Of a stretch of 64,000 bases of DNA, positions 1 through 64,000 are shown one piece after another. Location of the stretch: NCBI RefSeq assembly GCF_014200015.1, contig NZ_JACHOT010000010.1, positions 1 through 64,000 of the forward strand. The letters run 5' to 3'. Source of the DNA: Aminobacter niigataensis. GTDB lineage: Bacteria > Pseudomonadota > Alphaproteobacteria > Rhizobiales > Rhizobiaceae. A model generated the notes under the pieces. It did no database searches, had not been told where the DNA came from, and saw nothing but the letters and a program-made list of their open reading frames with translations. The position numbers and the translations under genes are program-made. Within the stretch, counting starts at the first letter, position 1. The number at the start of each line of letters is the position of its first letter.

Positions 1-383
1 GTGACGAGGAAGCCGCCGAAGATGTTGACCGAGGCGAGCACCAGGGCAATGAAGCCGAAGCCGGTGGCAAGCCCGGAGGCTGCGATGCCGACGGCGAGCA
101 GCGCCCCGACCACGATCACCGAGGAGATGGCGTTGGTCACCGCCATCAGCGGCGTGTGCAAAGCCGGCGTCACCGACCAGACGACGTAGTAGCCGACGAA
201 GATCGCCAGCACGAAGATGGCGAAGCGGAACACGAACGGGTCGATCGCCCCGCCGCTCAGCGCATGTGCGGCATCGCCCGCGGCGTCCGCCGTCCCTTGG
301 CTGGTGGCGAGATCCTGGATGCCGAGCCGGACGGCACCAACCGCCTGGTCGAGCTGGTTGAGGGCTTTCTGAAGACCTTCCAT
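1..383 (-). CDS. pntAB: NAD(P) transhydrogenase subunit alpha part 2 (3' end outside window)
   Basis: Small membrane subunit of the proton-translocating NAD(P)+ transhydrogenase, which moves hydride between NADH and NADP+ at the cost of the proton gradient. The ATG shares its A with the stop codon of pntAA (TGATG), so the two are translationally coupled. About 127 residues are visible: a polar stretch to about residue 48, then hydrophobic segments starting at [20 protein letters not shown] and at about residues 80 and 105. The family is about 135-140 residues long, so only the last few codons are missing; pntB would be expected to follow beyond position 1. Confidence 0.92.
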
Positions 384-1684
384 CACGCGTCTCCCTGCTT
401 GGCCGGCTTCTTGGCGGTGGTTTTCTGGGCAGTGGTCTTTTTGGCAGCGGCCGGTTTTTCGGCCTTGGCGGCACCGTCGCTTGCCGGGTCGTCGCCGCGG
501 TTCTGGCCCGCAACGACCGGCTTGGGCTTGTCCGCTGCAGCCGCTGCCGCGGCATTGGCGAAGTTGGGGTGAACGACCTTGCCTGCATCGGTCAGCATCG
601 TTGCCTTGACCAGCTCGTCGTCGCGGTTGATGGCGATCTGCTTGGTCGTCTTGTCGACCATGGTCTCGAGGAAGGCGAACAGGTTCTTGGCGTAAAGCAG
701 CGAGGCCGAGGCCGCGACACGGCCCGGCACGTTGAGATGGCCGACGATCTTGGCCCCGTTGGCGGTGGTGACGACCTTGCCAGGCACCGCACCTTCGACA
801 TTGCCGCCGCGCTCGACGGCGAGGTCGACAAGCACCGAACCCGGCTTCATCGAGGCGACCATGGCCGCCGACACCAGCTTCGGCGCCGGGCGACCCGGGA
901 TCAGCGCGGTGGTAATGACGATGTCCTGCTTGGCGATATGCTCGGCGGTCAGTGCCGCCTGCTTCGCCTGGTACTCCTTCGACATCTCCTTGGCGTAGCC
1001 GCCGGCGGTCTCGGCTGCCTTGAACTCCTCGTCCTCGACCGCCAGGAACTTGGCGCCGAGCGAGGCGACCTGCTCCTTGACCGCCGGACGCACGTCGGTG
1101 GCGGTCACGATCGCACCCATGCGGCGGGCGGTGGCGATCGCCTGCAGGCCGGCGACGCCGACGCCCATGATGAACACTTTCGCTGCCGGCACCGTGCCGG
1201 CCGCCGTCATCATCATCGGCAGCGCCCGGTCATATTCGGCGGCACCGTCGATCACCGCCTGGTAGCCGGCAAGGTTCGCCTGCGACGACAGCACGTCCAT
1301 GACCTGGGCGCGGGTGATGCGCGGCATGAACTCCATGGCAAACGCCGTGACGCCTGCCCTGGCCATCGCCGCGACCGCGGCGTCGTTGCCATAGGGATCC
1401 ATGGTGGCGAGCACCGCGGCACCTGGCTTGTAGCCCTTGAGCTCGGCTTCGGAAGGACGGCGCACCTTGAGCACGACATCCGCCTTGCCGGCATCGGCGG
1501 CCTTGCCGATCTTGCCGCCGACCGCAGCGAAATCGGCATCGGGGATGCGCGACAAGGTCCCCGCCCCGCTCTCCACGATCACGTCAAAGCCCAGCCCGAC
1601 AAGGCGTTTCACCGTATCCGGCGAAGCACCAACCCGGCTCTCAATCGCATCAATCTCTCTCGGTATGAATATCGTCTGGCCCAC
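383..1684 (-). CDS. pntAA: Re/Si-specific NAD(P) transhydrogenase subunit alpha (part 1)
   Basis: NAD(H)-binding soluble subunit of the membrane transhydrogenase, 433 residues. The alanine dehydrogenase/PNT N-terminal domain spans about residues 4-140, and the C-terminal Rossmann part has its dinucleotide motif GVGVAG at 174-179. The last 55 or so residues are a low-complexity Ala/Lys/Pro tail ([12 protein letters not shown]), a common decoration in this order. I chose the GTG at 1684 because AAGGA lies seven bases upstream and the start places [10 protein letters not shown] exactly where the family begins. A long imperfect hairpin lies in the leader (1719-1755). Confidence 0.95.
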
Positions 1685-1718
1685 CGTTAAATCCTTTCGG
1701 CTGGAACCTTACCAAACG

Positions 1719-1755
1719 TAAGGTGCCGGACGCAGATAAACGCGTCGGCGCCTTA
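1719..1755. promoter_or_regulatory. Imperfect hairpin in the pntAA leader
   Basis: TAAGGTGCCGGACGC and GCGTCGGCGCCTTA face each other across about eight bases and pair almost completely (one wobble and one bulged G). CCTTACCAAACG and CCTTACCAACG form a direct repeat just outside the arms. It lies 35-71 bases upstream of the pntAA start. There is no U tract for a terminator on the minus strand, so a leader structure or protein site is more likely. The function is not known. Confidence 0.4.
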
Positions 1756-1975
1756 CCAACGAAAAGTATTCTGGACACTAACGGAGGTTGAAACCGCCGA
1801 CGCACCCGTCCCTTTGGCCATGCCAAAACCTGCCCTTGCCAGACAAATGACCGGCAAGACTGCTGCGTGCGGCGCGTTCGCGTCTGTTCTATTCGAAGCG
1901 AAAATCACCGGTTCCAACTCCCCCTAGGCTGGAACGTGGACGACCGCGAAGGCCTCGCGGCCGCAGAAATAGAGA

Positions 1976-2224
1976 TCAGCTAATATGGGTAGGCAGGTCG
2001 CGGAGCAGGAAGCCACCCACGGCGACGAGCACCAGGAACAGCACAGCCGAGGAGAAGAAGCCGGCCGGGGCAAAGAAGCCGAACGCCATGGCGACCATCA
2101 ACGCGACGCAAAAGAGCGTGCCGTATTTGGAAAGTTTGATGAAGAGTTTGTAGGTGCCTTCATGCTCGGCGTAGTCCATCTGCGCGCCAAGTTCGACCGG
2201 GCCGGTCGGCGTGTTGTCAGCCAT
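1976..2224 (-). CDS. aa3-type cytochrome c oxidase subunit IV
   Basis: Small accessory subunit of the aa3 cytochrome c oxidase in alphaproteobacteria, 82 residues. It has a polar N-terminus (ADNTPTGPVELGAQMDYAEH), the family signature region YAEHEGTYKLFI, and two hydrophobic stretches separated by a glycine/phenylalanine turn (FFAPAGFF). The ATG at 2224 is preceded by GGAGGGACTCTC, a strong ribosome site, so I reject the 32-residue upstream extension. The gene stands alone; the catalytic subunits are not in the window. A small GC-rich stem (CCGCGA/TCGCGG, about 1942-1958) follows the stop. Confidence 0.88.
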   Translation of the reverse strand: MADNTPTGPVELGAQMDYAEHEGTYKLFIKLSKYGTLFCVALMVAMAFGFFAPAGFFSSAVLFLVLVAVGGFLLRDLPTHIS

Positions 2225-2449
2225 GAGAGTCCCTCCGGAAAACAAGTTCAAGCGCACATACCGAAATGCGCGCGGCAGGGCAATGGGAAGATTGCCCATA
2301 GGCTGCGACAAGATAATCAATCAAAAGCGATAAATCGCCTGCTGCCGCTCGATCCGCTCGATGTCGCTGCGGCCACGTGGCAAAAGCCTGTCTATCGATT
2401 CGGTGCTACCGTCGGCACCTCGGCCTCATCCCCGGAAGAGCGCTCGGCC

Positions 2450-3760
2450 CTACAACTTGCAATCTTCGTTCATCGCCCACGGCGCATGCGTCTCGGCATA
2501 TTTGCGCGCCTCCAGGTCGGCCAGTGGCGCGATCATCGCGCGATCTGCCATCAGCGCGTCGGACGCCTTGACGAATTTTTCCCCGTCCCAACTGAGCATC
2601 CATGCGGCGGCATGACCGGCATGGTTGTCGCACGAGGTCGAGAACGTTCCGATCATCCCCTCCGCGCCGACCGAGACGAGCCTGTCGGCGTCGATCTTCA
2701 GGTTCTCAAGGCCCCAGCGCAGCTGCTCGGCATTGATGATCCTTTTGTCGAAGTGCTCCTGCGCGGCCTTGATCGCCTCGACCGACAACATCGAGATCAG
2801 CACGCCGCGCTGGTAGAACAGCTGGTCGAGTTCTTCTGCCGAAGTCAGCGACGTGCCGGCCTCGACGACATATTTACGGATGTCCTGCATTACCCCGGCG
2901 TTCGACGCCGGCAGGTTCCATGACAGGGTGCGATAACCCTTGCCGGCAGCGCCGACCGCCTTCAGGTCCTCGTCATGGCCGGACCACCAGATGCCGACCA
3001 GCTTGTCCATCGAAAAGCCGGTCTTGATCGCCTCGGCGAAAGCCCCCGCATTCATCGCACCCCAACCCCACAGCAGCACGAAATCCGGGCGCTCGCTCGC
3101 AATCTTCTGCCATTGCGTCGACTGGCTCTGCATTTCCTTCACGCCGACCGGGATCGGCAGCAGCTTGAAGCCGAAGGTGTCGGAATATTCCTGCAGCAGC
3201 GGGATGGGCTCTTCACCATAGGGGGCATCGAGGTGAAGAAGCACGATCTTCTTGCCGCGCAGGCTGTCGAGATTTCCACCGGAGATGCTCTTGAGCATCA
3301 TCGAAGTGCCGTCCCAATAGGTGACCGGCGGGTTGAACACCCAGGGAAACACCTTGCCCTCGGCCATCGCCGAAAAGCCGTAGCCGGGTGCGAGAATCGG
3401 CCGCTTGTCGGCGGCGGCCTTCGGCAAAATCGCGAGCGTGGCGCCGGGCGACCATGGCTGGGTGACGATACTGGTGGCCTTGGTGCGGTCGTAGCACTCG
3501 GCCGCCTTGTCGGTGCTGAAGCCGGTCTCACATTCGCTGTAGGTCAGCTTGATGCCGTTGACGCCGCCGTCGCGCTCGTTGAGCATCAGCATGTAGTCGC
3601 GCTGGCCATCGGCCAGCGGCGTACCCGCGGCGGCAAACGGCCCGGTACGGAAGGCGAGATTTGCGATGCCGATCGCGTCCTGGGCCAAAGCCGGTGCCGA
3701 CAGCATCGCTCCCGACAGCAAGACGACAGGAAGAAGGGACATCTTGCTCGGCGTCTTCAT
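2450..3760 (-). CDS. Branched-chain amino acid-type ABC transporter substrate-binding protein
   Basis: Periplasmic type-I binding protein of the LivJ/Peripla_BP_6 class, 436 residues. It starts with a Sec signal peptide (SLLPVVLLSGAMLSAPALAQ, cleavage about residue 25) and continues with the typical opening IGIANLAFRTGPFAAAGTPL and YMLMLNERDGGVNG. The start at 3760 was chosen because it begins the signal peptide; the reading frame further upstream is non-specific. The permease and ATPase genes usual for such a system are not adjacent, and the closest LivH-type permease is at 12.1 kb on the other strand. The ligand cannot be told from sequence; short amides, urea-like compounds and amino acids are all possible. 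Confidence 0.85.
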   Translation of the reverse strand: MKTPSKMSLLPVVLLSGAMLSAPALAQDAIGIANLAFRTGPFAAAGTPLADGQRDYMLMLNERDGGVNGIKLTYSECETGFSTDKAAECYDRTKATSIVTQPWSPGATLAILPKAAADKRPILAPGYGFSAMAEGKVFPWVFNPPVTYWDGTSMMLKSISGGNLDSLRGKKIVLLHLDAPYGEEPIPLLQEYSDTFGFKLLPIPVGVKEMQSQSTQWQKIASERPDFVLLWGWGAMNAGAFAEAIKTGFSMDKLVGIWWSGHDEDLKAVGAAGKGYRTLSWNLPASNAGVMQDIRKYVVEAGTSLTSAEELDQLFYQRGVLISMLSVEAIKAAQEHFDKRIINAEQLRWGLENLKIDADRLVSVGAEGMIGTFSTSCDNHAGHAAAWMLSWDGEKFVKASDALMADRAMIAPLADLEARKYAETHAPWAMNEDCKL

Positions 3761-3807
3761 TCTTCCCAACCGTTGCGGACTGGCCGCCAAGGCGACCTTA
3801 CGCGAGC

Positions 3808-4587
3808 TCAGGCGGCTTCGCGAAAATATTTTGCCGTCGGCAGGATGGTCAGCGGAGCCAGTTCGCCAAGCGGTGGCTTGCCGAACATCAGCCGCTGCTC
3901 CATCGGCGTCGACTTGAAGAAGGGAAAGCGCTGGAAGGAGCGCTCGCGAATGGCGTTTACATCGGCGCGATAGAGAACCACCTTGTTGAATACGCCCGGA
4001 TACGAGCGCGGCTCGCTGATCCGCTCGGAATAATAGATCCGCTTGTAGAAGCCAGCGTGGTCTTCGCGAACTGTCGACAGGCAGTAAGGCGCCTTGAAGT
4101 GGAAGCACGCCATCCCGGCGAGGCGAAGCGTGATGTAGGGGATCTGGGGGTAGACGCGCGACCACTCGGGGTCGGATGCGAACCGGCTGGGGCAGATGAA
4201 TGTCAGCCCCTTGGCCAACATCGGCATCACGATGTCGCCGAATGCCTTGGTCGACGGTGACAATGGCGTGGCCAGGGTGACGTGGTGGATACGAAGTGTG
4301 CTCACCAGATGCTGGTCGACATAGACACCAAAACGATACGCGTTGGGGGCCTCGTCCAACTCGTCATTGATCGTATGGCTTTCGTTGTCTGGGACCATAT
4401 CGTTGGAGCGGTACGATTTGTACCTCAGCCGGTAGATGTCTTCGAGATCCTCGCCCTTGTCGCAACGTCGGTATTCGGTGCGCTCGAGCAAGCTCGAAAC
4501 GTGGCGTGCAAATGACGACCCCGGTTCGGACGCACTGCTACTCTTGACGTCGGCGTCGCCGCCGGACGTCGCTTGATGAATGGTCAT
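3808..4587 (-). CDS. FeeM-like N-acyl amino acid synthase (GNAT-fold)
   Basis: A 259-residue protein resembling the FeeM/LuxI-type acyl transferases that join a fatty acyl chain from acyl-ACP to an amino acid. Visible family features are the early YRLRYKSY segment (about residues 50-57), an acidic region, STLRIHHV, a CPSRFASDPEWSR stretch where FeeM-like proteins carry the binding loop, and the later KRIYYSERISEPRSYPG. There is no signal peptide or membrane segment, so it should be cytosolic. It lies 154 bases after a GGDEF-EAL gene on the same strand and 47 bases before the binding-protein gene. The acyl chain and amino acid are unknown. A generic GNAT acetyltransferase is the main alternative. 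Confidence 0.7.
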   Translation of the reverse strand: MTIHQATSGGDADVKSSSASEPGSSFARHVSSLLERTEYRRCDKGEDLEDIYRLRYKSYRSNDMVPDNESHTINDELDEAPNAYRFGVYVDQHLVSTLRIHHVTLATPLSPSTKAFGDIVMPMLAKGLTFICPSRFASDPEWSRVYPQIPYITLRLAGMACFHFKAPYCLSTVREDHAGFYKRIYYSERISEPRSYPGVFNKVVLYRADVNAIRERSFQRFPFFKSTPMEQRLMFGKPPLGELAPLTILPTAKYFREAA

Positions 4588-4741
4588 GGTAGTCCCCGTA
4601 ATTCCGCCCGACTGAAGGGTAGCGGAGGCCGGGGTGATGTAAAGATGAAAATCAAACTGTTCCTGTTTACCTTCCGTTAAGGTTAATAGTTTACGGAAAA
4701 TTAAGCATTTCCACACTGTCGGCAATGTATCTGCGGCCGCC

Positions 4742-7051
4742 TCAACGAGTGGCGGAGATTCGGGCGAGGCCGATATCCTTGGCGAAAGGCCAGACGGTGT
4801 TGGACATCGTTTCAATACCGGACGAAGACAGCGCCGAGCCGAACAGGAACCCCTGGACCAGGTCGGGTTGCACCTCGACGGCCAGGATCTTGAGCTGTTC
4901 GAAGGTTTCGACCCCTTCCACGGTGACCGCAAGCCCGAGCGGGCGCGACAGGTCGACGATGCCCTTGAGCAATTGCAGCGAGCGCGGGTTCTGACCGACG
5001 TCGGCGAGGAAGCTTCGGTCGATCTTGACCTTGTCGAGCGGCAGCTTGTGCAGGTAGCTCAGGCTCGAATAACCGGTGCCGAAATCATCCAGCGCGATGC
5101 GCACGCCAATGCTCTTCAGTTCCTCGACATAGCTGCGCGTCAGCGACTTGTCGTCGAGCAGTGCGGTTTCGGTGACCTCGATCTCCAGGCGGTGCGGCGC
5201 AAGGCCGGAGCTCGCCAGTGCCCCCCTCACCTTGTCGATGACGTCGCGGTTGCGGAAATCCTTGGCCGACAGATTGACCGAGACACTGATCTTCGCCGGC
5301 CATTTGGCGCATTCCACACATGCCGCATGCAGCACGAACGTGCTGATTTCGGAGATGATGCCCATCTCTTCGGCGAGCGGAATGAAGGTGGCCGGCGAGA
5401 CCGGCCCGAGCTCAGGGTGATCCCAACGGCACAACGCCTCGCAACTGGCGATCCGCATCGTGGCCATGGAGACGATTGGCTGGTAGACGACGCGCAGGGC
5501 GCCTGCCTCGACGGCATTGCGCAGATCGGCCTTCATCAGCTGGCGGTTGCGGAAGGCCGCATCCATCACCGCCTCGAACAGATGCCAGCTGTTCTTGCCA
5601 AGGTCTTTGGCCTTGTAGAGTGCGAGATCCGCCTTGACGATCATCGCATCGACCTCGGAGTCCCGCACCTGTCCCAGGACCGCGCCACCGCTCGCCTGGA
5701 TGCGCAGCACGTGACCGGCGACGTCGACCTCGCCTTGCATCTCGGCAAAGATGCGATCGAGTTCCGCTGTCAGATGTGCTTCGTCGTCGACCCTGTCGAA
5801 ATAGATCATGAATTCGTCGCCGCCAAAGCGGCTGACCTTGACGTTGTCGCTGGCAAACGCCGCAAGCCGCTCCGCCACGGCATAGATCAGCCCATCGCCG
5901 ACGGGATGGCCGAGCGTGTCGTTGACGCTCTTGAAGTCGTCAAGGTCGAGCACGGCAAGGGCGCAGAGTCGATCGCGGTCGCCGGCATGGATGCATTCGG
6001 CGACCACCTCATGGAAATAGGCGCGGTTGGGCAGCCCGGTCAGGCTGTCGTAGCGCGCCATGAAACGGATCTTCTCCTCCGCCGCGACGCGGGACGTCAC
6101 GTCCTCGAAGGTGATGACGCCAAGCTCCTGGCTGCCTTCTCGTGCGGAAAATTCCAGGCACTGGCCATTGGCAAGCGCAACCAGGACCTTGCGGTCCTTG
6201 CCTTCGCGCAGCGCCCGCGTCAGCTGAGCCTCGATGTAGCGGCAGTCCTTCAGCGCAAGCTGACCGCCGGCCACGCCGCGCATGAGCAAGCCATGGATCG
6301 AGCGCCCCAGCAAAGCCTCGGGCGACTTGACCGACATCAGATGCGCAGCCTCGGCATTGGCGACCGCCACGCGCCCGTCCGGGCCAAGCATGACCAGGCC
6401 ATGCGACATGGTGTTGAGCGCACGGTTGAACCGCTGGGCCAGACGATTGGCTTTCTTCTCTTCCGACACGGCGGTGAACAGCACGTCGCGAACCGTGTCG
6501 GCGAATTTTCGGATCGCAAACAGGAATGGCGCCGACAGCAGGCCCAAAAAGACGTGGTAGGCGTCGCCGCGCAGCAGGAAGCCGAGCGAGATTGGCCAGG
6601 TCAAGGCGATGATCAGGATGATCACCATACGCGGTGAGCCATAATTGCGGCCGGCGATCGACGTTGCCGTGGCGAGCGTCACGCAAACTGAGGCGATTTC
6701 GGCAAACGTATCGTGCGCGAAGTAGATACCCGCGAGGCAAAATGCGCCCAGCGACGCGCCGTGAAGCGAGCCGTAGAGAATGTAGTCATTTTCGCGCTGG
6801 TGCGCTTCTTCCCACGTCGTCGGAGACGGCAAGCTGTTGTACTTGCGGAAATTTCGCATGCGCAGCGTGCCGACAAGCAGCATGCAGATCGCAACAACCA
6901 GATAGAGCGGATGGGCCGTCTTCCACCAGACGACGACGATCAGGAAGGTCTGCGCGATGATACCGACGGCCAACGTAGAGCCATCGCGGAAAAGCGTTTC
7001 CACGAAGGGTATGTAGACGTCGACGGGTATCTCGTTGTTTCTTCTGCGCAT
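4742..7051 (-). CDS. Membrane-bound GGDEF-EAL cyclic-di-GMP enzyme with PAS-like domain
   Basis: A 769-residue two-domain protein of cyclic-di-GMP turnover. Residues 25-190 hold about six hydrophobic segments, 205-325 look PAS-like (MSHGLVMLGPDGRVAVANAEA), the GGDEF domain runs about 325-495 with intact RFGGDEF at 408-414, and the EAL domain about 510-765 with EAL at 538-540, DDFGTGYSSLSYL and TVEGVET. Both active sites look intact, but no RxxD inhibitory site precedes GGDEF. I used the ATG at 7051; a GTG at 7084 with AAGGCGG upstream would add 11 residues. Its nearest downstream neighbour is the FeeM-like synthase. Confidence 0.93.
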   Translation of the reverse strand: MRRRNNEIPVDVYIPFVETLFRDGSTLAVGIIAQTFLIVVVWWKTAHPLYLVVAICMLLVGTLRMRNFRKYNSLPSPTTWEEAHQRENDYILYGSLHGASLGAFCLAGIYFAHDTFAEIASVCVTLATATSIAGRNYGSPRMVIILIIALTWPISLGFLLRGDAYHVFLGLLSAPFLFAIRKFADTVRDVLFTAVSEEKKANRLAQRFNRALNTMSHGLVMLGPDGRVAVANAEAAHLMSVKSPEALLGRSIHGLLMRGVAGGQLALKDCRYIEAQLTRALREGKDRKVLVALANGQCLEFSAREGSQELGVITFEDVTSRVAAEEKIRFMARYDSLTGLPNRAYFHEVVAECIHAGDRDRLCALAVLDLDDFKSVNDTLGHPVGDGLIYAVAERLAAFASDNVKVSRFGGDEFMIYFDRVDDEAHLTAELDRIFAEMQGEVDVAGHVLRIQASGGAVLGQVRDSEVDAMIVKADLALYKAKDLGKNSWHLFEAVMDAAFRNRQLMKADLRNAVEAGALRVVYQPIVSMATMRIASCEALCRWDHPELGPVSPATFIPLAEEMGIISEISTFVLHAACVECAKWPAKISVSVNLSAKDFRNRDVIDKVRGALASSGLAPHRLEIEVTETALLDDKSLTRSYVEELKSIGVRIALDDFGTGYSSLSYLHKLPLDKVKIDRSFLADVGQNPRSLQLLKGIVDLSRPLGLAVTVEGVETFEQLKILAVEVQPDLVQGFLFGSALSSSGIETMSNTVWPFAKDIGLARISATR

Positions 7052-7190
7052 CCGAGGCCTGCCTAGGAGGCCAAGGACTGCCACATCCGCCTTAAGAAAG
7101 GCTTAGAAACCGGGCGCGGCCAGCATCTGCTTGCCCATCGGGCTCCGAATAGGCCTGCTACCTTAGGTTCAGGTAAACAAGTCGTATCAA

Positions 7191-10100
7191 CTATTCGGCG
7201 GCCTGAAGCTCAGTTCTTGTCGGCGGCGCTTTCAACCTTGGGACGAGACGCCCGCGTTCGCCTGCAGCCTTTTCGACACTGGCATGCTTGACGTGGCCAT
7301 AGCCGCGGATCAGTTGCGGCACCGACGCAAGGCCTGCTGCCGCCTCGATGTTGTCGCTCGACAGCACGCTACGGATCAGTTCCAGATCGGCTTCGTAGCT
7401 GTCGAGCAACTGGCGCTCCATGCGGCGTTCGGCGGTGTAGCCGAAGATATCGAATGCGCTGCCGCGCAGCCCTTTCATCGCCGAAAGCAGCTTGAAGCCC
7501 TTCATCATCCACGGACCGAAACTCGACTTGCGCGGCACACCATCGGCCCCCTTGCGGCCAAGGATCGGCGGCGCGAGATGGAATTCCAGCCGGTCGTAGT
7601 CCTGGAATTGCTTCGCCAGTTCGCGCTGGAACGAGCCGTCGGTGTAGAGCCGCGCAACCTCGTATTCGTCCTTGACCGCCATCAGCTTGAACAGGGAGCG
7701 CGCAGCCGCTTCCGCGACCACGGTCGATCCGGGCCTAGCCTTCTCCTCTGCCGCGCGAAGCGAAGCGATGCGCCCGACGTAGCGTTCGGCGTAGGCCGCG
7801 TTCTGATAGGCAGTCAGGAACTCGGCGCGGCGCGCGATCACCTCGTCGAGCGTTTGCGCCACCGCAGGCTCCGCCCCACGGCCGGAACGGTCGATCATCG
7901 CGCGGACGAACTCCGGCTCGTGTGCTGCGCGCCGGCCCCAGCGGAAGGCGGCGACGTTCATCGCCACGGCCTCGCCGTTGAGCCCGATCGCCTTTTCGAT
8001 CGCCTCGGCCGACAGCGGCAGGCCGCCATGCTGGAAGGCGAAGCCGAGCATGAACATGTTGGCGCCGAGCGAATTGCCGAAAAGGGCCGCGGCCGTGCGG
8101 GTGGCGTCGAAGAAATGCGCCTTCGCGTCCCCTGCCGCCTCGCGGATGGCCTTCTTGAGCCGTTCGGTGGGCAGCGAGAAGTCGGCTGAGCGGGTGAACT
8201 CGCCGGGCATGATCTCGGCGGTGTTGGCGACGAAGATGGTGTGGTTCTCGCGGACCGCCGCCAGCACCTTCTTGGCGCCCGACACGACGAGGTCGCAGCC
8301 CAGGATCAGGTCTGCCTTGCCGGCCGACACGCGGATGGCGTTAATGTCTTCGGGCGTGCGCGCGATGCGGACATGGGTGAACACCGAGCCACCCTTCTGG
8401 GCGAGGCCGGCCATGTCGATCATGCCGCAGCCCTTGCCTTCGAGATGGGCGGCCATGCCGAGCACGGCACCCACGGTGACGACGCCGGTGCCGCCGACGC
8501 CGTCGATGATCGCCGCCCAGCCGTCGCGGTCGAGCGCGAACTCCTTCGCCACCGGCACGCCCTCGAGCGGGTCGCCGGTGCCGGCAATGCCGTCGGCCTT
8601 GCGGATCTTGGCACCATGGACCGTGACGAAGGACGGGCAGAAGCCGTTGACGCAGGAAAAGTCCTTGTTGCAGCTCGACTGGTCGATCTTGCGCTTGCGG
8701 CCGAACTCGGTCTCGACGGGCTGGATGGAGACGCAGCTCGACTTGACGCCGCAGTCGCCGCAGCCCTCGCAGACCAACTCGTTGATGAACACGCGCTTGT
8801 CGGGATCGGGGAAGGTGCCACGCTTGCGCCGGCGTCGTTTTTCCGCAGCGCAGGTCTGGTCGTAGAGCAAGACGGTAACGCCCTTGATGTCGCGCAACTC
8901 GCGCTGGACGAGGTCGAGATCGTCGCGGTGATGGAAGGTGGCGCCGACAGGAAACTGCGAACGCCCGCCATATTTGTCCGGCTCGTCGGTGACGACAGCG
9001 ATGCGCTCGACGCCCTCGGCGCGCACCTGGCGGGCGATCATGTCGACGGTCAGGCTGCCTTCATGTGGCTGGCCGCCGGTCATGGCGACGGCGTCGTTGT
9101 AGAGGATCTTGTAGGTGATGTTGGCATCCGAGGCGAGCGCGAAGCGGATCGCCAGCGTGCCCGAATGGTTGTAGGTGCCGTCGCCGAGATTCTGGAAGAT
9201 GTGCTCGCGCTTGGTGAACGGCGCCTGGCCGACCCACTGCGCGCCCTCCCCGCCCATGGCGGTGAAGCCGATGGTGCTTCGGTCCATCCACAAGGACATG
9301 AAATGACAGCCGATGCCGGCACCGGCGATCGATCCCTCTGGCACCTTGGTCGAGGTGTTGTGCGGACAGCCCGAGCAGAAGAACGGCGTCCGCGAGGCCA
9401 CGTCCTTGGTATCGGCGAGCATCGCCTGGTACTGGCGCAGCCGGCTGACGCGGGCGGCGATTTCCTCCGACGGGCCGATGACCTTGAGGATGCGCTCGCC
9501 CAGCGCAATAGCGATGTCGTTGGGATCGAGCGCGCCCTTGGCCGGAAACAGCCAGTCGCCGCGCTCGTCGCGCTTGCCGACCACCTTCGGCTGCATCGAG
9601 GTGCCGTAAAGCTCCTCGCGCACCTGGGTCTCGAGCAGCGAGCGCTTTTCCTCGACGACGACGATCATCTCGAGGCCGCTGGCGAAGTCCCTGATGTGCT
9701 CGATGTCAAGTGGCCAGGGGCAGCCGACCTTGAACAGGCGGATGCCGAGCTGGTTGGCGCGCGCCTCGTCGATGCCGAGATCGTCGAGCGCCTGGCGCAC
9801 GTCGAGAAAGCTCTTGCCGACGGTGATGATGCCGATCTTCGGCTTGCGGCCGCCGGAATAGACGATGCGGTTGATGCTGTTGGCGCGGATGAAGGCGGAA
9901 GCGGCAGCGCGCTTGTATTCGTGCAGCCGCGCTTCCTGGCCAAGCTGGTCGAGCTCGTGGCGGATGTTGAGCCCACCGGGCGGCATGTCGAATTCGGGGA
10001 TGACGATGTTGAGCCGATCGAGCGAGGCATCAACGGAGGCGGTCGATTCGATGTTGTCCTTGACGCATTTGATCGCGGCCCACGTGCCGGCGAAACGCGA

Positions 10101-10667
10101 CAGCGCAAAGCCGTACAGGCCGTAGTCGATGAGTTCCTGCACCCCGCCCGGATTGAGGATCGGGATCATAGTGTCGACGAACAAGAACTCGGTGGCATGC
10201 GCATTGGTCGAGGATTCGGCGGTATGGTCGTCGCCCATCAGCGCCAGCACGCCACCCTTCTTCGACGATCCCGCAAGGTTGGCATGGCGAAAGACGTCGC
10301 CCGAACGGTCGACGCCGGGCCCCTTGCCGTACCAGACGGAAAAGACGCCGTCATGCTTGCCCTCGCCCAGAAGCTCTGTCTGCTGCGCGCCCCATACGGC
10401 CGTCGCAGCCAATTCCTCGTTGAGGCCGGGCTGGAAGACAATGCTGGATTGGGCGAGTTGCTTCTTGGCCTTCCACAGCTGCAGGTCGAGGCCGCCGAGC
10501 GGCGAGCCGCGATAGCCGGAGACGAAACCCGCCGTATCGAGGCCGGCAAGCCGGTCGCGCTCGCGCTGCATCAACAGCATCCGGATGACGGCCTGGGCGC
10601 CGGAGAGGAAGATCCGCTCCTTGCCGAGATCGAACTTGTCATCGAGAGCGACGTCGTGAAGCGTCAT
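7191..10667 (-). CDS. Indolepyruvate ferredoxin oxidoreductase family protein (fused subunits)
   Basis: A large 1158-residue TPP- and iron-sulfur-dependent 2-oxoacid:ferredoxin oxidoreductase with the alpha and beta parts fused. It decarboxylates aryl pyruvates such as indolepyruvate to acyl-CoA. In order: an N-terminal pyrimidine-type domain (SGYRGSPLGGLDLQL), a TPP domain (FCSGCPHNTST, GIGCHFMSLWMD), a cysteine-rich cluster region (VCEGCGDCGVKSSC, CNKDFSCVNGFCPSF), the gamma-type domain (GVGGTGVVTVGAVLGMA) and a C-terminal extension. I chose the ATG at 10667: AGGAA precedes it by eight bases, whereas it is too close to the ATG at 10673. It is transcribed alone. The exact oxoacid is not certain. 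Confidence 0.92.
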   Translation of the reverse strand: MTLHDVALDDKFDLGKERIFLSGAQAVIRMLLMQRERDRLAGLDTAGFVSGYRGSPLGGLDLQLWKAKKQLAQSSIVFQPGLNEELAATAVWGAQQTELLGEGKHDGVFSVWYGKGPGVDRSGDVFRHANLAGSSKKGGVLALMGDDHTAESSTNAHATEFLFVDTMIPILNPGGVQELIDYGLYGFALSRFAGTWAAIKCVKDNIESTASVDASLDRLNIVIPEFDMPPGGLNIRHELDQLGQEARLHEYKRAAASAFIRANSINRIVYSGGRKPKIGIITVGKSFLDVRQALDDLGIDEARANQLGIRLFKVGCPWPLDIEHIRDFASGLEMIVVVEEKRSLLETQVREELYGTSMQPKVVGKRDERGDWLFPAKGALDPNDIAIALGERILKVIGPSEEIAARVSRLRQYQAMLADTKDVASRTPFFCSGCPHNTSTKVPEGSIAGAGIGCHFMSLWMDRSTIGFTAMGGEGAQWVGQAPFTKREHIFQNLGDGTYNHSGTLAIRFALASDANITYKILYNDAVAMTGGQPHEGSLTVDMIARQVRAEGVERIAVVTDEPDKYGGRSQFPVGATFHHRDDLDLVQRELRDIKGVTVLLYDQTCAAEKRRRRKRGTFPDPDKRVFINELVCEGCGDCGVKSSCVSIQPVETEFGRKRKIDQSSCNKDFSCVNGFCPSFVTVHGAKIRKADGIAGTGDPLEGVPVAKEFALDRDGWAAIIDGVGGTGVVTVGAVLGMAAHLEGKGCGMIDMAGLAQKGGSVFTHVRIARTPEDINAIRVSAGKADLILGCDLVVSGAKKVLAAVRENHTIFVANTAEIMPGEFTRSADFSLPTERLKKAIREAAGDAKAHFFDATRTAAALFGNSLGANMFMLGFAFQHGGLPLSAEAIEKAIGLNGEAVAMNVAAFRWGRRAAHEPEFVRAMIDRSGRGAEPAVAQTLDEVIARRAEFLTAYQNAAYAERYVGRIASLRAAEEKARPGSTVVAEAAARSLFKLMAVKDEYEVARLYTDGSFQRELAKQFQDYDRLEFHLAPPILGRKGADGVPRKSSFGPWMMKGFKLLSAMKGLRGSAFDIFGYTAERRMERQLLDSYEADLELIRSVLSSDNIEAAAGLASVPQLIRGYGHVKHASVEKAAGERGRLVPRLKAPPTRTELQAAE

Positions 10668-10875
10668 CAGCATTTCCTGTGCCCGAACCGGCCCCCGATT
10701 CGGGCGGCTGACCTTGGGTAGCTTAGGGATAGCTTTTCCGGGCACGGCTGTCGCGTCAAACGAATTTCTTTGCACGGGGAAAAGAACAATCGAAGATGCT
10801 TTTGGCCGCTTGCCACGAAACAATCCGAGCGCAGAGCGCCGCAGCGCGCACGAATATTGAAGCTGACCGCAATGC

Positions 10876-11409
10876 TCAGGCCGGCGGTGGACAGTTCACA
10901 CCGCGGCCGCCGGGCAAATGCCCGTCCGGATGTCCCTTGAGCTTAGGATTGAGGTCGTAGAACGGCCCGGCGACAAGCGGCTTGTCGGGCAGCACCGACT
11001 GGTCCTGCGACGAGACCATTGTCGTCTCGATCACCTGCATTGCCTCGCCCTTCGCCCCTTCGATGACGATCGACACCTTGTAGGGCCGGTCCTTGGCCAC
11101 GCATTCGAGCGGCGGGCTTTCGATCGTTACCTTGTCGCTCTGCGGCCAGATCTTCTGGCGCACGGCGATCGCCTCGCCGCCTGCGGGGTTCTCGAAATTC
11201 ACCACGGCTACTTCGCTTTCGCCGACCGGCTTGAGCGGCCGCAAGGTCACCATATAGCGGACGGTGGCGACGCGGTAATTGAACACGAACAGGCGGCCGG
11301 ACAGCTCGAAGTGCTCGCCCTCGGCGCCGCTGTCGCGGCAACCGGCCAGCCCCAGCAATGCCAGTGCGGAAAGTGCTATGGCAGCGCGCAAGAACCTCCG
11401 CTCAGACAT
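10876..11409 (-). CDS. Putative lipoprotein of unknown function
   Basis: A 177-residue protein with a lipoprotein signal: MSERRFLRAAIALSALALLG followed by the lipobox LAGC (Cys24). The mature part has no domain I recognise; it contains YMVTLRPLKP and a conserved-looking pair of cysteines late in the chain (LECVAK, VNCPPP). The start overlaps the stop of the upstream CGNR regulator by eight bases, so the two are co-transcribed and probably translationally coupled. It would be anchored in the inner or outer membrane facing the periplasm. No function is proposed. Confidence 0.7.
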   Translation of the reverse strand: MSERRFLRAAIALSALALLGLAGCRDSGAEGEHFELSGRLFVFNYRVATVRYMVTLRPLKPVGESEVAVVNFENPAGGEAIAVRQKIWPQSDKVTIESPPLECVAKDRPYKVSIVIEGAKGEAMQVIETTMVSSQDQSVLPDKPLVAGPFYDLNPKLKGHPDGHLPGGRGVNCPPPA

Positions 11410-12001
11410 TCGCCACCTCCTCCTTGCGCCTGCTGTAATGCCGCCTGGCCTTCTGGCGGTTGCCGCAGACGGCCATGTCGCACCACAGCCGGCTGCCGTT
11501 GCGGCTGCGGTCGACGAACAGCCATCTGCAGTTCGGACAGATCCTGAGCCGCGACAGAGCGTCGGTCGACATCAGAGACAGCGCCGAAACGGCAAGCGCG
11601 GCCTCGAATGCCAGCGGTTGCGCCGACACGCCGAAGGGCGCAGCCGCCGTCAACGTTTCGCGCGACCCGGCAAGCCCCCGGGCACAGGCATCGAGGAAAT
11701 CAGGCATGTCGGCCGATGCCAGCCCGCCGGCAACCACTGCGTCGCGGAAAAGCCGGTCCGTGGTCTCGCGCAGGGCGATGACCTTGCCGGCGATGGCATG
11801 CGGGTCGGCTGCGGCAAGCGCCCGGCCCTTGAGTTCATCGGCGCGAAATAAGGTCGCTGCATCGGCAAAGCGGGAGATCTCGGCGGGATCGTCGAAGCGG
11901 TCGAAGCCGCGCTCGGCGTCGCCCCGCAACACGACCGTGTTGGCGGTGTCGAGCGCAAGCGCGCCGCCGGAAAAGCGATGCCGGGTCCAGGAAACTGACA
12001 T
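11402..12001 (-). CDS. ABATE-domain protein with CGNR zinc finger (putative regulator)
   Basis: A 199-residue protein whose first 140 residues fit the ABATE alpha-helical domain (opening with FSGGALALDTANTVV) and whose end carries a CGNR zinc finger: CPNCRWLFVDRSRNGSR, then WCDMAVCGNRQKARRHYSRR, with four cysteines and the CGNRQKARRH signature. Such proteins are thought to be stress-responsive DNA-binding regulators. It heads a two-gene unit with the lipoprotein. A nine-base inverted repeat starts seven bases upstream of the ATG and may be its own site. Confidence 0.88.
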   Translation of the reverse strand: MSVSWTRHRFSGGALALDTANTVVLRGDAERGFDRFDDPAEISRFADAATLFRADELKGRALAAADPHAIAGKVIALRETTDRLFRDAVVAGGLASADMPDFLDACARGLAGSRETLTAAAPFGVSAQPLAFEAALAVSALSLMSTDALSRLRICPNCRWLFVDRSRNGSRLWCDMAVCGNRQKARRHYSRRKEEVANV

Positions 12002-12007
12002 GGTTTA

Positions 12008-12043
12008 AATCTAACTGGTAAAGCTAATTTGACAAGTTAGATT
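12008..12043. promoter_or_regulatory. Inverted repeat between CGNR regulator and LivH gene
   Basis: AATCTAACT and AGTTAGATT form perfect nine-base arms separated by 18 bases. They sit 7-42 bases upstream of the CGNR regulator ATG and 53-88 bases upstream of the divergent permease gene. The AT-rich block stands out from its GC-rich surroundings, and its place over the likely promoter suggests an operator, possibly for the CGNR protein. Confidence 0.5.
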
Positions 12044-12095
12044 CGCGGGCGCAATTTTGCGGCGATGCGGAACGTACCGACCAGCCGGAAAGCGC

Positions 12096-13001
12096 ATGCT
12101 CTATCTCCTGCAACAGCTTCTCAACGGCGTGCATTCGGCGGCGATCTATGCACTGCTGGCTTTCGGCTATGCGCTCGGCAACGGCCTTCTCCGTCGAACC
12201 AACCTTGCTTATGGCGGCATCTTCGCATTCTGCGGCCAGACCATGATCCTCACCGCGGTCTATGGCTGGCAGGTGCTGTGGCTGACCCTGCCCGCGACGG
12301 TCGCCTTCGGCATCCTCGTCGCGCTCGCCTATGCAGGATTGCTGAGCCGCCTGCTGTCGCGCGCCGTCTTCGCTCCGCTCGCCACCCGCTCGCCCAATGC
12401 GATTGTCGCCGCCACGCTCGGCGTGCTGCTGGTGCTGTCGGAACTGAGCCGCATCGCCGCCGACACCCATGACTATTGGCTGCCGCCGATGCTGGCGACA
12501 CCGGTGGTCTTCGCGTCGAGCGGCAATTTCGTCGCGACGCTGACGGTCATCCAGCTGATCAATACGGAGATCGTCGTGCTGGTGATCGTCGGCGGCACGG
12601 CTTTCCTGGCCCGCTCCGATTTTGGCCGGCATTGGCGCGCAACGGCCGACGATCCGTTCGCAGCGCAGCTCTGCGGCATCGACACCGCACGCGTGTTTCA
12701 TCGCGCGCTGTTGTACGGTGGTCTCTGCGCCGGGCTCGCCGGTGTTCTGGCAGCGCTCTATTACGGCAATATCGGCTTCGGTGCCGGCCTCGTCTACGGC
12801 CTCAAGATTTTGTTCATCACCGCGGTCGGCGGCTATTACGCCCCTGGAAGGGCAGCGCTCGGCGCCGCGATCTTCGGCATGGCCGAGGCCCTGTGGGCCG
12901 GCTACTTCCCGATCGAATGGCGCGATGCCTGGATGTATGCGCTGCTCGCCGCAATGCTGGTGCTGGCAGGCGACCGCAAGGACGCGCCCAGCGCTGTCTG
13001 A
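12096..13001 (+). CDS. Branched-chain amino acid-type ABC transporter permease (LivH-like), solitary
   Basis: Inner-membrane permease of the LivH class, 301 residues with about eight hydrophobic segments. Family features include the opening QQLLNGVHSAAIYALLAFGY, the cytoplasmic coupling loop DFGRHWRATADDPFAAQLCGID (about residues 170-191, where LivH has the R-A-x-x-x-D/N pattern) and GLKILFITAVGGY near the end. The start at 12096 gives the standard N-terminus; an upstream ATG would add 13 non-conserved residues. No livM, livG, livF or binding-protein gene is next to it, so it must borrow partners, be a remnant, or belong to a split system. Confidence 0.83.
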   Translation: MLYLLQQLLNGVHSAAIYALLAFGYALGNGLLRRTNLAYGGIFAFCGQTMILTAVYGWQVLWLTLPATVAFGILVALAYAGLLSRLLSRAVFAPLATRSPNAIVAATLGVLLVLSELSRIAADTHDYWLPPMLATPVVFASSGNFVATLTVIQLINTEIVVLVIVGGTAFLARSDFGRHWRATADDPFAAQLCGIDTARVFHRALLYGGLCAGLAGVLAALYYGNIGFGAGLVYGLKILFITAVGGYYAPGRAALGAAIFGMAEALWAGYFPIEWRDAWMYALLAAMLVLAGDRKDAPSAV

Positions 13002-13207
13002 AGCACAGCTTCTGGCGTGCGACTTTGGTTGAATGTCGCAGCGTCAGCGCAGCTTTTTCCCCGGATTTGCAACCTTCGCAGCGGTTGACGCCATAGCGCT
13101 GTTATGTTGACGCGGCACCCATGACCGGCATACCCATGGACATCGGGGAATGCCGGAAAAAGAACGTCGGGGAACAACGGCTGCCCCATCAAATCAGGGA
13201 GGAATGC

Positions 13208-13792
13208 ATGGCAGGGCTGCTCGCTCTATCCAGGGTCATTGACCGTATCAACGAGGCAATCGGAAAGATGGTCGCCTGGGCGATCCTTGTTGCCATCCTC
13301 GTCAGTGCGGGTAACGCGATCGTCCGCAAGGCGTTCAACATGTCGTCCAACTCCTGGCTGGAGCTGCAATGGTACCTGTTCGGCGCCGCCTTCATGCTGG
13401 CAGCCGCCTATACGCTCAAGCAGAACGAGCACATCCGCATCGACGTCGTCTACGGCATGTTCTCGCGCCGCGTGCAGCACTGGATCGACCTGCTCGGACA
13501 CCTGCTGTTCCTGATGCCGTTCGTCCTCCTGATGATCTACTATTTCATCCCCTATGTGAGCCTGTCGTTCCGCTCGGGCGAAATGTCGTCGAGCGCCGGC
13601 GGCCTGATCCTGTGGCCGGCCAAGGCGCTGCTGCTGATCGGTTTCGTTCAGCTCGGCTTCCAGGGCATTTCGGAAATCATCAAGAAGGTCGCCATCATGC
13701 GCGGCGACATGGATGATCCGACCCCGTTCATCTCTGCCCACGAACAGGCCGAACTCGAAGGCAAGGCGCTTGCCGACGAGGTGCGTTCATGA
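13208..13792 (+). CDS. dctQ: TRAP transporter small permease (DctQ)
   Basis: Four-segment membrane subunit of a tripartite ATP-independent periplasmic transporter, 194 residues. It shows the DctQ pattern of helices, with SSNSWLELQWYLFGAAFMLA at about residues 43-62 and the QNEHIRIDVVYG loop that is highly conserved in the family. The ATG at 13208 follows AGGGAGGAATGC, a strong ribosome site, so the longer upstream frame is rejected. The gene overlaps dctM by four bases (ATGA), indicating coupled translation. Confidence 0.93.
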   Translation: MAGLLALSRVIDRINEAIGKMVAWAILVAILVSAGNAIVRKAFNMSSNSWLELQWYLFGAAFMLAAAYTLKQNEHIRIDVVYGMFSRRVQHWIDLLGHLLFLMPFVLLMIYYFIPYVSLSFRSGEMSSSAGGLILWPAKALLLIGFVQLGFQGISEIIKKVAIMRGDMDDPTPFISAHEQAELEGKALADEVRS

Positions 13793-15537
13793 TCGAGTTC
13801 ATCGCCCAGAACATGGCGCCGATCATGTTCTTTTCGCTCATCATCTTCATGCTGGTCGGTTACCCGGTCGCCTTCTCGCTCGCTGCCAACGGGCTGCTGT
13901 TCTTCCTGATCGGCGTGGAACTCGCGCCTTTCTCCAACGGCAGCATCAACCTGTCCTGGCCGCTTCTCTACGCCCTTCCGGAGCGCTTCTGGGGGGTGAT
14001 GGCGAACGAAACACTGCTGGCGATCCCGTTCTTCACCTTCATGGGCATCGTGCTCGAACGCTCGGGCATGGCCGAAGACCTGCTCGACACCATCGGCCAA
14101 CTGTTCGGACCGATCCGCGGCGGCCTTGCCTATGCGGTGATCTTCGTCGGCGCCCTGCTTGCAGCCACCACCGGCGTGGTTGCCGCCTCGGTCATCGCCA
14201 TGGGCCTGATCTCCCTGCCGATCATGCTGCGCTACGGCTATGACCGCCGCCTTGCCTCCGGCGTCATCGCTGCGTCAGGCACGCTGGCGCAGATCATCCC
14301 GCCCTCGCTCGTGCTCATCGTGCTCGCCGACCAGCTCGGCCGCTCGGTTGGCGACATGTACAAGGGTGCGCTGATCCCCGGCCTGGTGCTGACCAGCCTC
14401 TACATGGGCTACATCCTGCTGATGTCGATCATCCGGCCGAAGGCGATGCCCGCACTGCCGCTCGAGGCCCGCACGCTGGGCCATGGCGTGACCTCGCTGT
14501 TCGTGGCGCTGCTGTTCGCCGCCGTGATCGCCTATGCCGCTCATGTCTATCTGTCGCCGACCCACGGCGCCAACGCCGACATCCTCGGCGCCTGTGTCGG
14601 CATCATCGTCATCTACATCGTGGCGATCGCCGACCGTAGCCTCAAGATCAACATGATGTCGCGGCTGGCCCAGCAGGTCATCATCGTGCTGATCCCGCCG
14701 CTGGCGCTGATCTTCCTTGTGCTCGGCACCATCTTCCTTGGCATTGCGACGCCGACGGAAGGCGGCGCGATGGGCTCGGTCGGAGCCCTGATCATGGCCG
14801 CGGCGAAGGGCAGGCTGTCCTTCGACGTGATCAAGCAGGCGCTGGCCTCGACCACGAGGCTGTCGTCCTTCGTCATCTTCATCCTGATCGGCGCGCGCGT
14901 CTTCTCGCTCACCTTCTACGGCGTCAACGGCCATCTCTGGGTCGAGCACCTGCTGGTGTCGCTGCCCGGCGGCGAGGTCGGCTTCCTGATCGCCGTCAAC
15001 ATACTGGTCTTCCTGCTCGCCTTCTTCCTCGACTTCTTCGAACTGGCCTTCATCGTCGTGCCGCTTCTGGCGCCTGCCGCCGACAAGCTCGGCATCGACC
15101 TGATCTGGTTCGGCGTCCTGTTGGGCGTCAACATGCAGACCAGCTTCATGCATCCGCCCTTCGGCTTCGCGCTGTTCTATCTGCGTTCGGTGGCAGCGCG
15201 CGTGCCCTATCTCGACAGGATCACCGGCAAGAACATCGAGCCGGTGACCACAGGGCAGATCTATTGGGGCGCCGTTCCCTTCGTCTGCATCCAGATCATC
15301 ATGATCGGGCTGACCATCGCCTTCCCGCAGATGGTGATGCACTACAAGGGTCCGACGGTCGACCCGAGCAGCATCGAGATCAAGATGCCTGACATGCCCA
15401 GCCTGGATGGCGGGTTTGGGCTGCCGCCGCTCGGCGCGCCGCCTGCCGGCGGCACCGCTCCGGCAGCGCCGGGTACCGCGCCTGCCCAACCGGCAGCCCC
15501 GGCCCCCGACCTGTCCAAGCCGCCGAGCTTCAACTGA
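13789..15537 (+). CDS. dctM: TRAP transporter large permease (DctM)
   Basis: Substrate- and sodium-translocating membrane subunit of the TRAP system, 582 residues, with a dozen or more hydrophobic segments, the motif ATTGVVAASVIAMGLISLP, SGTLAQIIPPSLVLIVLADQ and GIATPTEGGAMGSVGAL. It is longer than the usual 430 residues because of an extra membrane segment plus loop near residues 235-300 (typical of the large DctM subtype) and a Pro/Ala tail from about 535 onwards. It starts inside the dctQ stop codon. A strong intrinsic terminator follows directly. Confidence 0.93.
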   Translation: MIEFIAQNMAPIMFFSLIIFMLVGYPVAFSLAANGLLFFLIGVELAPFSNGSINLSWPLLYALPERFWGVMANETLLAIPFFTFMGIVLERSGMAEDLLDTIGQLFGPIRGGLAYAVIFVGALLAATTGVVAASVIAMGLISLPIMLRYGYDRRLASGVIAASGTLAQIIPPSLVLIVLADQLGRSVGDMYKGALIPGLVLTSLYMGYILLMSIIRPKAMPALPLEARTLGHGVTSLFVALLFAAVIAYAAHVYLSPTHGANADILGACVGIIVIYIVAIADRSLKINMMSRLAQQVIIVLIPPLALIFLVLGTIFLGIATPTEGGAMGSVGALIMAAAKGRLSFDVIKQALASTTRLSSFVIFILIGARVFSLTFYGVNGHLWVEHLLVSLPGGEVGFLIAVNILVFLLAFFLDFFELAFIVVPLLAPAADKLGIDLIWFGVLLGVNMQTSFMHPPFGFALFYLRSVAARVPYLDRITGKNIEPVTTGQIYWGAVPFVCIQIIMIGLTIAFPQMVMHYKGPTVDPSSIEIKMPDMPSLDGGFGLPPLGAPPAGGTAPAAPGTAPAQPAAPAPDLSKPPSFN

Positions 15538-15551
15538 ACCTGTCGGCAAGC

Positions 15552-15579
15552 AAAAAGGGCGCCCACGGGCGCCCTTTTT
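15552..15579 (+). terminator. Rho-independent terminator after dctM
   Basis: AAAAAGGGCGCCC and GGGCGCCCTTTTT form a 13-base perfect inverted repeat around AC, with the T run in the plus-strand orientation, 15 bases after the dctM stop. Because A and T runs are on both sides it could work in both directions. Confidence 0.9.
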
Positions 15580-15607
15580 CGTTCCGGCCTTGGCCGCTGG
15601 CAAAGAA

Positions 15608-15634
15608 AAACCCCGGGGCGGCGCCCCGGGGTTT
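15608..15634 (-). terminator. Second GC-rich terminator hairpin, facing dctP
   Basis: AAACCCCGGGGC and GCCCCGGGGTTT form a 12-base perfect stem with a three-base loop, 21 bases past the dctP stop codon. On the minus strand the arm ends in TTT followed by TTC, giving a modest U tract. With the previous hairpin it insulates the convergent dctM and dctP transcripts. Confidence 0.8.
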
Positions 15635-15654
15635 CTTCGCGAGTAGCGATCAGC

Positions 15655-16797
<1,143 letters not shown>

Positions 16798-17064
16798 CTA
16801 TGCGACGCTGAGGAAATTGTTGGCCTCCCCCCACTACGCGCCCGCGACAATACACGGCGAAGAGTGCGAGTAAAGCGCGCCCGGCTGGGCACTCGAAGTT
16901 TGGCCTAGGAAAACGCTGCGGCACCCAAGCATCTAAAACTATAGTCTAATCCCGATTTCGCGACGCATGACAGGCATGCAAACTTGTGTTGGAAAAGAGC
17001 CTTCGGATCGCCTATTTTATGGGCAAGGAAACCGCATGCTTCCCACAAGGATCTGAACCTCATC

Positions 17065-17838
17065 ATGCACCAGCCGCTTGTCGCCGTGTCGACCGATGTC
17101 CGCCAGTTCGAGAACTACACCTGGCATGCGGCGCCCCAGCAATATCTGGAGGCGGCGATATCGGGCGCCGGCGTACTGCCGCTTCTTGTGCCGTCGTTCG
17201 GCGACCGGCTCGACTTCGACGAACTGCTTTCGTCTGTCGATGGCGTCATGCTGACCGGCTCCAAGTCGAACGTCGACCCGCGCCTTTACGGCGAGGAAGC
17301 GACCGAAGCCAACGGCCCCTACGACCCGGCGCGCGACTCAACCACCATGCCGCTGATCCGCAGGGCGATCGAGCGCGGCGTGCCGCTGCTCGCCATCTGC
17401 CGTGGCATCCAGGAACTCAACGTCGCTCTCGGCGGCAGCCTCGCCACCGAGATCCAGGAACGCGAAGGCTCGATGGATCACCGCGCCCCGGTGAGCGACA
17501 TCCAGGACGAGCGTTTCGCCATCCGTCAGACGGTCACCATCAAGCCCGGCAGCTGCCTGGCTGGCGTGTTCGGCCCCGGCGACATCATGGTCAATTCGGT
17601 GCACCGCCAGGCGGTCGAACGGCTCGGCCCGAAATTGCAGGTCGAGGCGGTGGCGCCGGACGGCACGGTGGAGGCGGTGTCCGTGCGCGACTCGCGCGCC
17701 TTCGCCGTCGGCGTGCAGTGGCACCCGGAATATTGGGTTGGTACGGACGACGTCTCGCAGCGCATCTTCAAGGCGTTCGGCGATGCTGTCCGTGCGCATG
17801 CCGTCGCACGCCATGCGGCAAGGACGGCGGCGGAGTAA
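17065..17838 (+). CDS. Gamma-glutamyl-gamma-aminobutyrate hydrolase family protein (class-I glutamine amidotransferase fold)
   Basis: A 257-residue cytosolic hydrolase of the peptidase C26 family, which splits gamma-glutamyl amides such as gamma-Glu-GABA during polyamine degradation. The nucleophile elbow AICRGIQELNVALGG (about residues 110-124), MLTGSKSNVDP and the His-Glu pair in VGVQWHPEYW complete the triad. The start at 17065 matches the family N-terminus (QPLVAVSTDVRQ); the longer upstream frame is not conserved. It stands alone between dctP and a LacI gene on the opposite strand. A glutamine-synthetase-like enzyme encoded at 26.9 kb could be a partner, but that is inference. Confidence 0.85.
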   Translation: MHQPLVAVSTDVRQFENYTWHAAPQQYLEAAISGAGVLPLLVPSFGDRLDFDELLSSVDGVMLTGSKSNVDPRLYGEEATEANGPYDPARDSTTMPLIRRAIERGVPLLAICRGIQELNVALGGSLATEIQEREGSMDHRAPVSDIQDERFAIRQTVTIKPGSCLAGVFGPGDIMVNSVHRQAVERLGPKLQVEAVAPDGTVEAVSVRDSRAFAVGVQWHPEYWVGTDDVSQRIFKAFGDAVRAHAVARHAARTAAE

Positions 17839-17873
17839 GTTCTACGCCCCGGGGCAACTGTCCCAGCCGGTTT

Positions 17874-18908
17874 TCAAGTCCGCTCTTTGGGCTTTCCAGT
17901 CGACTGCCGGACGTGCAACTCCGGCTTGATCAGTTCCTGCGACGGCCGCACCGACTGGCCGTTGAGCTTGTCGAGCAGCGCACTGGCGGCGCGGCGGCCG
18001 ACCTCGCGCTGGCCGTTCCACACCGTGGTTAGCGCCGGCGTTGCGATCTGTGCTTCCTCTAGGTCGTCATAGCCGGTGACGGAGACGTCAATGCCCGGCA
18101 CGAGCCCGGCGCGGGCGATGCCGTTCATCAGGCCGATGGCGACGAGGTCGTTCCAGCAGCAGGCGGCGGTCGGCTTGTCCTTGAGCGCCAGGAACTGCCC
18201 GGCCGCCTCGAAACCGCCCTGCTTAGTGCGCGGACCGGCGATGCGCCACGATGGCAGCACTTCGAGCCCGGCCGCCTCCATCGCGTTGACATAACCCTGG
18301 TAGCGGTGACGGCCGGTCGAGGTCTGGTCGGTGCCGCCGATCATGGCGATGCGCTTGTGCCCGAGCGAAATGAGATGATTGGTGGCAAGCGCGGTGCCAT
18401 AGGCGTCGTCGCCCCGGAACACCGGTACTTCCGCGCCCTCGACCGATCGCGCGATCAGTACGGCAGGCAGGCCGTTTTCCTCGGCCATGATGATGTCTTC
18501 GGCCGGCGTGCCGATGGCTGGCGACATGATCACGCCGTCGGCGCCGAGCTGCAGCAGCGTGTCGACGAAGGTGCGCTGCTTTTCGAGGTCGTCGTAGTGG
18601 TTTGAAAGGATAAAGGTCTGCCGGCTGCGATCGAGCTCGCTCTCGATGGAGCGCAGTATCTCGGCGTAGAACGGGTTCATGATGTCGTGGACGACGACGC
18701 CGACGATGCCGGAGCGCGAGGTGCGCAGGCTGGCGGCGCGGCGATTGTAGATATAGCCGATCTCGCGGGCGTGCTGCTTGATGCGGTCGCGGGTGGCGTC
18801 GGCGACGAGCGGGCTGTCCCGCAGCGCAAGCGACACGGTAGCGGTCGACACACCCAGCGCGTCAGCAATCGTCGAAAGCTTGATCTTCTGAGCCAGCGGG
18901 CCCTCCAT
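17874..18908 (-). CDS. LacI-family transcriptional regulator
   Basis: A 344-residue repressor with the LacI helix-turn-helix at the N-terminus (KLSTIADALGVSTATVSLAL, about residues 9-28) and hinge region YIYNRRAASLRTSRSG, followed by a periplasmic-binding-protein-like ligand domain (GVVVHDIMNPFYAEI, GADGVIMSPA, TGYDDLEEAQIATPALTTV). The ATG at 18908 was chosen over a TTG two codons upstream. It lies 64 bases downstream of the EamA transporter gene on the same strand. A perfect 15-base palindrome precedes it, so autoregulation is likely. The effector is unknown. Confidence 0.93.
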   Translation of the reverse strand: MEGPLAQKIKLSTIADALGVSTATVSLALRDSPLVADATRDRIKQHAREIGYIYNRRAASLRTSRSGIVGVVVHDIMNPFYAEILRSIESELDRSRQTFILSNHYDDLEKQRTFVDTLLQLGADGVIMSPAIGTPAEDIIMAEENGLPAVLIARSVEGAEVPVFRGDDAYGTALATNHLISLGHKRIAMIGGTDQTSTGRHRYQGYVNAMEAAGLEVLPSWRIAGPRTKQGGFEAAGQFLALKDKPTAACCWNDLVAIGLMNGIARAGLVPGIDVSVTGYDDLEEAQIATPALTTVWNGQREVGRRAASALLDKLNGQSVRPSQELIKPELHVRQSTGKPKERT

Positions 18909-18931
18909 CCGCAAGCGTGAACGGACGGTCT

Positions 18932-18946
18932 TTTAAACCGTTTAAA
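18932..18946. promoter_or_regulatory. Palindromic operator upstream of the LacI-family gene
   Basis: TTTAAACCGTTTAAA is a perfect seven-plus-one-plus-seven palindrome, 24-38 bases upstream of the LacI-family ATG. Odd-centred AT-rich palindromes of this kind are common for LacI-family regulators, so this is probably the regulator's own operator. It also lies between the EamA gene and the regulator gene. Confidence 0.7.
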
Positions 18947-18972
18947 GCCGTATGCCATTGTTCAACGGCAAA

Positions 18973-19941
18973 TCAAAGCTTTTTTGCCAGCTCCTCGGCT
19001 TCGGCATTGGGCGCGGCACGGTTCTTGACCCGCAACTTGTGCTCGCGGTGGATGATGTAGAGACCGCTGGCAACGATGATCGCAGCCCCCGCGAGGGTGT
19101 ACCGGTCGGGCAACTGGTCGAAGACCAGCCAGCCGAGGATGATCATCCACACCATCTGCAGATAGGGATAAGGCGCAAGCGCCGTGGCTGTGGCGCGCTG
19201 ATAGGCCTTGATCAGCAGCCAGTGGCCGAAACCGCCGAAGACTCCCAGGCCGAACAGCACCAGCCAGTCATAGAGATGGGCGGGCATCGAACCTGCCAGC
19301 GGCAGCGCCGGCAGCATGAAGATGGCGGGCACGACAGCCGAATAGAGGATCAGGCTCTCGGCCGTTTCGCGGCTGCCCATCTGCCGGGTCATGATGGTGT
19401 AGAGCGACGAGCTCAGCATGGCGCAGATCGAGAACAGGTGGCCGATGCCGAAGCCGCCGAAACCCGGTCGGGTGATGACGATCACGCCGATGAACCCGAC
19501 CGAGACGGCAAGCCAGCGCCGCCAGCCGGCCCACTCGCCGAGCAGCGGCCCGGCAAGCGCGGTGATGACCATCGGGCTGGCGAAATTGATCGACACCGTT
19601 TCGGCGAGTTGCAGTGTCTGCAGCGCCATGAAGTTGAAGATGGTCGAGCCGAACATGAACACGGCGCGCAGTATCTGCAGCCAGATGTTCTGCGGCACCA
19701 GGCGCTCGGGCCGCCGCCATGCCTTGAACAGCACCATGACGAGCATTGCATGGACCGCAAAACGCACCCAGGTGACGAAAGGGGCGGCCATGCCCGACGT
19801 CACCAGGTGCTTGGCGCTGGTGTCGAGGAAGGAAAAGACCAGGCCCGACGCGAATATCAGCAGGATCGCCGATGACGGCGTTGCAGTTTCTGCTGGTTTT
19901 TCAGGAGTCACGCTGGCAGGCCGGATGGAACGGAGGATCAC
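18973..19941 (-). CDS. DMT superfamily EamA-type transporter
   Basis: A 322-residue inner-membrane protein with about ten hydrophobic segments, arranged as two EamA repeats (about residues 25-160 and 170-305). Visible landmarks are FASGLVFSFLDTSAKHLVTS, RWLAVSVGFIGVIVITRPG at the end of the first repeat, and YPYLQMVWMIILGWLVFDQL in the second. Such proteins export amino acids or other small metabolites. The GTG at 19941 lacks a clear ribosome site, so the exact start is uncertain. It is followed on the same strand by the LacI-family gene, which may control it. Confidence 0.88.
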   Translation of the reverse strand: MILRSIRPASVTPEKPAETATPSSAILLIFASGLVFSFLDTSAKHLVTSGMAAPFVTWVRFAVHAMLVMVLFKAWRRPERLVPQNIWLQILRAVFMFGSTIFNFMALQTLQLAETVSINFASPMVITALAGPLLGEWAGWRRWLAVSVGFIGVIVITRPGFGGFGIGHLFSICAMLSSSLYTIMTRQMGSRETAESLILYSAVVPAIFMLPALPLAGSMPAHLYDWLVLFGLGVFGGFGHWLLIKAYQRATATALAPYPYLQMVWMIILGWLVFDQLPDRYTLAGAAIIVASGLYIIHREHKLRVKNRAAPNAEAEELAKKL

Positions 19942-20005
19942 TCGCTATTGCGCCAATAGGCGCCGCCCGGCAAGGCAAAACTCGTGTCTGCAGGCGACGA
20001 AGCGC

Positions 20006-20518
20006 CTATTCCGCCGCTTCGGCTTCCGCTTCTGGCTCCACCTCGGCCGTACCCTCGACATCGGCAGCCGCCTCTTCGTCGATGATCGTCAGGTCCGACA
20101 GATTGGCCTCGATGCGCAGGAGAAGCTTGGACAGCTGCTTCAGATCCTTCTTGTCGAAGCCCTTGAGCGCCTGCTTTTCGGTCTTCTTGACCGACTTTTC
20201 GATGGCGCGGATGGCATCTTGGCCGGTTTCGGTGAGGAAAATGTGGGCCTGGCGGGCATCGGTGTCCGAAGCGCGCTTTTCAAGAAAACCCTGCGCCTGC
20301 AGCCGGTTGATGGTCTTGGTGATCGTCGGCGGACGCACGCCCAGCCGCGAGGCGAGCTGACCGGGAGTCTGGCCGTCGTCGTCGTGCAGCGACAGCATGA
20401 TCTGGTCCTGGCCGGCATAGAATCCGTGGGCAAGGAGCCGTGCGGCAAGCGAGGTGCGCGCCAGCCTGGCCACTTGGTGAAGCCGGCTCATCGCCGCGCC
20501 TTTGTTGGACTTGGACAT
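20006..20518 (-). CDS. MarR-family transcriptional regulator with acidic tail
   Basis: A 170-residue winged-helix regulator. The DNA-binding core is visible as QTPGQLASRLGVRPPTITKT (about residues 50-69) followed by the wing QGFLEKRASDTDARQAHIFL. The last 25 residues are strongly acidic (Glu/Ala-rich, starting DEEAAADVEG). The ATG at 20518 has AGGAGAGGCGG directly upstream. It lies between the EamA gene and the dioxygenase gene, all on the minus strand but with gaps of 64 and 197 bases. Confidence 0.9.
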   Translation of the reverse strand: MSKSNKGAAMSRLHQVARLARTSLAARLLAHGFYAGQDQIMLSLHDDDGQTPGQLASRLGVRPPTITKTINRLQAQGFLEKRASDTDARQAHIFLTETGQDAIRAIEKSVKKTEKQALKGFDKKDLKQLSKLLLRIEANLSDLTIIDEEAAADVEGTAEVEPEAEAEAAE

Positions 20519-20617
20519 CCGCCTCTCCTGCGCCACGCCCCCGTGCCGTACTGGCCGAGAATAGTTGCTGCGTAGCCCTTGGCAATCGACAGTGCGGGAG
20601 ATTGTTGCCGTCTCACT

Positions 20618-20627
20618 TTGCCGGCAA
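20618..20627. promoter_or_regulatory. Short palindrome upstream of the MarR-family gene
   Basis: TTGCCGGCAA is a perfect ten-base palindrome about 100 bases upstream of the MarR-family ATG; a related CGCCGGCAAATTTCCGGGCAA follows near 20691. It may be a regulator site, but short GC palindromes occur by chance in this genome. Confidence 0.25.
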
Positions 20628-20715
20628 CCGACCTTCCGCATGAGCGCTATTGCCAGACGGATGTTACAGTTCGATGACAGATACCGTTCGCCGGCAAATT
20701 TCCGGGCAACGCAGC

Positions 20716-21450
20716 CTACGCTGCCCTTTTCACCGCGATGATCATCAGCGCCTCGTAGGCGGCAGCAGCCTCGCGCACCGCACTTTGCACGCCCTGGCCG
20801 GCGCGACGCAGGATGCCGTCGTCGGCATTCATCGTATCGCGCTCCCCGCTGCGCTGGTTGTAGGGCGCGACGGCGGTGAAGATGTGCTCGCTGAGATCGT
20901 CGGGAAAGAACATCTGGCCGGTCATCGCCCTGCCTTCGCTCGGAAACGCCTTGAAATGGATATGCGTGGTGCGGCCGCGATACCAGCCGGGATAGATGGT
21001 CTTGAAGGTGACGATGCCGTCCCTGCCGGTGCGCTGCCAGCCGCGGAGGAATTTTTCGCCCGTGGTGTCGACGTCGCGGCCGTCGCCCTGGCCGGGATAG
21101 CCCGAATAGTGGCCGGTCGCGTCGCAATGCCAGAGGTCGACGCGGGCGCCCTCGATCGGCACGCAAGCCTCGTCGACGACCTGCAGTTGCACGGTGAGCG
21201 CAACGCCCTTCCTGCCTTCGGTGATCTCGGCGCGCTCCAGCGCCGGATCGAAATAATAGGGACCTTCGGTCGTTTCCGGCGTGATCGAGCAGACGCCGGC
21301 CTCCGGCATCAGTAACGAGGCTCCGGATGCCGGCGTAGTTTGCTGCGCAAACAGCTGGACCGGCACCAGCGCGCTGCCGCTCGCGGTCACTGCGATGAGG
21401 CCAAGCGCCCGGCGGCGGCTCAGTCTGCTGGGAAAAGATGCTTTCGGCAT
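20716..21450 (-). CDS. Exported intradiol ring-cleavage dioxygenase family protein
   Basis: A 244-residue protein of the protocatechuate/catechol intradiol dioxygenase fold. Residues 1-35 form a Tat-like signal (SRRRALGLIAVTASGSALVP, then FAQQ), so it is exported. The non-haem iron ligands are recognisable: Tyr in ATGHYSGYPGQ, Tyr in YPGWYRGRTTHIHFK, and the two His of that same segment. CSITPETTEGPYY and YNQRSGERDTMNADDG are typical of the secreted subgroup. The start at 21450 was chosen because it begins the signal. The substrate is unknown; exported members are poorly characterised. Confidence 0.85.
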   Translation of the reverse strand: MPKASFPSRLSRRRALGLIAVTASGSALVPVQLFAQQTTPASGASLLMPEAGVCSITPETTEGPYYFDPALERAEITEGRKGVALTVQLQVVDEACVPIEGARVDLWHCDATGHYSGYPGQGDGRDVDTTGEKFLRGWQRTGRDGIVTFKTIYPGWYRGRTTHIHFKAFPSEGRAMTGQMFFPDDLSEHIFTAVAPYNQRSGERDTMNADDGILRRAGQGVQSAVREAAAAYEALMIIAVKRAA

Positions 21451-21632
21451 CGATGCTGTCTCCGAAAATGGGGCGGCAAGCCCTTGCCCAGCCCTCAATC
21501 TAGGCACGTCCCGGCCACCGTCCCAATGAAACTTCCGTAATGTGCGCAACGCGCCGCCTTGATGCCGTTTGAGACGTGCAAAAGCGTCTCCGGCATCCTA
21601 TATGGAGCCTCTATTCGATCCCGAGGACGACC

Positions 21633-22715
21633 ATGACCGAAGCTCAGACCCAAATCCCCGTCACCGTACTGACCGGCTATCTCGGCTCGGGCAAGACGAC
21701 CCTGCTCAACCGCATCCTGTCGGAAAACCACGGCAAACGTTATGCGGTCATCGTCAACGAATTCGGCGAGATCGGCATCGACAACGACCTGATCGTCGAA
21801 TCCGACGAGGAAATCTACGAGATGAACAATGGCTGCGTCTGCTGCACCGTGCGCGGCGACCTGATCCGCGTCGTCGAAGGCCTGATGCGCCGCCCCGGCC
21901 GCTTCGACGCCATCGTCGTCGAGACCACCGGCCTTGCCGACCCGGTCCCCGTCGCCCAGACCTTCTTCATGGACGAGGACGTTCGTTCCAAGACCAAGCT
22001 CGACGCCGTCGTCGCCCTGGTCGACGCCAAGCACCTGCCGCTCCGCCTCAAGGATTCTCGCGAGGCCGAGGACCAGATCGCTTTCGCCGACGTCGTCGTG
22101 CTCAACAAGACCGATCTTGTGAACGAGGATGAACTGCGCCAGGTCGAAGCCGCCATCCGCGCCATCAATCCTTCGGCCAGGATCCATCGCACCACCCGCG
22201 CCGGCGTGGCCCTCGACCAGGTGCTCGACCGCGGCGCCTTCGACCTCAAACGCGTGCTGGCCGACGACCCGCATTTCCTCGATGCCCACGATCATGACCA
22301 CGACCACGATCACGAATGCGGCCCGGATTGCGGCCACGACCATCACCACCACGACCATGACCATCATCACCATGATCACGACCACCATGACCATGGCGCG
22401 GTGTCGCCGATCCATGACGTGACGGTGCAGTCGGTGTCGCTGCGCGGCGGCGAGATGGATTCCAAGAAATTCTTCCCCTGGATCGAGAAGATCACCCAGA
22501 TGGAAGGCCCCAACATCCTGCGCCTCAAGGGCATCATCGCCATCAAGGACGACCCGGACCGCTATGTCATCCAGGGCGTGCACATGATCATCGAGGGCGA
22601 CCACCAGCGCGCCTGGAAGGACGACGAGAAGCACGAGAGCCGGCTGGTGTTCATCGGCCGCGAGCTCGACGCCGAGCGTCTGAAGCGCAGCTTCGAGGCC
22701 TGCCAGGCGGCTTAA
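21633..22715 (+). CDS. COG0523 (CobW/ZNG) GTPase with His-rich metal-binding loop
   Basis: A 360-residue metal-chaperone GTPase. The Walker A motif GYLGSGKTT lies at 15-23, the metal-binding CVCC at 68-71, ETTGLADP (switch/Walker B) follows, and the guanine-specificity motif NKTD is near 168. Between the GTPase and C-terminal CobW_C domains is a stretch of about 50 residues (about 215-262) made mainly of His and Asp. This suggests zinc, or possibly cobalt, delivery. The ATG at 21633 gives the family-like [15 protein letters not shown] start. The WD40 gene follows after a palindromic repeat. Confidence 0.92.
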
Positions 22716-22740
22716 GCGCCAACGTGTCCACGGAATACCC

Positions 22741-22803
22741 TGCCCCTCATCCGCCTGACGGCACCCTCTCCCCGTAAACGGGGAGAGGGTAAGGGTAAGG
22801 GCA
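22741..22803. repeat. Palindromic repeat element (CTCTCCCCGT family), single hairpin
   Basis: The core ACCCTCTCCCCGT-AAA-CGGGGAGAGGGT (22763-22790) is a near-perfect hairpin in the gap between the COG0523 GTPase and WD40 genes. It is flanked by TGCCCCTCATCCGCC and AAGGGTAAGGGCA. The same core occurs twice at 58772-58884. It may also act on the transcript joining the two genes. Confidence 0.85.
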
Positions 22804-22830
22804 GCATAAATCTCGAATGGAATAGTCTCT

Positions 22831-23805
22831 ATGCCCACAGTCGCGCCGCTTGATCTCGATGGCCATTGCATCGCAGCCGCCTTCCTCGACAACATTCCGT
22901 TTTTCGCGCTCGCCGAGGGCATGGTGCACTGGCTCGACCACGGCCAGAAGTCGATCAAGCTGCATGATGGCCTGCTGTCGGCGACGACCAACGCCGGCAA
23001 CGATCAGCTGATCACTGGCGGCGAGGACGGCAAGGTGATGTCGCTAAGCTCGTCAGGCACCGCTGAAGAACTCGCCAGCGCCGGCAAGAAATGGGTGACC
23101 TCTGTCGCCTCGGGACCGCAGGGCGCCGTCGCTTATGCCAGCGGCCGCAATGCCTGGGTGCGCTTCGCCGACGGCAAGACCAAGGAATTCGCCCATCCGC
23201 GCTCGGTCGAAGGCATCGCGTTTTCACCGAAGGGCATGCGCATCGGCGTCGCCCGCTACAATGGCGCGACGCTGCATTTCCCCGCCGCCGACGGCACCCC
23301 GACCGAGTTGCAATGGGACGGCGCGCATACCGGCATCACCTTTTCGCCCGACGGCGCCTTCCTGGTCACCACGATGCAGGAAAACGCCCTGCATGGCTGG
23401 AAGCTGGTCGACGCCAAGCACATGCGCATGACCGGCTATCCCGCCAAGGTGAAAAGCCTGTCGTGGAGCGCCAAGGGCAAGTGGCTGGCGAGTTCCGGCG
23501 CGCCCGCGGCCATCGTCTGGCCGTTCACCGGCAAGGACGGCCCGATGGGCAAGGCGCCGCTGGAGCTAGGCACGCGCGGCAACACCATGGTGACGACGGT
23601 TTGCTGCCATCCGAGCGAGGACATCGTCGCCATCGGCTACGACGACGGCATGGTGATGGCTGTGCGTTTCGCCGATGCCAAGGAAGTGCTGTTGCGCCGC
23701 CCCGGCAAGGGCGCGATCACGGCAATGGCCTGGGACAAGGACGAACGCCGCCTCGCCTTCGGCAGTGCCGCCGGCGACTGCGGCGTCATCGACATCGCCG
23801 GCTAG
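22831..23805 (+). CDS. WD40 repeat protein
   Basis: A 324-residue protein made of WD40-like beta-propeller blades, visible as recurring FSPKGMRIGVARYNG, FSPDGAFLVTTMQEN and CCHPSEDIVAIGYDDG units. It has no signal peptide and should be cytosolic. It follows the COG0523 GTPase on the same strand, an association I recall from other Hyphomicrobiales, and may scaffold that metallochaperone. The terminal TAG stop is the first triplet of a palindromic repeat, so the C-terminus may have been set by that insertion. Confidence 0.85.
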   Translation: MPTVAPLDLDGHCIAAAFLDNIPFFALAEGMVHWLDHGQKSIKLHDGLLSATTNAGNDQLITGGEDGKVMSLSSSGTAEELASAGKKWVTSVASGPQGAVAYASGRNAWVRFADGKTKEFAHPRSVEGIAFSPKGMRIGVARYNGATLHFPAADGTPTELQWDGAHTGITFSPDGAFLVTTMQENALHGWKLVDAKHMRMTGYPAKVKSLSWSAKGKWLASSGAPAAIVWPFTGKDGPMGKAPLELGTRGNTMVTTVCCHPSEDIVAIGYDDGMVMAVRFADAKEVLLRRPGKGAITAMAWDKDERRLAFGSAAGDCGVIDIAG

Positions 23806-23863
23806 AGCAATTCCAGGAAAAGTGTGAAGCGGTTTTCCGTCCGGAATTGCGTCAAACGCTCTA
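23803..23863. repeat. Rhizobial palindromic intergenic element
   Basis: Outer arms TAGAGC (23803-23808) and GCTCTA (23858-23863) enclose inner arms GCAATTCC and GGAATTGC with AAAA/TTTT pairing inside. The core GTGTGAAGCGGTTTTCCG is one I associate with abundant dispersed repeats of Rhizobiales genomes. It begins at the WD40 stop codon and ends just before the stop of the convergent membrane-protein gene, so it could serve as a bidirectional terminator. Confidence 0.85.
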
Positions 23864-23866
23864 AAT

Positions 23867-24319
23867 TCAGCCTGCGCGTACCGCCCTGGCCGGCTTGCGG
23901 CGCAGCGCCAGGCCGTCGCGCATGTTGAGCGACAAGAGCGTTATGTTGACGGCGCCGGCCGCCAGTTCGAGCGCCTGGACGGCGAAGAAGGCCGCATCGA
24001 ATCGGCCAGTTTCGGCCCAGCCGGCGAGCACATAGGCCGACGGCAGGAGTACCAGAAGGCCGTTGGCGGCGACGATGCGCATCCGGCGCTTCTTCTGCTG
24101 CACCACCGGGCTCTTCCAGCCCCTGCCGAGCGAGAAGCCCGAGGCGCCGGCGACCATCATCGCCGGGATCAGCACGACCATCCCGGCAAGTATGGCCGCC
24201 TTGACCGCAGCTATGGTTTCGGCGCTGCCGGTGAGTTCGGCCGCGGCCGTGGCAATCCAGAAGCAGGTGATCGTAAGCAAGGCGACCGCACCGGCCGCCG
24301 CATGGAGCTTCGCTTTCAT
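23867..24319 (-). CDS. Hypothetical four-helix membrane protein
   Basis: A 150-residue protein with about four hydrophobic segments (AAAGAVALLTITCFWIATAA, then near residues 40-62, 85-100 and 108-128) and a basic loop KSPVVQQKKRRMR between segments two and three. I do not recognise a named family. It is divergent from a MarR-family gene, and two matching inverted repeats lie between them, so it is the probable target of that regulator. MarR-controlled membrane proteins often relate to export or stress, but nothing here shows which. Confidence 0.7.
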   Translation of the reverse strand: MKAKLHAAAGAVALLTITCFWIATAAAELTGSAETIAAVKAAILAGMVVLIPAMMVAGASGFSLGRGWKSPVVQQKKRRMRIVAANGLLVLLPSAYVLAGWAETGRFDAAFFAVQALELAAGAVNITLLSLNMRDGLALRRKPARAVRAG

Positions 24320-24338
24320 CGTCGAGCCTCCGATTTGG

Positions 24339-24372
24339 ATAGCAAGCTATATATCATTGCATAGCATGCTAT
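24339..24372. promoter_or_regulatory. Twin operators between the membrane protein and MarR genes
   Basis: ATAGCAAGCTAT (24339-24350) and ATAGCATGCTAT (24361-24372) share the arms ATAGC/GCTAT. Their centres are 22 bases apart, about two helical turns, in the 73-base gap between divergent genes. This is the layout expected for a MarR dimer pair that represses both directions. The position also argues for the MarR start at 24393 rather than an ATG inside the second site. Confidence 0.75.
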
Positions 24373-24392
24373 TCAACAGCTATCTCTCAACC

Positions 24393-24824
24393 ATGGCTTT
24401 CCAGAAAGAACGCTCGGCCGGCTATCTCGCAAACCAGATGGCGCGCCTGTTCGCCAAGGGCCTGCATGAGCGTATCCGGCCCCTCGGGCTGGCGCCGGCG
24501 CAGTTCATGACGCTGCTGGCGCTCTGGGACGAGGACGGGATTTCCCAGAGCGAACTGGTGCGGCGCCTCGACGTCGAGCAGGCCACCATGGCCAACACGT
24601 TGACCAGGATGGAGCGCGACGGGCTGATCGAGCGGCGCGCCAACCCCGACGATGGACGCTCGCAGGCCATCCACCTGACGCCGACGGCGAAAGCGCTGCG
24701 TGATCCCGCAACCCAGGCCGCCCGCGCGCAGAACGAGACAGCGCTCGCCGATTTCTCCGAAGGCGAACGCCAGGCATTCCTGGCGCTGATGCGGCGTGCC
24801 ATCGCCGCCATGCACAAGGGTTGA
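24393..24824 (+). CDS. MarR-family transcriptional regulator
   Basis: A 143-residue winged-helix regulator with the recognition region ISQSELVRRLDVEQATMANT (about residues 50-69) and wing DGLIERRANPDDGRSQAIHL. It opens with QKERSAGYLANQMARLFAKG, typical of MarR proteins with an N-terminal dimerisation helix. The start at 24393 was preferred to the ATG at 24366, which would lie inside an operator; neither has a good ribosome site. It is divergent from the membrane-protein gene and probably represses it. Confidence 0.88.
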   Translation: MAFQKERSAGYLANQMARLFAKGLHERIRPLGLAPAQFMTLLALWDEDGISQSELVRRLDVEQATMANTLTRMERDGLIERRANPDDGRSQAIHLTPTAKALRDPATQAARAQNETALADFSEGERQAFLALMRRAIAAMHKG

Positions 24825-24847
24825 TTTGGGAGAGGCGTTTCGCTGGC

Positions 24848-25300
24848 CTATTCGACCAGGCAGGTTGCGCGGCCGGTGAAGTTATAGGTCTTGCCGTCGC
24901 CGCCGGCAGCGCCCGTCATGTCGAAGACGGTGACAGAATACTGGCCGATATAGTCACCCTCGTCGCCCGACCTTGTCCTGATCGTCACCTCGACATAGCC
25001 GTGCGGCTTGTCGCCGACGCGCTCGCGGTAGACCACCATGCGCAGCTCTTCGCCGTCGAGCCAGTATTGCGCGAGGTGCTCGCGCTCGAAGGTGATCTTG
25101 CGCAGGTCCGCCTCGACCGCCTTGTTGGCGATTTCGATCTGGCCGCGAAAATCGAAGACCGGACTGCCCATGCCGCGAGTGACGCCACTCTCGATGGTCA
25201 GTTTCACTGCCTCATCCTTGGCACCGCATGAAAGCCCGCCAGAGGCAACGGCCGGGCCCGCTGCAAGCAGGATCGACATAAGCGTCATCATAACACGCAT
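24848..25300 (-). CDS. Hypothetical secreted protein
   Basis: A 150-residue protein with a Sec signal peptide (MRVMMTLMSILLAAGPAVAS, cleavage about residue 19). The mature part contains two cysteines (LSCGAKDE near the start, ATCLVE at the end) that could pair, and the segment YVEVTIRTRSGDEGDYIGQY. I do not recognise a family. The ATG at 25300 was chosen because GGGGG lies nine bases upstream; the ATG at 25306 sits too close to it. Confidence 0.65.
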   Translation of the reverse strand: MRVMMTLMSILLAAGPAVASGGLSCGAKDEAVKLTIESGVTRGMGSPVFDFRGQIEIANKAVEADLRKITFEREHLAQYWLDGEELRMVVYRERVGDKPHGYVEVTIRTRSGDEGDYIGQYSVTVFDMTGAAGGDGKTYNFTGRATCLVE

Positions 25301-25455
25301 CAGCATCCACCCCCAAAGCACAGTGTCATGATCGACGATGCGCCGGGATGGTCAAGGGCTGCGGGACTGCGCCAATCGACGCCGTGCGCACGGCCAATTG
25401 CCGTTTCGCGTCGGCTCTGGCTAGAGTGGCGCCCGTCTTTCCAATGGGAGCCATG

Positions 25456-26838
25456 ATGAACCGCATCGAACGACCTGATGCCACCGAAGGCTGCGTAGCA
25501 CTTTCGCGCATATCGGAGCTTGCTGCCGCCGAGGCCGAAATCTTCATCAGGGCGCGGCCGAAATCGCAAGCCTCCCTCGGCAACGGCGTGGCGGGCTTCT
25601 TCGGCGGCGTCCCGATGCACTGGATGAAGGACTGGCCGACGCCCTTCCCGATTCTCGTCGACAAGGCGAGCGGTGCTACCATCACCGATGTAGACGGCAA
25701 CAGGCTGGCAGATTTCTGCCTTGGCGACACCGGCTCGATGTTCGGCCACTCCCCTGCCCCGGTCGCCCGCGCCATCCGCCGCCAGGCGAGCCGCGGCCTG
25801 ACCTACATGCTGCCGTCGGAGGATTCGCTGACGCTCGGCCTGCTGCTCGCCGAGCGCTTCGGTCTGCCGCACTGGCAGATCGCCACCACGGCCACCGACG
25901 CCAACCGCTTCGCCCTGCGCGTCGCCCGCGCCGTCACCGGCCGCGACAAGATCCTGGTGTTCAACGGCTGCTACCATGGCGCCGTCGACGAGACGATGGT
26001 GCGGATGGACAGCGGCAAGCCGATCAACCGCCCCGGCCTCGCGGGCGAATTCCGCGACCTCACCGCCCGCACCCGTATCGTCGAGTTCAACGACCTGCCG
26101 GCCCTGGAGAAGGCGCTGAGCCATGGCGACGTCGCCTGCGTCATATCAGAGCCGGTGCTGACCAACTCCTGCATGGTGCTGCCCGAACCGGGCTTCCTCG
26201 AAGGCGTGCGGACGCTGACCCGCAAGGCCGGCACGCTGCTGCTCATCGACGAGACCCACACCATCTCGACCGGCCCGGGCGGCTACACCAGGAAACACAA
26301 CCTCGACCCCGACCTGTTCGTGCTCGGCAAGCCCGTCGCCGGCGGCGTGCCGGCGAGCGTCTGGGGCATGAGCGAGCAGGTCGCGGCCCGCTACGCTGCC
26401 TACAACAGCACCAAGCAGCCGGGCTATTCCGGCATGGGCACGACGCTGTCGGCCAATCCCCTGCAGTTCGCGGCGATGCGCGCCACGCTCGAAGAGGTCA
26501 TGACCGAGGCCAACTACGCCCACATGGAGAAGCTGGCTGAACGGCTGGCCACCGGCCTCGACAAGGCCATCCGAAAACACAAGCTGCCTTGGCACGTGAT
26601 GCGCGTCGGCGCCCGTGTCGAGTTCATCTGCGCTCCCGGCCCGCTGCGCAATGGCGGTGAGGCCGAGCATGCGCACGCCTCGCGGCTCGAAGCCGCCATG
26701 CATGTGGCGTTGGTCAATCGCGGCGTGCTAATCGCGCCGTTCCACAACATGATGCTGGTCTCGCCGGTCACCACGGCACGTCAGGTCGACAGGCTGGTTG
26801 CGGCTTTCGGCGATATTGCCGCCACGCTTGCCGCATGA
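25456..26838 (+). CDS. Class-III aminotransferase (glutamate-1-semialdehyde aminomutase-like)
   Basis: A 460-residue PLP enzyme of fold type I. Landmarks are GDTGSMFGHSPAPVARAI, FNGCYHGAVDETMV, LLLIDETHTISTGPGGYT (the Asp that contacts the pyridine nitrogen) and the Schiff-base lysine in LFVLGKPVAGGVPASVWG. It resembles the aspartate-aminotransferase-family relatives of HemL rather than HemL itself. GGAG precedes the ATG pair at 25453/25456; I took the second. It is followed 30 bases later by a glutamine-synthetase-like gene, so the two probably act on the same amine or amino acid. Confidence 0.87.
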   Translation: MNRIERPDATEGCVALSRISELAAAEAEIFIRARPKSQASLGNGVAGFFGGVPMHWMKDWPTPFPILVDKASGATITDVDGNRLADFCLGDTGSMFGHSPAPVARAIRRQASRGLTYMLPSEDSLTLGLLLAERFGLPHWQIATTATDANRFALRVARAVTGRDKILVFNGCYHGAVDETMVRMDSGKPINRPGLAGEFRDLTARTRIVEFNDLPALEKALSHGDVACVISEPVLTNSCMVLPEPGFLEGVRTLTRKAGTLLLIDETHTISTGPGGYTRKHNLDPDLFVLGKPVAGGVPASVWGMSEQVAARYAAYNSTKQPGYSGMGTTLSANPLQFAAMRATLEEVMTEANYAHMEKLAERLATGLDKAIRKHKLPWHVMRVGARVEFICAPGPLRNGGEAEHAHASRLEAAMHVALVNRGVLIAPFHNMMLVSPVTTARQVDRLVAAFGDIAATLAA

Positions 26839-26868
26839 GACAAGGCATCAGGACAATTGAGTAAGATC

Positions 26869-28257
26869 ATGACATCTCCTTCCGGCTCGAGCATCGACGA
26901 GGCCAGGGCCTTCCTCGACGCCAATCCCGACATAGAAGCCTTCGACATCGTGCTGACCGACGCCAATGGCGTCGGCCGCGGCAAGATCATCCGCCGCCAC
27001 GAGTTGATGGGGCTCTACGAAGGCGGGCGGCACCTGCCGATCTCGATCCTTGGCCTCGACATCACCGGCGAGGACGTGCACGAAACCGGGCTGATCTGGG
27101 ATTCCGGCGACGGCGACCTCAGGGCGTGGCCGATCCCGGGCACGCTGAAGCCGATGCATGGCACGAGCCCTGCGCGCGGCCAGTTGCTGATGTCGATGTA
27201 CCATCTCGACGGCGCGCCGATGACCTCGGACCCCAGGCTCGTGCTGCAGCGCCAGGTCGACAAGCTGGCAGCAAAGGGCCTGCATCCGGCCGGTGCCTTC
27301 GAGCTCGAGTTCTTCCTGCTGTCCAACGAACGCGACGGGGACGGCAAGGTCCAGCCGGCACGCGCCGTGCTCGATGGCCGCGCCTCGGGCAAGACCGAGG
27401 TCTATTCGGTCGACCATCTGCACGGCATGGAGCCGCTGTTCTCCGACATCTATGCCGCGGCCAAGCTGCAGGGCATTCCGGCGGAAACCGTCATTTCGGA
27501 ATACGCGCCGGGCCAATACGAACTCACCTTGCGCTACCGCAAGGACGTGATGCAGGCCGCCGACGACCTGATCATGCTGAAGCGCATCGTCCGCATGCAG
27601 GCGCGCCGCCACGGCGTGACCGCATGCTTCATGGCCAAGCCGATCGAGAAATATGCCGGCTCTGGCATGCATTTCCACGCCTCGCTGCTCGACAGCAACG
27701 GCACCAACGTATTCACCGAAGCCAAGGAAGGCGAATGGCAGCCGAAGCTGCTGCACGCGCTCGGCGGCCTCGCCGACACCATGGCGGAGTCGATGCTGGT
27801 GTTTGCCCCGCACGCCAACTCCTGGCGCCGCTTCGTGTCGCAGTCCTACGCGCCGGTGGCGCCGACCTGGGGCGTCAACAACCGCTCGGTGGCGCTGCGC
27901 GTGCCTGCGGGCGACGCCAGGAACCGCCGCATCGAACACCGCCCCTCGGGTGTCGACGCCAATCCGTATCTGGTCGCAGCAACCATCCTCGCCGGCATCT
28001 CCAAGGGCTTGGAAGAACAGCTCGACCCCGGCCCCGAGACGTCAGGCAATGGCTATGAGCAGGCCGAAGGCAGCGAAAGCGTGATGCCGCCGGACTGGCG
28101 CACCGCGATCGAGGCGGCGAAGCGCTCGGAGTTCCTGCGCGAAGCGCTCGGCCACGACCTGCACCGCACCTTCACGGCAATCAAGGAAGCCGAGTACCTG
28201 CGCGTTGCCCGCACGGTGAGCGAGTTGGACTACCACCTCTATTTGCACGAGGTTTGA
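26869..28257 (+). CDS. Glutamine synthetase family protein (GlnA3/PuuA-like)
   Basis: A 462-residue enzyme of the glutamine synthetase fold, which joins glutamate to ammonia or an amine using ATP. The N-terminal beta-grasp part includes DIVLTDANGVGRGKIIRR. In the catalytic domain FELEFFLL (metal ligands), YEL and GSGMHFHASLLD (nucleotide and metal site), and RRIEHRPSGVDANPYLVAA are clear. It lacks the length and adenylylation features expected of GlnA-I, so gamma-glutamylation of an amine is more likely than primary ammonia assimilation. The ATG at 26869 was used; a TTG at 26857 with AGGA three bases upstream is possible. Confidence 0.88.
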   Translation: MTSPSGSSIDEARAFLDANPDIEAFDIVLTDANGVGRGKIIRRHELMGLYEGGRHLPISILGLDITGEDVHETGLIWDSGDGDLRAWPIPGTLKPMHGTSPARGQLLMSMYHLDGAPMTSDPRLVLQRQVDKLAAKGLHPAGAFELEFFLLSNERDGDGKVQPARAVLDGRASGKTEVYSVDHLHGMEPLFSDIYAAAKLQGIPAETVISEYAPGQYELTLRYRKDVMQAADDLIMLKRIVRMQARRHGVTACFMAKPIEKYAGSGMHFHASLLDSNGTNVFTEAKEGEWQPKLLHALGGLADTMAESMLVFAPHANSWRRFVSQSYAPVAPTWGVNNRSVALRVPAGDARNRRIEHRPSGVDANPYLVAATILAGISKGLEEQLDPGPETSGNGYEQAEGSESVMPPDWRTAIEAAKRSEFLREALGHDLHRTFTAIKEAEYLRVARTVSELDYHLYLHEV

Positions 28258-28274
28258 GGGCGGATAGCAGCCGG

Positions 28275-28568
28275 CTAGGACTTTGGCGCCGGCTGTATCG
28301 TCACGGTCAGACCGAGACTCCTGACGACGCCGAGCAGCGTCGTCAGTCGCGGGTCACCGTGGGCGCTGAGGGCTTTGTAAAGGCCTTCACGCGTTACTCC
28401 GGCATCCTTTGCAACTTGGCTCATGCCACGAGCACGGGCCACCACACCAAGTGCGTGCGCAATGTAAGCCGCGTCACCAGTCTCAAAAGCATCGGAAAGC
28501 AACTCAGCCTGCGCTTCAGGCGTGTCGAGATAGGATGCCGCGTCGAATGGAGTGGTCTTAAGGGCCAT
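28275..28568 (-). CDS. Antitoxin of the HigA/putative addiction module family
   Basis: A 97-residue XRE-type antitoxin. It opens ALKTTPFDAASYLDTPEAQA, a form typical of the addiction-module antidote family, and has the helix-turn-helix GMSQVAKDAGVTREGLYKAL (about residues 48-67). The ATG at 28568 follows GGAGGTTTGAGT. It lies two bases after the stop of the toxin gene, giving the toxin-first order characteristic of HigBA systems. Confidence 0.9.
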   Translation of the reverse strand: MALKTTPFDAASYLDTPEAQAELLSDAFETGDAAYIAHALGVVARARGMSQVAKDAGVTREGLYKALSAHGDPRLTTLLGVVRSLGLTVTIQPAPKS

Positions 28569-28570
28569 AC

Positions 28571-28858
28571 TCAAACCTCCTTGGCCAGTTCCAAAGCGCG
28601 CTTGATGTCGCGCGCCTGGTTGGATTTGTCGCCGCCACATAGCAGAATAATCAGTATCCTTCCGCTCTGCACGAAATAGACCCGATAGCCGGGACCGAAG
28701 TTCACGCGCAGTTCGCCGATGCCATCGAAGAATTTGACATCGCCAAACAGACCGGCCTCGAGCCGAACCACGCGTTGGGCGACCTTGCGCCGGTCCGCCA
28801 AGTCCCGAAGCCCATCAATCCAGTCTCGGAATGTGTCGGTCTGACGGACCTCGAACAT
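28571..28858 (-). CDS. RelE/ParE-family (HigB-like) toxin
   Basis: A 95-residue RelE-fold protein, opening FEVRQTDTFRDWIDGLRDLA and ending with the RelE-type sheet FVQSGRILIILLCGGDKSNQ followed by ARDIKRALELAKEV. These proteins usually cleave mRNA on the ribosome. The start at 28858 is directly preceded by an operator (28861-28876), and an upstream ATG would lie within it. The gene is first in a two-gene unit with its antitoxin. Confidence 0.9.
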   Translation of the reverse strand: MFEVRQTDTFRDWIDGLRDLADRRKVAQRVVRLEAGLFGDVKFFDGIGELRVNFGPGYRVYFVQSGRILIILLCGGDKSNQARDIKRALELAKEV

Positions 28859-28860
28859 GC

Positions 28861-28916
28861 GTGAACTATAATTCACAGTCGCCTGGGAGTCAATGCTGAT
28901 GTAAACTATCGTTCAC
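28861..28916. promoter_or_regulatory. Paired operators of the toxin-antitoxin unit
   Basis: GTGAACTATAATTCAC (28861-28876) is an inverted repeat with arms GTGAA/TTCAC, and GTAAACTATCGTTCAC (28901-28916) is a second copy differing at three positions. Their starts are 40 bases apart, close to four helical turns. The first includes a TATA-rich promoter-like centre and abuts the toxin start, so binding would block transcription. Confidence 0.8.
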
Positions 28917-29054
28917 AGCGCTGATCGCCTTCAAGCCGCTAGACAGTTTTGCCACGCCAAGATCGAGCTTTGCTGATCTTATGTTCCAATCACATTTCGC
29001 TGCCCTGCAGCAAAGACTCTGGCCTTATCGGTCGAAAGAACATACCATGAACGG

Positions 29055-30290
29055 ATGCCCATTCTTTCCACCCACGAGAAACTCGCGATCCTCTCCGACG
29101 CAGCGAAATACGACGCCTCCTGCGCCTCGTCGGGCGCCGGCGGGCGCGACTCGCTGGCGTCGCGCGGCATCGGCTCGACCGAAGGCATGGGCATCTGCCA
29201 CTCCTATGCGCCCGACGGCCGCTGCATCTCGCTGCTCAAGATCCTGCTGACCAATTTCTGCATCTACGACTGCAGCTATTGCATCAACCGCTCGTCCTCC
29301 AATGTCCGCCGCGCCCGCTTCACGGTCGACGAGGTCGTGCGGCTGACCATGGACTTCTACAAGCGCAACTACATCGAGGGGCTGTTCCTGTCCTCCGGCG
29401 TCATCCGCTCGCCCGACGAGACGATGGGCGAGATGGTAGAGGTGGCCAGGCGGCTTAGGCTCGACGAGAAGTTCGGCGGTTACATCCATCTCAAGACGAT
29501 CCCGGAAGCCTCTGCCGAGCTGGTCGAGAAGGCCGGCCTCTATGCCGATCGCCTGTCGATCAATGTCGAGCTGCCGACCGACGAGGGCGTGAAACGACTG
29601 GCGCCGGAGAAGCGGCCCGAGACGATTCGTGTCTCGATGGCCAGGTTGCGCTCGAAGATCGAGGAAAAGGCGGAACCGACGCTGAGAACCAAGAAACGCG
29701 AACGGTTCGCACCCGGTGGCCAGTCGACCCAGATGATCATCGGCGCTGACGCCACGCCCGACGCCGGCATCCTCAAGACCAGCGCCCGGCTCTATGGCAG
29801 CTACCAGCTGCGCCGCGTCTATTACTCGGCCTTCAGCCCGATCCCCGATGCCTCGTCGGCGCTGCCGCTGAAAAGGCCGCCGCTGATGCGCGAACACCGG
29901 CTCTACCAGGCCGACTGGCTGATGCGCTTTTACGGCTTCGACCAAGGCGAGATTCTCGACGGCACGACGGACGGCATGCTCGACCTGGAAATCGACCCCA
30001 AGCTCGCCTGGGCCCTTCGTAACCGCGCTTTGTTTCCGGTCGACGTCAACCGAGCCGAAAGGGAGACGCTGCTGCGCATTCCCGGGCTCGGCACGCGGGT
30101 GGTCAAGCGTATCCTAGAGACACGCCGCTTCCGGCGACTGCGCCTCGAGGACATCGGCAGGCTTTGCCAGTCCATCGCCAAGGTCCGTCCGTTCATCGTC
30201 GCCGAAGGCTGGTCGCCTGGTGCGTCGACCGATGCCTCGCGCCTGCGCGAGACGGTGGCGCCACAACCCCGGCAACTGGCGCTGTTCTGA
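29055..30290 (+). CDS. Putative DNA modification/repair radical SAM protein
   Basis: A 411-residue radical SAM enzyme. The cluster motif CIYDCSYC (CxxxCxxC, about residues 69-76) is preceded by the family signature GMGICHSYAPDGRCISLLKI, and a helix-hairpin-helix DNA-binding region is visible at the end (LLRIPGLGTRVVKRILETRR). This combination matches the family usually encoded next to UdgX. Its stop codon overlaps the udgX start (TGATG), so the two proteins are made together. The reaction is not established. Confidence 0.93.
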   Translation: MPILSTHEKLAILSDAAKYDASCASSGAGGRDSLASRGIGSTEGMGICHSYAPDGRCISLLKILLTNFCIYDCSYCINRSSSNVRRARFTVDEVVRLTMDFYKRNYIEGLFLSSGVIRSPDETMGEMVEVARRLRLDEKFGGYIHLKTIPEASAELVEKAGLYADRLSINVELPTDEGVKRLAPEKRPETIRVSMARLRSKIEEKAEPTLRTKKRERFAPGGQSTQMIIGADATPDAGILKTSARLYGSYQLRRVYYSAFSPIPDASSALPLKRPPLMREHRLYQADWLMRFYGFDQGEILDGTTDGMLDLEIDPKLAWALRNRALFPVDVNRAERETLLRIPGLGTRVVKRILETRRFRRLRLEDIGRLCQSIAKVRPFIVAEGWSPGASTDASRLRETVAPQPRQLALF

Positions 30291-31750
30291 TGGCCATCCA
30301 GCCCGCATTCGCGCTCGCCGCCCACAGCGTACGCCTCGCCAGTCCGACAGATTTCGACGGCTGGCGCGATGCGGCGCGCCGGCTGGCCCTCAACGAGGTG
30401 AAGCCCGAGGACATCGAGTGGCATATCGGCGACGCGGGAGGTACCGGCAGGGACTTACCACCAGCGCCCGTGGGCGTGGAACTGCGGGTTGCCAAGGACT
30501 TCATCGACCGCGCGGCAGCCGTCGCCTGCCACAGCCACAGTGAGCGCTTCGCCCTGCTCTATCACCTGCTGTGGCGGCAGCGCCAGGAACCGCATTTGCT
30601 CCGGATCGCCTCGGACCCCGACGTGCGCCGCTTCGAGGCGATGGAGAAATCGGTTCGGCGCGACGAGCACAAGATGCATGCCTTCGTCCGCTTCCGGAAG
30701 ATCGGCGACGGCAATAGTGAGCGCTTCGTAGCCTGGTTCGAGCCCGACCACTTCATCCTCGAACGTGCCTCCTCGTTCTTCGTGCGCCGCTTCACCGGCA
30801 TGCTCTGGGCAATCCTCACGCCGCATGCTTCGGCAGAATGGAATCGCGAAAGGTTGGCGCTTGGACCCGGCGCATCAAAGGACGATGCCCCCGCCGCAGA
30901 CCAATCGGAAGATATGTGGCGGACCTATTTCGCCAGCATCTTCAATCCCGCCCGCCTCAAGGTGAAGGCGATGCAATCGGAGATGCCGAAGAAATACTGG
31001 CGGAACCTTCCCGAGGCCTCGCTCATTCCCGGCTTGGTAGCCGGCGCCGACCAGGCCGCCAGGGAGATGATCGCGAGGATGCCGACGATGCCAGCTCCGC
31101 ATCACCAGGCGATACAGGCCAGGCATTGGCCGGCTGCGGAAGTACCGACGGAGACTGAGGCTCAATCCATCGACGCCCTGCGCCAGCAGGCGAGCCAGTG
31201 CCGGCGCTGCCCGCTGTGGAGCGAAGCGACCCAGACGGTTTTCGGCGAAGGCCCCGACGATACCGAACTGGTGTTTGTCGGCGAGCAGCCCGGCGACCAG
31301 GAAGATCTTCAAGGCCGGCCCTTCGTCGGCCCCGCCGGCAAGATCTTCGACGCGGTACTTCAGGAAACCGGCATCGACCGCACGGCGGTTTACGTCACCA
31401 ATGCCGTCAAGCACTTCAAGTTCGAACCGCGCGGCAAGCGCCGCATCCACAGCAGGCCGAATGCCGGCGAGGTGCAGGCCTGTCGCTGGTGGCTGGCGCA
31501 GGAACTCAAGCTGCTGAAACCTCGACTGGTGGTGGCGCTCGGCGCCACCGCGGCCCAGTCACTGCTGCAGGCACCGGTGGCGATCACTAAACAGCGTGGC
31601 CAGACCATCAGCCGTGGCGACGGCCTCGCCGTATTCCTGACGATCCACCCTTCCTACATCCTGCGCATCCGCGAAGCGGAACAAGCCGCGGCGGAGCGTG
31701 CCCGCTTTGCCGAGGACATCAGGACGGTGCGCGCGATGATGGCTGCCTGA
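30290..31750 (+). CDS. udgX: UdgX-type uracil-DNA glycosylase fused to DUF4130 domain
   Basis: A 486-residue protein. Residues 1-270 form the DUF4130 domain (FALLYHLLWRQRQEPHLL, FEPDHFILERASSFFVRRF, ASIFNPARLKVKAMQSEMPKKYW). The remainder is an Fe-S family uracil-DNA glycosylase with CRRCPLW, FVGEQPGDQEDLQGRPFVGPAG, and the UdgX-specific loop RGKRRIHSRP, whose His is known to become covalently linked to the abasic site. LTIHPSYILRI is the C-terminal motif. It overlaps the radical SAM gene by one base. Tight trapping of uracil in DNA is the family's known activity. Confidence 0.95.
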   Translation: MAIQPAFALAAHSVRLASPTDFDGWRDAARRLALNEVKPEDIEWHIGDAGGTGRDLPPAPVGVELRVAKDFIDRAAAVACHSHSERFALLYHLLWRQRQEPHLLRIASDPDVRRFEAMEKSVRRDEHKMHAFVRFRKIGDGNSERFVAWFEPDHFILERASSFFVRRFTGMLWAILTPHASAEWNRERLALGPGASKDDAPAADQSEDMWRTYFASIFNPARLKVKAMQSEMPKKYWRNLPEASLIPGLVAGADQAAREMIARMPTMPAPHHQAIQARHWPAAEVPTETEAQSIDALRQQASQCRRCPLWSEATQTVFGEGPDDTELVFVGEQPGDQEDLQGRPFVGPAGKIFDAVLQETGIDRTAVYVTNAVKHFKFEPRGKRRIHSRPNAGEVQACRWWLAQELKLLKPRLVVALGATAAQSLLQAPVAITKQRGQTISRGDGLAVFLTIHPSYILRIREAEQAAAERARFAEDIRTVRAMMAA

Positions 31751-31751
31751 T

Positions 31752-33017
31752 CTATCTGACCAGGATCGCCCTGAGATCGTTGACGTTTGTGCCGGTCGGC
31801 CCGGGGACAAAAAGATCGCCCACCGCGTTGAACGCCGTCCAGGCGTTGTTGCCGGCGAGCATCGCCTTGGCATCGACGCCTTCACCGTGCATCCGCGCCA
31901 CGGTCGAGCCGTCGGCGAAGGCACCGGCATTGTCTTCCGAGCCGTCGATGCCGTCGGTATCGGCGGCCAGCGCGTCGATGCCCTGGAGCCCGTCAATGCC
32001 GATGGCGAAGGCGAGCAGGAATTCGCTGTTGCGGCCGCCCTTGCCTTTTGCGCGCAGCGTGACCGTGGTCTCGCCGCCCGACAGGATCAGCACCGGCTTT
32101 CGGAACGGACGGTTGCGCACGGCGACCTCGCGGGCGATCGCGGCATGCACGCCACCTACTTCGCGCGCCTCGCCTTCGATCGCGTCGGACAGGATCACCG
32201 TTTCGACCCCGAGCTTGCGGGCCGCTGCGGCGGCCGCGTCGAGCGACACGGCGGCCGAGGCGATGACATGCACCTCGTTGCGGGCAAAGCGCGGATCGGA
32301 AGGCTGGGGAGCGTCGGCGGCTGCCGAGTTGATGTGGGCCATGACGTTGGCCGGCAGCGCGATCCTGTAGGTCTCGATCATCCTGAGCGCGTCGGCGCGC
32401 GAGGCCTCGTCGGGCACCGTCGGCCCCGATGCAACCAGCGCCGGGTTGTCGCCTGGGATGTCCGACACCACCAGCGAGACCACGCGCGCCGGATAGGCTG
32501 CGGCGGCGAGCCTGCCGCCCTTGATGCCGGAGATGTGCTTGCGGATGGTGTTCATCGCCGAGATCGGCGCGCCCGAGGCAAGCAGCGCCTCGTTGACGGC
32601 AATCTCGTCGGCAAGCGTCAGGCTGCCTGCCGGCGATGGCAGCAGCGCCGAACCGCCACCGGAGACCAGGGCCACGACGAGGTCGTCCTCGGACAGGCCC
32701 GAGACCGTCTCTAGAAGGAGCTTGGCGGCCTCAAGGCCGTTGGCATCGGGTACCGGATGCGAAGCCTCGATGATCTTGATGCGCTTGCAGAGTGCCGCAA
32801 ATCCGTAGCGCGTGACGACGACACCTTCCAGCGGGCCGTCCCATGCCTTTTCGAAAGCGGCGGCCATTTGCGCCGAGCCCTTGCCGGCGCCGATGACGAT
32901 GGTGCGGCCCTTGGGCTTTTCCGGTAAGTGGCGGCGGATGGTGAGTTCCGCGTCGGCGGCCGCGACAGCGGCCTCGAAAATGCTGGTGAGAAACTGCTTC
33001 GGGTCGGTCATGGCCAT
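31752..33017 (-). CDS. gckA: Glycerate 2-kinase (DUF4147/MOFRL family)
   Basis: A 421-residue kinase converting glycerate to 2-phosphoglycerate. The N-terminal domain shows RTIVIGAGKGSAQMAAAFE and ALVSGGGSALLPSP; the MOFRL C-terminal domain shows ILSGGETTVTLRAKGKGGRN and ALAADTDGIDGSEDNAGA. I took the ATG at 33017; an ATG at 33011 and a TTG at 33029 are alternatives. It lies 18 bases after the UPF0303 gene, and guaD lies upstream on the same strand. Glyoxylate from ureidoglycolate is normally salvaged via glycerate, which links this gene to the purine block. Confidence 0.92.
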   Translation of the reverse strand: MAMTDPKQFLTSIFEAAVAAADAELTIRRHLPEKPKGRTIVIGAGKGSAQMAAAFEKAWDGPLEGVVVTRYGFAALCKRIKIIEASHPVPDANGLEAAKLLLETVSGLSEDDLVVALVSGGGSALLPSPAGSLTLADEIAVNEALLASGAPISAMNTIRKHISGIKGGRLAAAAYPARVVSLVVSDIPGDNPALVASGPTVPDEASRADALRMIETYRIALPANVMAHINSAAADAPQPSDPRFARNEVHVIASAAVSLDAAAAAARKLGVETVILSDAIEGEAREVGGVHAAIAREVAVRNRPFRKPVLILSGGETTVTLRAKGKGGRNSEFLLAFAIGIDGLQGIDALAADTDGIDGSEDNAGAFADGSTVARMHGEGVDAKAMLAGNNAWTAFNAVGDLFVPGPTGTNVNDLRAILVR

Positions 33018-33035
33018 CGGTACGCTCAAACTCTC

Positions 33036-33542
33036 TCAGCTGCTCGAAACGGGGGACAAGGCAAGCTCGTCGCCGGGGATGCCAAGGTGGGCGCAGAGTG
33101 CCGCGACCACCACCTCATGATCCTGACGCTCGGGCAGGCCCGAAACGGCAATGGCACCGACGACGCCAACGCCTTTGACGCGGATCGGAAAGCCGCCGCC
33201 GGCCAGCACATAGTCGTCGATCGGCAGCGCATCGCCGACGGGAAAGGTGCGGTCCGTCCGCGACTTTTGCAGCACCATGCGATAGCTGCTGCGGTGGAAG
33301 GTCCTGACGACGTTGATCTTGCGCCGCGCCCATTCGGTATTGTTGACCGTCGAGCCGGGCAGCGCGCAGTAGAACAGTGCGCGGTCCCACAGGCGGATGT
33401 CGACGATGATGGGGAAGTTTTCCGACAGGCCGCGCGCCCGGATGGCCGCGCCGATGTCGAACGCCACGGCCTCGTCGAAGCGCTCGAAGACCAGTCGGTC
33501 CTCCTGCTCGGCGATCTTGTCCAGATCCTCGGCTGCTGCCAT
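33036..33542 (-). CDS. UPF0303 (DUF336/GlcG-like, haem-degrading-type) protein
   Basis: A 168-residue small alpha/beta protein of the UPF0303/HbpS-like group. It contains FDIGAAIRARG, IVDIRLWDRALFYCALPG, WARRKINVVRTFHRSSY and GGGFPIRVKGVGVVGAIAVS, the last being the hallmark of the DUF336 family. GGAGGAACGGACG precedes the ATG at 33542. It lies between guaD (58 bases away) and gckA (18 bases away), all on one strand, so it probably belongs to that unit. No catalytic role is proven for the family. Confidence 0.85.
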   Translation of the reverse strand: MAAAEDLDKIAEQEDRLVFERFDEAVAFDIGAAIRARGLSENFPIIVDIRLWDRALFYCALPGSTVNNTEWARRKINVVRTFHRSSYRMVLQKSRTDRTFPVGDALPIDDYVLAGGGFPIRVKGVGVVGAIAVSGLPERQDHEVVVAALCAHLGIPGDELALSPVSSS

Positions 33543-33599
33543 CGTCCGTTCCTCCATCAGACACGGCTCACATGGCAGACACAGGCGGAGGACGCAAGG

Positions 33600-34919
33600 T
33601 CAGGCGGCTTGATCCATCGTCGTCTTGGCGGCTTTGCCCGCGACATAAACCTCCACCACGGCGCGGTCATCGCCCAGCGTTTGCAGCAGGAACAGCTCTT
33701 CGGCCAGTGTGCCGGTGCGTTCCATCCTCAGCCGCATGCCCGGCGTGGCGCGCGCATTGAGCACCACGATGTCGGCGTCGGTGCCGACTTCGAGGGTACC
33801 CACCTTGTCCGAAATCGACAGCGATTCGGCATTGCCGCGCGTCAGCTGCCAGTAGGAGGCCAGCGGGTTGAGCTTCTCGCCATTGAGGGCGATGACCTTG
33901 TAGGCCTCGTCCATCGTGCGCAGCATCGAATAGTTGGTACCGCCGCCGACGTCGGTTGCGGTAGCGATGCGCAGCGGCTTGTCGCGCTTGCGATAGCGCT
34001 GGTAGTCGAACAGGCCCGAGCCGAGGAACAGGTTGGAGGTCGGGCAGAACACCGCGATCGAGCCATGGTCGGAAATCGAGTCGGATTCGCGCTCGCCGAG
34101 ATGGATGCAGTGGCCGAGCAGCGTGCGTTTGCCGAGCAGGCCGTAGTGTTCGTAGACGTCGGTGTAGTCGCGCGACCAGGGATAGAGCTCCTGGGTGAAG
34201 GCGATCTCGGCGTGGTTTTCCGATAGGTGCGTCTGGATGTGCAGGTCTGGATGCTCGCGCGCCAGCTGGCTGGCCATCTCCATCTGCTCGGGCGTCGACG
34301 TGATGGCGAAGCGCGGCGTGATGGCATAATGCTGGCGGCCCTTGCCGTGCCACTCGGCAATCAGCGCCTTGGTGTCGTCATAGCTCGCCTGCGGCGTGTC
34401 CAGCACGCCATCCGGCGCGTTGCGGTCCATCATCACCTTGCCGGCGATGTTGAGCATGTTGCGGTCGTGCGATTCGGCGAAGAACGCCTCGGCCGACTGC
34501 TTGTGCACGGAGCAATAGGCAGCGACCGTCGTCGTGCCGTGGCGCACCATCTCGTCAAGGAACAGCCGCGCGATACGGCGGCCGTGCTGGGCATCGATAA
34601 AGCGTGTTTCCTCGGGGAACGTGTACTTGTTCAGCCATTCCAGTAGCTCGGCGCCATAGGCGGCGATGATCTGCATCTGCGGGATGTGGACATGGGCGTC
34701 GATGAAGCCGGGCAGGATCAGGTGCGGCCGATGGTCGATGACCTTGACGTCGCCGCCGGCCTGGGCCGCGACCTGGGCATAGGCGCCGACAGCGGCGATC
34801 TTGCCGTCGCGCATCAGCACCCCACCGTCTTCCTCATAGGCATAGGACGCATGGTCGTCGGCGCTGTCGGGCCAGCGCAGGAAGGACAAGGTACGGCCGC
34901 GAAGAAGTGTGGTGGTCAT
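33600..34919 (-). CDS. guaD: Guanine deaminase
   Basis: A 439-residue zinc amidohydrolase converting guanine to xanthine, the feed-in step for xanthine dehydrogenase. Metal ligands and motifs: PGFIDAHVHIPQMQII (HxH, about residues 74-76), HLSENHAEI, LLGHCIHLGERE and the late aspartate in TATDVGGGTNYSMLRTMDEA. FCPTSNLFLGSGLFDY is characteristic of GuaD among related deaminases. The length matches the family. It is on the same strand as puuD, 169 bases downstream of it with a palindromic repeat in the gap. Confidence 0.95.
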   Translation of the reverse strand: MTTTLLRGRTLSFLRWPDSADDHASYAYEEDGGVLMRDGKIAAVGAYAQVAAQAGGDVKVIDHRPHLILPGFIDAHVHIPQMQIIAAYGAELLEWLNKYTFPEETRFIDAQHGRRIARLFLDEMVRHGTTTVAAYCSVHKQSAEAFFAESHDRNMLNIAGKVMMDRNAPDGVLDTPQASYDDTKALIAEWHGKGRQHYAITPRFAITSTPEQMEMASQLAREHPDLHIQTHLSENHAEIAFTQELYPWSRDYTDVYEHYGLLGKRTLLGHCIHLGERESDSISDHGSIAVFCPTSNLFLGSGLFDYQRYRKRDKPLRIATATDVGGGTNYSMLRTMDEAYKVIALNGEKLNPLASYWQLTRGNAESLSISDKVGTLEVGTDADIVVLNARATPGMRLRMERTGTLAEELFLLQTLGDDRAVVEVYVAGKAAKTTMDQAA

Positions 34920-35035
34920 GATCGGACTCTACAAGCTTTCTGGCGTGGCGAAACCGCGGCTGTCGCCGCGCGTCGAAATGGGCGCGATGACGCGCCCTGA
35001 ACCTGCAATCTGCGTATCGCGGTCTTATTGCTGGA

Positions 35036-35080
35036 GCATGATCCTACCCGAAAACCGGGTTCCGTTTTTCGGGATCATGC
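35036..35080. repeat. Rhizobial palindromic repeat with GCATGATC arms
   Basis: GCATGATC and GATCATGC bound a hairpin whose inner arms are CCCGAAAA and TTTTCGGG around CCGGGTTCCG. It ends nine bases before the puuD stop, in the gap upstream of guaD. The motif is one I know as dispersed in many copies in rhizobial genomes. It may end or attenuate transcription between puuD and guaD. Confidence 0.85.
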
Positions 35081-35088
35081 GCCAGGCG

Positions 35089-36309
35089 CTACTTCCGCGC
35101 CTGCTCGTACCAGGCGACCAGCAACGCCCGCTCTTCCGGCGTGATCTGGGTGACGTTGGCGGGCGGCATGGCGTGGCTGCGGCCGGCCTGCAGGTAGATC
35201 TCGCGGGCATGCTCGGCGATCGAATTGTCGGTCTCCAGCACCACGCCCTTGGGCGCGTAGTAGACGCCTTCGTAGGATGGCTCATTGGCATGGCACATGG
35301 CGCAGCGGCCGAGCACGGTATCGCGCACCTTGGGGAACTGCGCCGCCGCGATATAGGGCTGGGTGGTGACGGAAGCGTTCTTGTCCTCGCCGGTCAGCAC
35401 CTTCGGCACGGTCGACAGCCACATGATGACGATGAACAGCAGGCCGGCGACGAACCAGGTCCAGTGCGGATTGCCCTCGCGCTTGTGGATGGTGTTGAAG
35501 TAGTGGCGGATCAGCACGCCGATGATGAAGATCAGCGAGGCGATGACCCAGTTGAACTCGGTGCCGAACGCCAGCGGATAGTGATTCGACAGCATCAGGA
35601 ACACGACCGGCAGGGTCAGGTAGTTGTTGTGCGTCGAGCGCGTCTTGGCGATCTTGCCGTATTTCGGATCGGGTTTGCGGCCGGCAATGAGGTCGGCGAC
35701 GACGATCTTCTGGTTCGGGATGATGGTCATGAAGACGTTGGCCGACATGATCGTCGCGGTGAAGGCGCCGAGATGCAGGAAGGCCGCGCGGCCGGTGAAC
35801 AGCTGCGTGTAGCCCCAGCTCATGAACACCACGACGACATAGAGCACGATCATCAGCAGCGTGTCGTGATCGCCGAGCTTGGACTTGCACAAGAGGTCGT
35901 AGACCACCCAGCCAAGGCCGATCGAGGCGAGCGAAATGGCGATAGCCACCGGCGCCGACACGTCGAGCACATTGCGGTCGATCAGGAACAGCTCGGCACC
36001 GCCATAGTAGACGATCCAGAGCAGCGCGAAGCCAGACAGCCAGGTGGCATAGGATTCCCACTTGAACCAGGTCAGGTGCTCCGGCATCTGCGCCGGCGCC
36101 ACCAGGTATTTCTGGATGTGGTAGAAGCCGCCGCCATGGACCTGCCATTCTTCGCCATGGGCGCCGACCGGCAGTCCGTCATGCTTCCTCAGCCCGAGAT
36201 CGAGGGCGATGAAATAGAACGATGAGCCTATCCAGGCCATCGCGGTGACGACATGCAGCCACCGCACGGCGAAGCTTGCCCAGTCCATGAAAAATGCCAA
36301 GTCGTACAT
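35089..36309 (-). CDS. puuD: Urate hydroxylase PuuD (cytochrome c-linked urate oxidase)
   Basis: A 406-residue membrane enzyme that oxidises urate to 5-hydroxyisourate and passes electrons to its own C-terminal cytochrome. About eight hydrophobic segments span residues 12-310 (RWLHVVTAMAWIGSSFYFIA at the start, with GGFYHIQKY in a loop). The C-terminal domain has the haem c motif CAMCH (about residue 328) and a later axial-ligand region SHAMPPANVTQITPEER. It replaces soluble uricase, feeding electrons to the respiratory chain. It is divergent from a LysR gene. Confidence 0.95.
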   Translation of the reverse strand: MYDLAFFMDWASFAVRWLHVVTAMAWIGSSFYFIALDLGLRKHDGLPVGAHGEEWQVHGGGFYHIQKYLVAPAQMPEHLTWFKWESYATWLSGFALLWIVYYGGAELFLIDRNVLDVSAPVAIAISLASIGLGWVVYDLLCKSKLGDHDTLLMIVLYVVVVFMSWGYTQLFTGRAAFLHLGAFTATIMSANVFMTIIPNQKIVVADLIAGRKPDPKYGKIAKTRSTHNNYLTLPVVFLMLSNHYPLAFGTEFNWVIASLIFIIGVLIRHYFNTIHKREGNPHWTWFVAGLLFIVIMWLSTVPKVLTGEDKNASVTTQPYIAAAQFPKVRDTVLGRCAMCHANEPSYEGVYYAPKGVVLETDNSIAEHAREIYLQAGRSHAMPPANVTQITPEERALLVAWYEQARK

Positions 36310-36382
36310 CCGCCGTCCCTTTTCCGCAGCAGCAGCAATCTTACGATGCCAAATGCACGGGGGAAGTGAAAGGATTCGCGAT

Positions 36383-36393
36383 GACTTTCAAAA
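36383..36393. promoter_or_regulatory. GACTTTCAAAA motif in the puuD/LysR promoter region
   Basis: The 11-mer GACTTTCAAAA occurs 74 bases upstream of the puuD start and 65 bases upstream of the LysR start. The identical 11-mer occurs at 45745-45755 in the other divergent purine promoter region. Both sit in short AT-rich islands, which suggests a shared regulator site. Confidence 0.45.
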
Positions 36394-36404
36394 AAATCTG
36401 GAAA

Positions 36405-36416
36405 ATACTACCGTAT
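36405..36416. promoter_or_regulatory. Possible LysR-type site ATAC-N4-GTAT
   Basis: ATACTACCGTAT has arms ATAC/GTAT and lies in the 148-base divergent puuD/LysR gap, 42 bases upstream of the LysR ATG. It fits a LysR autoregulatory position, but the arms are short. Confidence 0.3.
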
Positions 36417-36457
36417 CGCGGCACGGCATAAGCCGGCTATGGAACCCACGGCATCGC

Positions 36458-37378
36458 ATGGCTTATCTCGACAACATCGCCGTTTTCGTTCGCGTCGTGG
36501 AACTCGGCAATCTTTCTGCCGCGGGCCGCGACATGCGCATTTCGCCTGCCGTCGCCTCCAACCGCATCAAGGAACTGGAAAAGCACCTCGGCGTCAGGCT
36601 TTTCAACCGCACCACGCGCCAGTTGATGCCGACCGAGCATGGCAACGTCTTCTATTCCGGCGCCAAGCAGGTTCTGGAGGCGATCACCGAGGCTGAAGCC
36701 GCGGTCTCGGCACTTTCCGGCCAGCCACGCGGCACCATCCGCGTTACTGCCCCGCTCGGCCTTGGCCGTCGGCTTGTCGCTTCGGGCATTCCCGAATTCC
36801 ATGACAAATACCCCGACATCGAGGTCCGGCTGCGTCTGTCGGACCACAATGTCGACATCCTCAAGGAAGGCATCGACGTCGCTTTCCGGCTTGGGGTGAT
36901 CGAGGATTCCAGCCTCCGCATGCGCGGCATCATGGAATGCGAGCGGGTTCTGGTCGCTGCCCCGAAATATCTCGAAAAGCGCGGCGAGCCCGAAAGCGCC
37001 AACGACCTGATCGGCAAGAAGCACGACTGCCTGATGCTGCGTTATCCCGGCTCACGCGAGTTCTACTGGATGCTGGAGACCGCGGCAGGACCGACCAAGT
37101 TCGAGGTCCATGGCCCGTTCGATTCCGACGACGGCGACGTTCTGACCGGCTGGGCCCTGGCCGGGCGCGGCATCATCAATAAGCCGCGCTTCGAGGTCGA
37201 GCCCTTCATCCGCGACCAGCGGCTGAAGATCATCCTGCCGCAGACACCGCCGACGCCTGTCCAGTTTGCCGCCGTCTATCCCCACAAGAAGCTGCAGGAC
37301 CCGAAGGTCCGGCTGCTGCTCGACTTCATGGCCGACCGCTGCCACAAGCTGATCAAGGACATCCTCGCCCACAAGTAG
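36458..37378 (+). CDS. LysR-family transcriptional regulator
   Basis: A 306-residue regulator with an N-terminal helix-turn-helix (NLSAAGRDMRISPAVASNRI, about residues 17-36, then EKHLGVRLFNRTTRQLMPTE) and a substrate-binding-like effector domain (GTIRVTAPLGLGRR, DVAFRLGVIEDSSLRMR). It belongs to the CrgA/TrgI-like LysR subgroup by its effector domain. The ATG at 36458 is the standard LysR start. It is divergent from puuD, so it is a candidate regulator of urate oxidation; the effector might be urate or a later intermediate. Confidence 0.92.
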   Translation: MAYLDNIAVFVRVVELGNLSAAGRDMRISPAVASNRIKELEKHLGVRLFNRTTRQLMPTEHGNVFYSGAKQVLEAITEAEAAVSALSGQPRGTIRVTAPLGLGRRLVASGIPEFHDKYPDIEVRLRLSDHNVDILKEGIDVAFRLGVIEDSSLRMRGIMECERVLVAAPKYLEKRGEPESANDLIGKKHDCLMLRYPGSREFYWMLETAAGPTKFEVHGPFDSDDGDVLTGWALAGRGIINKPRFEVEPFIRDQRLKIILPQTPPTPVQFAAVYPHKKLQDPKVRLLLDFMADRCHKLIKDILAHK

Positions 37379-37388
37379 GACGGTCGCG

Positions 37389-38726
37389 TCAGCTCATGGC
37401 CTGGTAGGCCGAAGTCCAGAAGTCGGTGTAATGCGCCGGCGCCTGCGGCGAATCCATCAGCCTCTGGGAAAGCAGGATGCCGGCAAGGTCGTTTTCAGGA
37501 TCGGCATAGCCCGAGGTGCCATAACCGCCATCCCAGCCAAAACGTCCTGGCACCTGCCAGAGGTTGTCTCGCTTGAGCGCCACCGACATGCCGAGACCCC
37601 AGCCCGAATTGCCGTTGAAGAACATCCGCCCGCTCGCCTTCTCCTCGTCGGTAAGCTGGTCCGTCGTCATCAGCTCGACCGAGGCGCGCGACAGGATGCG
37701 CTCGCCACCGAGCCTGCCCTTGCCGAGCAACATCTTCTGGAAGGCAAGGTAGTCCTCGGCTGTCGAGACCAGTCCGCCGCCGCCTGCCTCGAAGGTCGCC
37801 GGCTTGGCAAACGACCCACCCCTGGCTTCGTCGTAGACGCCGAGCTTGCCGGTCTGGAAATCCCGGGAATAGGCGGTGGCGAGCCGGTCGACCTTCTCGA
37901 CTGGGCAATGGAAGCCGGTATCCTTCATGCCGAGCGGGCCGAAGATGCGTTCCTGCATGAAGGCCGACAGCGGCTGTCCCGCCGCGCGGGCGACCAGCAC
38001 GCCGGCGACGTCGAGGCCTGTGTGGTAGAGCCAGCCTTCACCGGGCTGATGGGCGAGCGGCAGCGAGCCGATGCGCTTCATGTAGTCGTCGGGCGAGCCG
38101 CGGAACAGGTCGGCACTCGGCGCGATGCCGGCTTCCTGCATGGCGTGCTGCAGCGGGTACCGAAACGGATAGACCATGATCGCGCCGAGCCCGAAACGCA
38201 GGGTCAGCAGATCGCGCAGGGTGATCGGCCGGCTGGCGGGAACAGTCTCGGTGAGCGGGCCGTCGATCGCTTTCAGCACCTTGCGATCGGCAAGCTCGGG
38301 CAGCCATTTGTCGACCGGGTCGTCGAGGCGCAGCCGCGACTCCTCGACGAGGATCATCGCCGCAACCGCAGTGACCGGCTTGGTCAGCGAGGCGATACGG
38401 AAGATGCTGTCGCGCTGCATCGGCGCCGAGCCGTTGAGCGCGAGCGTGCCAACGGCTTCTATATGGGTTTCGCTACCCCGGCTGACGGCCCAGACGAGCC
38501 CAGGCAGGTCGCCGCGCTCGACATGACCAGCCATCACCTTGCGCATCCGCTCGAGTCGGTCGGGAATAAAGTTGCCTGTGCTCATCGTCGTGCTCCCTGA
38601 CTTTGCAGCCGCGCTCGAAGCGCCCGCTGCTGGTTGTGCCGACGCCCCTTCTGCCGAGGCAAGCAATGCCGCAAACGCCGCGCCCTTCATGACGGTGCGG
38701 CGATCCATTCCCGATATCGTGCCCAT
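37389..38726 (-). CDS. Exported serine hydrolase (beta-lactamase/EstB-like)
   Basis: A 445-residue protein of the class-C beta-lactamase-like serine hydrolase family. It has a Tat-type signal (MDRRTVMKGAAFAALLASAE, from residue 7), the nucleophile motif SLTK (IFRIASLTKPVTAVAAMIL) and the YxN-like tyrosine in GWLYHTGLDVAGVL. GRFGWDGGYGTSGYADPEND near the C-terminus takes the place of the KTG triad. Most members are esterases or peptidases, not antibiotic-resistance enzymes. It is convergent with the LysR gene and shows no evident link to purines. Confidence 0.88.
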   Translation of the reverse strand: MGTISGMDRRTVMKGAAFAALLASAEGASAQPAAGASSAAAKSGSTTMSTGNFIPDRLERMRKVMAGHVERGDLPGLVWAVSRGSETHIEAVGTLALNGSAPMQRDSIFRIASLTKPVTAVAAMILVEESRLRLDDPVDKWLPELADRKVLKAIDGPLTETVPASRPITLRDLLTLRFGLGAIMVYPFRYPLQHAMQEAGIAPSADLFRGSPDDYMKRIGSLPLAHQPGEGWLYHTGLDVAGVLVARAAGQPLSAFMQERIFGPLGMKDTGFHCPVEKVDRLATAYSRDFQTGKLGVYDEARGGSFAKPATFEAGGGGLVSTAEDYLAFQKMLLGKGRLGGERILSRASVELMTTDQLTDEEKASGRMFFNGNSGWGLGMSVALKRDNLWQVPGRFGWDGGYGTSGYADPENDLAGILLSQRLMDSPQAPAHYTDFWTSAYQAMS

Positions 38727-38759
38727 CCTTGCATCCTTCCTGTGGTGGACGACAGTCCG

Positions 38760-39236
38760 TCAGCCCGCCGTCTCGTCCAGGTGCCTGGCCAGCGCTTCAA
38801 GAAGTTCGGCCCAGCCCGCCTTGCGATCGGCCGTCTGGGCATCGGCGTTGTCGCTGTCGAGATAGGCGGCCTGCTCCGAGTAGACGAGCCGAGTGCCCTC
38901 GCCTTCCGGTACGAACTCGATGGTTGCCAGCGAGGCGGAGAAGGGTTTGCCCTCTGTTGCCATCACATAGGCGAAGACGATCCGCCTGTCGGGGACGATG
39001 TCGAGATAGGTCGTGTCGTTGGAGAACGACGCTCCGCCCTCGAAACGGAAACTGCTGCGCTCGGAACCGCCGGGCCTGAAGTCGACGACGAACTCGTCGA
39101 CCTGCCAGCCTTCGCCCTCGACGAACCAGCGGCGCTTGCGGTCGGCCTGCGAGAATGCCGAAAACAGCTCCGCCGGTGACACCGGGTAGACGCGATGGCT
39201 GCTGAAGGTGGAGTGCGATGTTGAGGTGCTGGACAT
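38760..39236 (-). CDS. SRPBCC (AHSA1-type) protein
   Basis: A 158-residue START/Bet-v1-fold protein of the AHSA1-like group: HRVYPVSPAELFSAFSQADR at the start, WFVEGEGWQVDEFVVDFRPGG in the middle and GWAELLEALARHLDE as the last helix. Such proteins bind small hydrophobic ligands; many have no known function. AGGAGGAAAGGA precedes the ATG at 39236. It is divergent from an HxlR regulator, a pairing common for this family, and the regulator probably controls it. Confidence 0.9.
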   Translation of the reverse strand: MSSTSTSHSTFSSHRVYPVSPAELFSAFSQADRKRRWFVEGEGWQVDEFVVDFRPGGSERSSFRFEGGASFSNDTTYLDIVPDRRIVFAYVMATEGKPFSASLATIEFVPEGEGTRLVYSEQAAYLDSDNADAQTADRKAGWAELLEALARHLDETAG

Positions 39237-39274
39237 TCCTTTCCTCCTCTTGTGGGTGCTGCAACCAGAATTAA

Positions 39275-39337
39275 AACCAGTTGCATTTACTAACCAGTTG
39301 CAGGCTAGCGCAACTGATTTTATGTTGCAACCAGTTC
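39275..39337. promoter_or_regulatory. Repeated AACCAGTTGCA sites between SRPBCC and HxlR genes
   Basis: AACCAGTTGCA occurs exactly at 39275-39285 and 39292-39302. GCAACTGATT (39310-39319) is the inverted form with one change, and TTGCAACCAGTTC (39325-39337) carries the motif and part of its inverse. Four sites within 63 bases of a divergent promoter region strongly suggest binding by the HxlR regulator. Confidence 0.75.
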
Positions 39338-39350
39338 TTGGAGACATTGC

Positions 39351-39866
39351 ATGAACCAGCATCAACGGTCGGGCTGCCCGATCAACCTCACCCTCGAGGT
39401 GGTCGGCGACAAATGGAGCCTGATCGTCCTGCGCGACATGATGTTCGGCAACCGTCGGCATTTTCGCGAGCTACTGACGAACTCCGAGGAGGGCATTGCC
39501 TCCAATATCCTGGCGGACCGGCTGAAGCGCCTTGTCGAGGACGGGCTGATCACCAAGGCCGACGACCCCAGCCACAAGCAGAAGGCGATCTACAGCCTGA
39601 CAGAGATGGCGATCGAACTGCTGCCGGTTTTCGCCCATATCGGCGCCTGGGGCCGCAAGTGGCTGCCGGTCAGCGAGGAACTCAGCATCCGTGCCGAGCT
39701 GCTGGAAACGGGCGGCCCCGAGATGTGGCAGCGCTTCATGGAAGAGCTGCGTGCCTCCCATCTCGGCGAACCGCTGTCCGAGACGGCAAAGCAGCGGCTT
39801 CCGGTGCGCGAACAATTGCAAGCGGCCTATCTCGAAGTGGTCGCCCGCAACGCCGCCGCTGGCTGA
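39351..39866 (+). CDS. HxlR-family transcriptional regulator
   Basis: A 171-residue winged-helix protein. The conserved Cys9 in RSGCPINLTLEVVGDKWSLI and the following VLRDMMFGNRRHFRELL are the HxlR signature, and NILADRLKRLVEDGLITKAD is the recognition helix plus wing. It is somewhat longer than a minimal HxlR (about 110-120 residues), with an extra helical C-terminal part from about residue 115. GGAG lies seven bases upstream of the ATG. Confidence 0.93.
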   Translation: MNQHQRSGCPINLTLEVVGDKWSLIVLRDMMFGNRRHFRELLTNSEEGIASNILADRLKRLVEDGLITKADDPSHKQKAIYSLTEMAIELLPVFAHIGAWGRKWLPVSEELSIRAELLETGGPEMWQRFMEELRASHLGEPLSETAKQRLPVREQLQAAYLEVVARNAAAG

Positions 39867-39977
39867 CTTTCGACTGGTCCAGCCCGGAACCGAACTGTCG
39901 TGAGGCTGTTGTACGCTGCGGATGCCTTCCGGCCGGCCGGGGGGGGCAGGCACGACCCGCGGATCAAGGAGCAGCCG

Positions 39978-40466
39978 ATGATTTCCCACCCGACACGCAA
40001 CGACCTCAAGTCCAACGCCAAGAAGGTTTCGATCGAGCTTCTGAACGCACGGCTGGCCGACGCGATCGACTTGGCGCTGATCACCAAGCAGGCGCACTGG
40101 AACGTCAAGGGCCCGCACTTCATCGCCATCCACGAGATGCTCGATGATTTCCGCAAGTACCTCGACGAACACGTCGACACCATCGCCGAACGTGTCGCCC
40201 AATTGGGCGGAGCGGCACTCGGCACTTCGCAGGTGGTGGTCGAGGCCAGCAAGCTGAAGCCCTATCCGACCGACATCTCGAAGACCAAGGACCACATCGC
40301 CGCGCTGATCGACCGCTATGCCGACGCCGCGAAAAGCGTGCGCTCGGCCATCGACGAGGCGGGAGAGGCGGGCGACGCCGACACCGCCGACATCTTCACC
40401 GCCTATTCCAGGGCACTCGACAAGTCGCTGTGGTTCCTCGAGGCCCACATCCAGGAAAACGAATAG
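39978..40466 (+). CDS. dps: Dps DNA-protection ferritin
   Basis: A 162-residue mini-ferritin that stores iron and shields DNA during starvation and oxidative stress. Ferroxidase ligands are visible in KQAHWNVKGPHFIAIHEMLD and DEHVDTIAERVAQLGG, and the C-terminal helix includes DKSLWFLEAHIQE. The ATG at 39978 follows AAGGAGCAGCCG; the longer upstream frame is not conserved. It is convergent with xdhC, 24 bases apart. Confidence 0.95.
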   Translation: MISHPTRNDLKSNAKKVSIELLNARLADAIDLALITKQAHWNVKGPHFIAIHEMLDDFRKYLDEHVDTIAERVAQLGGAALGTSQVVVEASKLKPYPTDISKTKDHIAALIDRYADAAKSVRSAIDEAGEAGDADTADIFTAYSRALDKSLWFLEAHIQENE

Positions 40467-40490
40467 CCTGGCCGGTTCCGACGGCGGCGG

Positions 40491-41441
40491 TCACTTTGCC
40501 GGCAGAGCCAGCGCGGTCATGATCTCGGCTGCGGCAAGGGCGGCGATTACAGCGGGGCGCTTGTCCTTGACTGCGTCGCCGCCGATCGGGCAGACCAGCC
40601 GTGCATACTGCTCGTCGCTGCCGCCGGCCGTCTTGAGGAACCAGCTCCTGAACGTCGCCTTCTTGGTCTTCGAGCCGATCATGCCGACATAGCCGGTGTC
40701 GTCGCGCTTCAGCGCCTCGGCAACGATCAGGAAGTCGAGCGCATGGTCGTGGGTCAGCACCACCACGGCCGAGCCGGAGGGCGCCTCGCGCACCATCTCC
40801 TCCGGAACCGGGGTCAGCCTCACATCAATCTCCGCCGGCATGCCGTCGAGCGCATCGGCGCGGGTCTCGACGACCACCACATTCAGCGGCAGCAAGGCAA
40901 AAGCGGATGCCAGCGCGTGGCCGACATGGCCGCCGCCGAAGACCAGCACATGTGGCAGGGCAGCGTCCGATATTTCGGCCGAAGCGACCAGGTCGGCAGC
41001 CATTGCCTCGTCGACGTGGCGGACGGCAACCTCGACCCGTCCGCCGCAGCACTGGCCGATCTCCGGCCCGAGTGGAATGTCTAGGGTGAGCGTTTCCCTC
41101 CCCCTTGAGGGGAGGGTGGCGGCGAAGCCGCCGGGTGGGGTCGTTTCGACCGGGCTCAACACCACTTGGGCGCTTCTTCCTGAGGTTACCCCCTCTGCCC
41201 GCTTCGCGGGCATCTCTCCCTCAAGGGGGGAGATCGACCCCTTCAGTATCGCCCGCGCGCTGTCGATCGCCATGAATTCGAGCTGGCCGCCGCCGATGGT
41301 GCCGAAGATGCGCTCGGGCGACACCAGCATCCACGCGCCCTTTTCGCGCGGGGTCGAGCCCTTGGCCTCTGCCACCTCGACCAGCGCCACCGAAGGCGCT
41401 GCGTCGAGGAATGCCCGGAGGCGCTTGGCCGTCTTGCTCAC
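40491..41441 (-). CDS. xdhC: Xanthine dehydrogenase accessory protein XdhC with in-frame repeat insertion
   Basis: A 316-residue chaperone that loads sulfurated molybdenum cofactor into XdhB. The XdhC_CoxI domain (FLDAAPSVALVEVAEAKGST, MLVSPERIFGTIGGGQLEFM) and the C-terminal Rossmann domain (VLVFGGGHVGHALASAFALL) are intact, as is EIGQCCGGRVEVAVR. Between ARAILKG and LTLDIPLGPEIGQCCGG lie about 48 residues with no counterpart in the family. They are encoded by a palindromic repeat element (41092-41240) that keeps the frame open. The start overlaps the xdhB stop by four bases. Confidence 0.93.
   Translation of the reverse strand: MSKTAKRLRAFLDAAPSVALVEVAEAKGSTPREKGAWMLVSPERIFGTIGGGQLEFMAIDSARAILKGSISPLEGEMPAKRAEGVTSGRSAQVVLSPVETTPPGGFAATLPSRGRETLTLDIPLGPEIGQCCGGRVEVAVRHVDEAMAADLVASAEISDAALPHVLVFGGGHVGHALASAFALLPLNVVVVETRADALDGMPAEIDVRLTPVPEEMVREAPSGSAVVVLTHDHALDFLIVAEALKRDDTGYVGMIGSKTKKATFRSWFLKTAGGSDEQYARLVCPIGGDAVKDKRPAVIAALAAAEIMTALALPAK
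41092..41240. repeat. Compound palindromic element inserted in frame in xdhC
   Basis: Two hairpin halves face each other: CCTCCCCCTTGAGGGGAGG with GGCGGCGAAGCCGCC at one end and GCCCGCTTCGCGGGC with CTCCCTCAAGGGGGGAG at the other, separated by about 45 bases. The same compound element, in the opposite orientation, lies at 59518-59650 inside the acyl-CoA synthetase gene. Exact ends cannot be fixed without an element-free relative. Confidence 0.9.
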
Positions 41442-43798
41442 TTGGCCTGGGCCGCCTCGGCCCGGAGGCGTTCGATCGCCATCAGCACCCGCTCCGGCGT
41501 CGCCGGTGCGTCGAGACGCGGGCAGACCTTGTGGTCGGCGACGCTCGCAACCGCATCCGACAGCGCCTGCAGCACCGAGATGCCGAGCGGCAGCGGCGGC
41601 TCGCCGACGGCCTTGGAGCGGTGGATCGTCGGCTCATAGGCTTCCGACCAGTCGGTCAGTTCCACGTTGAAGATCTTCGGTCGGTCGGAAGCCAGCGGGA
41701 TCTTGTAGGTCGACGGCGCATGGGTGCGCAGCCGGCCCTTGCCGTCCCACCACAGTTCTTCGGTCGTCAGCCAGCCCGTGCCCTGGACGAAGCCGCCCTC
41801 GACCTGGCCGATATCGATGGCCCGGTTCAGCGACCGGCCGGTATCGTGCAGGATATCGGCCCGCTCGATGACATACTCGCCGGTCAGCGTGTCGATCGAC
41901 ACCTCCGAGCAGGCCGCGCCATAGGAGTAATAGTAGAAGGCGTGGCCCCTGCCCTTGCTGCGATCCCAGTGGATCTTCGGCGTCTTGTAGTGGCCGGCGG
42001 CCGACAGCTGGATGCGGTTGAGATAAGCCTGCTTGACCAGGTCGTTGAAGGAAATCTCCTGGTTGCCGACGCGCACGCGGTTAGGCAGAAACACCACCTG
42101 GTCGCCCGGCACCTGGTACTTCTCGGCGGCGAAATCGGTCAGCCGCTTGCGGATCTGCCGCGCCGCGTCCTGTGCCGCCATGCCGTTGAGGTCGGCGCCC
42201 GAGGACGCCGCCGTCGGCGCAGTGTTGGGCACCTTGGCGGTGGTCGTCGCCGTGATCTTCACCCGGTCGAGATCGATCTGGAACTCTTCCGCCACCACCT
42301 GCGCCACCTTGAGGTGAAGGCCCTGGCCCATCTCGGTGCCGCCGTGGTTCATGTGCACCGAACCATCGGCATAGACGTGCACCAGAGCGCCGGCCTGGTT
42401 GGACTCGGTCTTGGTGAACGAGATGCCAAACTTGACCGGCGTCAGCGCCAGTCCGCGCTTGACGAAGCGGCTGTTGGCGTTGAACGCCGCGATCTCGCGC
42501 CGGCGGTGGGCATAGGACGCGCTCTCCTCCAGTTCCGCGACGATGCGGTGGATGATGTTGTCCTCGACCTTCTGGTGATAGGGCGTGAGGTTGCGTTCGC
42601 CGGCAACGCCGATGGCGTCGTAGAAGTTCCGCTTGCGGATCTCGAGCGGGTCCTTGCCGAGCGCAAACGCCACCTCTTCGATGACGCGCTCGGCGCCGAC
42701 CATGCCCTGCGGGCCGCCGAAGCCGCGGAACGCAGTGTTCGACACGGTATTCGTGTAGAGCGTCGACGACTTGGCATGCACGTTCGGATAGAAATAGGCG
42801 TTGTCGCAGTGGAACAGCGCGCGGTCGCCCACTGGCCCCGAGAGGTCGGCCGAGAAGCCCGCATTGAGCGCGAACATGTAGTCGACGCCGAGGATATTGC
42901 CTTCCTCGTCGAAGCCGACTTCGTAGTCGATGGCGAAGTCGTGCCGCTTGCCGGTAGCGGTCATGTCCTCGTCGCGGTCGAGCCGGACCTTGACGGCGCG
43001 CTTGTGCTTCTTCGCAGCGATGGCCGCAATCGCCGCGCACTGGTTGGCCTGGGTTTCCTTGCCACCGAAACCGCCGCCCATGCGGCGTACCTCGACCGTC
43101 ACCGCATGGCTGGGCACGCCGAGCACATGCGAGACGAGGTGCTGGGTCTCGCTCGGTCCTTGCGTCGAGCAATAGACCACGACCTCGTCGTCCTCGCCGG
43201 GCACGGCGAGTGAAATCTGGCCTTCGAGATAGAAGTGATCCTGGCCGCCGAGCTTCATCCGGCCTTTCACCCGGCGCGGTGCCGCGGCAATCGCAGCCGC
43301 CGCGTCGCCGCGCTTCAGCGTCAGCGGCGACGTCACCTGCTTGTCCTTCTCCGGATCGAGGTCCCAGATGCTGATGACCGCCGGCAACTCGTCGTACTCG
43401 ATCTTGGCCAGGCGCGCCGCCCGGCGGGCCTGCTCGCGGGTGTTGGCCACGACCGCGAAGATCGGCTGGCCGTGGAACTCCACCTTGCCCTGAGCGAAGA
43501 CCGGGTCGTCATGCATGCCGCTCGGCGAAATGTCGTTTTCGCCCGGCACGTCGGCATAGGTCAGCACGTCGACGACGCCGGGCGCAGCGCGGACGGCAGA
43601 CAGGTCGACCGACTTCAGCGTGCCATGGGTGATGTTGGATAGGCCGAGGCCGACATGCAGCGTGCCCGCCGGTTCCGGCATGTCGTCGATGTAGACGGCT
43701 TCGCCGGCAACGTGTTTGTGCGCGGAATCGTGGCGCTGGTCGGTGTGCACGCCGCCCGTGATCTTCGCCGCCTTGAGGTTGGGTTGGTGCTGGGTCAT
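41438..43798 (-). CDS. xdhB: Xanthine dehydrogenase molybdopterin-binding subunit
   Basis: The 786-residue catalytic subunit that hydroxylates hypoxanthine and xanthine to urate at a molybdenum centre. Family motifs: VEVRRMGGGFGGKE, NTAFRGFGGPQGM (substrate-binding Arg), GTEMGQGLHLKVAQVVAEEF, GAACSEVSIDTLTGEY and the catalytic-glutamate region SKAVGEPPLPLGISVLQAL. The ATG at 43798 starts the family-like region; one base separates it from the xdhA stop. It is the middle gene of uraH-xdhA-xdhB-xdhC. Confidence 0.96.
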   Translation of the reverse strand: MTQHQPNLKAAKITGGVHTDQRHDSAHKHVAGEAVYIDDMPEPAGTLHVGLGLSNITHGTLKSVDLSAVRAAPGVVDVLTYADVPGENDISPSGMHDDPVFAQGKVEFHGQPIFAVVANTREQARRAARLAKIEYDELPAVISIWDLDPEKDKQVTSPLTLKRGDAAAAIAAAPRRVKGRMKLGGQDHFYLEGQISLAVPGEDDEVVVYCSTQGPSETQHLVSHVLGVPSHAVTVEVRRMGGGFGGKETQANQCAAIAAIAAKKHKRAVKVRLDRDEDMTATGKRHDFAIDYEVGFDEEGNILGVDYMFALNAGFSADLSGPVGDRALFHCDNAYFYPNVHAKSSTLYTNTVSNTAFRGFGGPQGMVGAERVIEEVAFALGKDPLEIRKRNFYDAIGVAGERNLTPYHQKVEDNIIHRIVAELEESASYAHRRREIAAFNANSRFVKRGLALTPVKFGISFTKTESNQAGALVHVYADGSVHMNHGGTEMGQGLHLKVAQVVAEEFQIDLDRVKITATTTAKVPNTAPTAASSGADLNGMAAQDAARQIRKRLTDFAAEKYQVPGDQVVFLPNRVRVGNQEISFNDLVKQAYLNRIQLSAAGHYKTPKIHWDRSKGRGHAFYYYSYGAACSEVSIDTLTGEYVIERADILHDTGRSLNRAIDIGQVEGGFVQGTGWLTTEELWWDGKGRLRTHAPSTYKIPLASDRPKIFNVELTDWSEAYEPTIHRSKAVGEPPLPLGISVLQALSDAVASVADHKVCPRLDAPATPERVLMAIERLRAEAAQAK

Positions 43799-43799
43799 C

Positions 43800-45281
43800 T
43801 CAGGCAGCCTCATATCTCGACACCGTGAACGGCGCCTTGGTGCCGGTCGTCTCCACATGGAAACGCAGCAGCAGGTTCTTCGCCACCAGCGCACGATACT
43901 CCGCCGTGGCGCGCATGTCCGTCAGCGGCGTGAAGTCTTCGGCAAACTTCGCCATCGCCGCCTCGACCGTTTCTTCGGTCCAAGGCTTGCCGACGAGCGC
44001 CTTTTCCACAACGCTCGCCCTCTTGGGCGTCGCCGCCATGCCGCCATAGGCGATGCGGACGTCTGCCACGGTGCCGTCCTTGGCAAGCTGCAGCCAGAAG
44101 GCACCGAGGGTGGCGGTGATGTCCTCGTCGCGGCGCTTGGTGATCTTGTAAACGGCGAAATGGTCGCCCTTGGCCGGCACCGGCACATGCACTGCCTCGA
44201 CGAACTCGCCGGGCGCGCGGTCCTGCTTGCCATAGGCGATGAAGAAGTCCTGCAGCGGGATGGTGCGGCGTGTCTTGCCCTTGCGCAGCGTCAGTGTCGC
44301 GCCGAGCGCGATCAGTGGCGGTGGCGTGTCGCCGATCGGAGAGCCGTTGGCGATGTTGCCGCCGATGGTGCCCATGTTGCGGACCTGCTGGCCGCCGATG
44401 CGGTCGATGAGCGGGCCCAGCGCCGGAATGCGCTTCGACAACATCTCGAACGCCTCGGTGTAGGTGACGCCGGCACCGATGGAGATGACGCCCTTGTCAT
44501 CGTCAAGCGAATGCAGGCCGTCGATGTTGGCGATGAAGACGGCGGGCGCGATGGCGCGCATGTGCTTGGTGACCCAGAGGCCGACGTCGGTCGAGCCGGC
44601 GACGACGGTCGCGGTCGGCTCGGCATCGAGCACGTCGGCGAGATCGTCGACGCTGGCCGGGATGACGAAGCGGTCCTTGCCCTCGCCGACCTCGACGCGG
44701 GTGCCGTCCTTGAAGGCTTCGAGGCGGGCGGTGATCGCCTTGCGCTCGACCAGCAGCGGATCCTTGGCCACCTTGCCGTAGTCGGAGATGGCGCGCGCGG
44801 CGCGCATGATCGCCTCGTAGCCGGTGCAGCGGCAGAGATTGCCCTGCAGCGACTTTTCGATCGCTTCGTCCGACGGCTCGGGCGAGCCCATCCACAGGCC
44901 GTAGAGCGACATCACGAAGCCCGGCGTGCAGAAGCCGCACTGCGAGCCATGGAAATCGACCATGGCCTGCTGCACCGGATGCAGTGTGCCCGCCTCGCCG
45001 GCCAGATGCTCGACGGTCACGACATGGCAGCCGTCGAGCGAAGCCACGAAGCGGATGCAGGCGTTGACGCTTTCATAGACCAGCTTGCCGGCAGACAGCC
45101 GGCCGACAAGCACCGTGCAGGCACCGCAGTCGCCCTCGGCGCAGCCTTCCTTGGTGCCGCGCAGCGTCCGGCGCAAGCGCAGATAGTCGAGCAGCGTTTC
45201 GTCGGGCGCGACCTGCGAAAGCGTCATGTCCTCGCCGTTGAGGATGAAGCGGATATGGTTGCGTGTCTTGACCGTCGCCAT
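43800..45281 (-). CDS. xdhA: Xanthine dehydrogenase small subunit (2Fe-2S/FAD)
   Basis: The 493-residue electron-transfer subunit. The first 2Fe-2S site is GCAEGDCGACTVLVG (about residues 46-60), the second CGFCTPGFVMSLYGLW with CRCTG downstream, and the FAD domain spans about 190-370 (ATVVAGSTDVGLWVTKH, GNIANGSPIGDTPP). The C-terminal CO-dehydrogenase flavoprotein domain follows. It starts three bases after the uraH stop. With XdhB it forms the bacterial two-subunit enzyme that gives urate and reduces NAD+. Confidence 0.96.
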   Translation of the reverse strand: MATVKTRNHIRFILNGEDMTLSQVAPDETLLDYLRLRRTLRGTKEGCAEGDCGACTVLVGRLSAGKLVYESVNACIRFVASLDGCHVVTVEHLAGEAGTLHPVQQAMVDFHGSQCGFCTPGFVMSLYGLWMGSPEPSDEAIEKSLQGNLCRCTGYEAIMRAARAISDYGKVAKDPLLVERKAITARLEAFKDGTRVEVGEGKDRFVIPASVDDLADVLDAEPTATVVAGSTDVGLWVTKHMRAIAPAVFIANIDGLHSLDDDKGVISIGAGVTYTEAFEMLSKRIPALGPLIDRIGGQQVRNMGTIGGNIANGSPIGDTPPPLIALGATLTLRKGKTRRTIPLQDFFIAYGKQDRAPGEFVEAVHVPVPAKGDHFAVYKITKRRDEDITATLGAFWLQLAKDGTVADVRIAYGGMAATPKRASVVEKALVGKPWTEETVEAAMAKFAEDFTPLTDMRATAEYRALVAKNLLLRFHVETTGTKAPFTVSRYEAA

Positions 45282-45284
45282 GGC

Positions 45285-45650
45285 TCAGCTGCCCCTGTAG
45301 GTGGAATAGCTGTAGGGGGAGATCAGCAGCGGCACATGATAGTGCGTTCGCTCGGCCATGCCAAAGCGGATCGGCACGATGTCGAGGAAAGCCGGCTGCG
45401 GCAGCTCGGTGCCTTGGCGGCGCAGATAGTCGCCGGCCGCGAAGACGAGTTCGTATTCGCCCGTCAGGAATTCGTCGCCGGCAAGCAGCGGCGCGTCGCA
45501 GCGGCCGTCGGAGTTGGTGGCGACCTTCTTGAGCAAGGTCCGCACATCGCCCTCGATGCGGAACAGCGAAATCGACAGCCCCTCGGCAGGCTTGCCGGAT
45601 GCAGTGTCAAGGACATGGGTGGTGAGGCGTCCGCCTTCAGCCTTTGTCAT
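45285..45650 (-). CDS. uraH: 5-Hydroxyisourate hydrolase
   Basis: A 121-residue transthyretin-like enzyme that hydrolyses 5-hydroxyisourate, the product of PuuD, to OHCU. The catalytic pattern is clear: [14 protein letters not shown] near the N-terminus, the Arg in LFRIEG, the histidines in [18 protein letters not shown] and the C-terminal YRGS. GGGAGAGCGA precedes the ATG at 45650. It leads the xdh operon and is divergent from puuE-uraD, so both halves of the pathway start from one promoter region. Confidence 0.97.
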
Positions 45651-45744
45651 TCGCTCTCCCTACTGGCGACACGCGCCATCATCATTGATTTTGCGCCATT
45701 TAAGGCCATTGCATAAGGTGCGGTCGAGAACACCGCTACAAAAA

Positions 45745-45755
45745 GACTTTCAAAA
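45745..45755. promoter_or_regulatory. GACTTTCAAAA motif in the uraH/puuE promoter region
   Basis: An exact copy of the 11-mer seen at 36383-36393, here followed by a TTTTTCGAG tract. It lies 95 bases upstream of uraH and 74 bases upstream of puuE. The 178-base gap is the divergent promoter region of the purine operons. Confidence 0.45.
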
Positions 45756-45828
45756 TTTTTCGAGGGAATGTCTGCCGCTCCTTTCGCTATCCTGCTCCAG
45801 TGGCAGTAATCGACCGGTTCGAGGGATC

Positions 45829-47262
45829 ATGCGTTACGTAAGAGACATGCGCGGCTATGGCGCGAACCCACCAGATCCGAAATGGCCCGGCCGCGCCAAC
45901 GTCTGCGTGCAGTTCGTGGTCAATTACGAAGAGGGCGGCGAGAACAACGTCCTGCACGGCGACGCAGCCTCCGAAGCCTTCCTGTCCGAGATCGTGGGCG
46001 CGGCCCCGTGGCCGGGCAAGCGCCACTGGAACATGGAATCGATCTATGAATACGGCGCCCGCGCCGGCTTCTGGCGGCTCCACCGCATGTTCACCGAAAC
46101 CAAGGTGCCGGTGACCGTCTACGGCGTCGCCACCGCCCTTGCCCGCTCGCCCGATCACGTCGCGGCGATGCAGGACGCGGACTGGGAAATCGCCTCGCAC
46201 GGCCTGCGCTGGATCGACTACCGCGACCACGAGGAGGCTGCCGAACGCGCCGACCTGCTCGAAGCGATCCGCCTGCACACCGAAGTCGTCGGCGAACGCC
46301 CCACCGGCCTCTATCTCGGCCGCACTTCGGTCTATTCCGTGCGCCTCGCCGCGGCCGAAGGCGGCTTCGACTGGATTTCCGACACCTATGACGACGAGCT
46401 GCCCTACTGGCTCGACCATGACGGCCATGGCAATGCCATTCCGCCGCAGCTGGTCATCCCTTACACGCTCGATGCCAACGACATGCGTTTTGCGACCGCG
46501 CAAGGCTTCAACTCGGGCGACCAGTTCTACGCCTATCTCAAGGACAGCTTCGACACCCTCTATGACGAGGGCGCCAAGGGCCGCCCGCGCATGATGAGCA
46601 TCGGCCTGCACTGCCGCCTCGTCGGCCGTCCCGGCCGTGCCGAGGCGCTGCGCCGCTTCATCGAGTACGTACAGGGCCACGATAAGGTCTGGATCGCCCG
46701 CCGCGCCGACATCGCCCGGCACTGGCGCGAAAACCACCCCTACCAGCCGCAGGCGCTGCGCCCTTCGCGCATGGCGCGCGACGAATTCGTCCAGCGCTTC
46801 GGCTCGATCTTCGAGCATTCGCCCTGGATCGCCGAACGCGCCTTCGAATTCGAGCTCGGACCGGCTCATGACAGCGCCGGCGGCCTGCACAATGCACTCT
46901 GCCGCGCCTTCCGATCGGCGAGCGAGACAGAGCGGCTCGGCGTGCTCGCCGCCCACCCCGACCTCGCCGGCAAGCTGGCCCAGGCCAAGCGCCTGACGGA
47001 GGAATCAACCAAGGAGCAGGCATCCGCCGGCCTCGACGCGCTGACCGACGCCGAGCGCACCCGCTTCACCGAGCTCAATGCCACCTATGTCGAGAAATTC
47101 AGCTTCCCCTTCATCATCGCAGTGCGCGACAATGACAAGGCAAGCATCCTGAAGGCATTCGAGACCCGCATCGCCAACAGCCGCGACCAGGAATTTGCCG
47201 CCGCCTGCAAGCAGGTGGAACGCATCGCCTGGTATCGCCTCAACGACCTCCTTCCAAGCTAA
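45829..47262 (+). CDS. PuuE allantoinase fused to UraD OHCU decarboxylase
   Basis: A 477-residue two-domain enzyme. Residues 1-310 are PuuE, a metal-independent allantoinase of the polysaccharide-deacetylase fold (QFVVNYEEGGENNVLHGD, EIASHGLRWIDYRDH, SIGLHCRLVGRPGRAEALRR). Residues about 315-477 are UraD, which decarboxylates OHCU to S-allantoin (FGSIFEHSPWIAERAFEF, LAAHPDLAGKLAQA with the catalytic His, FPFIIAVRDNDK). One chain therefore makes allantoin and opens it to allantoate. GAGG precedes the ATG at 45829. It is the first gene of a plus-strand operon with allE, allA and a deaminase. Confidence 0.95.
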   Translation: MRYVRDMRGYGANPPDPKWPGRANVCVQFVVNYEEGGENNVLHGDAASEAFLSEIVGAAPWPGKRHWNMESIYEYGARAGFWRLHRMFTETKVPVTVYGVATALARSPDHVAAMQDADWEIASHGLRWIDYRDHEEAAERADLLEAIRLHTEVVGERPTGLYLGRTSVYSVRLAAAEGGFDWISDTYDDELPYWLDHDGHGNAIPPQLVIPYTLDANDMRFATAQGFNSGDQFYAYLKDSFDTLYDEGAKGRPRMMSIGLHCRLVGRPGRAEALRRFIEYVQGHDKVWIARRADIARHWRENHPYQPQALRPSRMARDEFVQRFGSIFEHSPWIAERAFEFELGPAHDSAGGLHNALCRAFRSASETERLGVLAAHPDLAGKLAQAKRLTEESTKEQASAGLDALTDAERTRFTELNATYVEKFSFPFIIAVRDNDKASILKAFETRIANSRDQEFAAACKQVERIAWYRLNDLLPS

Positions 47263-47267
47263 GAAAA

Positions 47268-48113
47268 ATGGCAAAACGCTCCTATTACGCGCCGAAAGGC
47301 GGCCTCCCTCCCCAGACGGACCTGATCACCGACCGCGCCGTCTTCACCGAAGCCTATGCGGTGATCCCGAAGCGCGAGTTTTCGGACATCGTCACCAGCT
47401 TCCTGCCGCACTGGGACAAGACGCGGCTGTGGGTCATCGCCCGTCCGCTCTCGGGCTTCGCCGAAACCTTCTCGCAATACATCATGGAAGTGCAGCCCGG
47501 CGGCGGCAGCGACCGGCCGGAACCCGATGCGGGCGCCGAAGGCGTGTTCTTCGTCGTCGAAGGCGAAGTGACCGTGACCGTTGCCGGCAAGAGCCATGTG
47601 CTGACGCCGGGCGGCTACGCCTATTTGCCGCCGGCCAGCGGCTGGACGATGCGCAATGCCGGCGTAGAGACGGCGCGCTTCCACTGGATCCGCAAGGCCT
47701 ATGAATATGTCGACGGCCTCGACGCGCCCGATCCACTGTTCCTGAACGACAACGACATCGAGCCGAATGCCATGCCGGATACGGATGGCAGATGGGCGAC
47801 GACCCGCTTTGTCGATCCCAACGACCTGCGCCACGACATGCATGTCACCGTGGTGACGTTCGAGCCCGGCGGCATCATCCCCTTCCCGGAAACCCACGTC
47901 ATGGAGCACGGCCTCTATGTGCTCGAAGGCAAGGCGGTCTACCGGCTGAACAACGACTGGGTCGAGGTCGAGGCCGGCGATTTCATGTGGCTGCGCGCCT
48001 TCTGCCCGCAGGCTTGTTATGCCGGCGGCCCCGGCAGGTTCCGCTACCTGCTCTACAAGGACGTCAACCGCCACATGCAGCTCGGCGCCTTCAACGCCAC
48101 GCGCCGCCGCTGA
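47268..48113 (+). CDS. allE: (S)-ureidoglycine aminohydrolase
   Basis: A 281-residue double-cupin enzyme that releases ammonia from ureidoglycine to give S-ureidoglycolate. Two cupin halves can be seen: GVFFVVEGEVTVTVAGKSHV with PGGYAYLPPASGW in the first, and FEPGGIIPFPETHVMEHGLY with LEGKAVYRLNNDWVEVEAGD in the second, where the metal ligands reside. Database names often call it bifunctional allantoicase, but only the aminohydrolase activity is established. It begins five bases after the puuE-uraD stop. Confidence 0.93.
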   Translation: MAKRSYYAPKGGLPPQTDLITDRAVFTEAYAVIPKREFSDIVTSFLPHWDKTRLWVIARPLSGFAETFSQYIMEVQPGGGSDRPEPDAGAEGVFFVVEGEVTVTVAGKSHVLTPGGYAYLPPASGWTMRNAGVETARFHWIRKAYEYVDGLDAPDPLFLNDNDIEPNAMPDTDGRWATTRFVDPNDLRHDMHVTVVTFEPGGIIPFPETHVMEHGLYVLEGKAVYRLNNDWVEVEAGDFMWLRAFCPQACYAGGPGRFRYLLYKDVNRHMQLGAFNATRRR

Positions 48114-48122
48114 GGGTCAGTC

Positions 48123-48635
48123 ATGTCGGGTGAGATGAAGCGGATCGTGGCCAAGCCCCTGACGCGCGAGAACTTCGCCGAATTCGGCGAGGTGATCGAC
48201 ACCAACTGCGACAGCCACTACCCGATCAACGCAGGCAAATGCGAGCGCTATCACGCGCTCGCCCGTGTCGAGGCGGCCGGCCCCGACGGCCACGTCATCA
48301 TCAACATCTTCAAGGGCACGCCCTATCCGTTCCCGCTGAAGCTTTCGATGGTCGAGCGCCACCCCTTCGGCAGCCAGGCCTTCATTCCGCTGTCGCCGCG
48401 GCCTTACCTCGTCGTCGTCTGCCACGACATCGGCGACGGCCCGGGCGAGCCGCACGCCTTCGTCGCCGCGCCCGGCCAGGGCGTCAACTATCCGCGCAAT
48501 CTCTGGCACGGCGTACTGACGCCAATCGGCGAGAACCAGGACTTCGTCGTCGTCGACCGTGGCGGCACCGGCCCCAATCTCGAAGAGTTCCATTTCTCGC
48601 ACCCCTACGAAATCGTCCTTCCGGAAGGCTTCTGA
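48123..48635 (+). CDS. allA: Ureidoglycolate lyase
   Basis: A 170-residue cupin-like enzyme splitting ureidoglycolate into glyoxylate and urea. Family features: PLTRENFAEFGEVIDT at the start, INIFKGTPYPFPLKLSMVER, HPFGSQAFIPLSPRPYLVVV and PGQGVNYPRNLWHGVLTPIG, the last with the conserved His. It lies nine bases after allE. The glyoxylate it makes could enter the glycerate pathway using the gckA product. Confidence 0.94.
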   Translation: MSGEMKRIVAKPLTRENFAEFGEVIDTNCDSHYPINAGKCERYHALARVEAAGPDGHVIINIFKGTPYPFPLKLSMVERHPFGSQAFIPLSPRPYLVVVCHDIGDGPGEPHAFVAAPGQGVNYPRNLWHGVLTPIGENQDFVVVDRGGTGPNLEEFHFSHPYEIVLPEGF

Positions 48636-48639
48636 GCAA

Positions 48640-49233
48640 ATGGCCGAACTCTCGCTGATCGAGCGCCTCTTCGACGTCATCGAACACGACATCGTGCCCA
48701 AGACCGCCGAAGGCGTGACGAAGGGCAACAAGCTGTTCGGCGCAGCACTGCTCGCCAAGGACGACCGTTCGCTGGTGCTGGCCGAGACCAACAACGAGCT
48801 CGAAAACCCGCTCTGGCACGGCGAGATGCATTGCCTGAAGCGCTTCTACGAAATGCCCAAGGCCAGCCGTGCCGACACCAAGGACCTGATCTTCCTGTCG
48901 ACCCACGAGCCCTGCTCGTTGTGCCTGTCGGCCATCACCTGGGCTGGCTTCGACAATTTCTACTATCTGTTCAGTCACGAGGATTCGCGCGACAGCTTCG
49001 CCATCCCGCACGACCTGAAGATCCTGAAAGAGGTCTTCACGCTGGAGCCGGGCGGCTACAACGCCGACAACGCCTACTGGAAAAGCTTTTCGCTACGCAA
49101 ACTGGTCCGCGAATTGCCCGAACCCGACCGCACGCGGATGGAAGAGCGCGTGGCCAGGATTTCGGCGCTCTACGACGAGATGTCCGGCACCTACCAGGCG
49201 AGCAAGGGCGACAACGACATCCCGCTGAACTGA
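48640..49233 (+). CDS. Cytidine/dCMP deaminase-fold enzyme of unknown substrate
   Basis: A 197-residue zinc deaminase-fold protein with the usual zinc motifs HGEMHCL (His and catalytic Glu, about residues 60-66) and HEPCSLCLSA (PCxxC, about 87-96). It is longer than tRNA adenosine deaminase TadA and the order HGE replaces HAE. The C-terminal half (DSFAIPHDLKILKEVFTLEP, KSFSLRKLVRELPEPDRTR) is not one I can name. It starts four bases after allA, so it is part of the ureide operon; guaD already supplies guanine deamination, so its task there is open. Confidence 0.85.
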   Translation: MAELSLIERLFDVIEHDIVPKTAEGVTKGNKLFGAALLAKDDRSLVLAETNNELENPLWHGEMHCLKRFYEMPKASRADTKDLIFLSTHEPCSLCLSAITWAGFDNFYYLFSHEDSRDSFAIPHDLKILKEVFTLEPGGYNADNAYWKSFSLRKLVRELPEPDRTRMEERVARISALYDEMSGTYQASKGDNDIPLN

Positions 49234-49325
49234 CGCGAACAGGCCAGAGAAATCCGCTCTCTGGCTCATTCGCCACCCTTTGCGTTTGGCATCCTGTCGC
49301 CTACTGATGGCGCAGGGAGCCACGC

Positions 49326-51332
49326 ATGAAAACCATCACCGAATTTCCGCGCGACATCGTCGAATTTCCCGACATGGGCATCGTCATGCCCGATGGCACG
49401 CGCCTGTCGGCGCGGGTGTGGATGCCCGCCGATGCCGACCAGGACCCGGTGCCCGCCATCCTCGAGCACCTGCCCTACCGCAAGCGCGACGGTACGACGA
49501 CGCGCGACTGCCTGACCCATCCCTACTTCGCTGGCCATGGCTACGCCTGCATCCGCGTCGACATGCGCGGCAACGGCGATTCCGAAGGGCTGATGGACGA
49601 CGAATACACCGAGCAGGAATGGCAGGACGCCTGCGACGTCATTGCATGGGCCGCAGCCCAGCCCTGGTGCAACGGCAAGGTCGGCATGATGGGCATCTCC
49701 TGGGGCGGCTTCAACGGCCTGCAGGTGGCGGCGAAACAGCCAACGGCCCTGAAGGCTGTCATCACTTTGTGCTCGACCGACGACCGGTATGCCGACGACA
49801 TCCACTACAAGGGCGGGTTGCTGCTCAACGAGAACATGGGCTGGGGTGCGACCATGCTGTCCTACTCGTCGCGACCGCCAGACCCAGCACTCGTCGGCGA
49901 CAAATGGCGCGACATATGGCTCGACAGGCTTGAGCATGAGCCGTTCCTGCCGGCGGTCTGGCTGAAGCACCAGACCCGCGATGCCTACTGGAAACGGGGC
50001 TCGGTCAACGAAAACTATTCCGCCATCAAGGCCGCCGTGCTGGCTATCGGCGGCTGGGGCGACGCCTACAAAAATGCGGTGTCCCGTCTGGTCGAGGGCG
50101 TACAGGCGCCGGTCAAGGGCATCGTCGGCCCGTGGATCCACAAATACCCGCATTTCGCCGTACCCAATCCGGCCATCGGCTTCCTGCAGGAGGCCCTGCG
50201 CTGGTGGGACCGTTGGCTCAAGAGCAAGGACACCGGCGTCGAAGACGACCCGGCGATGCGTCTCTACGTCATGGATTCCGAGCCGCCGCGCGACTGGTAT
50301 CTCGAACGCCCGGGCCGCTGGATCGCCGAACGGCAATGGCCGTCGCCGAACATTGCCGCCACGCGCCTTGCGCTCGGTGCGAATGGCATTTTGGCCGAGG
50401 ACGCCAGGCTCGACGCGGCCGTTTCGATTAACTCGCCCCAGGATTGCGGCATGGACGGCGGCGAGTATTGCGCCATCTGGCTCGGGCCTGAACTGCCGGG
50501 CGACCAGCGCGTCGACGACGGAAAATCCGCATGTTTCGACGGTGCTGTGCTCGACGTCCCGCTCGACATTGTCGGGGCGCCGGTCATCCGCCTGAAGCTC
50601 GCAACCGACCGCCGGCACGGCATGGTCGCGGTGCGACTGTGCGACGTCCAGCCGGACGGCGCCTCGACCCGCATCACCTATGGCGTGCTCAACCTGTGCC
50701 ACCGCAACGGCCACGAATTCCCTCAGGAGATTGTGCCCGGCGAGACGATGGCGATCACGCTCAAGCTCGACGACATCGCCTATAGGGTACTGCCCGGCAA
50801 CAGGTTGCGGATCGCCGTGTCCTCGACCTACTGGCCGCTTGTCTGGCCCTCGCCCGAAGAGGTCACGCTGACCCTCCATGACGGCGCCATCGACCTGCCG
50901 GTACGCCCCTCCGGCGACGGCGATGAATGGACCTTCGAGGAGCCCGAGGGGGCGACGCCCTGGCAGACCGAAACATTGCGCGAAAGTTCGAACAGCCGCA
51001 CCGTCGAACGCGACGAAGCGGCCGGCACGGTCAGCCTGCGCATTGTCGACGACTTCGGCGAAATCCGCGATTCCGACCACGGCCTGGTCATCGGCGATGT
51101 CGCCCGCGAACTCTGGACAATCGATCCATCCGACCCGCTTTCTGCCCATGGCGAGACCCACTGGACGCAGACTTTGTCGAGAAACGACTGGGCCGTCCGG
51201 ACCGAAACTTTCACGACCATGCGTTCTGACGGCCAAAACTTCCAGCTGACCGGCCGGATCGAGGCCTATGAAGGCGAGACGCTGGTGTTCGAACGAGATT
51301 TCGACGAAATCATCGCACGCGATCACATCTGA
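49326..51332 (+). CDS. CocE/NonD-family hydrolase
   Basis: A 668-residue alpha/beta hydrolase of the X-Pro dipeptidyl-peptidase/CocE family, with no signal peptide. The nucleophile elbow is GMMGISWGGFNGLQ (about residues 119-132), HLPYRKRDGTTTRD and VRVDMRGNGDSEG-like IRVDMRGNGDSEG precede it, and GPWIHKYPH contains the likely catalytic His. The C-terminal jelly-roll half includes DVPLDIVGAPVIRLKLATD. It hydrolyses an ester or amide. It lies 92 bases after the deaminase and 142 bases before a peptide-type ABC operon, so it may process the imported compound. Confidence 0.9.
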   Translation: MKTITEFPRDIVEFPDMGIVMPDGTRLSARVWMPADADQDPVPAILEHLPYRKRDGTTTRDCLTHPYFAGHGYACIRVDMRGNGDSEGLMDDEYTEQEWQDACDVIAWAAAQPWCNGKVGMMGISWGGFNGLQVAAKQPTALKAVITLCSTDDRYADDIHYKGGLLLNENMGWGATMLSYSSRPPDPALVGDKWRDIWLDRLEHEPFLPAVWLKHQTRDAYWKRGSVNENYSAIKAAVLAIGGWGDAYKNAVSRLVEGVQAPVKGIVGPWIHKYPHFAVPNPAIGFLQEALRWWDRWLKSKDTGVEDDPAMRLYVMDSEPPRDWYLERPGRWIAERQWPSPNIAATRLALGANGILAEDARLDAAVSINSPQDCGMDGGEYCAIWLGPELPGDQRVDDGKSACFDGAVLDVPLDIVGAPVIRLKLATDRRHGMVAVRLCDVQPDGASTRITYGVLNLCHRNGHEFPQEIVPGETMAITLKLDDIAYRVLPGNRLRIAVSSTYWPLVWPSPEEVTLTLHDGAIDLPVRPSGDGDEWTFEEPEGATPWQTETLRESSNSRTVERDEAAGTVSLRIVDDFGEIRDSDHGLVIGDVARELWTIDPSDPLSAHGETHWTQTLSRNDWAVRTETFTTMRSDGQNFQLTGRIEAYEGETLVFERDFDEIIARDHI

Positions 51333-51360
51333 CGCGGAAGCGGCTTGGTCCAAAAGCGAC

Positions 51361-51376
51361 GTGGCGATTGCGCCAC
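51361..51376. other. Small hairpin in the gap before the peptide-type ABC operon
   Basis: GTGGCG-ATTG-CGCCAC is a six-base stem 28 bases after the CocE-type stop. There is no U tract after it, so it is a weak terminator candidate at best. The remainder of this 142-base gap holds nothing else I can identify besides an apparent promoter-free AT-rich patch near 51415. Confidence 0.3.
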
Positions 51377-51474
51377 TCGATGTCGCATTCGGCCTTGCCG
51401 ATGCCCTTACGTTACGGTCAATATTGCCACCAGAAGTCGAGCAATAACGACCGCCAGAGTGAGGAGCCTTTCCA

Positions 51475-53058
51475 ATGTCGAATGAACTGGAATATCTGAG
51501 CCGCCGGGTCGCTGCGGGCAAGTTGAACCGCCGTGACTTCCTGGGCCGCGCCGCGGCCCTGGGTGTCGCGGCAAGTTTCGCGAACTCGTTGCTCGCCAGC
51601 GCCGCCAAGGCCGAGGGCCCCGTCAAGGGCGGTGTCCTTCGCGCCGGCATGCAGGGTGGTGCCGCCACCGACAGCCTCGATCCGGCGTCGTGGTCGAGCC
51701 AGGTGCCCTATTTCTTCGGCCGCCAGTGGGGCGAGCAGCTGGTGCAGATCTCGCCCGAGGGCGAGCCCAAGCCGGCGCTCGCCGAGGAATGGGGCGCATC
51801 CGACGACGCCAAGACCTGGACCTTCAAGATCCGCAAGGGCGTGCAGTTCCACGACGGCAAGGAGATGACCCCCGCCGACGTCGTCGCGACCATCGAACGC
51901 CATTCCGACGAGAAGGCGAAGTCCGGCGCGCTTGGCCTGATGGGCGGCATCGCCTCGGTCAAGGCCGACGGCCAGAACGTCGTGTTCGAGCTCAAGGAGG
52001 CCAACGCCGACCTGCCCTTCCTGCTCGACGACTACCACCTGATGATCCAGCCCAATGGCGGCAAGGACAAGCCCGACGCCGGCATCGGCACTGGCCCCTA
52101 CAAGATCACCGTCAACGAAGCCGGCGTGCGGCTCGGCGGCGAGAAGTTCGCCAATTACTGGCGTGACGACCGCGGCTTTGCCGACCAGATCGAAATCATT
52201 GTCATCAACGATGCCACGGCCCGCACGTCTGCGTTGCAGGGCGGCCAGGTCGATATCATCAACCGCGTCGAGCCGAAGATCGTCGAGTTGATCAAGCGCG
52301 TGCCGGGTGTGGTCATCCGCAACGTCGCCGGCCGCGGCCATTACGTCTTCATCGCCCACACCAACACGGCGCCCTTCGACAACAACGATCTGAGGCTTGC
52401 GCTGAAATACGCGCTCGACCGCGAGGAGATGCTGCAGAAGATTCTGATGGGCTACGGCTCGGTCGGCAACGACACGCCGATCAACAAGGCCTATCCGCTG
52501 TTCACCGAGATGGAGCAGCGCAAATACGATCCGGAAAAGGCAGCCTTCCACTACAAGAAGTCGGGCCATTCCGGCTCGGTTCTGCTGCGCACCTCCGACG
52601 TCGCCTTCCCCGGTGCGGTCGATGCCGCCCAGCTCTACCAGCAGAGCGCGGCCAAGGCCGGCATCACGCTCGAGGTCAAGCGCGAGCCCGGCGACGGCTA
52701 CTGGTCGGAAGTCTGGAACAAGCAGCCCTACTCGGCTTCCTACTGGGGCGGGCGCCCGACCCAGGACCAGATGTATTCGACCGCCTACTATTCCAAAGCC
52801 GAATGGAACGACACGCGTTTCCAGCGCGAGGACTTCGACAAGATGCTGTTTGCGGCGCGTTCCGAGCTCGACAACGACAAGCGTAAGAAACTCTACGCCG
52901 ACATGGGCCAGATCGTCCGCGACGAAGGCGGCGTGATCACCCCGATGTTCAACGACTTCATCGACGCAACCAGCGCCAAGGTCGGCGGCTGGGTCGATGA
53001 CGGCAACCAGGAGATGATGGGCGGCTACGCGCTGTCGAAGTGCTGGCTGAACGCCTGA
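51475..53058 (+). CDS. Dipeptide/nickel-family ABC transporter substrate-binding protein
   Basis: A 527-residue periplasmic protein of the type-C (SBP_bac_5) class. It has a Tat signal in which the twin arginines are in NRRDFLGRAAALGVAASFAN, ending near AAKAEG. The mature chain has SLDPASWSSQVPYFFGRQWG, WTFKIRKGVQFHDGKEMTPAD (family signature), GTGPYKITVNEAGVRL and DNNDLRLALKYALDREEM. It is the first gene of a four-gene operon. The ligand may be a peptide, opine or other amide; the CocE-type hydrolase upstream favours an ester or amide compound. Confidence 0.93.
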   Translation: MSNELEYLSRRVAAGKLNRRDFLGRAAALGVAASFANSLLASAAKAEGPVKGGVLRAGMQGGAATDSLDPASWSSQVPYFFGRQWGEQLVQISPEGEPKPALAEEWGASDDAKTWTFKIRKGVQFHDGKEMTPADVVATIERHSDEKAKSGALGLMGGIASVKADGQNVVFELKEANADLPFLLDDYHLMIQPNGGKDKPDAGIGTGPYKITVNEAGVRLGGEKFANYWRDDRGFADQIEIIVINDATARTSALQGGQVDIINRVEPKIVELIKRVPGVVIRNVAGRGHYVFIAHTNTAPFDNNDLRLALKYALDREEMLQKILMGYGSVGNDTPINKAYPLFTEMEQRKYDPEKAAFHYKKSGHSGSVLLRTSDVAFPGAVDAAQLYQQSAAKAGITLEVKREPGDGYWSEVWNKQPYSASYWGGRPTQDQMYSTAYYSKAEWNDTRFQREDFDKMLFAARSELDNDKRKKLYADMGQIVRDEGGVITPMFNDFIDATSAKVGGWVDDGNQEMMGGYALSKCWLNA

Positions 53059-53074
53059 CAAGGGCGTTGAGCGC

Positions 53075-54034
53075 ATGTCCAATCCGATTCTGAAACTGAT
53101 CGCCCAGCGCATTGCGCTGGGCCTTCTCCTGCTCCTGGCCGTTTCGGTCCTGATCTTCGCCGGCACCCAGATCCTGCCCGGCGATGTCGCCCAATCCATC
53201 CTCGGCCAGTCGGCCACGCCCCAGGCGCTCGCCAATCTGCGCGAGGAACTCGGCCTCAACGACCCCGCCATCGTCCGCTATTTCAGGTGGCTCGGCGGCG
53301 TCCTCACCGGCGACCTCGGCACGGCCCTGTCGAGCCGGCAGGACATCGCCGCCTCGATCGGCGGACGTCTGTGGAACACGCTGTTCCTCGCCTTCTGGGC
53401 GGCTGTCGTTTCCGTACCGCTGGCGATCATCCTCGGCCTGCTGGCCGTGCGCTATCGCAATGGCTGGATCGACAAGACCATCTCCGGCCTGGCGCTGGCA
53501 TCGACCTCGCTGCCCGAGTTCTTCATCGGCTACCTCCTGGTCTATTTCTTCGCCGTGAAGCTGCAGTGGTTCCCGGGCATCTCCACCGTCTATGACGGCA
53601 TGCCGTTCCTCGAACGCATGAAGGCGATCGCCCTGCCGGCTACTGCGCTGACACTGGTGGTGCTGGCCCACATGATGCGTATGACCCGGGCCGCGATCCT
53701 CAATGTCATGCAGTCGGCCTATATCGAGACGGCGGAGCTCAAGGGTCTTTCGCCCTTCGACATCATCCGCAAGCACGCCTTTCCCAATGCGATTGCGCCG
53801 ATCATCAACGTGGTCATGCTCAACCTTGCCTTCCTCATCGTCGGCGTGGTCGTGATCGAGGTGATCTTCGTCTATCCCGGCATGGGGCAATACCTCGTCG
53901 ACCATGTCGCCAAGCGCGACGTGCCGGTGGTGCAGGCAGTGGGGCTGATCTTCGCAGCGGTCTATATCGGCCTCAACATCGTCGCCGACATTGCCGCCAT
54001 CGTCGCCAATCCACGCCTCCGGCATCCGAAGTGA
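53075..54034 (+). CDS. Dipeptide-family ABC transporter permease (DppB-like)
   Basis: A 319-residue inner-membrane permease with six hydrophobic segments. The early RIALGLLLLLAVSVLIFAGT, GDVAQSILGQSATPQALANL region and the coupling-helix motif ETAELKGLSPFDIIRKHAFP are typical of DppB. It starts 16 bases after the binding-protein gene and precedes the DppC-like permease by ten bases. Confidence 0.94.
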   Translation: MSNPILKLIAQRIALGLLLLLAVSVLIFAGTQILPGDVAQSILGQSATPQALANLREELGLNDPAIVRYFRWLGGVLTGDLGTALSSRQDIAASIGGRLWNTLFLAFWAAVVSVPLAIILGLLAVRYRNGWIDKTISGLALASTSLPEFFIGYLLVYFFAVKLQWFPGISTVYDGMPFLERMKAIALPATALTLVVLAHMMRMTRAAILNVMQSAYIETAELKGLSPFDIIRKHAFPNAIAPIINVVMLNLAFLIVGVVVIEVIFVYPGMGQYLVDHVAKRDVPVVQAVGLIFAAVYIGLNIVADIAAIVANPRLRHPK

Positions 54035-54044
54035 GGGGCGCGCC

Positions 54045-54875
54045 ATGCTGGACCTGAAACGCATCCCCCTTGGCGCCGCGATCGGCCTGATCCTGACCGC
54101 ATTGTTCCTCATCGCGGCGATCTTCGCGCCGCTGATCGCACCCTATGGCCTCGGCGAGATCGTCGGCGACGTCTGGGCGCCGGCCTCCGGCCAGTTCCTG
54201 CTCGGCACCGACAATCTCGGCCGTGACCTGCTTTCGCGCATGATCTACGGCGCGCGCACCACCATCTTCATCGCCGTCATGGCAACCACCTTGTCGTTTT
54301 CGCTCGGCGCGATACTGGGCTTCACCGCCGCCGTCGTCGGCGGCTGGTTCGACACCGGCATGTCGCGCTTCGTCGACTTGCTGATGGCGATCCCGACGCT
54401 GATCTTCGCGCTCGTGGTGCTGTCGGTGCTGCCTTCGACCTTGCTGACCCTGATCCTGGTGATGGGCATTCTCGACGCAACGCGCGTCTACCGGCTGTCG
54501 CGCGCGGTTGCCGTCGACATCAACGTCATGGACTTCGTCGAGGCGGCCAAGCTGCGCGGCGAAGGCAAGGGCTGGATCATCTTCCGCGAGATCCTGCCCA
54601 ATGCGCTGTCGCCGCTGGTCTCGGAACTCGGCCTGCGCTTCATCTATGCCGTCCTGTTCCTGTCGGCTCTGTCCTTCCTCGGCCTGGGCGTGCAACCGCC
54701 TGACGCCGACTGGGGCGGCATGGTCAAGGAAAACAAGGACGGCATCGTCTTCGGCATCCCGGCAGCACTGATCCCGGCCGCCGCGATCGCCGCACTCGCC
54801 ATCTCCGTCAACCTCGTCGCCGACTGGGTGCTCAACCGCACCACCGATCTCAAGGGAGGGCGTGGCAATGGCTAA
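54045..54875 (+). CDS. Dipeptide-family ABC transporter permease (DppC-like)
   Basis: A 276-residue permease, partner of the DppB-like subunit. Landmarks are APLIAPYGLGEI, LGTDNLGRDLLSRMIYGART (the DppC hallmark), the coupling motif EAAKLRGEGKGWIIFREILP and LGLGVQPPDADWGGMVKENK. The ATG at 54045 was chosen over an upstream frame that overlaps the preceding gene. It overlaps the ATPase gene by eight bases. Confidence 0.94.
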   Translation: MLDLKRIPLGAAIGLILTALFLIAAIFAPLIAPYGLGEIVGDVWAPASGQFLLGTDNLGRDLLSRMIYGARTTIFIAVMATTLSFSLGAILGFTAAVVGGWFDTGMSRFVDLLMAIPTLIFALVVLSVLPSTLLTLILVMGILDATRVYRLSRAVAVDINVMDFVEAAKLRGEGKGWIIFREILPNALSPLVSELGLRFIYAVLFLSALSFLGLGVQPPDADWGGMVKENKDGIVFGIPAALIPAAAIAALAISVNLVADWVLNRTTDLKGGRGNG

Positions 54876-56526
54876 GGCACCCGCGAACGGCTCCGGCCCG
54901 CTGCTCGACATCCGCAACCTCAGGATCGAGGCAAAGGTCTACCCACCCGGCGAGGCACCGCGCACCATCACCCTGGTGCACGACGTGTCGCTGACGCTGG
55001 AAAAGGGCAAGGTGCTTGGCCTGATCGGTGAATCGGGCGCCGGCAAGTCGACCATCGGCCTGTCGTCGATGGCCTATGGCCGCGGCGGCGTAAAGATCAC
55101 CGGCGGCGAGATCCTGCTCAACGGCCGCGACATCCGTAAGGGTGGCACGCAAGGCATCCGCGCCCTGCGCGGCCGCGAGGTCTGCTATGTCGCGCAGTCG
55201 GCGGCGGCAGCGTTCAACCCGGCACACCGGCTGATGGATCAGGTCGTCGAAGCCTCGATCCTGCACGGCGTGGCGAGCCGGGCGGAGGCCGAAAAGCGGG
55301 CTGTTGCACTGTTCAGGAAACTCAGCCTTCCCGATCCTGAAAACATCGGCCAGCGCTTCCCGCACCAGGTCTCGGGCGGGCAGCTTCAGCGCGTCATGAC
55401 GGCCATGGCGCTGTGCTCCGAGCCGGACCTGATCGTCTTCGACGAGCCGACGACCGCACTCGACGTCACCACCCAGATCGACGTGCTCGCCGCGATCAAG
55501 GAGGCGATCCGCGACACCGGCGTGGCAGCGCTCTACATCAGCCACGACCTCGCCGTGGTCGCGCAGGTCTCCGACGAGATCATGGTGCTTCGGCACGGCA
55601 GGCTGGTCGAATGGGGCGGCACACGCCAGATCATCAAGGAGCCACGCCAGGAATACACCTCAGCACTCGTCTCGGTGCACGAGATCGAACACCAGGAGAA
55701 GGAACCCGGCGCCAACCCGTTCCTTTCGGTCAGGAACGTCACCGCCGCTTATGGCGGTGGCACGATCAAAGTGTTGAAGAACGTCTCGGTGGACATCCTG
55801 CCAGGCCAGACGCTGGCCGTGGTCGGCGAATCCGGCTCCGGCAAGTCGACGCTGGCCCGCGCCATCACCGGCCTTCTGCCGCCCGAGCAGGGCAGCATCA
55901 CCTTTGCCGGCCGCACGCTTTCCAATCGCCTCGCCGACCGCAGCCGCGACGACCTGCGCGAGTTGCAGATGATCTACCAGATGGCAGACGTGGCGATGAA
56001 CCCGCGCCAGACCGTGGGCACGATCATCGGCCGGCCGCTGGAGTTCTATTTCGGCATGGGGGGCAAGGAGCGCGATGCCCGCGTCGCCGAACTGCTCGAC
56101 AAGATCGAGATGGGTCGCGGCTTTGCTGATCGCTATCCGGCCGAGCTTTCCGGCGGGCAGAAGCAGCGCGTCTGCATCGCCCGTGCGCTCGCCGCCAAGC
56201 CGCGTCTGATCATCTGCGACGAAGTGACGAGCGCGCTCGACCCGCTGGTCGCCAACGGCATCCTCAAGCTGCTGCTCGGCCTGCAGGCCGAGGAAGGCGT
56301 CGCTTATCTCTTCATCACCCACGACCTCGCCACGGTGAAGTCGATCGCCGATTCCATCGCCGTCATGTACCGCGGCGAGGTGGTGCGCTATGGGCCGAAA
56401 TCGGAAGTGCTGAAACCTCCCTTCGACGCCTACACCGACCTGCTGCTCTCGTCGGTGCCGAAAATGGAGATCGGCTGGCTGGAAAAGGCCATCGGCGGAC
56501 GCAGGATGGCCAGCGCGGGGAATTGA
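54868..56526 (+). CDS. Dipeptide-family ABC transporter ATPase, fused DppD-DppF
   Basis: A 552-residue protein with two complete ATP-binding domains in tandem. The first (about residues 10-265) has Walker A GESGAGKS, signature VSGGQLQRVMTAMA and Walker B LIVFDEPTTALDV. The second (about 285-545) has GESGSGKS, LSGGQKQRVCIARA and LIICDEVTSALDP. The duplicated form replaces separate dppD and dppF genes. GGGAGGG lies upstream of the ATG at 54868; a GTG two codons earlier is possible. It ends the operon. Confidence 0.95.
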   Translation: MAKAPANGSGPLLDIRNLRIEAKVYPPGEAPRTITLVHDVSLTLEKGKVLGLIGESGAGKSTIGLSSMAYGRGGVKITGGEILLNGRDIRKGGTQGIRALRGREVCYVAQSAAAAFNPAHRLMDQVVEASILHGVASRAEAEKRAVALFRKLSLPDPENIGQRFPHQVSGGQLQRVMTAMALCSEPDLIVFDEPTTALDVTTQIDVLAAIKEAIRDTGVAALYISHDLAVVAQVSDEIMVLRHGRLVEWGGTRQIIKEPRQEYTSALVSVHEIEHQEKEPGANPFLSVRNVTAAYGGGTIKVLKNVSVDILPGQTLAVVGESGSGKSTLARAITGLLPPEQGSITFAGRTLSNRLADRSRDDLRELQMIYQMADVAMNPRQTVGTIIGRPLEFYFGMGGKERDARVAELLDKIEMGRGFADRYPAELSGGQKQRVCIARALAAKPRLIICDEVTSALDPLVANGILKLLLGLQAEEGVAYLFITHDLATVKSIADSIAVMYRGEVVRYGPKSEVLKPPFDAYTDLLLSSVPKMEIGWLEKAIGGRRMASAGN

Positions 56527-56543
56527 GGGAACAAAATAGGTGC

Positions 56544-56588
56544 GTCCTTCGAAGCTAGCCTTTCAGGCGAGCACCTCAGGATGAGGAC
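56544..56588. repeat. Short palindromic repeat (GTCCTTCGA...GATGAGGAC)
   Basis: GTCCTTCGAAGC and the block ending CCTCAGGATGAGGAC with inner GCCTTTCAGGC form an imperfect hairpin 18 bases after the ATPase stop. It resembles a dispersed repeat I associate with Mesorhizobium-like genomes and could serve as a transcription stop. Confidence 0.7.
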
Positions 56589-56598
56589 CGTTGCGTTC

Positions 56599-56792
56599 CT
56601 TCGCACCCCTCTCTGGCCTGCCGGCCATCTCCCCCGCAAGGAGGGGAGATCATGGCTTCATCGGCCCGGGCGGCCACCACAAAGATTGCAAGCCGGGCCC
56701 TGCTGGTTCGCAGGATGGGCGCAAACGGCGGCGTGACTAATCTCCTCCCTTGCGGGGGAGATGGCCGGCAGGCCGGAGGGGGGGTGCGAAGG
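56599..56792. repeat. Compound inverted-repeat element (GGCCTGCCGGCC family), copy 1
   Basis: Left arm 56599-56650 and right arm 56740-56792 are inverted copies of about 52 bases (CCTTCGCACCCC at the outer end, then GGCCTGCCGGCCATCTCCCC and a CTTGCGGGGGAG-type hairpin), enclosing 89 unrelated bases. The gap between the ABC operon and the alpha/beta hydrolase gene is made almost entirely of this element. Confidence 0.88.
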
Positions 56793-56810
56793 CGCGCTAA
56801 CCTCTAACTG

Positions 56811-57752
56811 TCACCAAACCCACTCGCCACGCCCCAGCACAGCCACAGCATCGACGATACGCGTGAAGCTTTCGCGGGCGCGGCCAACGCTGTGGCGGGC
56901 GCGGAGATAGCCGTGCACAAGCCCAGCCTCCTCGAACCAGAACGCCTTGCCGCCGGCGGCGACGATGCGCTCGCCATAGGCCTCGCCGTCCGACGACAGC
57001 GGGTCGCATTCGGCAGTAATGACGACAGTCGGTGGCAGGTTGGCGAAATCGCCATCGGCCAGCGGCGACAGCGTGATGTCACCGGTGCGGTCTTCCCCGC
57101 CGGTGCGGATATCCTGGTAGAAATCGAGGTCGCGCATGGTCAGCATCGGTGCCTCGGTGTGCCTGACATAGGAACCGCGGCTGCGGTCGCCGCCAAGGCC
57201 GGGATAGATCAACAACTGCCCGACCGGATGGCGCTTGTGGCCGCGCGTCGCATGGCTGATGGCAGCCGCGATGTTGCCGCCGGCGCTGTCGCCAGCGAGC
57301 ACGATGGGCTGCACGTAGGTAGCGATCGCCCATTCGAAGGCGGCCATGGCGTCGTCGAATGCCGCCGGATGTCGGCGCTCGGGCGCCAGCCTGTAGTCGA
57401 CCGACACGACCTCGTAGCCGGTTCGGCCGCAGAGCTCGGCGCAGACATCGTCATGGCTGTCGAGCCCGCCGAGGATGAAGCCGCCGCCGTGGAAATAAAG
57501 CACGACCGCTTCCGCCGCGTTGCCGACCAGGCGATAGATGCGGACGGGCACGTCGCACCCCGGAGCAGCGATAGCCGTCGTCTCGGCCGACACGCCCTCC
57601 GGGTAACCGGCGAAGAACTCCCGGCACATGCGGTCGTAGATCTCGCGCTGTTGGACGATCGTGTAGTCAACGGTATCGGGCGGATAGTACGATTTCGTCC
57701 GCTCGATGAACGCCCAGGTCTCGGCGTCGATGAGCTTTGTATAGTCGGTCAT
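56811..57752 (-). CDS. Alpha/beta hydrolase (HSL-type esterase)
   Basis: A 313-residue esterase of the hormone-sensitive-lipase group. The oxyanion motif is YFHGGGFILGGLDSH (about residues 82-96), the nucleophile LAGDSAGGNIAAAIS, the acid in TAECDPLSSDGEAY and the His in EAGLVHGYLRAR. The ATG at 57752 gives the family start MTDYTKLIDAETWAF; the frame runs further upstream only because it continues through a palindromic repeat. It is flanked on both sides by the same kind of compound element. Its substrate is unknown. Confidence 0.9.
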   Translation of the reverse strand: MTDYTKLIDAETWAFIERTKSYYPPDTVDYTIVQQREIYDRMCREFFAGYPEGVSAETTAIAAPGCDVPVRIYRLVGNAAEAVVLYFHGGGFILGGLDSHDDVCAELCGRTGYEVVSVDYRLAPERRHPAAFDDAMAAFEWAIATYVQPIVLAGDSAGGNIAAAISHATRGHKRHPVGQLLIYPGLGGDRSRGSYVRHTEAPMLTMRDLDFYQDIRTGGEDRTGDITLSPLADGDFANLPPTVVITAECDPLSSDGEAYGERIVAAGGKAFWFEEAGLVHGYLRARHSVGRARESFTRIVDAVAVLGRGEWVW

Positions 57753-57787
57753 TGGAGCAGGCCTTGGGAATTGCCGCGCCCTACGTT

Positions 57788-57942
57788 GCCCCCCTCTGGC
57801 CTGCCGGCCATCTCCCCCAAGAGAGGGGAGATCACCTGTCGTCCCGACTTTCGCCAACCGCCAACGTTACAAGAGGTGGGCCGCCGGCGAAGCGCTTGAT
57901 CTCTCCCCTCGTGGGGGAGATGGCCGGCAGGCCAGAGGGGGG
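57788..57942. repeat. Compound inverted-repeat element (GGCCTGCCGGCC family), copy 2
   Basis: Left arm 57788-57832 (CCCCCCTCTGGCCTGCCGGC and on through an AAGAGAGGGGAGATC part) and right arm 57898-57942 are inverted copies of each other around 65 bases. Same family as the element at 56599-56792, with a different spacer. It fills the gap between the alpha/beta hydrolase and caiD genes. Confidence 0.88.
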
Positions 57943-57972
57943 CGAGACGGAACGTAATCACCTCCACGGAGC

Positions 57973-58755
57973 CTACTTCCCCTTCCACACCGGGTCCCGC
58001 TTCTCCGCGAACGCCTTGAAGCCCTCAAGATTGTCCTCCGAGGCGTAGAGCTCGTCCACCGTTGGGAATTGCCGCTTGGTGATGCGGTTCATCGTCTCCT
58101 GGAAACCCATCACCTCGGCCGCGCGCGCCACCTCCTTGATGGCGGCGAAGACCAGCGGCGGGCCGCCGGCGAGCAGCCGGGCGATCTCCCAGACGCGGCC
58201 TTCGAGCTTGTCGGCCGGCATTACCTCGTTGACCAGCCCCCAGCGATGCGCCTCGGCGACATCCATCCAGCGGCCGGTGAGCAGGAGGTCCATCGCCACG
58301 TGATAGGGAATGCGCTTGGGCAGCTTGATGGTCGCGGCGTCCGCCAGCGTGCCGGCCTTGATTTCGGGCAGCGCGAAGCTCGAATGCTCCGAGGCGTAGA
58401 TCAGGTCGCAGGACAGCGCCAATTCGAAGCCGCCACCCACCGCCATGCCGTTGACGCAGGCAATGACCGGCTTGTTGAGGTCGCGTAGCTCCTGCAACCC
58501 GCCGAATCCGCCGACGCCATAGTCGCCATCGACCGCATCGCCGCTTGCCGCAGCCTTCAGGTCCCAGCCGGCCGAGAAGAATTTTTCCCCCGCCGTCTTC
58601 ACTATGGCGATGCGCAGGCCGTCATCGTCGCGGAAGGCCTTGAACGTCTGCCCGAGCAGCCGGGACGTGGCGAGGTCGATGGCGTTGGCCTTGGGCCGGT
58701 CGAGCGTGACCTCGAGGATCACACCCTCCCTGCGGGTCTTGATGACGTCGGACAT
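57973..58755 (-). CDS. caiD: Carnitinyl-CoA dehydratase (CaiD-like crotonase)
   Basis: A 260-residue crotonase, the same length as E. coli CaiD. Highly CaiD-like segments are LDRPKANAIDLATS, GEKFFSAGWDLKAAASGDA, NGMAVGGGFELALSCDLI and the very end FAEKRDPVWKGK. It should interconvert crotonobetainyl-CoA and L-carnitinyl-CoA. GGAGAAAGCGC precedes the ATG at 58755. It is the last gene of a unit with an acyl-CoA synthetase, an acyl-CoA dehydrogenase, carnitine dehydrogenase and BKACE. Confidence 0.9.
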   Translation of the reverse strand: MSDVIKTRREGVILEVTLDRPKANAIDLATSRLLGQTFKAFRDDDGLRIAIVKTAGEKFFSAGWDLKAAASGDAVDGDYGVGGFGGLQELRDLNKPVIACVNGMAVGGGFELALSCDLIYASEHSSFALPEIKAGTLADAATIKLPKRIPYHVAMDLLLTGRWMDVAEAHRWGLVNEVMPADKLEGRVWEIARLLAGGPPLVFAAIKEVARAAEVMGFQETMNRITKRQFPTVDELYASEDNLEGFKAFAEKRDPVWKGK

Positions 58756-58771
58756 TGCGCTTTCTCCATTG

Positions 58772-58884
58772 CCCCTCACCCTTACCCTCTCCCCGTGGAA
58801 AACGGGGAGAGGGGGGCGTCGGCGTCGTGATTTTCCTCCTTCTCCCCGTCATTACGGGGAGAAGGTCCGGTAGGGGATGAGGGG
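58772..58884. repeat. Compound palindromic element (CTCTCCCCGT family) at the acyl-CoA synthetase 3' end
   Basis: CCCCTCACCCTT and GGGGATGAGGGG mark the outer ends. Inside are two hairpins, CTCTCCCCGT/ACGGGGAGAG and TTCTCCCCGT/ACGGGGAGAA, the same core as the single element at 22741-22803. The synthetase reading frame runs into it and its TAA stop (58782-58784) lies inside. Confidence 0.9.
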
Positions 58885-61103
58885 CTGTTTAAGGCCAACA
58901 CCAGCAGCGCATCGGCGATCCAGGCACCCTGCCCTTCGCCACAGACGATCAGCGGATTGATGTCGAGTTCCTCGATACGGTCGGCATGATCGGACACAAA
59001 ACCGGCAATGGCCATTATTGCATCCACGGCCGCACCGACGTCCGCCCTGGCACGGCCACGATAGCCGTCGAGCAGCGGGTACATCTTCAACCCCTTCAGC
59101 GCAGCCTCGACCTCGCCGCGCGAGGCAGGGAGCAGCAGCGTGGCGCTGTCCTTGATGAGTTCGACCAGCACGCCGCCGGTGCCGATGGTCATGACAGGGC
59201 CGAACAGCGGATCGCGGGTGACGCCGACGATCAACTCGGCCACGCCGCCTGAGACCATCTTCTCGACATAGAGGCCGGTGCCGAGCGGCAAAAGGGCTGA
59301 AGCAGCCGCGCCGACCTCCTCGGCATTCTTCAAACTTAACCTGACGGCACCGAGTTCGCTCTTGTGGGCAACGCCCAGAGCCTTGAGCGCGACGGAATAG
59401 CCCAGCGCTTCCGCCGCCGCGATGGCCTCGGCGACGCTCGCCGCACGACGGCCGGCTGGCGCGGCAAGGCCAGCGTCGCGCAGCAAGGACTTGGCAGCGG
59501 CTTCGTCGAGCTGGGTATCCTCCCCCCTCGAGGGGGAGGTGCCCGCGAAGCGGGCGGAGGGGGTAACCTCAGAAGGCACCGCCGACGCATCGTGCACGAC
59601 CCCATCCCGATCGGCTCCGCCGATCGACCCTCCCCTCAAGGGGGAGGGATCGCGCCGCCACGCCTCGCCAATCGTCGCTGCAGCCTCCGCCGCGTCCATC
59701 GCCTCGGCAATCCCCTGCAACGGCACGATGCCGCGCGAAAACAGGTCTGCGGCGTGGTCCTCGGTCAGGTTCTCCGACATCGACGCCACCACGGCACCTC
59801 GCGCGCCATTGGTCTTCAGCGCTACCTCGAAGGCCCGCACGGTCGGCCACCAGTCGGCGTCCGAGCAGCGGTCGTTGCGCGGGAAGTCGAGCACCAGCAT
59901 GTTGAGGTCGAAACCGCCTGACGCCATCGCCGTGAAGGTGGCCGTCATCGCCGGTTCGTCGTTCCAAATGAAGGTGTGGTAGTCGAGCGGATTGGCGACC
60001 GCCACGAAGGCGCCGAGCGTCGATTTTATCCTCGTATAGTGCTCAGGCGTGAGCGCCGGGAAACGCAGCCGCCGGCCCTCGGCGCTGTCGGCCATGACCG
60101 ACGCCTCGCCGCCCGAACAGCTCATCGAAGACAGCGTGAAGCCGGGCAGCGGGCCGACCGCGTGCAGCAGCTTCAGCGTTTCGAGCAACGACGGGATGGT
60201 GTCGACGCGAGCGATGCCCAGCCGCTTGAGGAAGGCATCCGAAGCGGCGTCCGACCCGGCGAGCGACGCCGTGTGCGAGATCGTCGCCTTGCGCGCCTGT
60301 TCGGAGCGGCCGACCTTCATGGCGACGATCGGCTTGCCCAGTTCGCGCGCCCGCGCCGCCAGCCGCTCGAAACCGTCTACGGTGTCGAAGCCTTCGATGT
60401 GCAGGCCAAGGCACGACACGCGCTCATCCTCGATCAGGCCCAGCGCCATTTGGGAAAGGCCGATCTGCGCCTGGTTGCCGGCGGTCATCAGGAAGGCGAC
60501 CGGCAGGCCGCGCTTCTGCATGGTCAGGTTGCAGGCGATGTTGGAGGACTGCGTGATGATGGCAACGCCGCGAGTGCCCGGCGCCAGCCTCTGGCCGCCG
60601 TGCTGGTCGGGCCACAGAAGCGCTCCGTCGGCATAATTGATAAGGCCGTAGCAGTTGGGGCCGATGACCGGCATCTGGCCCGCAACTGTGACGAGTTCTC
60701 CCTGCAGCCGTTCGCCGTCGGCATCGTCGCTGCCAGCTTCGAGGAAGCCGGAGGCAAAGCAGATCGCCCCGCCGGCGCCGCGCTCGGCAAGTTGAGCAAT
60801 CACCTCGATAGTCAGGAAGCGGTTGACGCCGACGAAGGCTGCGTCTGGGGCTGCGGGCAGCTCTGCGACCGAACGGAAAGTCCTGATGCCCTCGACCTTG
60901 TCCTTGGTCGGGTGCACCGGCCAGATGTCGCCGGCAAAGCCCATCTTCAGGCACTGCTTGACCACGGCCGCGGCCTGCGAGCCGCCGAACACCGCAATCG
61001 ACCTAGGCCGCAGCAGGCGTTCGAGGCGCCCTTTACCCTCCCCCTTGTGGAGAGGGTCGACGCGCAGCGTCGAGGTGGGGGTGTCAGAAGTCGAGCAAGA
61101 CAT
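58782..61103 (-). CDS. ADP-forming acyl-CoA synthetase (acetate-CoA ligase family) built with three repeat elements
   Basis: A 773-residue NDP-forming CoA ligase: acid + ATP + CoA gives acyl-CoA + ADP + Pi. The CoA-binding domain begins at LERLLRPRSIAVFGGS, the succinyl-CoA-synthetase-like ligase part has ISHTASLAGSDAASD, and the ATP-grasp domain has VALKALGVAHKSELGAV and PLFGPVMTIGTGGVLVELIK. Palindromic elements encode about 26 residues before the first domain (including the only upstream ATG), about 45 in the interdomain linker, and about 30 at the C-terminus with the stop. The core domains look intact, so the enzyme is probably active. Context suggests gamma-butyrobetaine, crotonobetaine or carnitine as substrate. 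Confidence 0.88.
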   Translation of the reverse strand: MSCSTSDTPTSTLRVDPLHKGEGKGRLERLLRPRSIAVFGGSQAAAVVKQCLKMGFAGDIWPVHPTKDKVEGIRTFRSVAELPAAPDAAFVGVNRFLTIEVIAQLAERGAGGAICFASGFLEAGSDDADGERLQGELVTVAGQMPVIGPNCYGLINYADGALLWPDQHGGQRLAPGTRGVAIITQSSNIACNLTMQKRGLPVAFLMTAGNQAQIGLSQMALGLIEDERVSCLGLHIEGFDTVDGFERLAARARELGKPIVAMKVGRSEQARKATISHTASLAGSDAASDAFLKRLGIARVDTIPSLLETLKLLHAVGPLPGFTLSSMSCSGGEASVMADSAEGRRLRFPALTPEHYTRIKSTLGAFVAVANPLDYHTFIWNDEPAMTATFTAMASGGFDLNMLVLDFPRNDRCSDADWWPTVRAFEVALKTNGARGAVVASMSENLTEDHAADLFSRGIVPLQGIAEAMDAAEAAATIGEAWRRDPSPLRGGSIGGADRDGVVHDASAVPSEVTPSARFAGTSPSRGEDTQLDEAAAKSLLRDAGLAAPAGRRAASVAEAIAAAEALGYSVALKALGVAHKSELGAVRLSLKNAEEVGAAASALLPLGTGLYVEKMVSGGVAELIVGVTRDPLFGPVMTIGTGGVLVELIKDSATLLLPASRGEVEAALKGLKMYPLLDGYRGRARADVGAAVDAIMAIAGFVSDHADRIEELDINPLIVCGEGQGAWIADALLVLALNSPSSPTGPSPRNDGEKEENHDADAPLSPFSTGRG
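59518..59650. repeat. Compound palindromic element in frame in the acyl-CoA synthetase linker
   Basis: CCTCCCCCCTCGAGGGGGAGG and GCCCGCGAAGCGGGC at one side, CCGATCGGCTCCGCCGATCG and CCCTCCCCTCAAGGGGGAGGG at the other, with GGGGGTAACCTCAGAAG between, as in the xdhC copy. It is reversed relative to the coding strand compared with xdhC, yet the frame is open in both. It falls between the CoA-ligase and ATP-grasp domains. Confidence 0.9.
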
Positions 61104-61156
61104 TGTTTCACCCCCACCCGGCCCTGCGGGCCACCCTCCCCACAAGGGGGAGGGTC
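61036..61156. repeat. Compound palindromic element at the acyl-CoA synthetase start
   Basis: ACCCTCCCCCTTGTGGAGAG at one end and CTCCCCACAAGGGGGAGGGT at the other are inverted copies, with GTCGACGCGCAGCGTCGAGG and ACCCGGCCCTGCGGGCC as inner hairpins. It lies between the acyl-CoA dehydrogenase stop (61176) and the first recognisable synthetase codon (about 61027), and contains the ATG at 61103 used here. Confidence 0.9.
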
Positions 61157-61175
61157 GAACAAGAAACCAGATCGC

Positions 61176-62339
61176 TCATCCGCCCACCGCCCTGAGCAGC
61201 GCGCGCGAAATGATGTGGCGCTGGATTTCCGACGTGCCTTCCCAGATGCGTTCGACGCGCGCGTCGCGCCAGATGCGCTCCAGCGGCAGGTCGTCCATCA
61301 GGCCCATGCCGCCATGGATCTGGATCGCCTCGTCGGCGACGAAGGCGAGCATTTCCGTGGCCTTGAGTTTGGCCATCGCCATGTCCTGGTCGGTGACCGT
61401 GCCCTGGTCGTATTTCCAGCCGGCCTCCATCACCATCAGCTCGGCTGCCTTGAGCTCGGTCGCCATGTCGGCCAGCTTGAACGACACGCCCTGGAACTTG
61501 CCGATCTGCTGGCCGAATTGCTCGCGCTGGGCGGCGTATTCGACGGCATGGTTGAGCGCGCGCTCGGCGCGGCCGAGGCAGGTGGCACCCACCTGAAGGC
61601 GCGTCGCACCCAGCCAGCTGTTGGCGACTTCGAAACCCTTGTGCACCTCGCCGAGCACTTGAGCTGCCGGCAGGCGACAATCGTCGAACTCCAGCACCGA
61701 ATTGGTGTAGCCGCGATGCGAGACGTTGCGGTAGCCGTCGCGTACGGTGAACCCAGGCGTGCCCTTGTCGACGAAAAACGCAGTGATCTTCTTGCGCTTG
61801 CCGCGCGGCGACTCCTCTTCGCCGGAGGCCATGAAGACGATGGCGAAGTCGGCGATGTCGGCATGGGAGATGAAGTGCTTGGTGCCGTTCAGCACCCAGT
61901 CGCTGCCGTCCTGGACAGCACTGGCCTTCATGCCGCGCAGGTCGGAACCGGCGCCAGGCTCGGTCATCGCCAAACAGTCCGATTTCTCGCCGCGAATGCA
62001 GGGGAAGAGATACTTCTCGCGCTGCTCCGCCGTGCCGGCGAGCAGGATGTTGGACGGGCGCGCCACGCAGGTCCAGTGCAGCGCGTAGTTGGCGCGGCCG
62101 AGCTCCTTTTCGTAGAGCAGCCAGGTCAGCGTATCGAGCCCGGCACCGCCGACATCAGCCGGCATGTTGGCGGCATAGAGCCCGGCGGCAATCGCCTTTG
62201 CCTTGATCTCCTCGACCAGCTCGCGCCGGAGATGGCCGGTGCGCTCGACCTCGCCCTCGTGCGGATAGAGCTCGTTCTCGACGAACGCGCGGGTGGTGTC
62301 GACGATGAGCTGCTGTTCCTCGGACAGACCGAAATGCAT
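61176..62339 (-). CDS. Acyl-CoA dehydrogenase (probable butyrobetainyl-CoA type)
   Basis: A 387-residue FAD enzyme of the acyl-CoA dehydrogenase family. FAD-binding and family motifs are LAMTEPGAGSDLRGMKASAV, DWVLNGTKHFISHADIADFA, REQFGQQIGKFQGVSFKLAD, IQIHGGMGLMDDLPLERIWR and IWEGTSEIQRHIISRALLR, the last carrying the position of the catalytic base. On context it would oxidise gamma-butyrobetainyl-CoA to crotonobetainyl-CoA, the substrate of CaiD. It starts four bases after the carnitine dehydrogenase stop. Confidence 0.9.
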   Translation of the reverse strand: MHFGLSEEQQLIVDTTRAFVENELYPHEGEVERTGHLRRELVEEIKAKAIAAGLYAANMPADVGGAGLDTLTWLLYEKELGRANYALHWTCVARPSNILLAGTAEQREKYLFPCIRGEKSDCLAMTEPGAGSDLRGMKASAVQDGSDWVLNGTKHFISHADIADFAIVFMASGEEESPRGKRKKITAFFVDKGTPGFTVRDGYRNVSHRGYTNSVLEFDDCRLPAAQVLGEVHKGFEVANSWLGATRLQVGATCLGRAERALNHAVEYAAQREQFGQQIGKFQGVSFKLADMATELKAAELMVMEAGWKYDQGTVTDQDMAMAKLKATEMLAFVADEAIQIHGGMGLMDDLPLERIWRDARVERIWEGTSEIQRHIISRALLRAVGG

Positions 62340-62343
62340 CGTC

Positions 62344-63423
62344 TCAGCCCTTCTTCTTGGCAGCTGCCTTCTTCACCGGCTTGCTCGCCTTGGCCTTTTC
62401 GGCAGCCTTGGAGACCTTGGGCTTGGCCTGGGCGGCGAGCTGCTTGGTGTAGTCCTTGTAGAGCGCGCCGGCGCCCCAGCCCTTGCCCTTGTTCTGCTTG
62501 GACAGCGCATCCATGATCGCGACGAGATTGTCGTCGCGGATCTTTTCCAGCTCGCGGATCGACCATTTGTCGGACTGCTCGTCGGACTGGGTGGCGATCA
62601 GGTCGACCAGCTCGTCGTTGAACTCCGGCACGTCCATCAGCTTGGTCCACGGCCATTTCAGGCACGGCCCGAACTGCGCCATGAAGTGGCGCATGCCGGC
62701 CTCGCCACCGGCGACCCGATAGACCTGGAACATACCCATCTGGGCCCAGCGCAGGCCGAAGCCATAGCGCATGATGTCGTCCAGTTCCTCCACCGAGCAG
62801 ATGCCGTCCTTGATCAGCCACAGCGCCTCGCGCCAGGCCGCTTCCAGCAGGCGGTCGCCGACGAAGGCCTCGATCTCCTTGCGGATGACGACAGGCTTCA
62901 TGCCGATGGAAGAATAGATCTCCTTGGCGACCTCGATCGCCTCGGGGAAGGTCTGTGCGCCGCCGACGATCTCGACGATGGGCAGGAGATAGACCGGGTT
63001 GAACGGATGGCCGACCACCAGCCGCTCCGGATGCTTCTTCATCGCCACCTGCATGTCCGATGGCTTGATGCCGGAGGTCGACGAACCGATGATCGCATTG
63101 GCCGGCGCATGCATGTCGATCTCGGCCAGCACCTTGTGCTTGAGGTCGAGCCGCTCCGGCACGCTTTCCTGGATGAAGTCGGCGTCCGCCACCGCTTCCG
63201 CAATGGTCTTGGCGTAGGTCAGCTTGCCTTCCTTGGGCAGGCCGCCTGGCAGCATCTGCTTGTAGGCACGGCGCGCGCCCTTCATCACCTCGCCGACCTT
63301 GCGTGAGGCCTCCGGGTCGGGGTCGAAGATCGACACGTCGATGCCATTGAGCAGCAGCCGCGCCACCCAGCCGGCGCCGATAACCCCGCCGCCAATGGCG
63401 GCTGCTTTCGAGATTGTGCTCAT
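62344..63423 (-). CDS. cdhA: L-carnitine dehydrogenase (3-hydroxyacyl-CoA dehydrogenase family)
   Basis: A 359-residue NAD+-dependent dehydrogenase. The Rossmann motif AAIGGGVIGAGWVARLLLNG is at the N-terminus, HPFNPVYLLPIVEIVGG holds the catalytic His, and DRLLEAAWREALWLIKDGIC with RYGFGLRWAQMGMFQVYRVA are characteristic of carnitine dehydrogenases rather than fatty-acid enzymes. The C-terminus ends in a Lys/Ala tail (KASKPVKKAAAKKKG). It oxidises L-carnitine to 3-dehydrocarnitine. It lies 32 bases after the BKACE gene, whose product uses that compound. Confidence 0.92.
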   Translation of the reverse strand: MSTISKAAAIGGGVIGAGWVARLLLNGIDVSIFDPDPEASRKVGEVMKGARRAYKQMLPGGLPKEGKLTYAKTIAEAVADADFIQESVPERLDLKHKVLAEIDMHAPANAIIGSSTSGIKPSDMQVAMKKHPERLVVGHPFNPVYLLPIVEIVGGAQTFPEAIEVAKEIYSSIGMKPVVIRKEIEAFVGDRLLEAAWREALWLIKDGICSVEELDDIMRYGFGLRWAQMGMFQVYRVAGGEAGMRHFMAQFGPCLKWPWTKLMDVPEFNDELVDLIATQSDEQSDKWSIRELEKIRDDNLVAIMDALSKQNKGKGWGAGALYKDYTKQLAAQAKPKVSKAAEKAKASKPVKKAAAKKKG

Positions 63424-63455
63424 GAAAATGCCCCTCCCGGCAGATTTGTCAGCGA

Positions 63456-64000
63456 TCAGGCCGCCAGCGGCGCGCGCTTGACGAGGTTCAGTTTCTTGCG
63501 CACCTCTTCCGGCCCGATAACTCGCGCGCCCAAGGTCTCGACGACGGTGACCGCCTTCTCGACCAGCTGCGCGTTGGTGGCGAGAACGCCCTTGTCGAGC
63601 CAGAGATTGTCCTCGAGGCCGACGCGCACATTGCCGCCGGCCAGCACAGCCGCCGCCGCATAGGCCATCTGGTTGCGGCCGAGCGAGAAGGCCGAGAAGG
63701 TCCAGCTCTTCGGCACGTTGTTGACCATCGCCATGAAGGTGTTGAGGTCGTCAGGCGCGCCCCACGGCACGCCCATGCACAGTTGCACCAGCGCGTCGGG
63801 CGCAAGCACGCCCTCCTCGACCAGTTGCTTGGCGAACCAGAGGTGGCCGGTGTCGAATGCCTCGATCTCGGGCTTCACGCCCATCGCCGTCATCATGCCG
63901 CCCATGGCGCGCAGCATGCCCGGCGTGTTGGTCATGACATAGTCGGCCTCGGCGAAGTTCATCGTGCCGCAGTCGAGCGTGCAGATCTCCGGCAGGCACT
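63456..64000 (-). CDS. Beta-keto acid cleavage enzyme (BKACE/DUF849), 5' end outside window
   Basis: The last 181 residues of a zinc-dependent enzyme that transfers acetyl-CoA onto a beta-keto acid. The frame continues past the window edge: LPEICTLDCGTMNFAEADYV, typical of BKACE proteins, is in frame. Later landmarks are KPEIEAFDTGHLWFAKQLVE, QLCMGVPWGAPDDLNTFMAM and GGNVRVGLEDNLWLDKGVLA (substrate carboxylate and zinc-site region). Next to carnitine dehydrogenase it should turn 3-dehydrocarnitine plus acetyl-CoA into betainyl-CoA and acetoacetate, as CdhB does in Pseudomonas. Confidence 0.92.
   Translation of the reverse strand, partial: CLPEICTLDCGTMNFAEADYVMTNTPGMLRAMGGMMTAMGVKPEIEAFDTGHLWFAKQLVEEGVLAPDALVQLCMGVPWGAPDDLNTFMAMVNNVPKSWTFSAFSLGRNQMAYAAAAVLAGGNVRVGLEDNLWLDKGVLATNAQLVEKAVTVVETLGARVIGPEEVRKKLNLVKRAPLAA

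Follow-up and report, generated by a model that had tools for sequence, protein, structure and literature searches.

Coding palindromes are already known from several bacteria, as the Rickettsia RPE, the enterobacterial RU repeats and the REPs. The RPE (Ogata et al. 2000, 2002) are palindromes of ~100-150 bp, found between genes and in frame in unrelated protein genes, and absent from the homologues (PMC2229807, PMC10969869, PMC3733652). For the enterobacterial RU-1/2/3 repeats (ERIC, YPAL), Delihas 2007 describes a C-terminal repeat fusion that abolishes the native stop, and YP_0349, in which the repeat encodes most of the N-terminus (residues 4-35) (PMC2759123). GTAG/CGTC REPs, whose 20-40 bp units end in a GTAG or CGTC tag, lie inside open reading frames, with two insertion sites per gene in uvrB and uvrA, a stop supplied by the repeat end, and linkers that tolerate them (PMC3733652). 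Bradyrhizobium REPs have been described from untranslated regions (PMC5082802). In termination-reinitiation, stop and restart codons lie a few nt apart and upstream translation opens hairpins over the downstream start (PMC10666635, PMC6728339); reinitiation is reportedly almost abolished at a stop-restart distance of ~20 nt (PMC10666635).

The locus described here, a synthetase gene of Aminobacter with three palindromic elements, resembles the RPE cases in the size class of the palindromes, in-frame coding and absence from homologues. It differs in the genus, presumably in the sequence families (RPE-1 to RPE-10 in Rickettsia), and in that the start, linker and stop of one gene are involved, with different families or orientations at one slot. 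The RU fusions are alike in that a repeat is fused at a protein end and the stop or N-terminal residues are affected; there, however, one repeat lies at one end, and neither family exchange at a slot nor a mini-ORF relay is among the cases in the available text (PMC2759123). The elements here fall outside the GTAG/CGTC class, being 113-133 bp long and, by inspection, without such an end tag. The start region shares with termination-reinitiation a stop and restart a few nt apart and a hairpin over the start, but in this gene it is largely an inserted repeat that would furnish both the restart codon and the bridging mini-ORF.

The synthetase gene and its neighbours

The window (the whole 64,000-nucleotide stretch analyzed) holds the gene between two others on the same strand.

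61176..62339, minus strand: acyl-CoA dehydrogenase, directly upstream of the synthetase
58782..61103, minus strand: ADP-forming acyl-CoA synthetase ORF, 773 aa, identified by Pfam domains and relatives of solved structure
61101..61103, minus strand: synthetase ATG, in the central loop region of an element hairpin
58782..58784, minus strand: synthetase TAA stop, within a palindromic element (C family)
57973..58755, minus strand: enoyl-CoA hydratase family gene, directly downstream of the synthetase

The single synthetase chain consists of CoA_binding_2, Succ_CoA_lig and ATP-grasp_5 (Pfam), with domains on both sides of the linker; the first-pass annotation had described the core motifs on both sides as intact. 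CoA-binding, ligase and ATP-grasp domains on one chain together with conserved histidines identify it as an ADP-forming acyl-CoA synthetase. H277 and H580, which we take to be the catalytic histidines, are invariant across 35 aligned sequences. Its best relatives of solved structure comprise ADP-forming CoA ligases for 4-hydroxybutyrate and 3-hydroxypropionate, together with a DMSP lyase. An archaeal relative is made of two separate chains, of which 4xyl_A aligns with residues 26-392 and 4xyl_B with residues 532-736 of the synthetase; the linker element lies between the parts that form these chains. Among the neighbours, a carnitine 3-dehydrogenase scored 597.7 bits (cut-off 592), and for the enoyl-CoA hydratase family gene the top model was crotonobetainyl-CoA hydratase, with a score under its cut-off. 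The locus may have a role in carnitine breakdown.

Three palindromic elements in one reading frame

The ORF reads through three palindromic elements, one member each from three dispersed repeat families of the genome, and this central claim of the first-pass annotation stands.

61036..61156, no strand assigned: N-family palindromic element, containing the ATG, ~22 codons and most of a mini-ORF; 38 own-genome matches, both strands counted
59518..59650, no strand assigned: L-family palindromic element, linker residues ~485-529, recognized from own-genome copies and orthologues
58772..58884, no strand assigned: C-family palindromic element, encoding the final 33 residues plus the stop; empty sites in the orthologues L017, L019 and L020

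The best non-self matches in the own genome were 1.5e-26 for the N element, 5.5e-22 and 6.8e-13 for the L element, and 6.7e-36, 8.8e-31 and 7.2e-27 for the C element. None of 200 dinucleotide shuffles of each element folded as stably (z = -10.4, -4.6 and -6.9 for N, L and C). The elements thus have the features of RPE-like coding palindromes: dispersed copies, a long hairpin, in-frame position in conserved genes and absence from homologues. They have presumably been mobile; by eye, no clear target-site duplication was seen at the filled and empty sites read (synthetase, helicase, hydantoinase). An enrichment of the elements for open frames was considered and rejected: with six frames per copy, 37 of 54 N frames were open (expected 30.3), 10 of 18 L frames (10.8) and 14 of 42 C frames (20.2).

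Outside the synthetase, the window holds another L-family copy of 138 bp (41095-41232) and another C-family copy of 50 bp (22752-22801). A long hairpin lies between the hydratase and an esterase gene (57764-57967), for which Rfam gives chance-like microRNA matches only. The Rfam search returned five matches, all to microRNA models under their gathering scores, and these were taken as chance hairpin resemblance.

Several details of the first description were refined. The N element does supply the start, but of the residues 1-26 assigned to it only ~1-22 lie in the element, and the GKGR before the core is flank. The L element does encode ~45 linker residues, as claimed, although these are not 45 added residues: they replaced the native linker, which usually measures 20 aa in Mesorhizobium and 25-27 aa in four element-free Aminobacter, so that the net gain is +20 to +27. 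The C element supplies the C-terminal residues and the stop, with 33 residues where ~30 had been claimed. Comparison with the orthologues supports the view that translation appears both to start and to stop within elements.

Linker and C-terminus among orthologues

Ten Aminobacter genomes were compared, the own genome included. The orthologue set comprised 90 loci, the 10 Aminobacter and the best 80 of 378 relatives; A. aganoensis, A. ciceronei and Aminobacter spp. are among the nearest named relatives of the window in this best 80 of 378. Five duplicates (L041-L045, equal to L014, L013, L015, L016 and L020) were removed, leaving 85 loci.

Linkers were at least 36 aa long in 17 of the 85 orthologues and 19-29 aa long in the other 68. 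The short linkers lack the linker block; two of them (L058, L060) match an element in part. Fourteen of the 17 long linkers matched an element of the own genome (E up to 1e-4), and the other three (L056, L085, L112), without such a match, had a hairpin fold with z of -6.7 or lower. A repeat-free homologue with the extra linker block, which would have spoken against an insertion, was thus not found among the 85. The slot is filled in different ways: the L-family inserts of L011-L015 and those of L046 and L061 are inverted relative to each other, and the inserts of L016, L049, L050 and L100 have the N family as best match. Of two sister species, M. zhangyense (L046) carries an insert and M. soli (L047, L048) has a 20-aa linker.

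A C-terminal element match was found at 11 of the 85 loci. Within Aminobacter, the C family forms the C-terminus in L011, L013, L014, L016 and L018, and the inverted L family does so in L012 and L015; L017, L019 and L020 have no C-terminal element, and their TAG follows directly after the core. The C-terminal tails vary among the orthologues in length and stop. On the core gene tree, in which 40 of 82 inner branches are weak, the linker state (partial ones counted) requires at least 8 changes and the C-terminal state at least 8. Repeated gain of elements is one reading of this pattern, which recombination could imitate.

Divergence was compared by codon position in L011-L015. The two core parts differ per site by 0.048, 0.028 and 0.290, and by 0.097, 0.064 and 0.330, at positions 1, 2 and 3; this third-position excess (0.29-0.33 vs. 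0.03-0.10) indicates purifying selection on the core. The linker insert differs by 0.047, 0.117 and 0.089. No trace of selection on the encoded linker peptide was seen in these five L-family inserts, which have no third-position excess. The insert DNA also diverges less than the core third positions. Within its hairpin, paired columns differ by 0.063 and loops by 0.158; standard pairing was kept in all five species for 7 of 12 variable pairs and broken for 5 of 12. The low divergence of the insert is compatible with a recent insertion, with gene conversion and with a constraint on the RNA. The earlier wording that the gene was "assembled from" three elements is too strong: the core is an ordinary enzyme under purifying selection, with the elements as additions at one hinge and at the two ends.

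Start region and mini-ORF

The synthetase start follows the dehydrogenase stop by 2-3 nt in M. zhangyense and M. soli. Nine of 10 Aminobacter have an intact or eroded N-family element between the two genes.

61108..61179, minus strand: mini-ORF of 23 codons; its ATG overlaps the dehydrogenase stop (ATGA) and its TGA ends 4 nt before the synthetase ATG
61073..61119, minus strand: central hairpin, in which a G-rich SD-like stretch is paired with early coding sequence; predicted in 9 of 9 Aminobacter with an N element

The element ATG occupies the homologous place in the central loop region in these nine and is in frame there despite downstream indels, its distance to the core being 78, 75, 54, 54, 114, 78, 54, 48 and 54 nt; the lengths upstream of it represent all three frames. 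Between the element ATG and the core, five of the nine have no other start codon and four have a TTG. L011 and L013 have an in-frame TTG upstream of the element ATG, also inside the element. In L015, the tenth Aminobacter, another element sits just before an ATG. In the predicted structures the SD-like G-rich stretch is paired in 9 of 9, and the ATG lies in the loop region with its G in a weak inner stem. Covariation in the start hairpin was looked for and not demonstrated: one pair occurs as G-C, G-U and A-U, but 272 of 500 shuffles do equally well.

A mini-ORF of 23-54 codons opens from an ATG or GTG that overlaps the dehydrogenase stop in all ten Aminobacter. From its end to the synthetase start the distances are -4, -3, -4, -2, +4, -2, -2, +8, +4 and +8 nt (L011 to L020), and in M. 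albiziae (L049) the distance is +4 nt. Each of the ten Aminobacter thus has the stop within the ~20 nt of the restart codon that termination-reinitiation allows. Disregarding the mini-ORF, the gap between dehydrogenase and synthetase is 70-82 nt, and 157 nt in L015. Shuffled spacers gave such an arrangement at 4.4 of 11 loci by chance vs. 11 of 11 observed, for rows that are related and an interval that was set after inspection. For L050 the dehydrogenase stop was not found in the start-region comparison.

Two further arrangements were seen. In a Mesorhizobium MAG (L060) the old ATG at the dehydrogenase stop runs in frame straight into an N-family element of which the right half is present, with a right junction nearly identical to that of Aminobacter; this reflects either another result of this kind of insertion or one that is old and shared. 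A nested repeat lies within palindromic elements in the N-terminal region of L016 (~36 nt, in frame, relative to L017) and in the helicase insert of L169, and also occurs at G003:C9:16365 and C26:290406; its 20-base core is present in 3 of 10 Aminobacter genomes, at 4 places in total.

Palindromes in other genes

The synthetase is not a unique case: two further genes of the genus, a helicase and a hydantoinase-type fusion, carry in-frame palindrome inserts. Thirty-one further element sites were examined, with three 22-bp matches (L165-L167) excluded; the composition test applied to them did not pick up L008. The ligase-associated DEXH helicase (G000:C7:67267-69546, L002; TIGR04121, 932.7 bits, cut-off 850) was compared with its relatives L168-L176, L178 and L179. 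An in-frame N-family palindrome of ~36 aa is present in four Aminobacter (G000, G001, G003, G009); an unbroken sequence match points to it in G009, and in G003 the inner arms are in reversed order. The junction is cleanly empty in G002, G004, G005, G006 and G008, and G007 gave no helicase orthologue match. The hydantoinase-type fusion protein (G000:C4:300-3482, L123 and L008; relatives L180-L191) has two in-frame palindrome slots. In its first slot G000 has an L-family element, and G001, G002 and G009 have hairpin-like inserts of other kinds; the insert of G005 is short, G003 and G004 have none, and G006 and G008 lie outside this reading. The second has extra residues in the five species read and was matched to a repeat by search in G000, G005, G006 and G009; of the loci compared for it, L181 yielded a wrong ORF, and L183, L187 and L188 yielded no ORF. 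A motif search at the helicase and hydantoinase sites gave no match for L171, L187 and L188.

Discussion

We consider it probable, at about three in four, that gene-less short palindromes spread through Aminobacter and Mesorhizobium, with turnover by gain, loss and exchange at tolerant sites, including one at which an element provides a new start. The elements would be short palindromic repeats without genes of their own, akin to coding MITE/RPE elements, and retained where a protein tolerates 20-50 added residues. Three such places would exist in the synthetase: the hinge between its halves, its C-terminal end and its boundary with the gene upstream, with elements repeatedly gained, lost and exchanged at each. 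At the junction, a 5' insert may have split the old start, which overlapped the dehydrogenase stop, from the gene body, and the ATG in the element loop may have been taken over as the new start. The old start would now open the mini-ORF, whose ribosome would unfold the hairpin over the SD-like stretch, halt beside the new ATG and reinitiate, preserving the coupling of the operon. This relay, in which the mini-ORF terminates and translation reinitiates at the element ATG, is put forward tentatively. A broader picture, of slots at fixed domain junctions and gene edges where palindromes are installed, swapped and lost in frame, one of them a working initiation device with a mini-ORF handover, is more speculative still and somewhat doubtful.

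Other accounts were weighed against the same observations. Insertion may have been wide, with only tolerant sites persisting, so that start, linker and stop have no regulatory role and the mini-ORF would simply follow from the old ATGA overlap together with a stop in the element. This pure survivorship has close to an even chance: open frames of the elements are overall no richer than in shuffles, the linker insert has no third-position excess, and the C-terminal tails vary in length and stop. It sits less easily with a mini-ORF that ends near the start at all 11 loci tested, via different spacings and stop codons, and with a hairpin over the SD-like stretch that persists despite loss of the right element arm (L013, L014, L018-L020). 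A start region that is merely an annotation effect, with translation beginning downstream and the N element a non-coding 5' leader, draws on a general caution about N-terminal REPs (PMC3733652); it is highly improbable, as five of the nine element-bearing Aminobacter offer no ATG, GTG or TTG on the way from the element ATG to the core, and initiation within the core would delete R29, L31, R32 and P33, invariant in 35 sequences.

Retention at the RNA level, where the hairpins slow or protect the operon mRNA and the encoded residues are a side effect, finds some agreement in the linker insert of L011-L015, which changes less than the core third positions, and in its more conserved paired columns, with 7 of 12 variable pairs standard in all five species. 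Yet the linker element is missing from four Aminobacter and from the majority of Mesorhizobium orthologues, 5 of the 12 variable pairs include a broken pair, and recent insertion or gene conversion would likewise reduce divergence; we regard this account as unlikely.

As to novelty, a search of open-licence PubMed Central papers yielded no account of in-frame palindromes for either Aminobacter or Mesorhizobium, which is not proof of absence, and a term search of PMC3767692 found nothing. Nor did these papers yield a precedent for start, linker and stop in one gene, for element exchange at fixed slots, or for the possible start mechanism. The first-pass annotation knew of no gene with three elements and of none whose start and stop come from an element; for the combination of start, linker and stop the statement holds, while its parts are known (two-site insertion, repeat-supplied or removed stops, N-terminal residues). 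What sets the case apart from a further example is that start, linker and stop are combined in one gene, that elements are exchanged at fixed slots and that the proposed start mechanism is testable.

With preference given to the reading that gene-less palindromes spread and persist at tolerant sites, coding palindromes are now placed in free-living soil bacteria. Filled, empty and differently filled sites in close relatives make an old question testable, whether such palindromes are neutral passengers or a source of new protein and new translation control. The synthetase is a natural example of an operon gene whose start codon seems to have passed to an inserted repeat.
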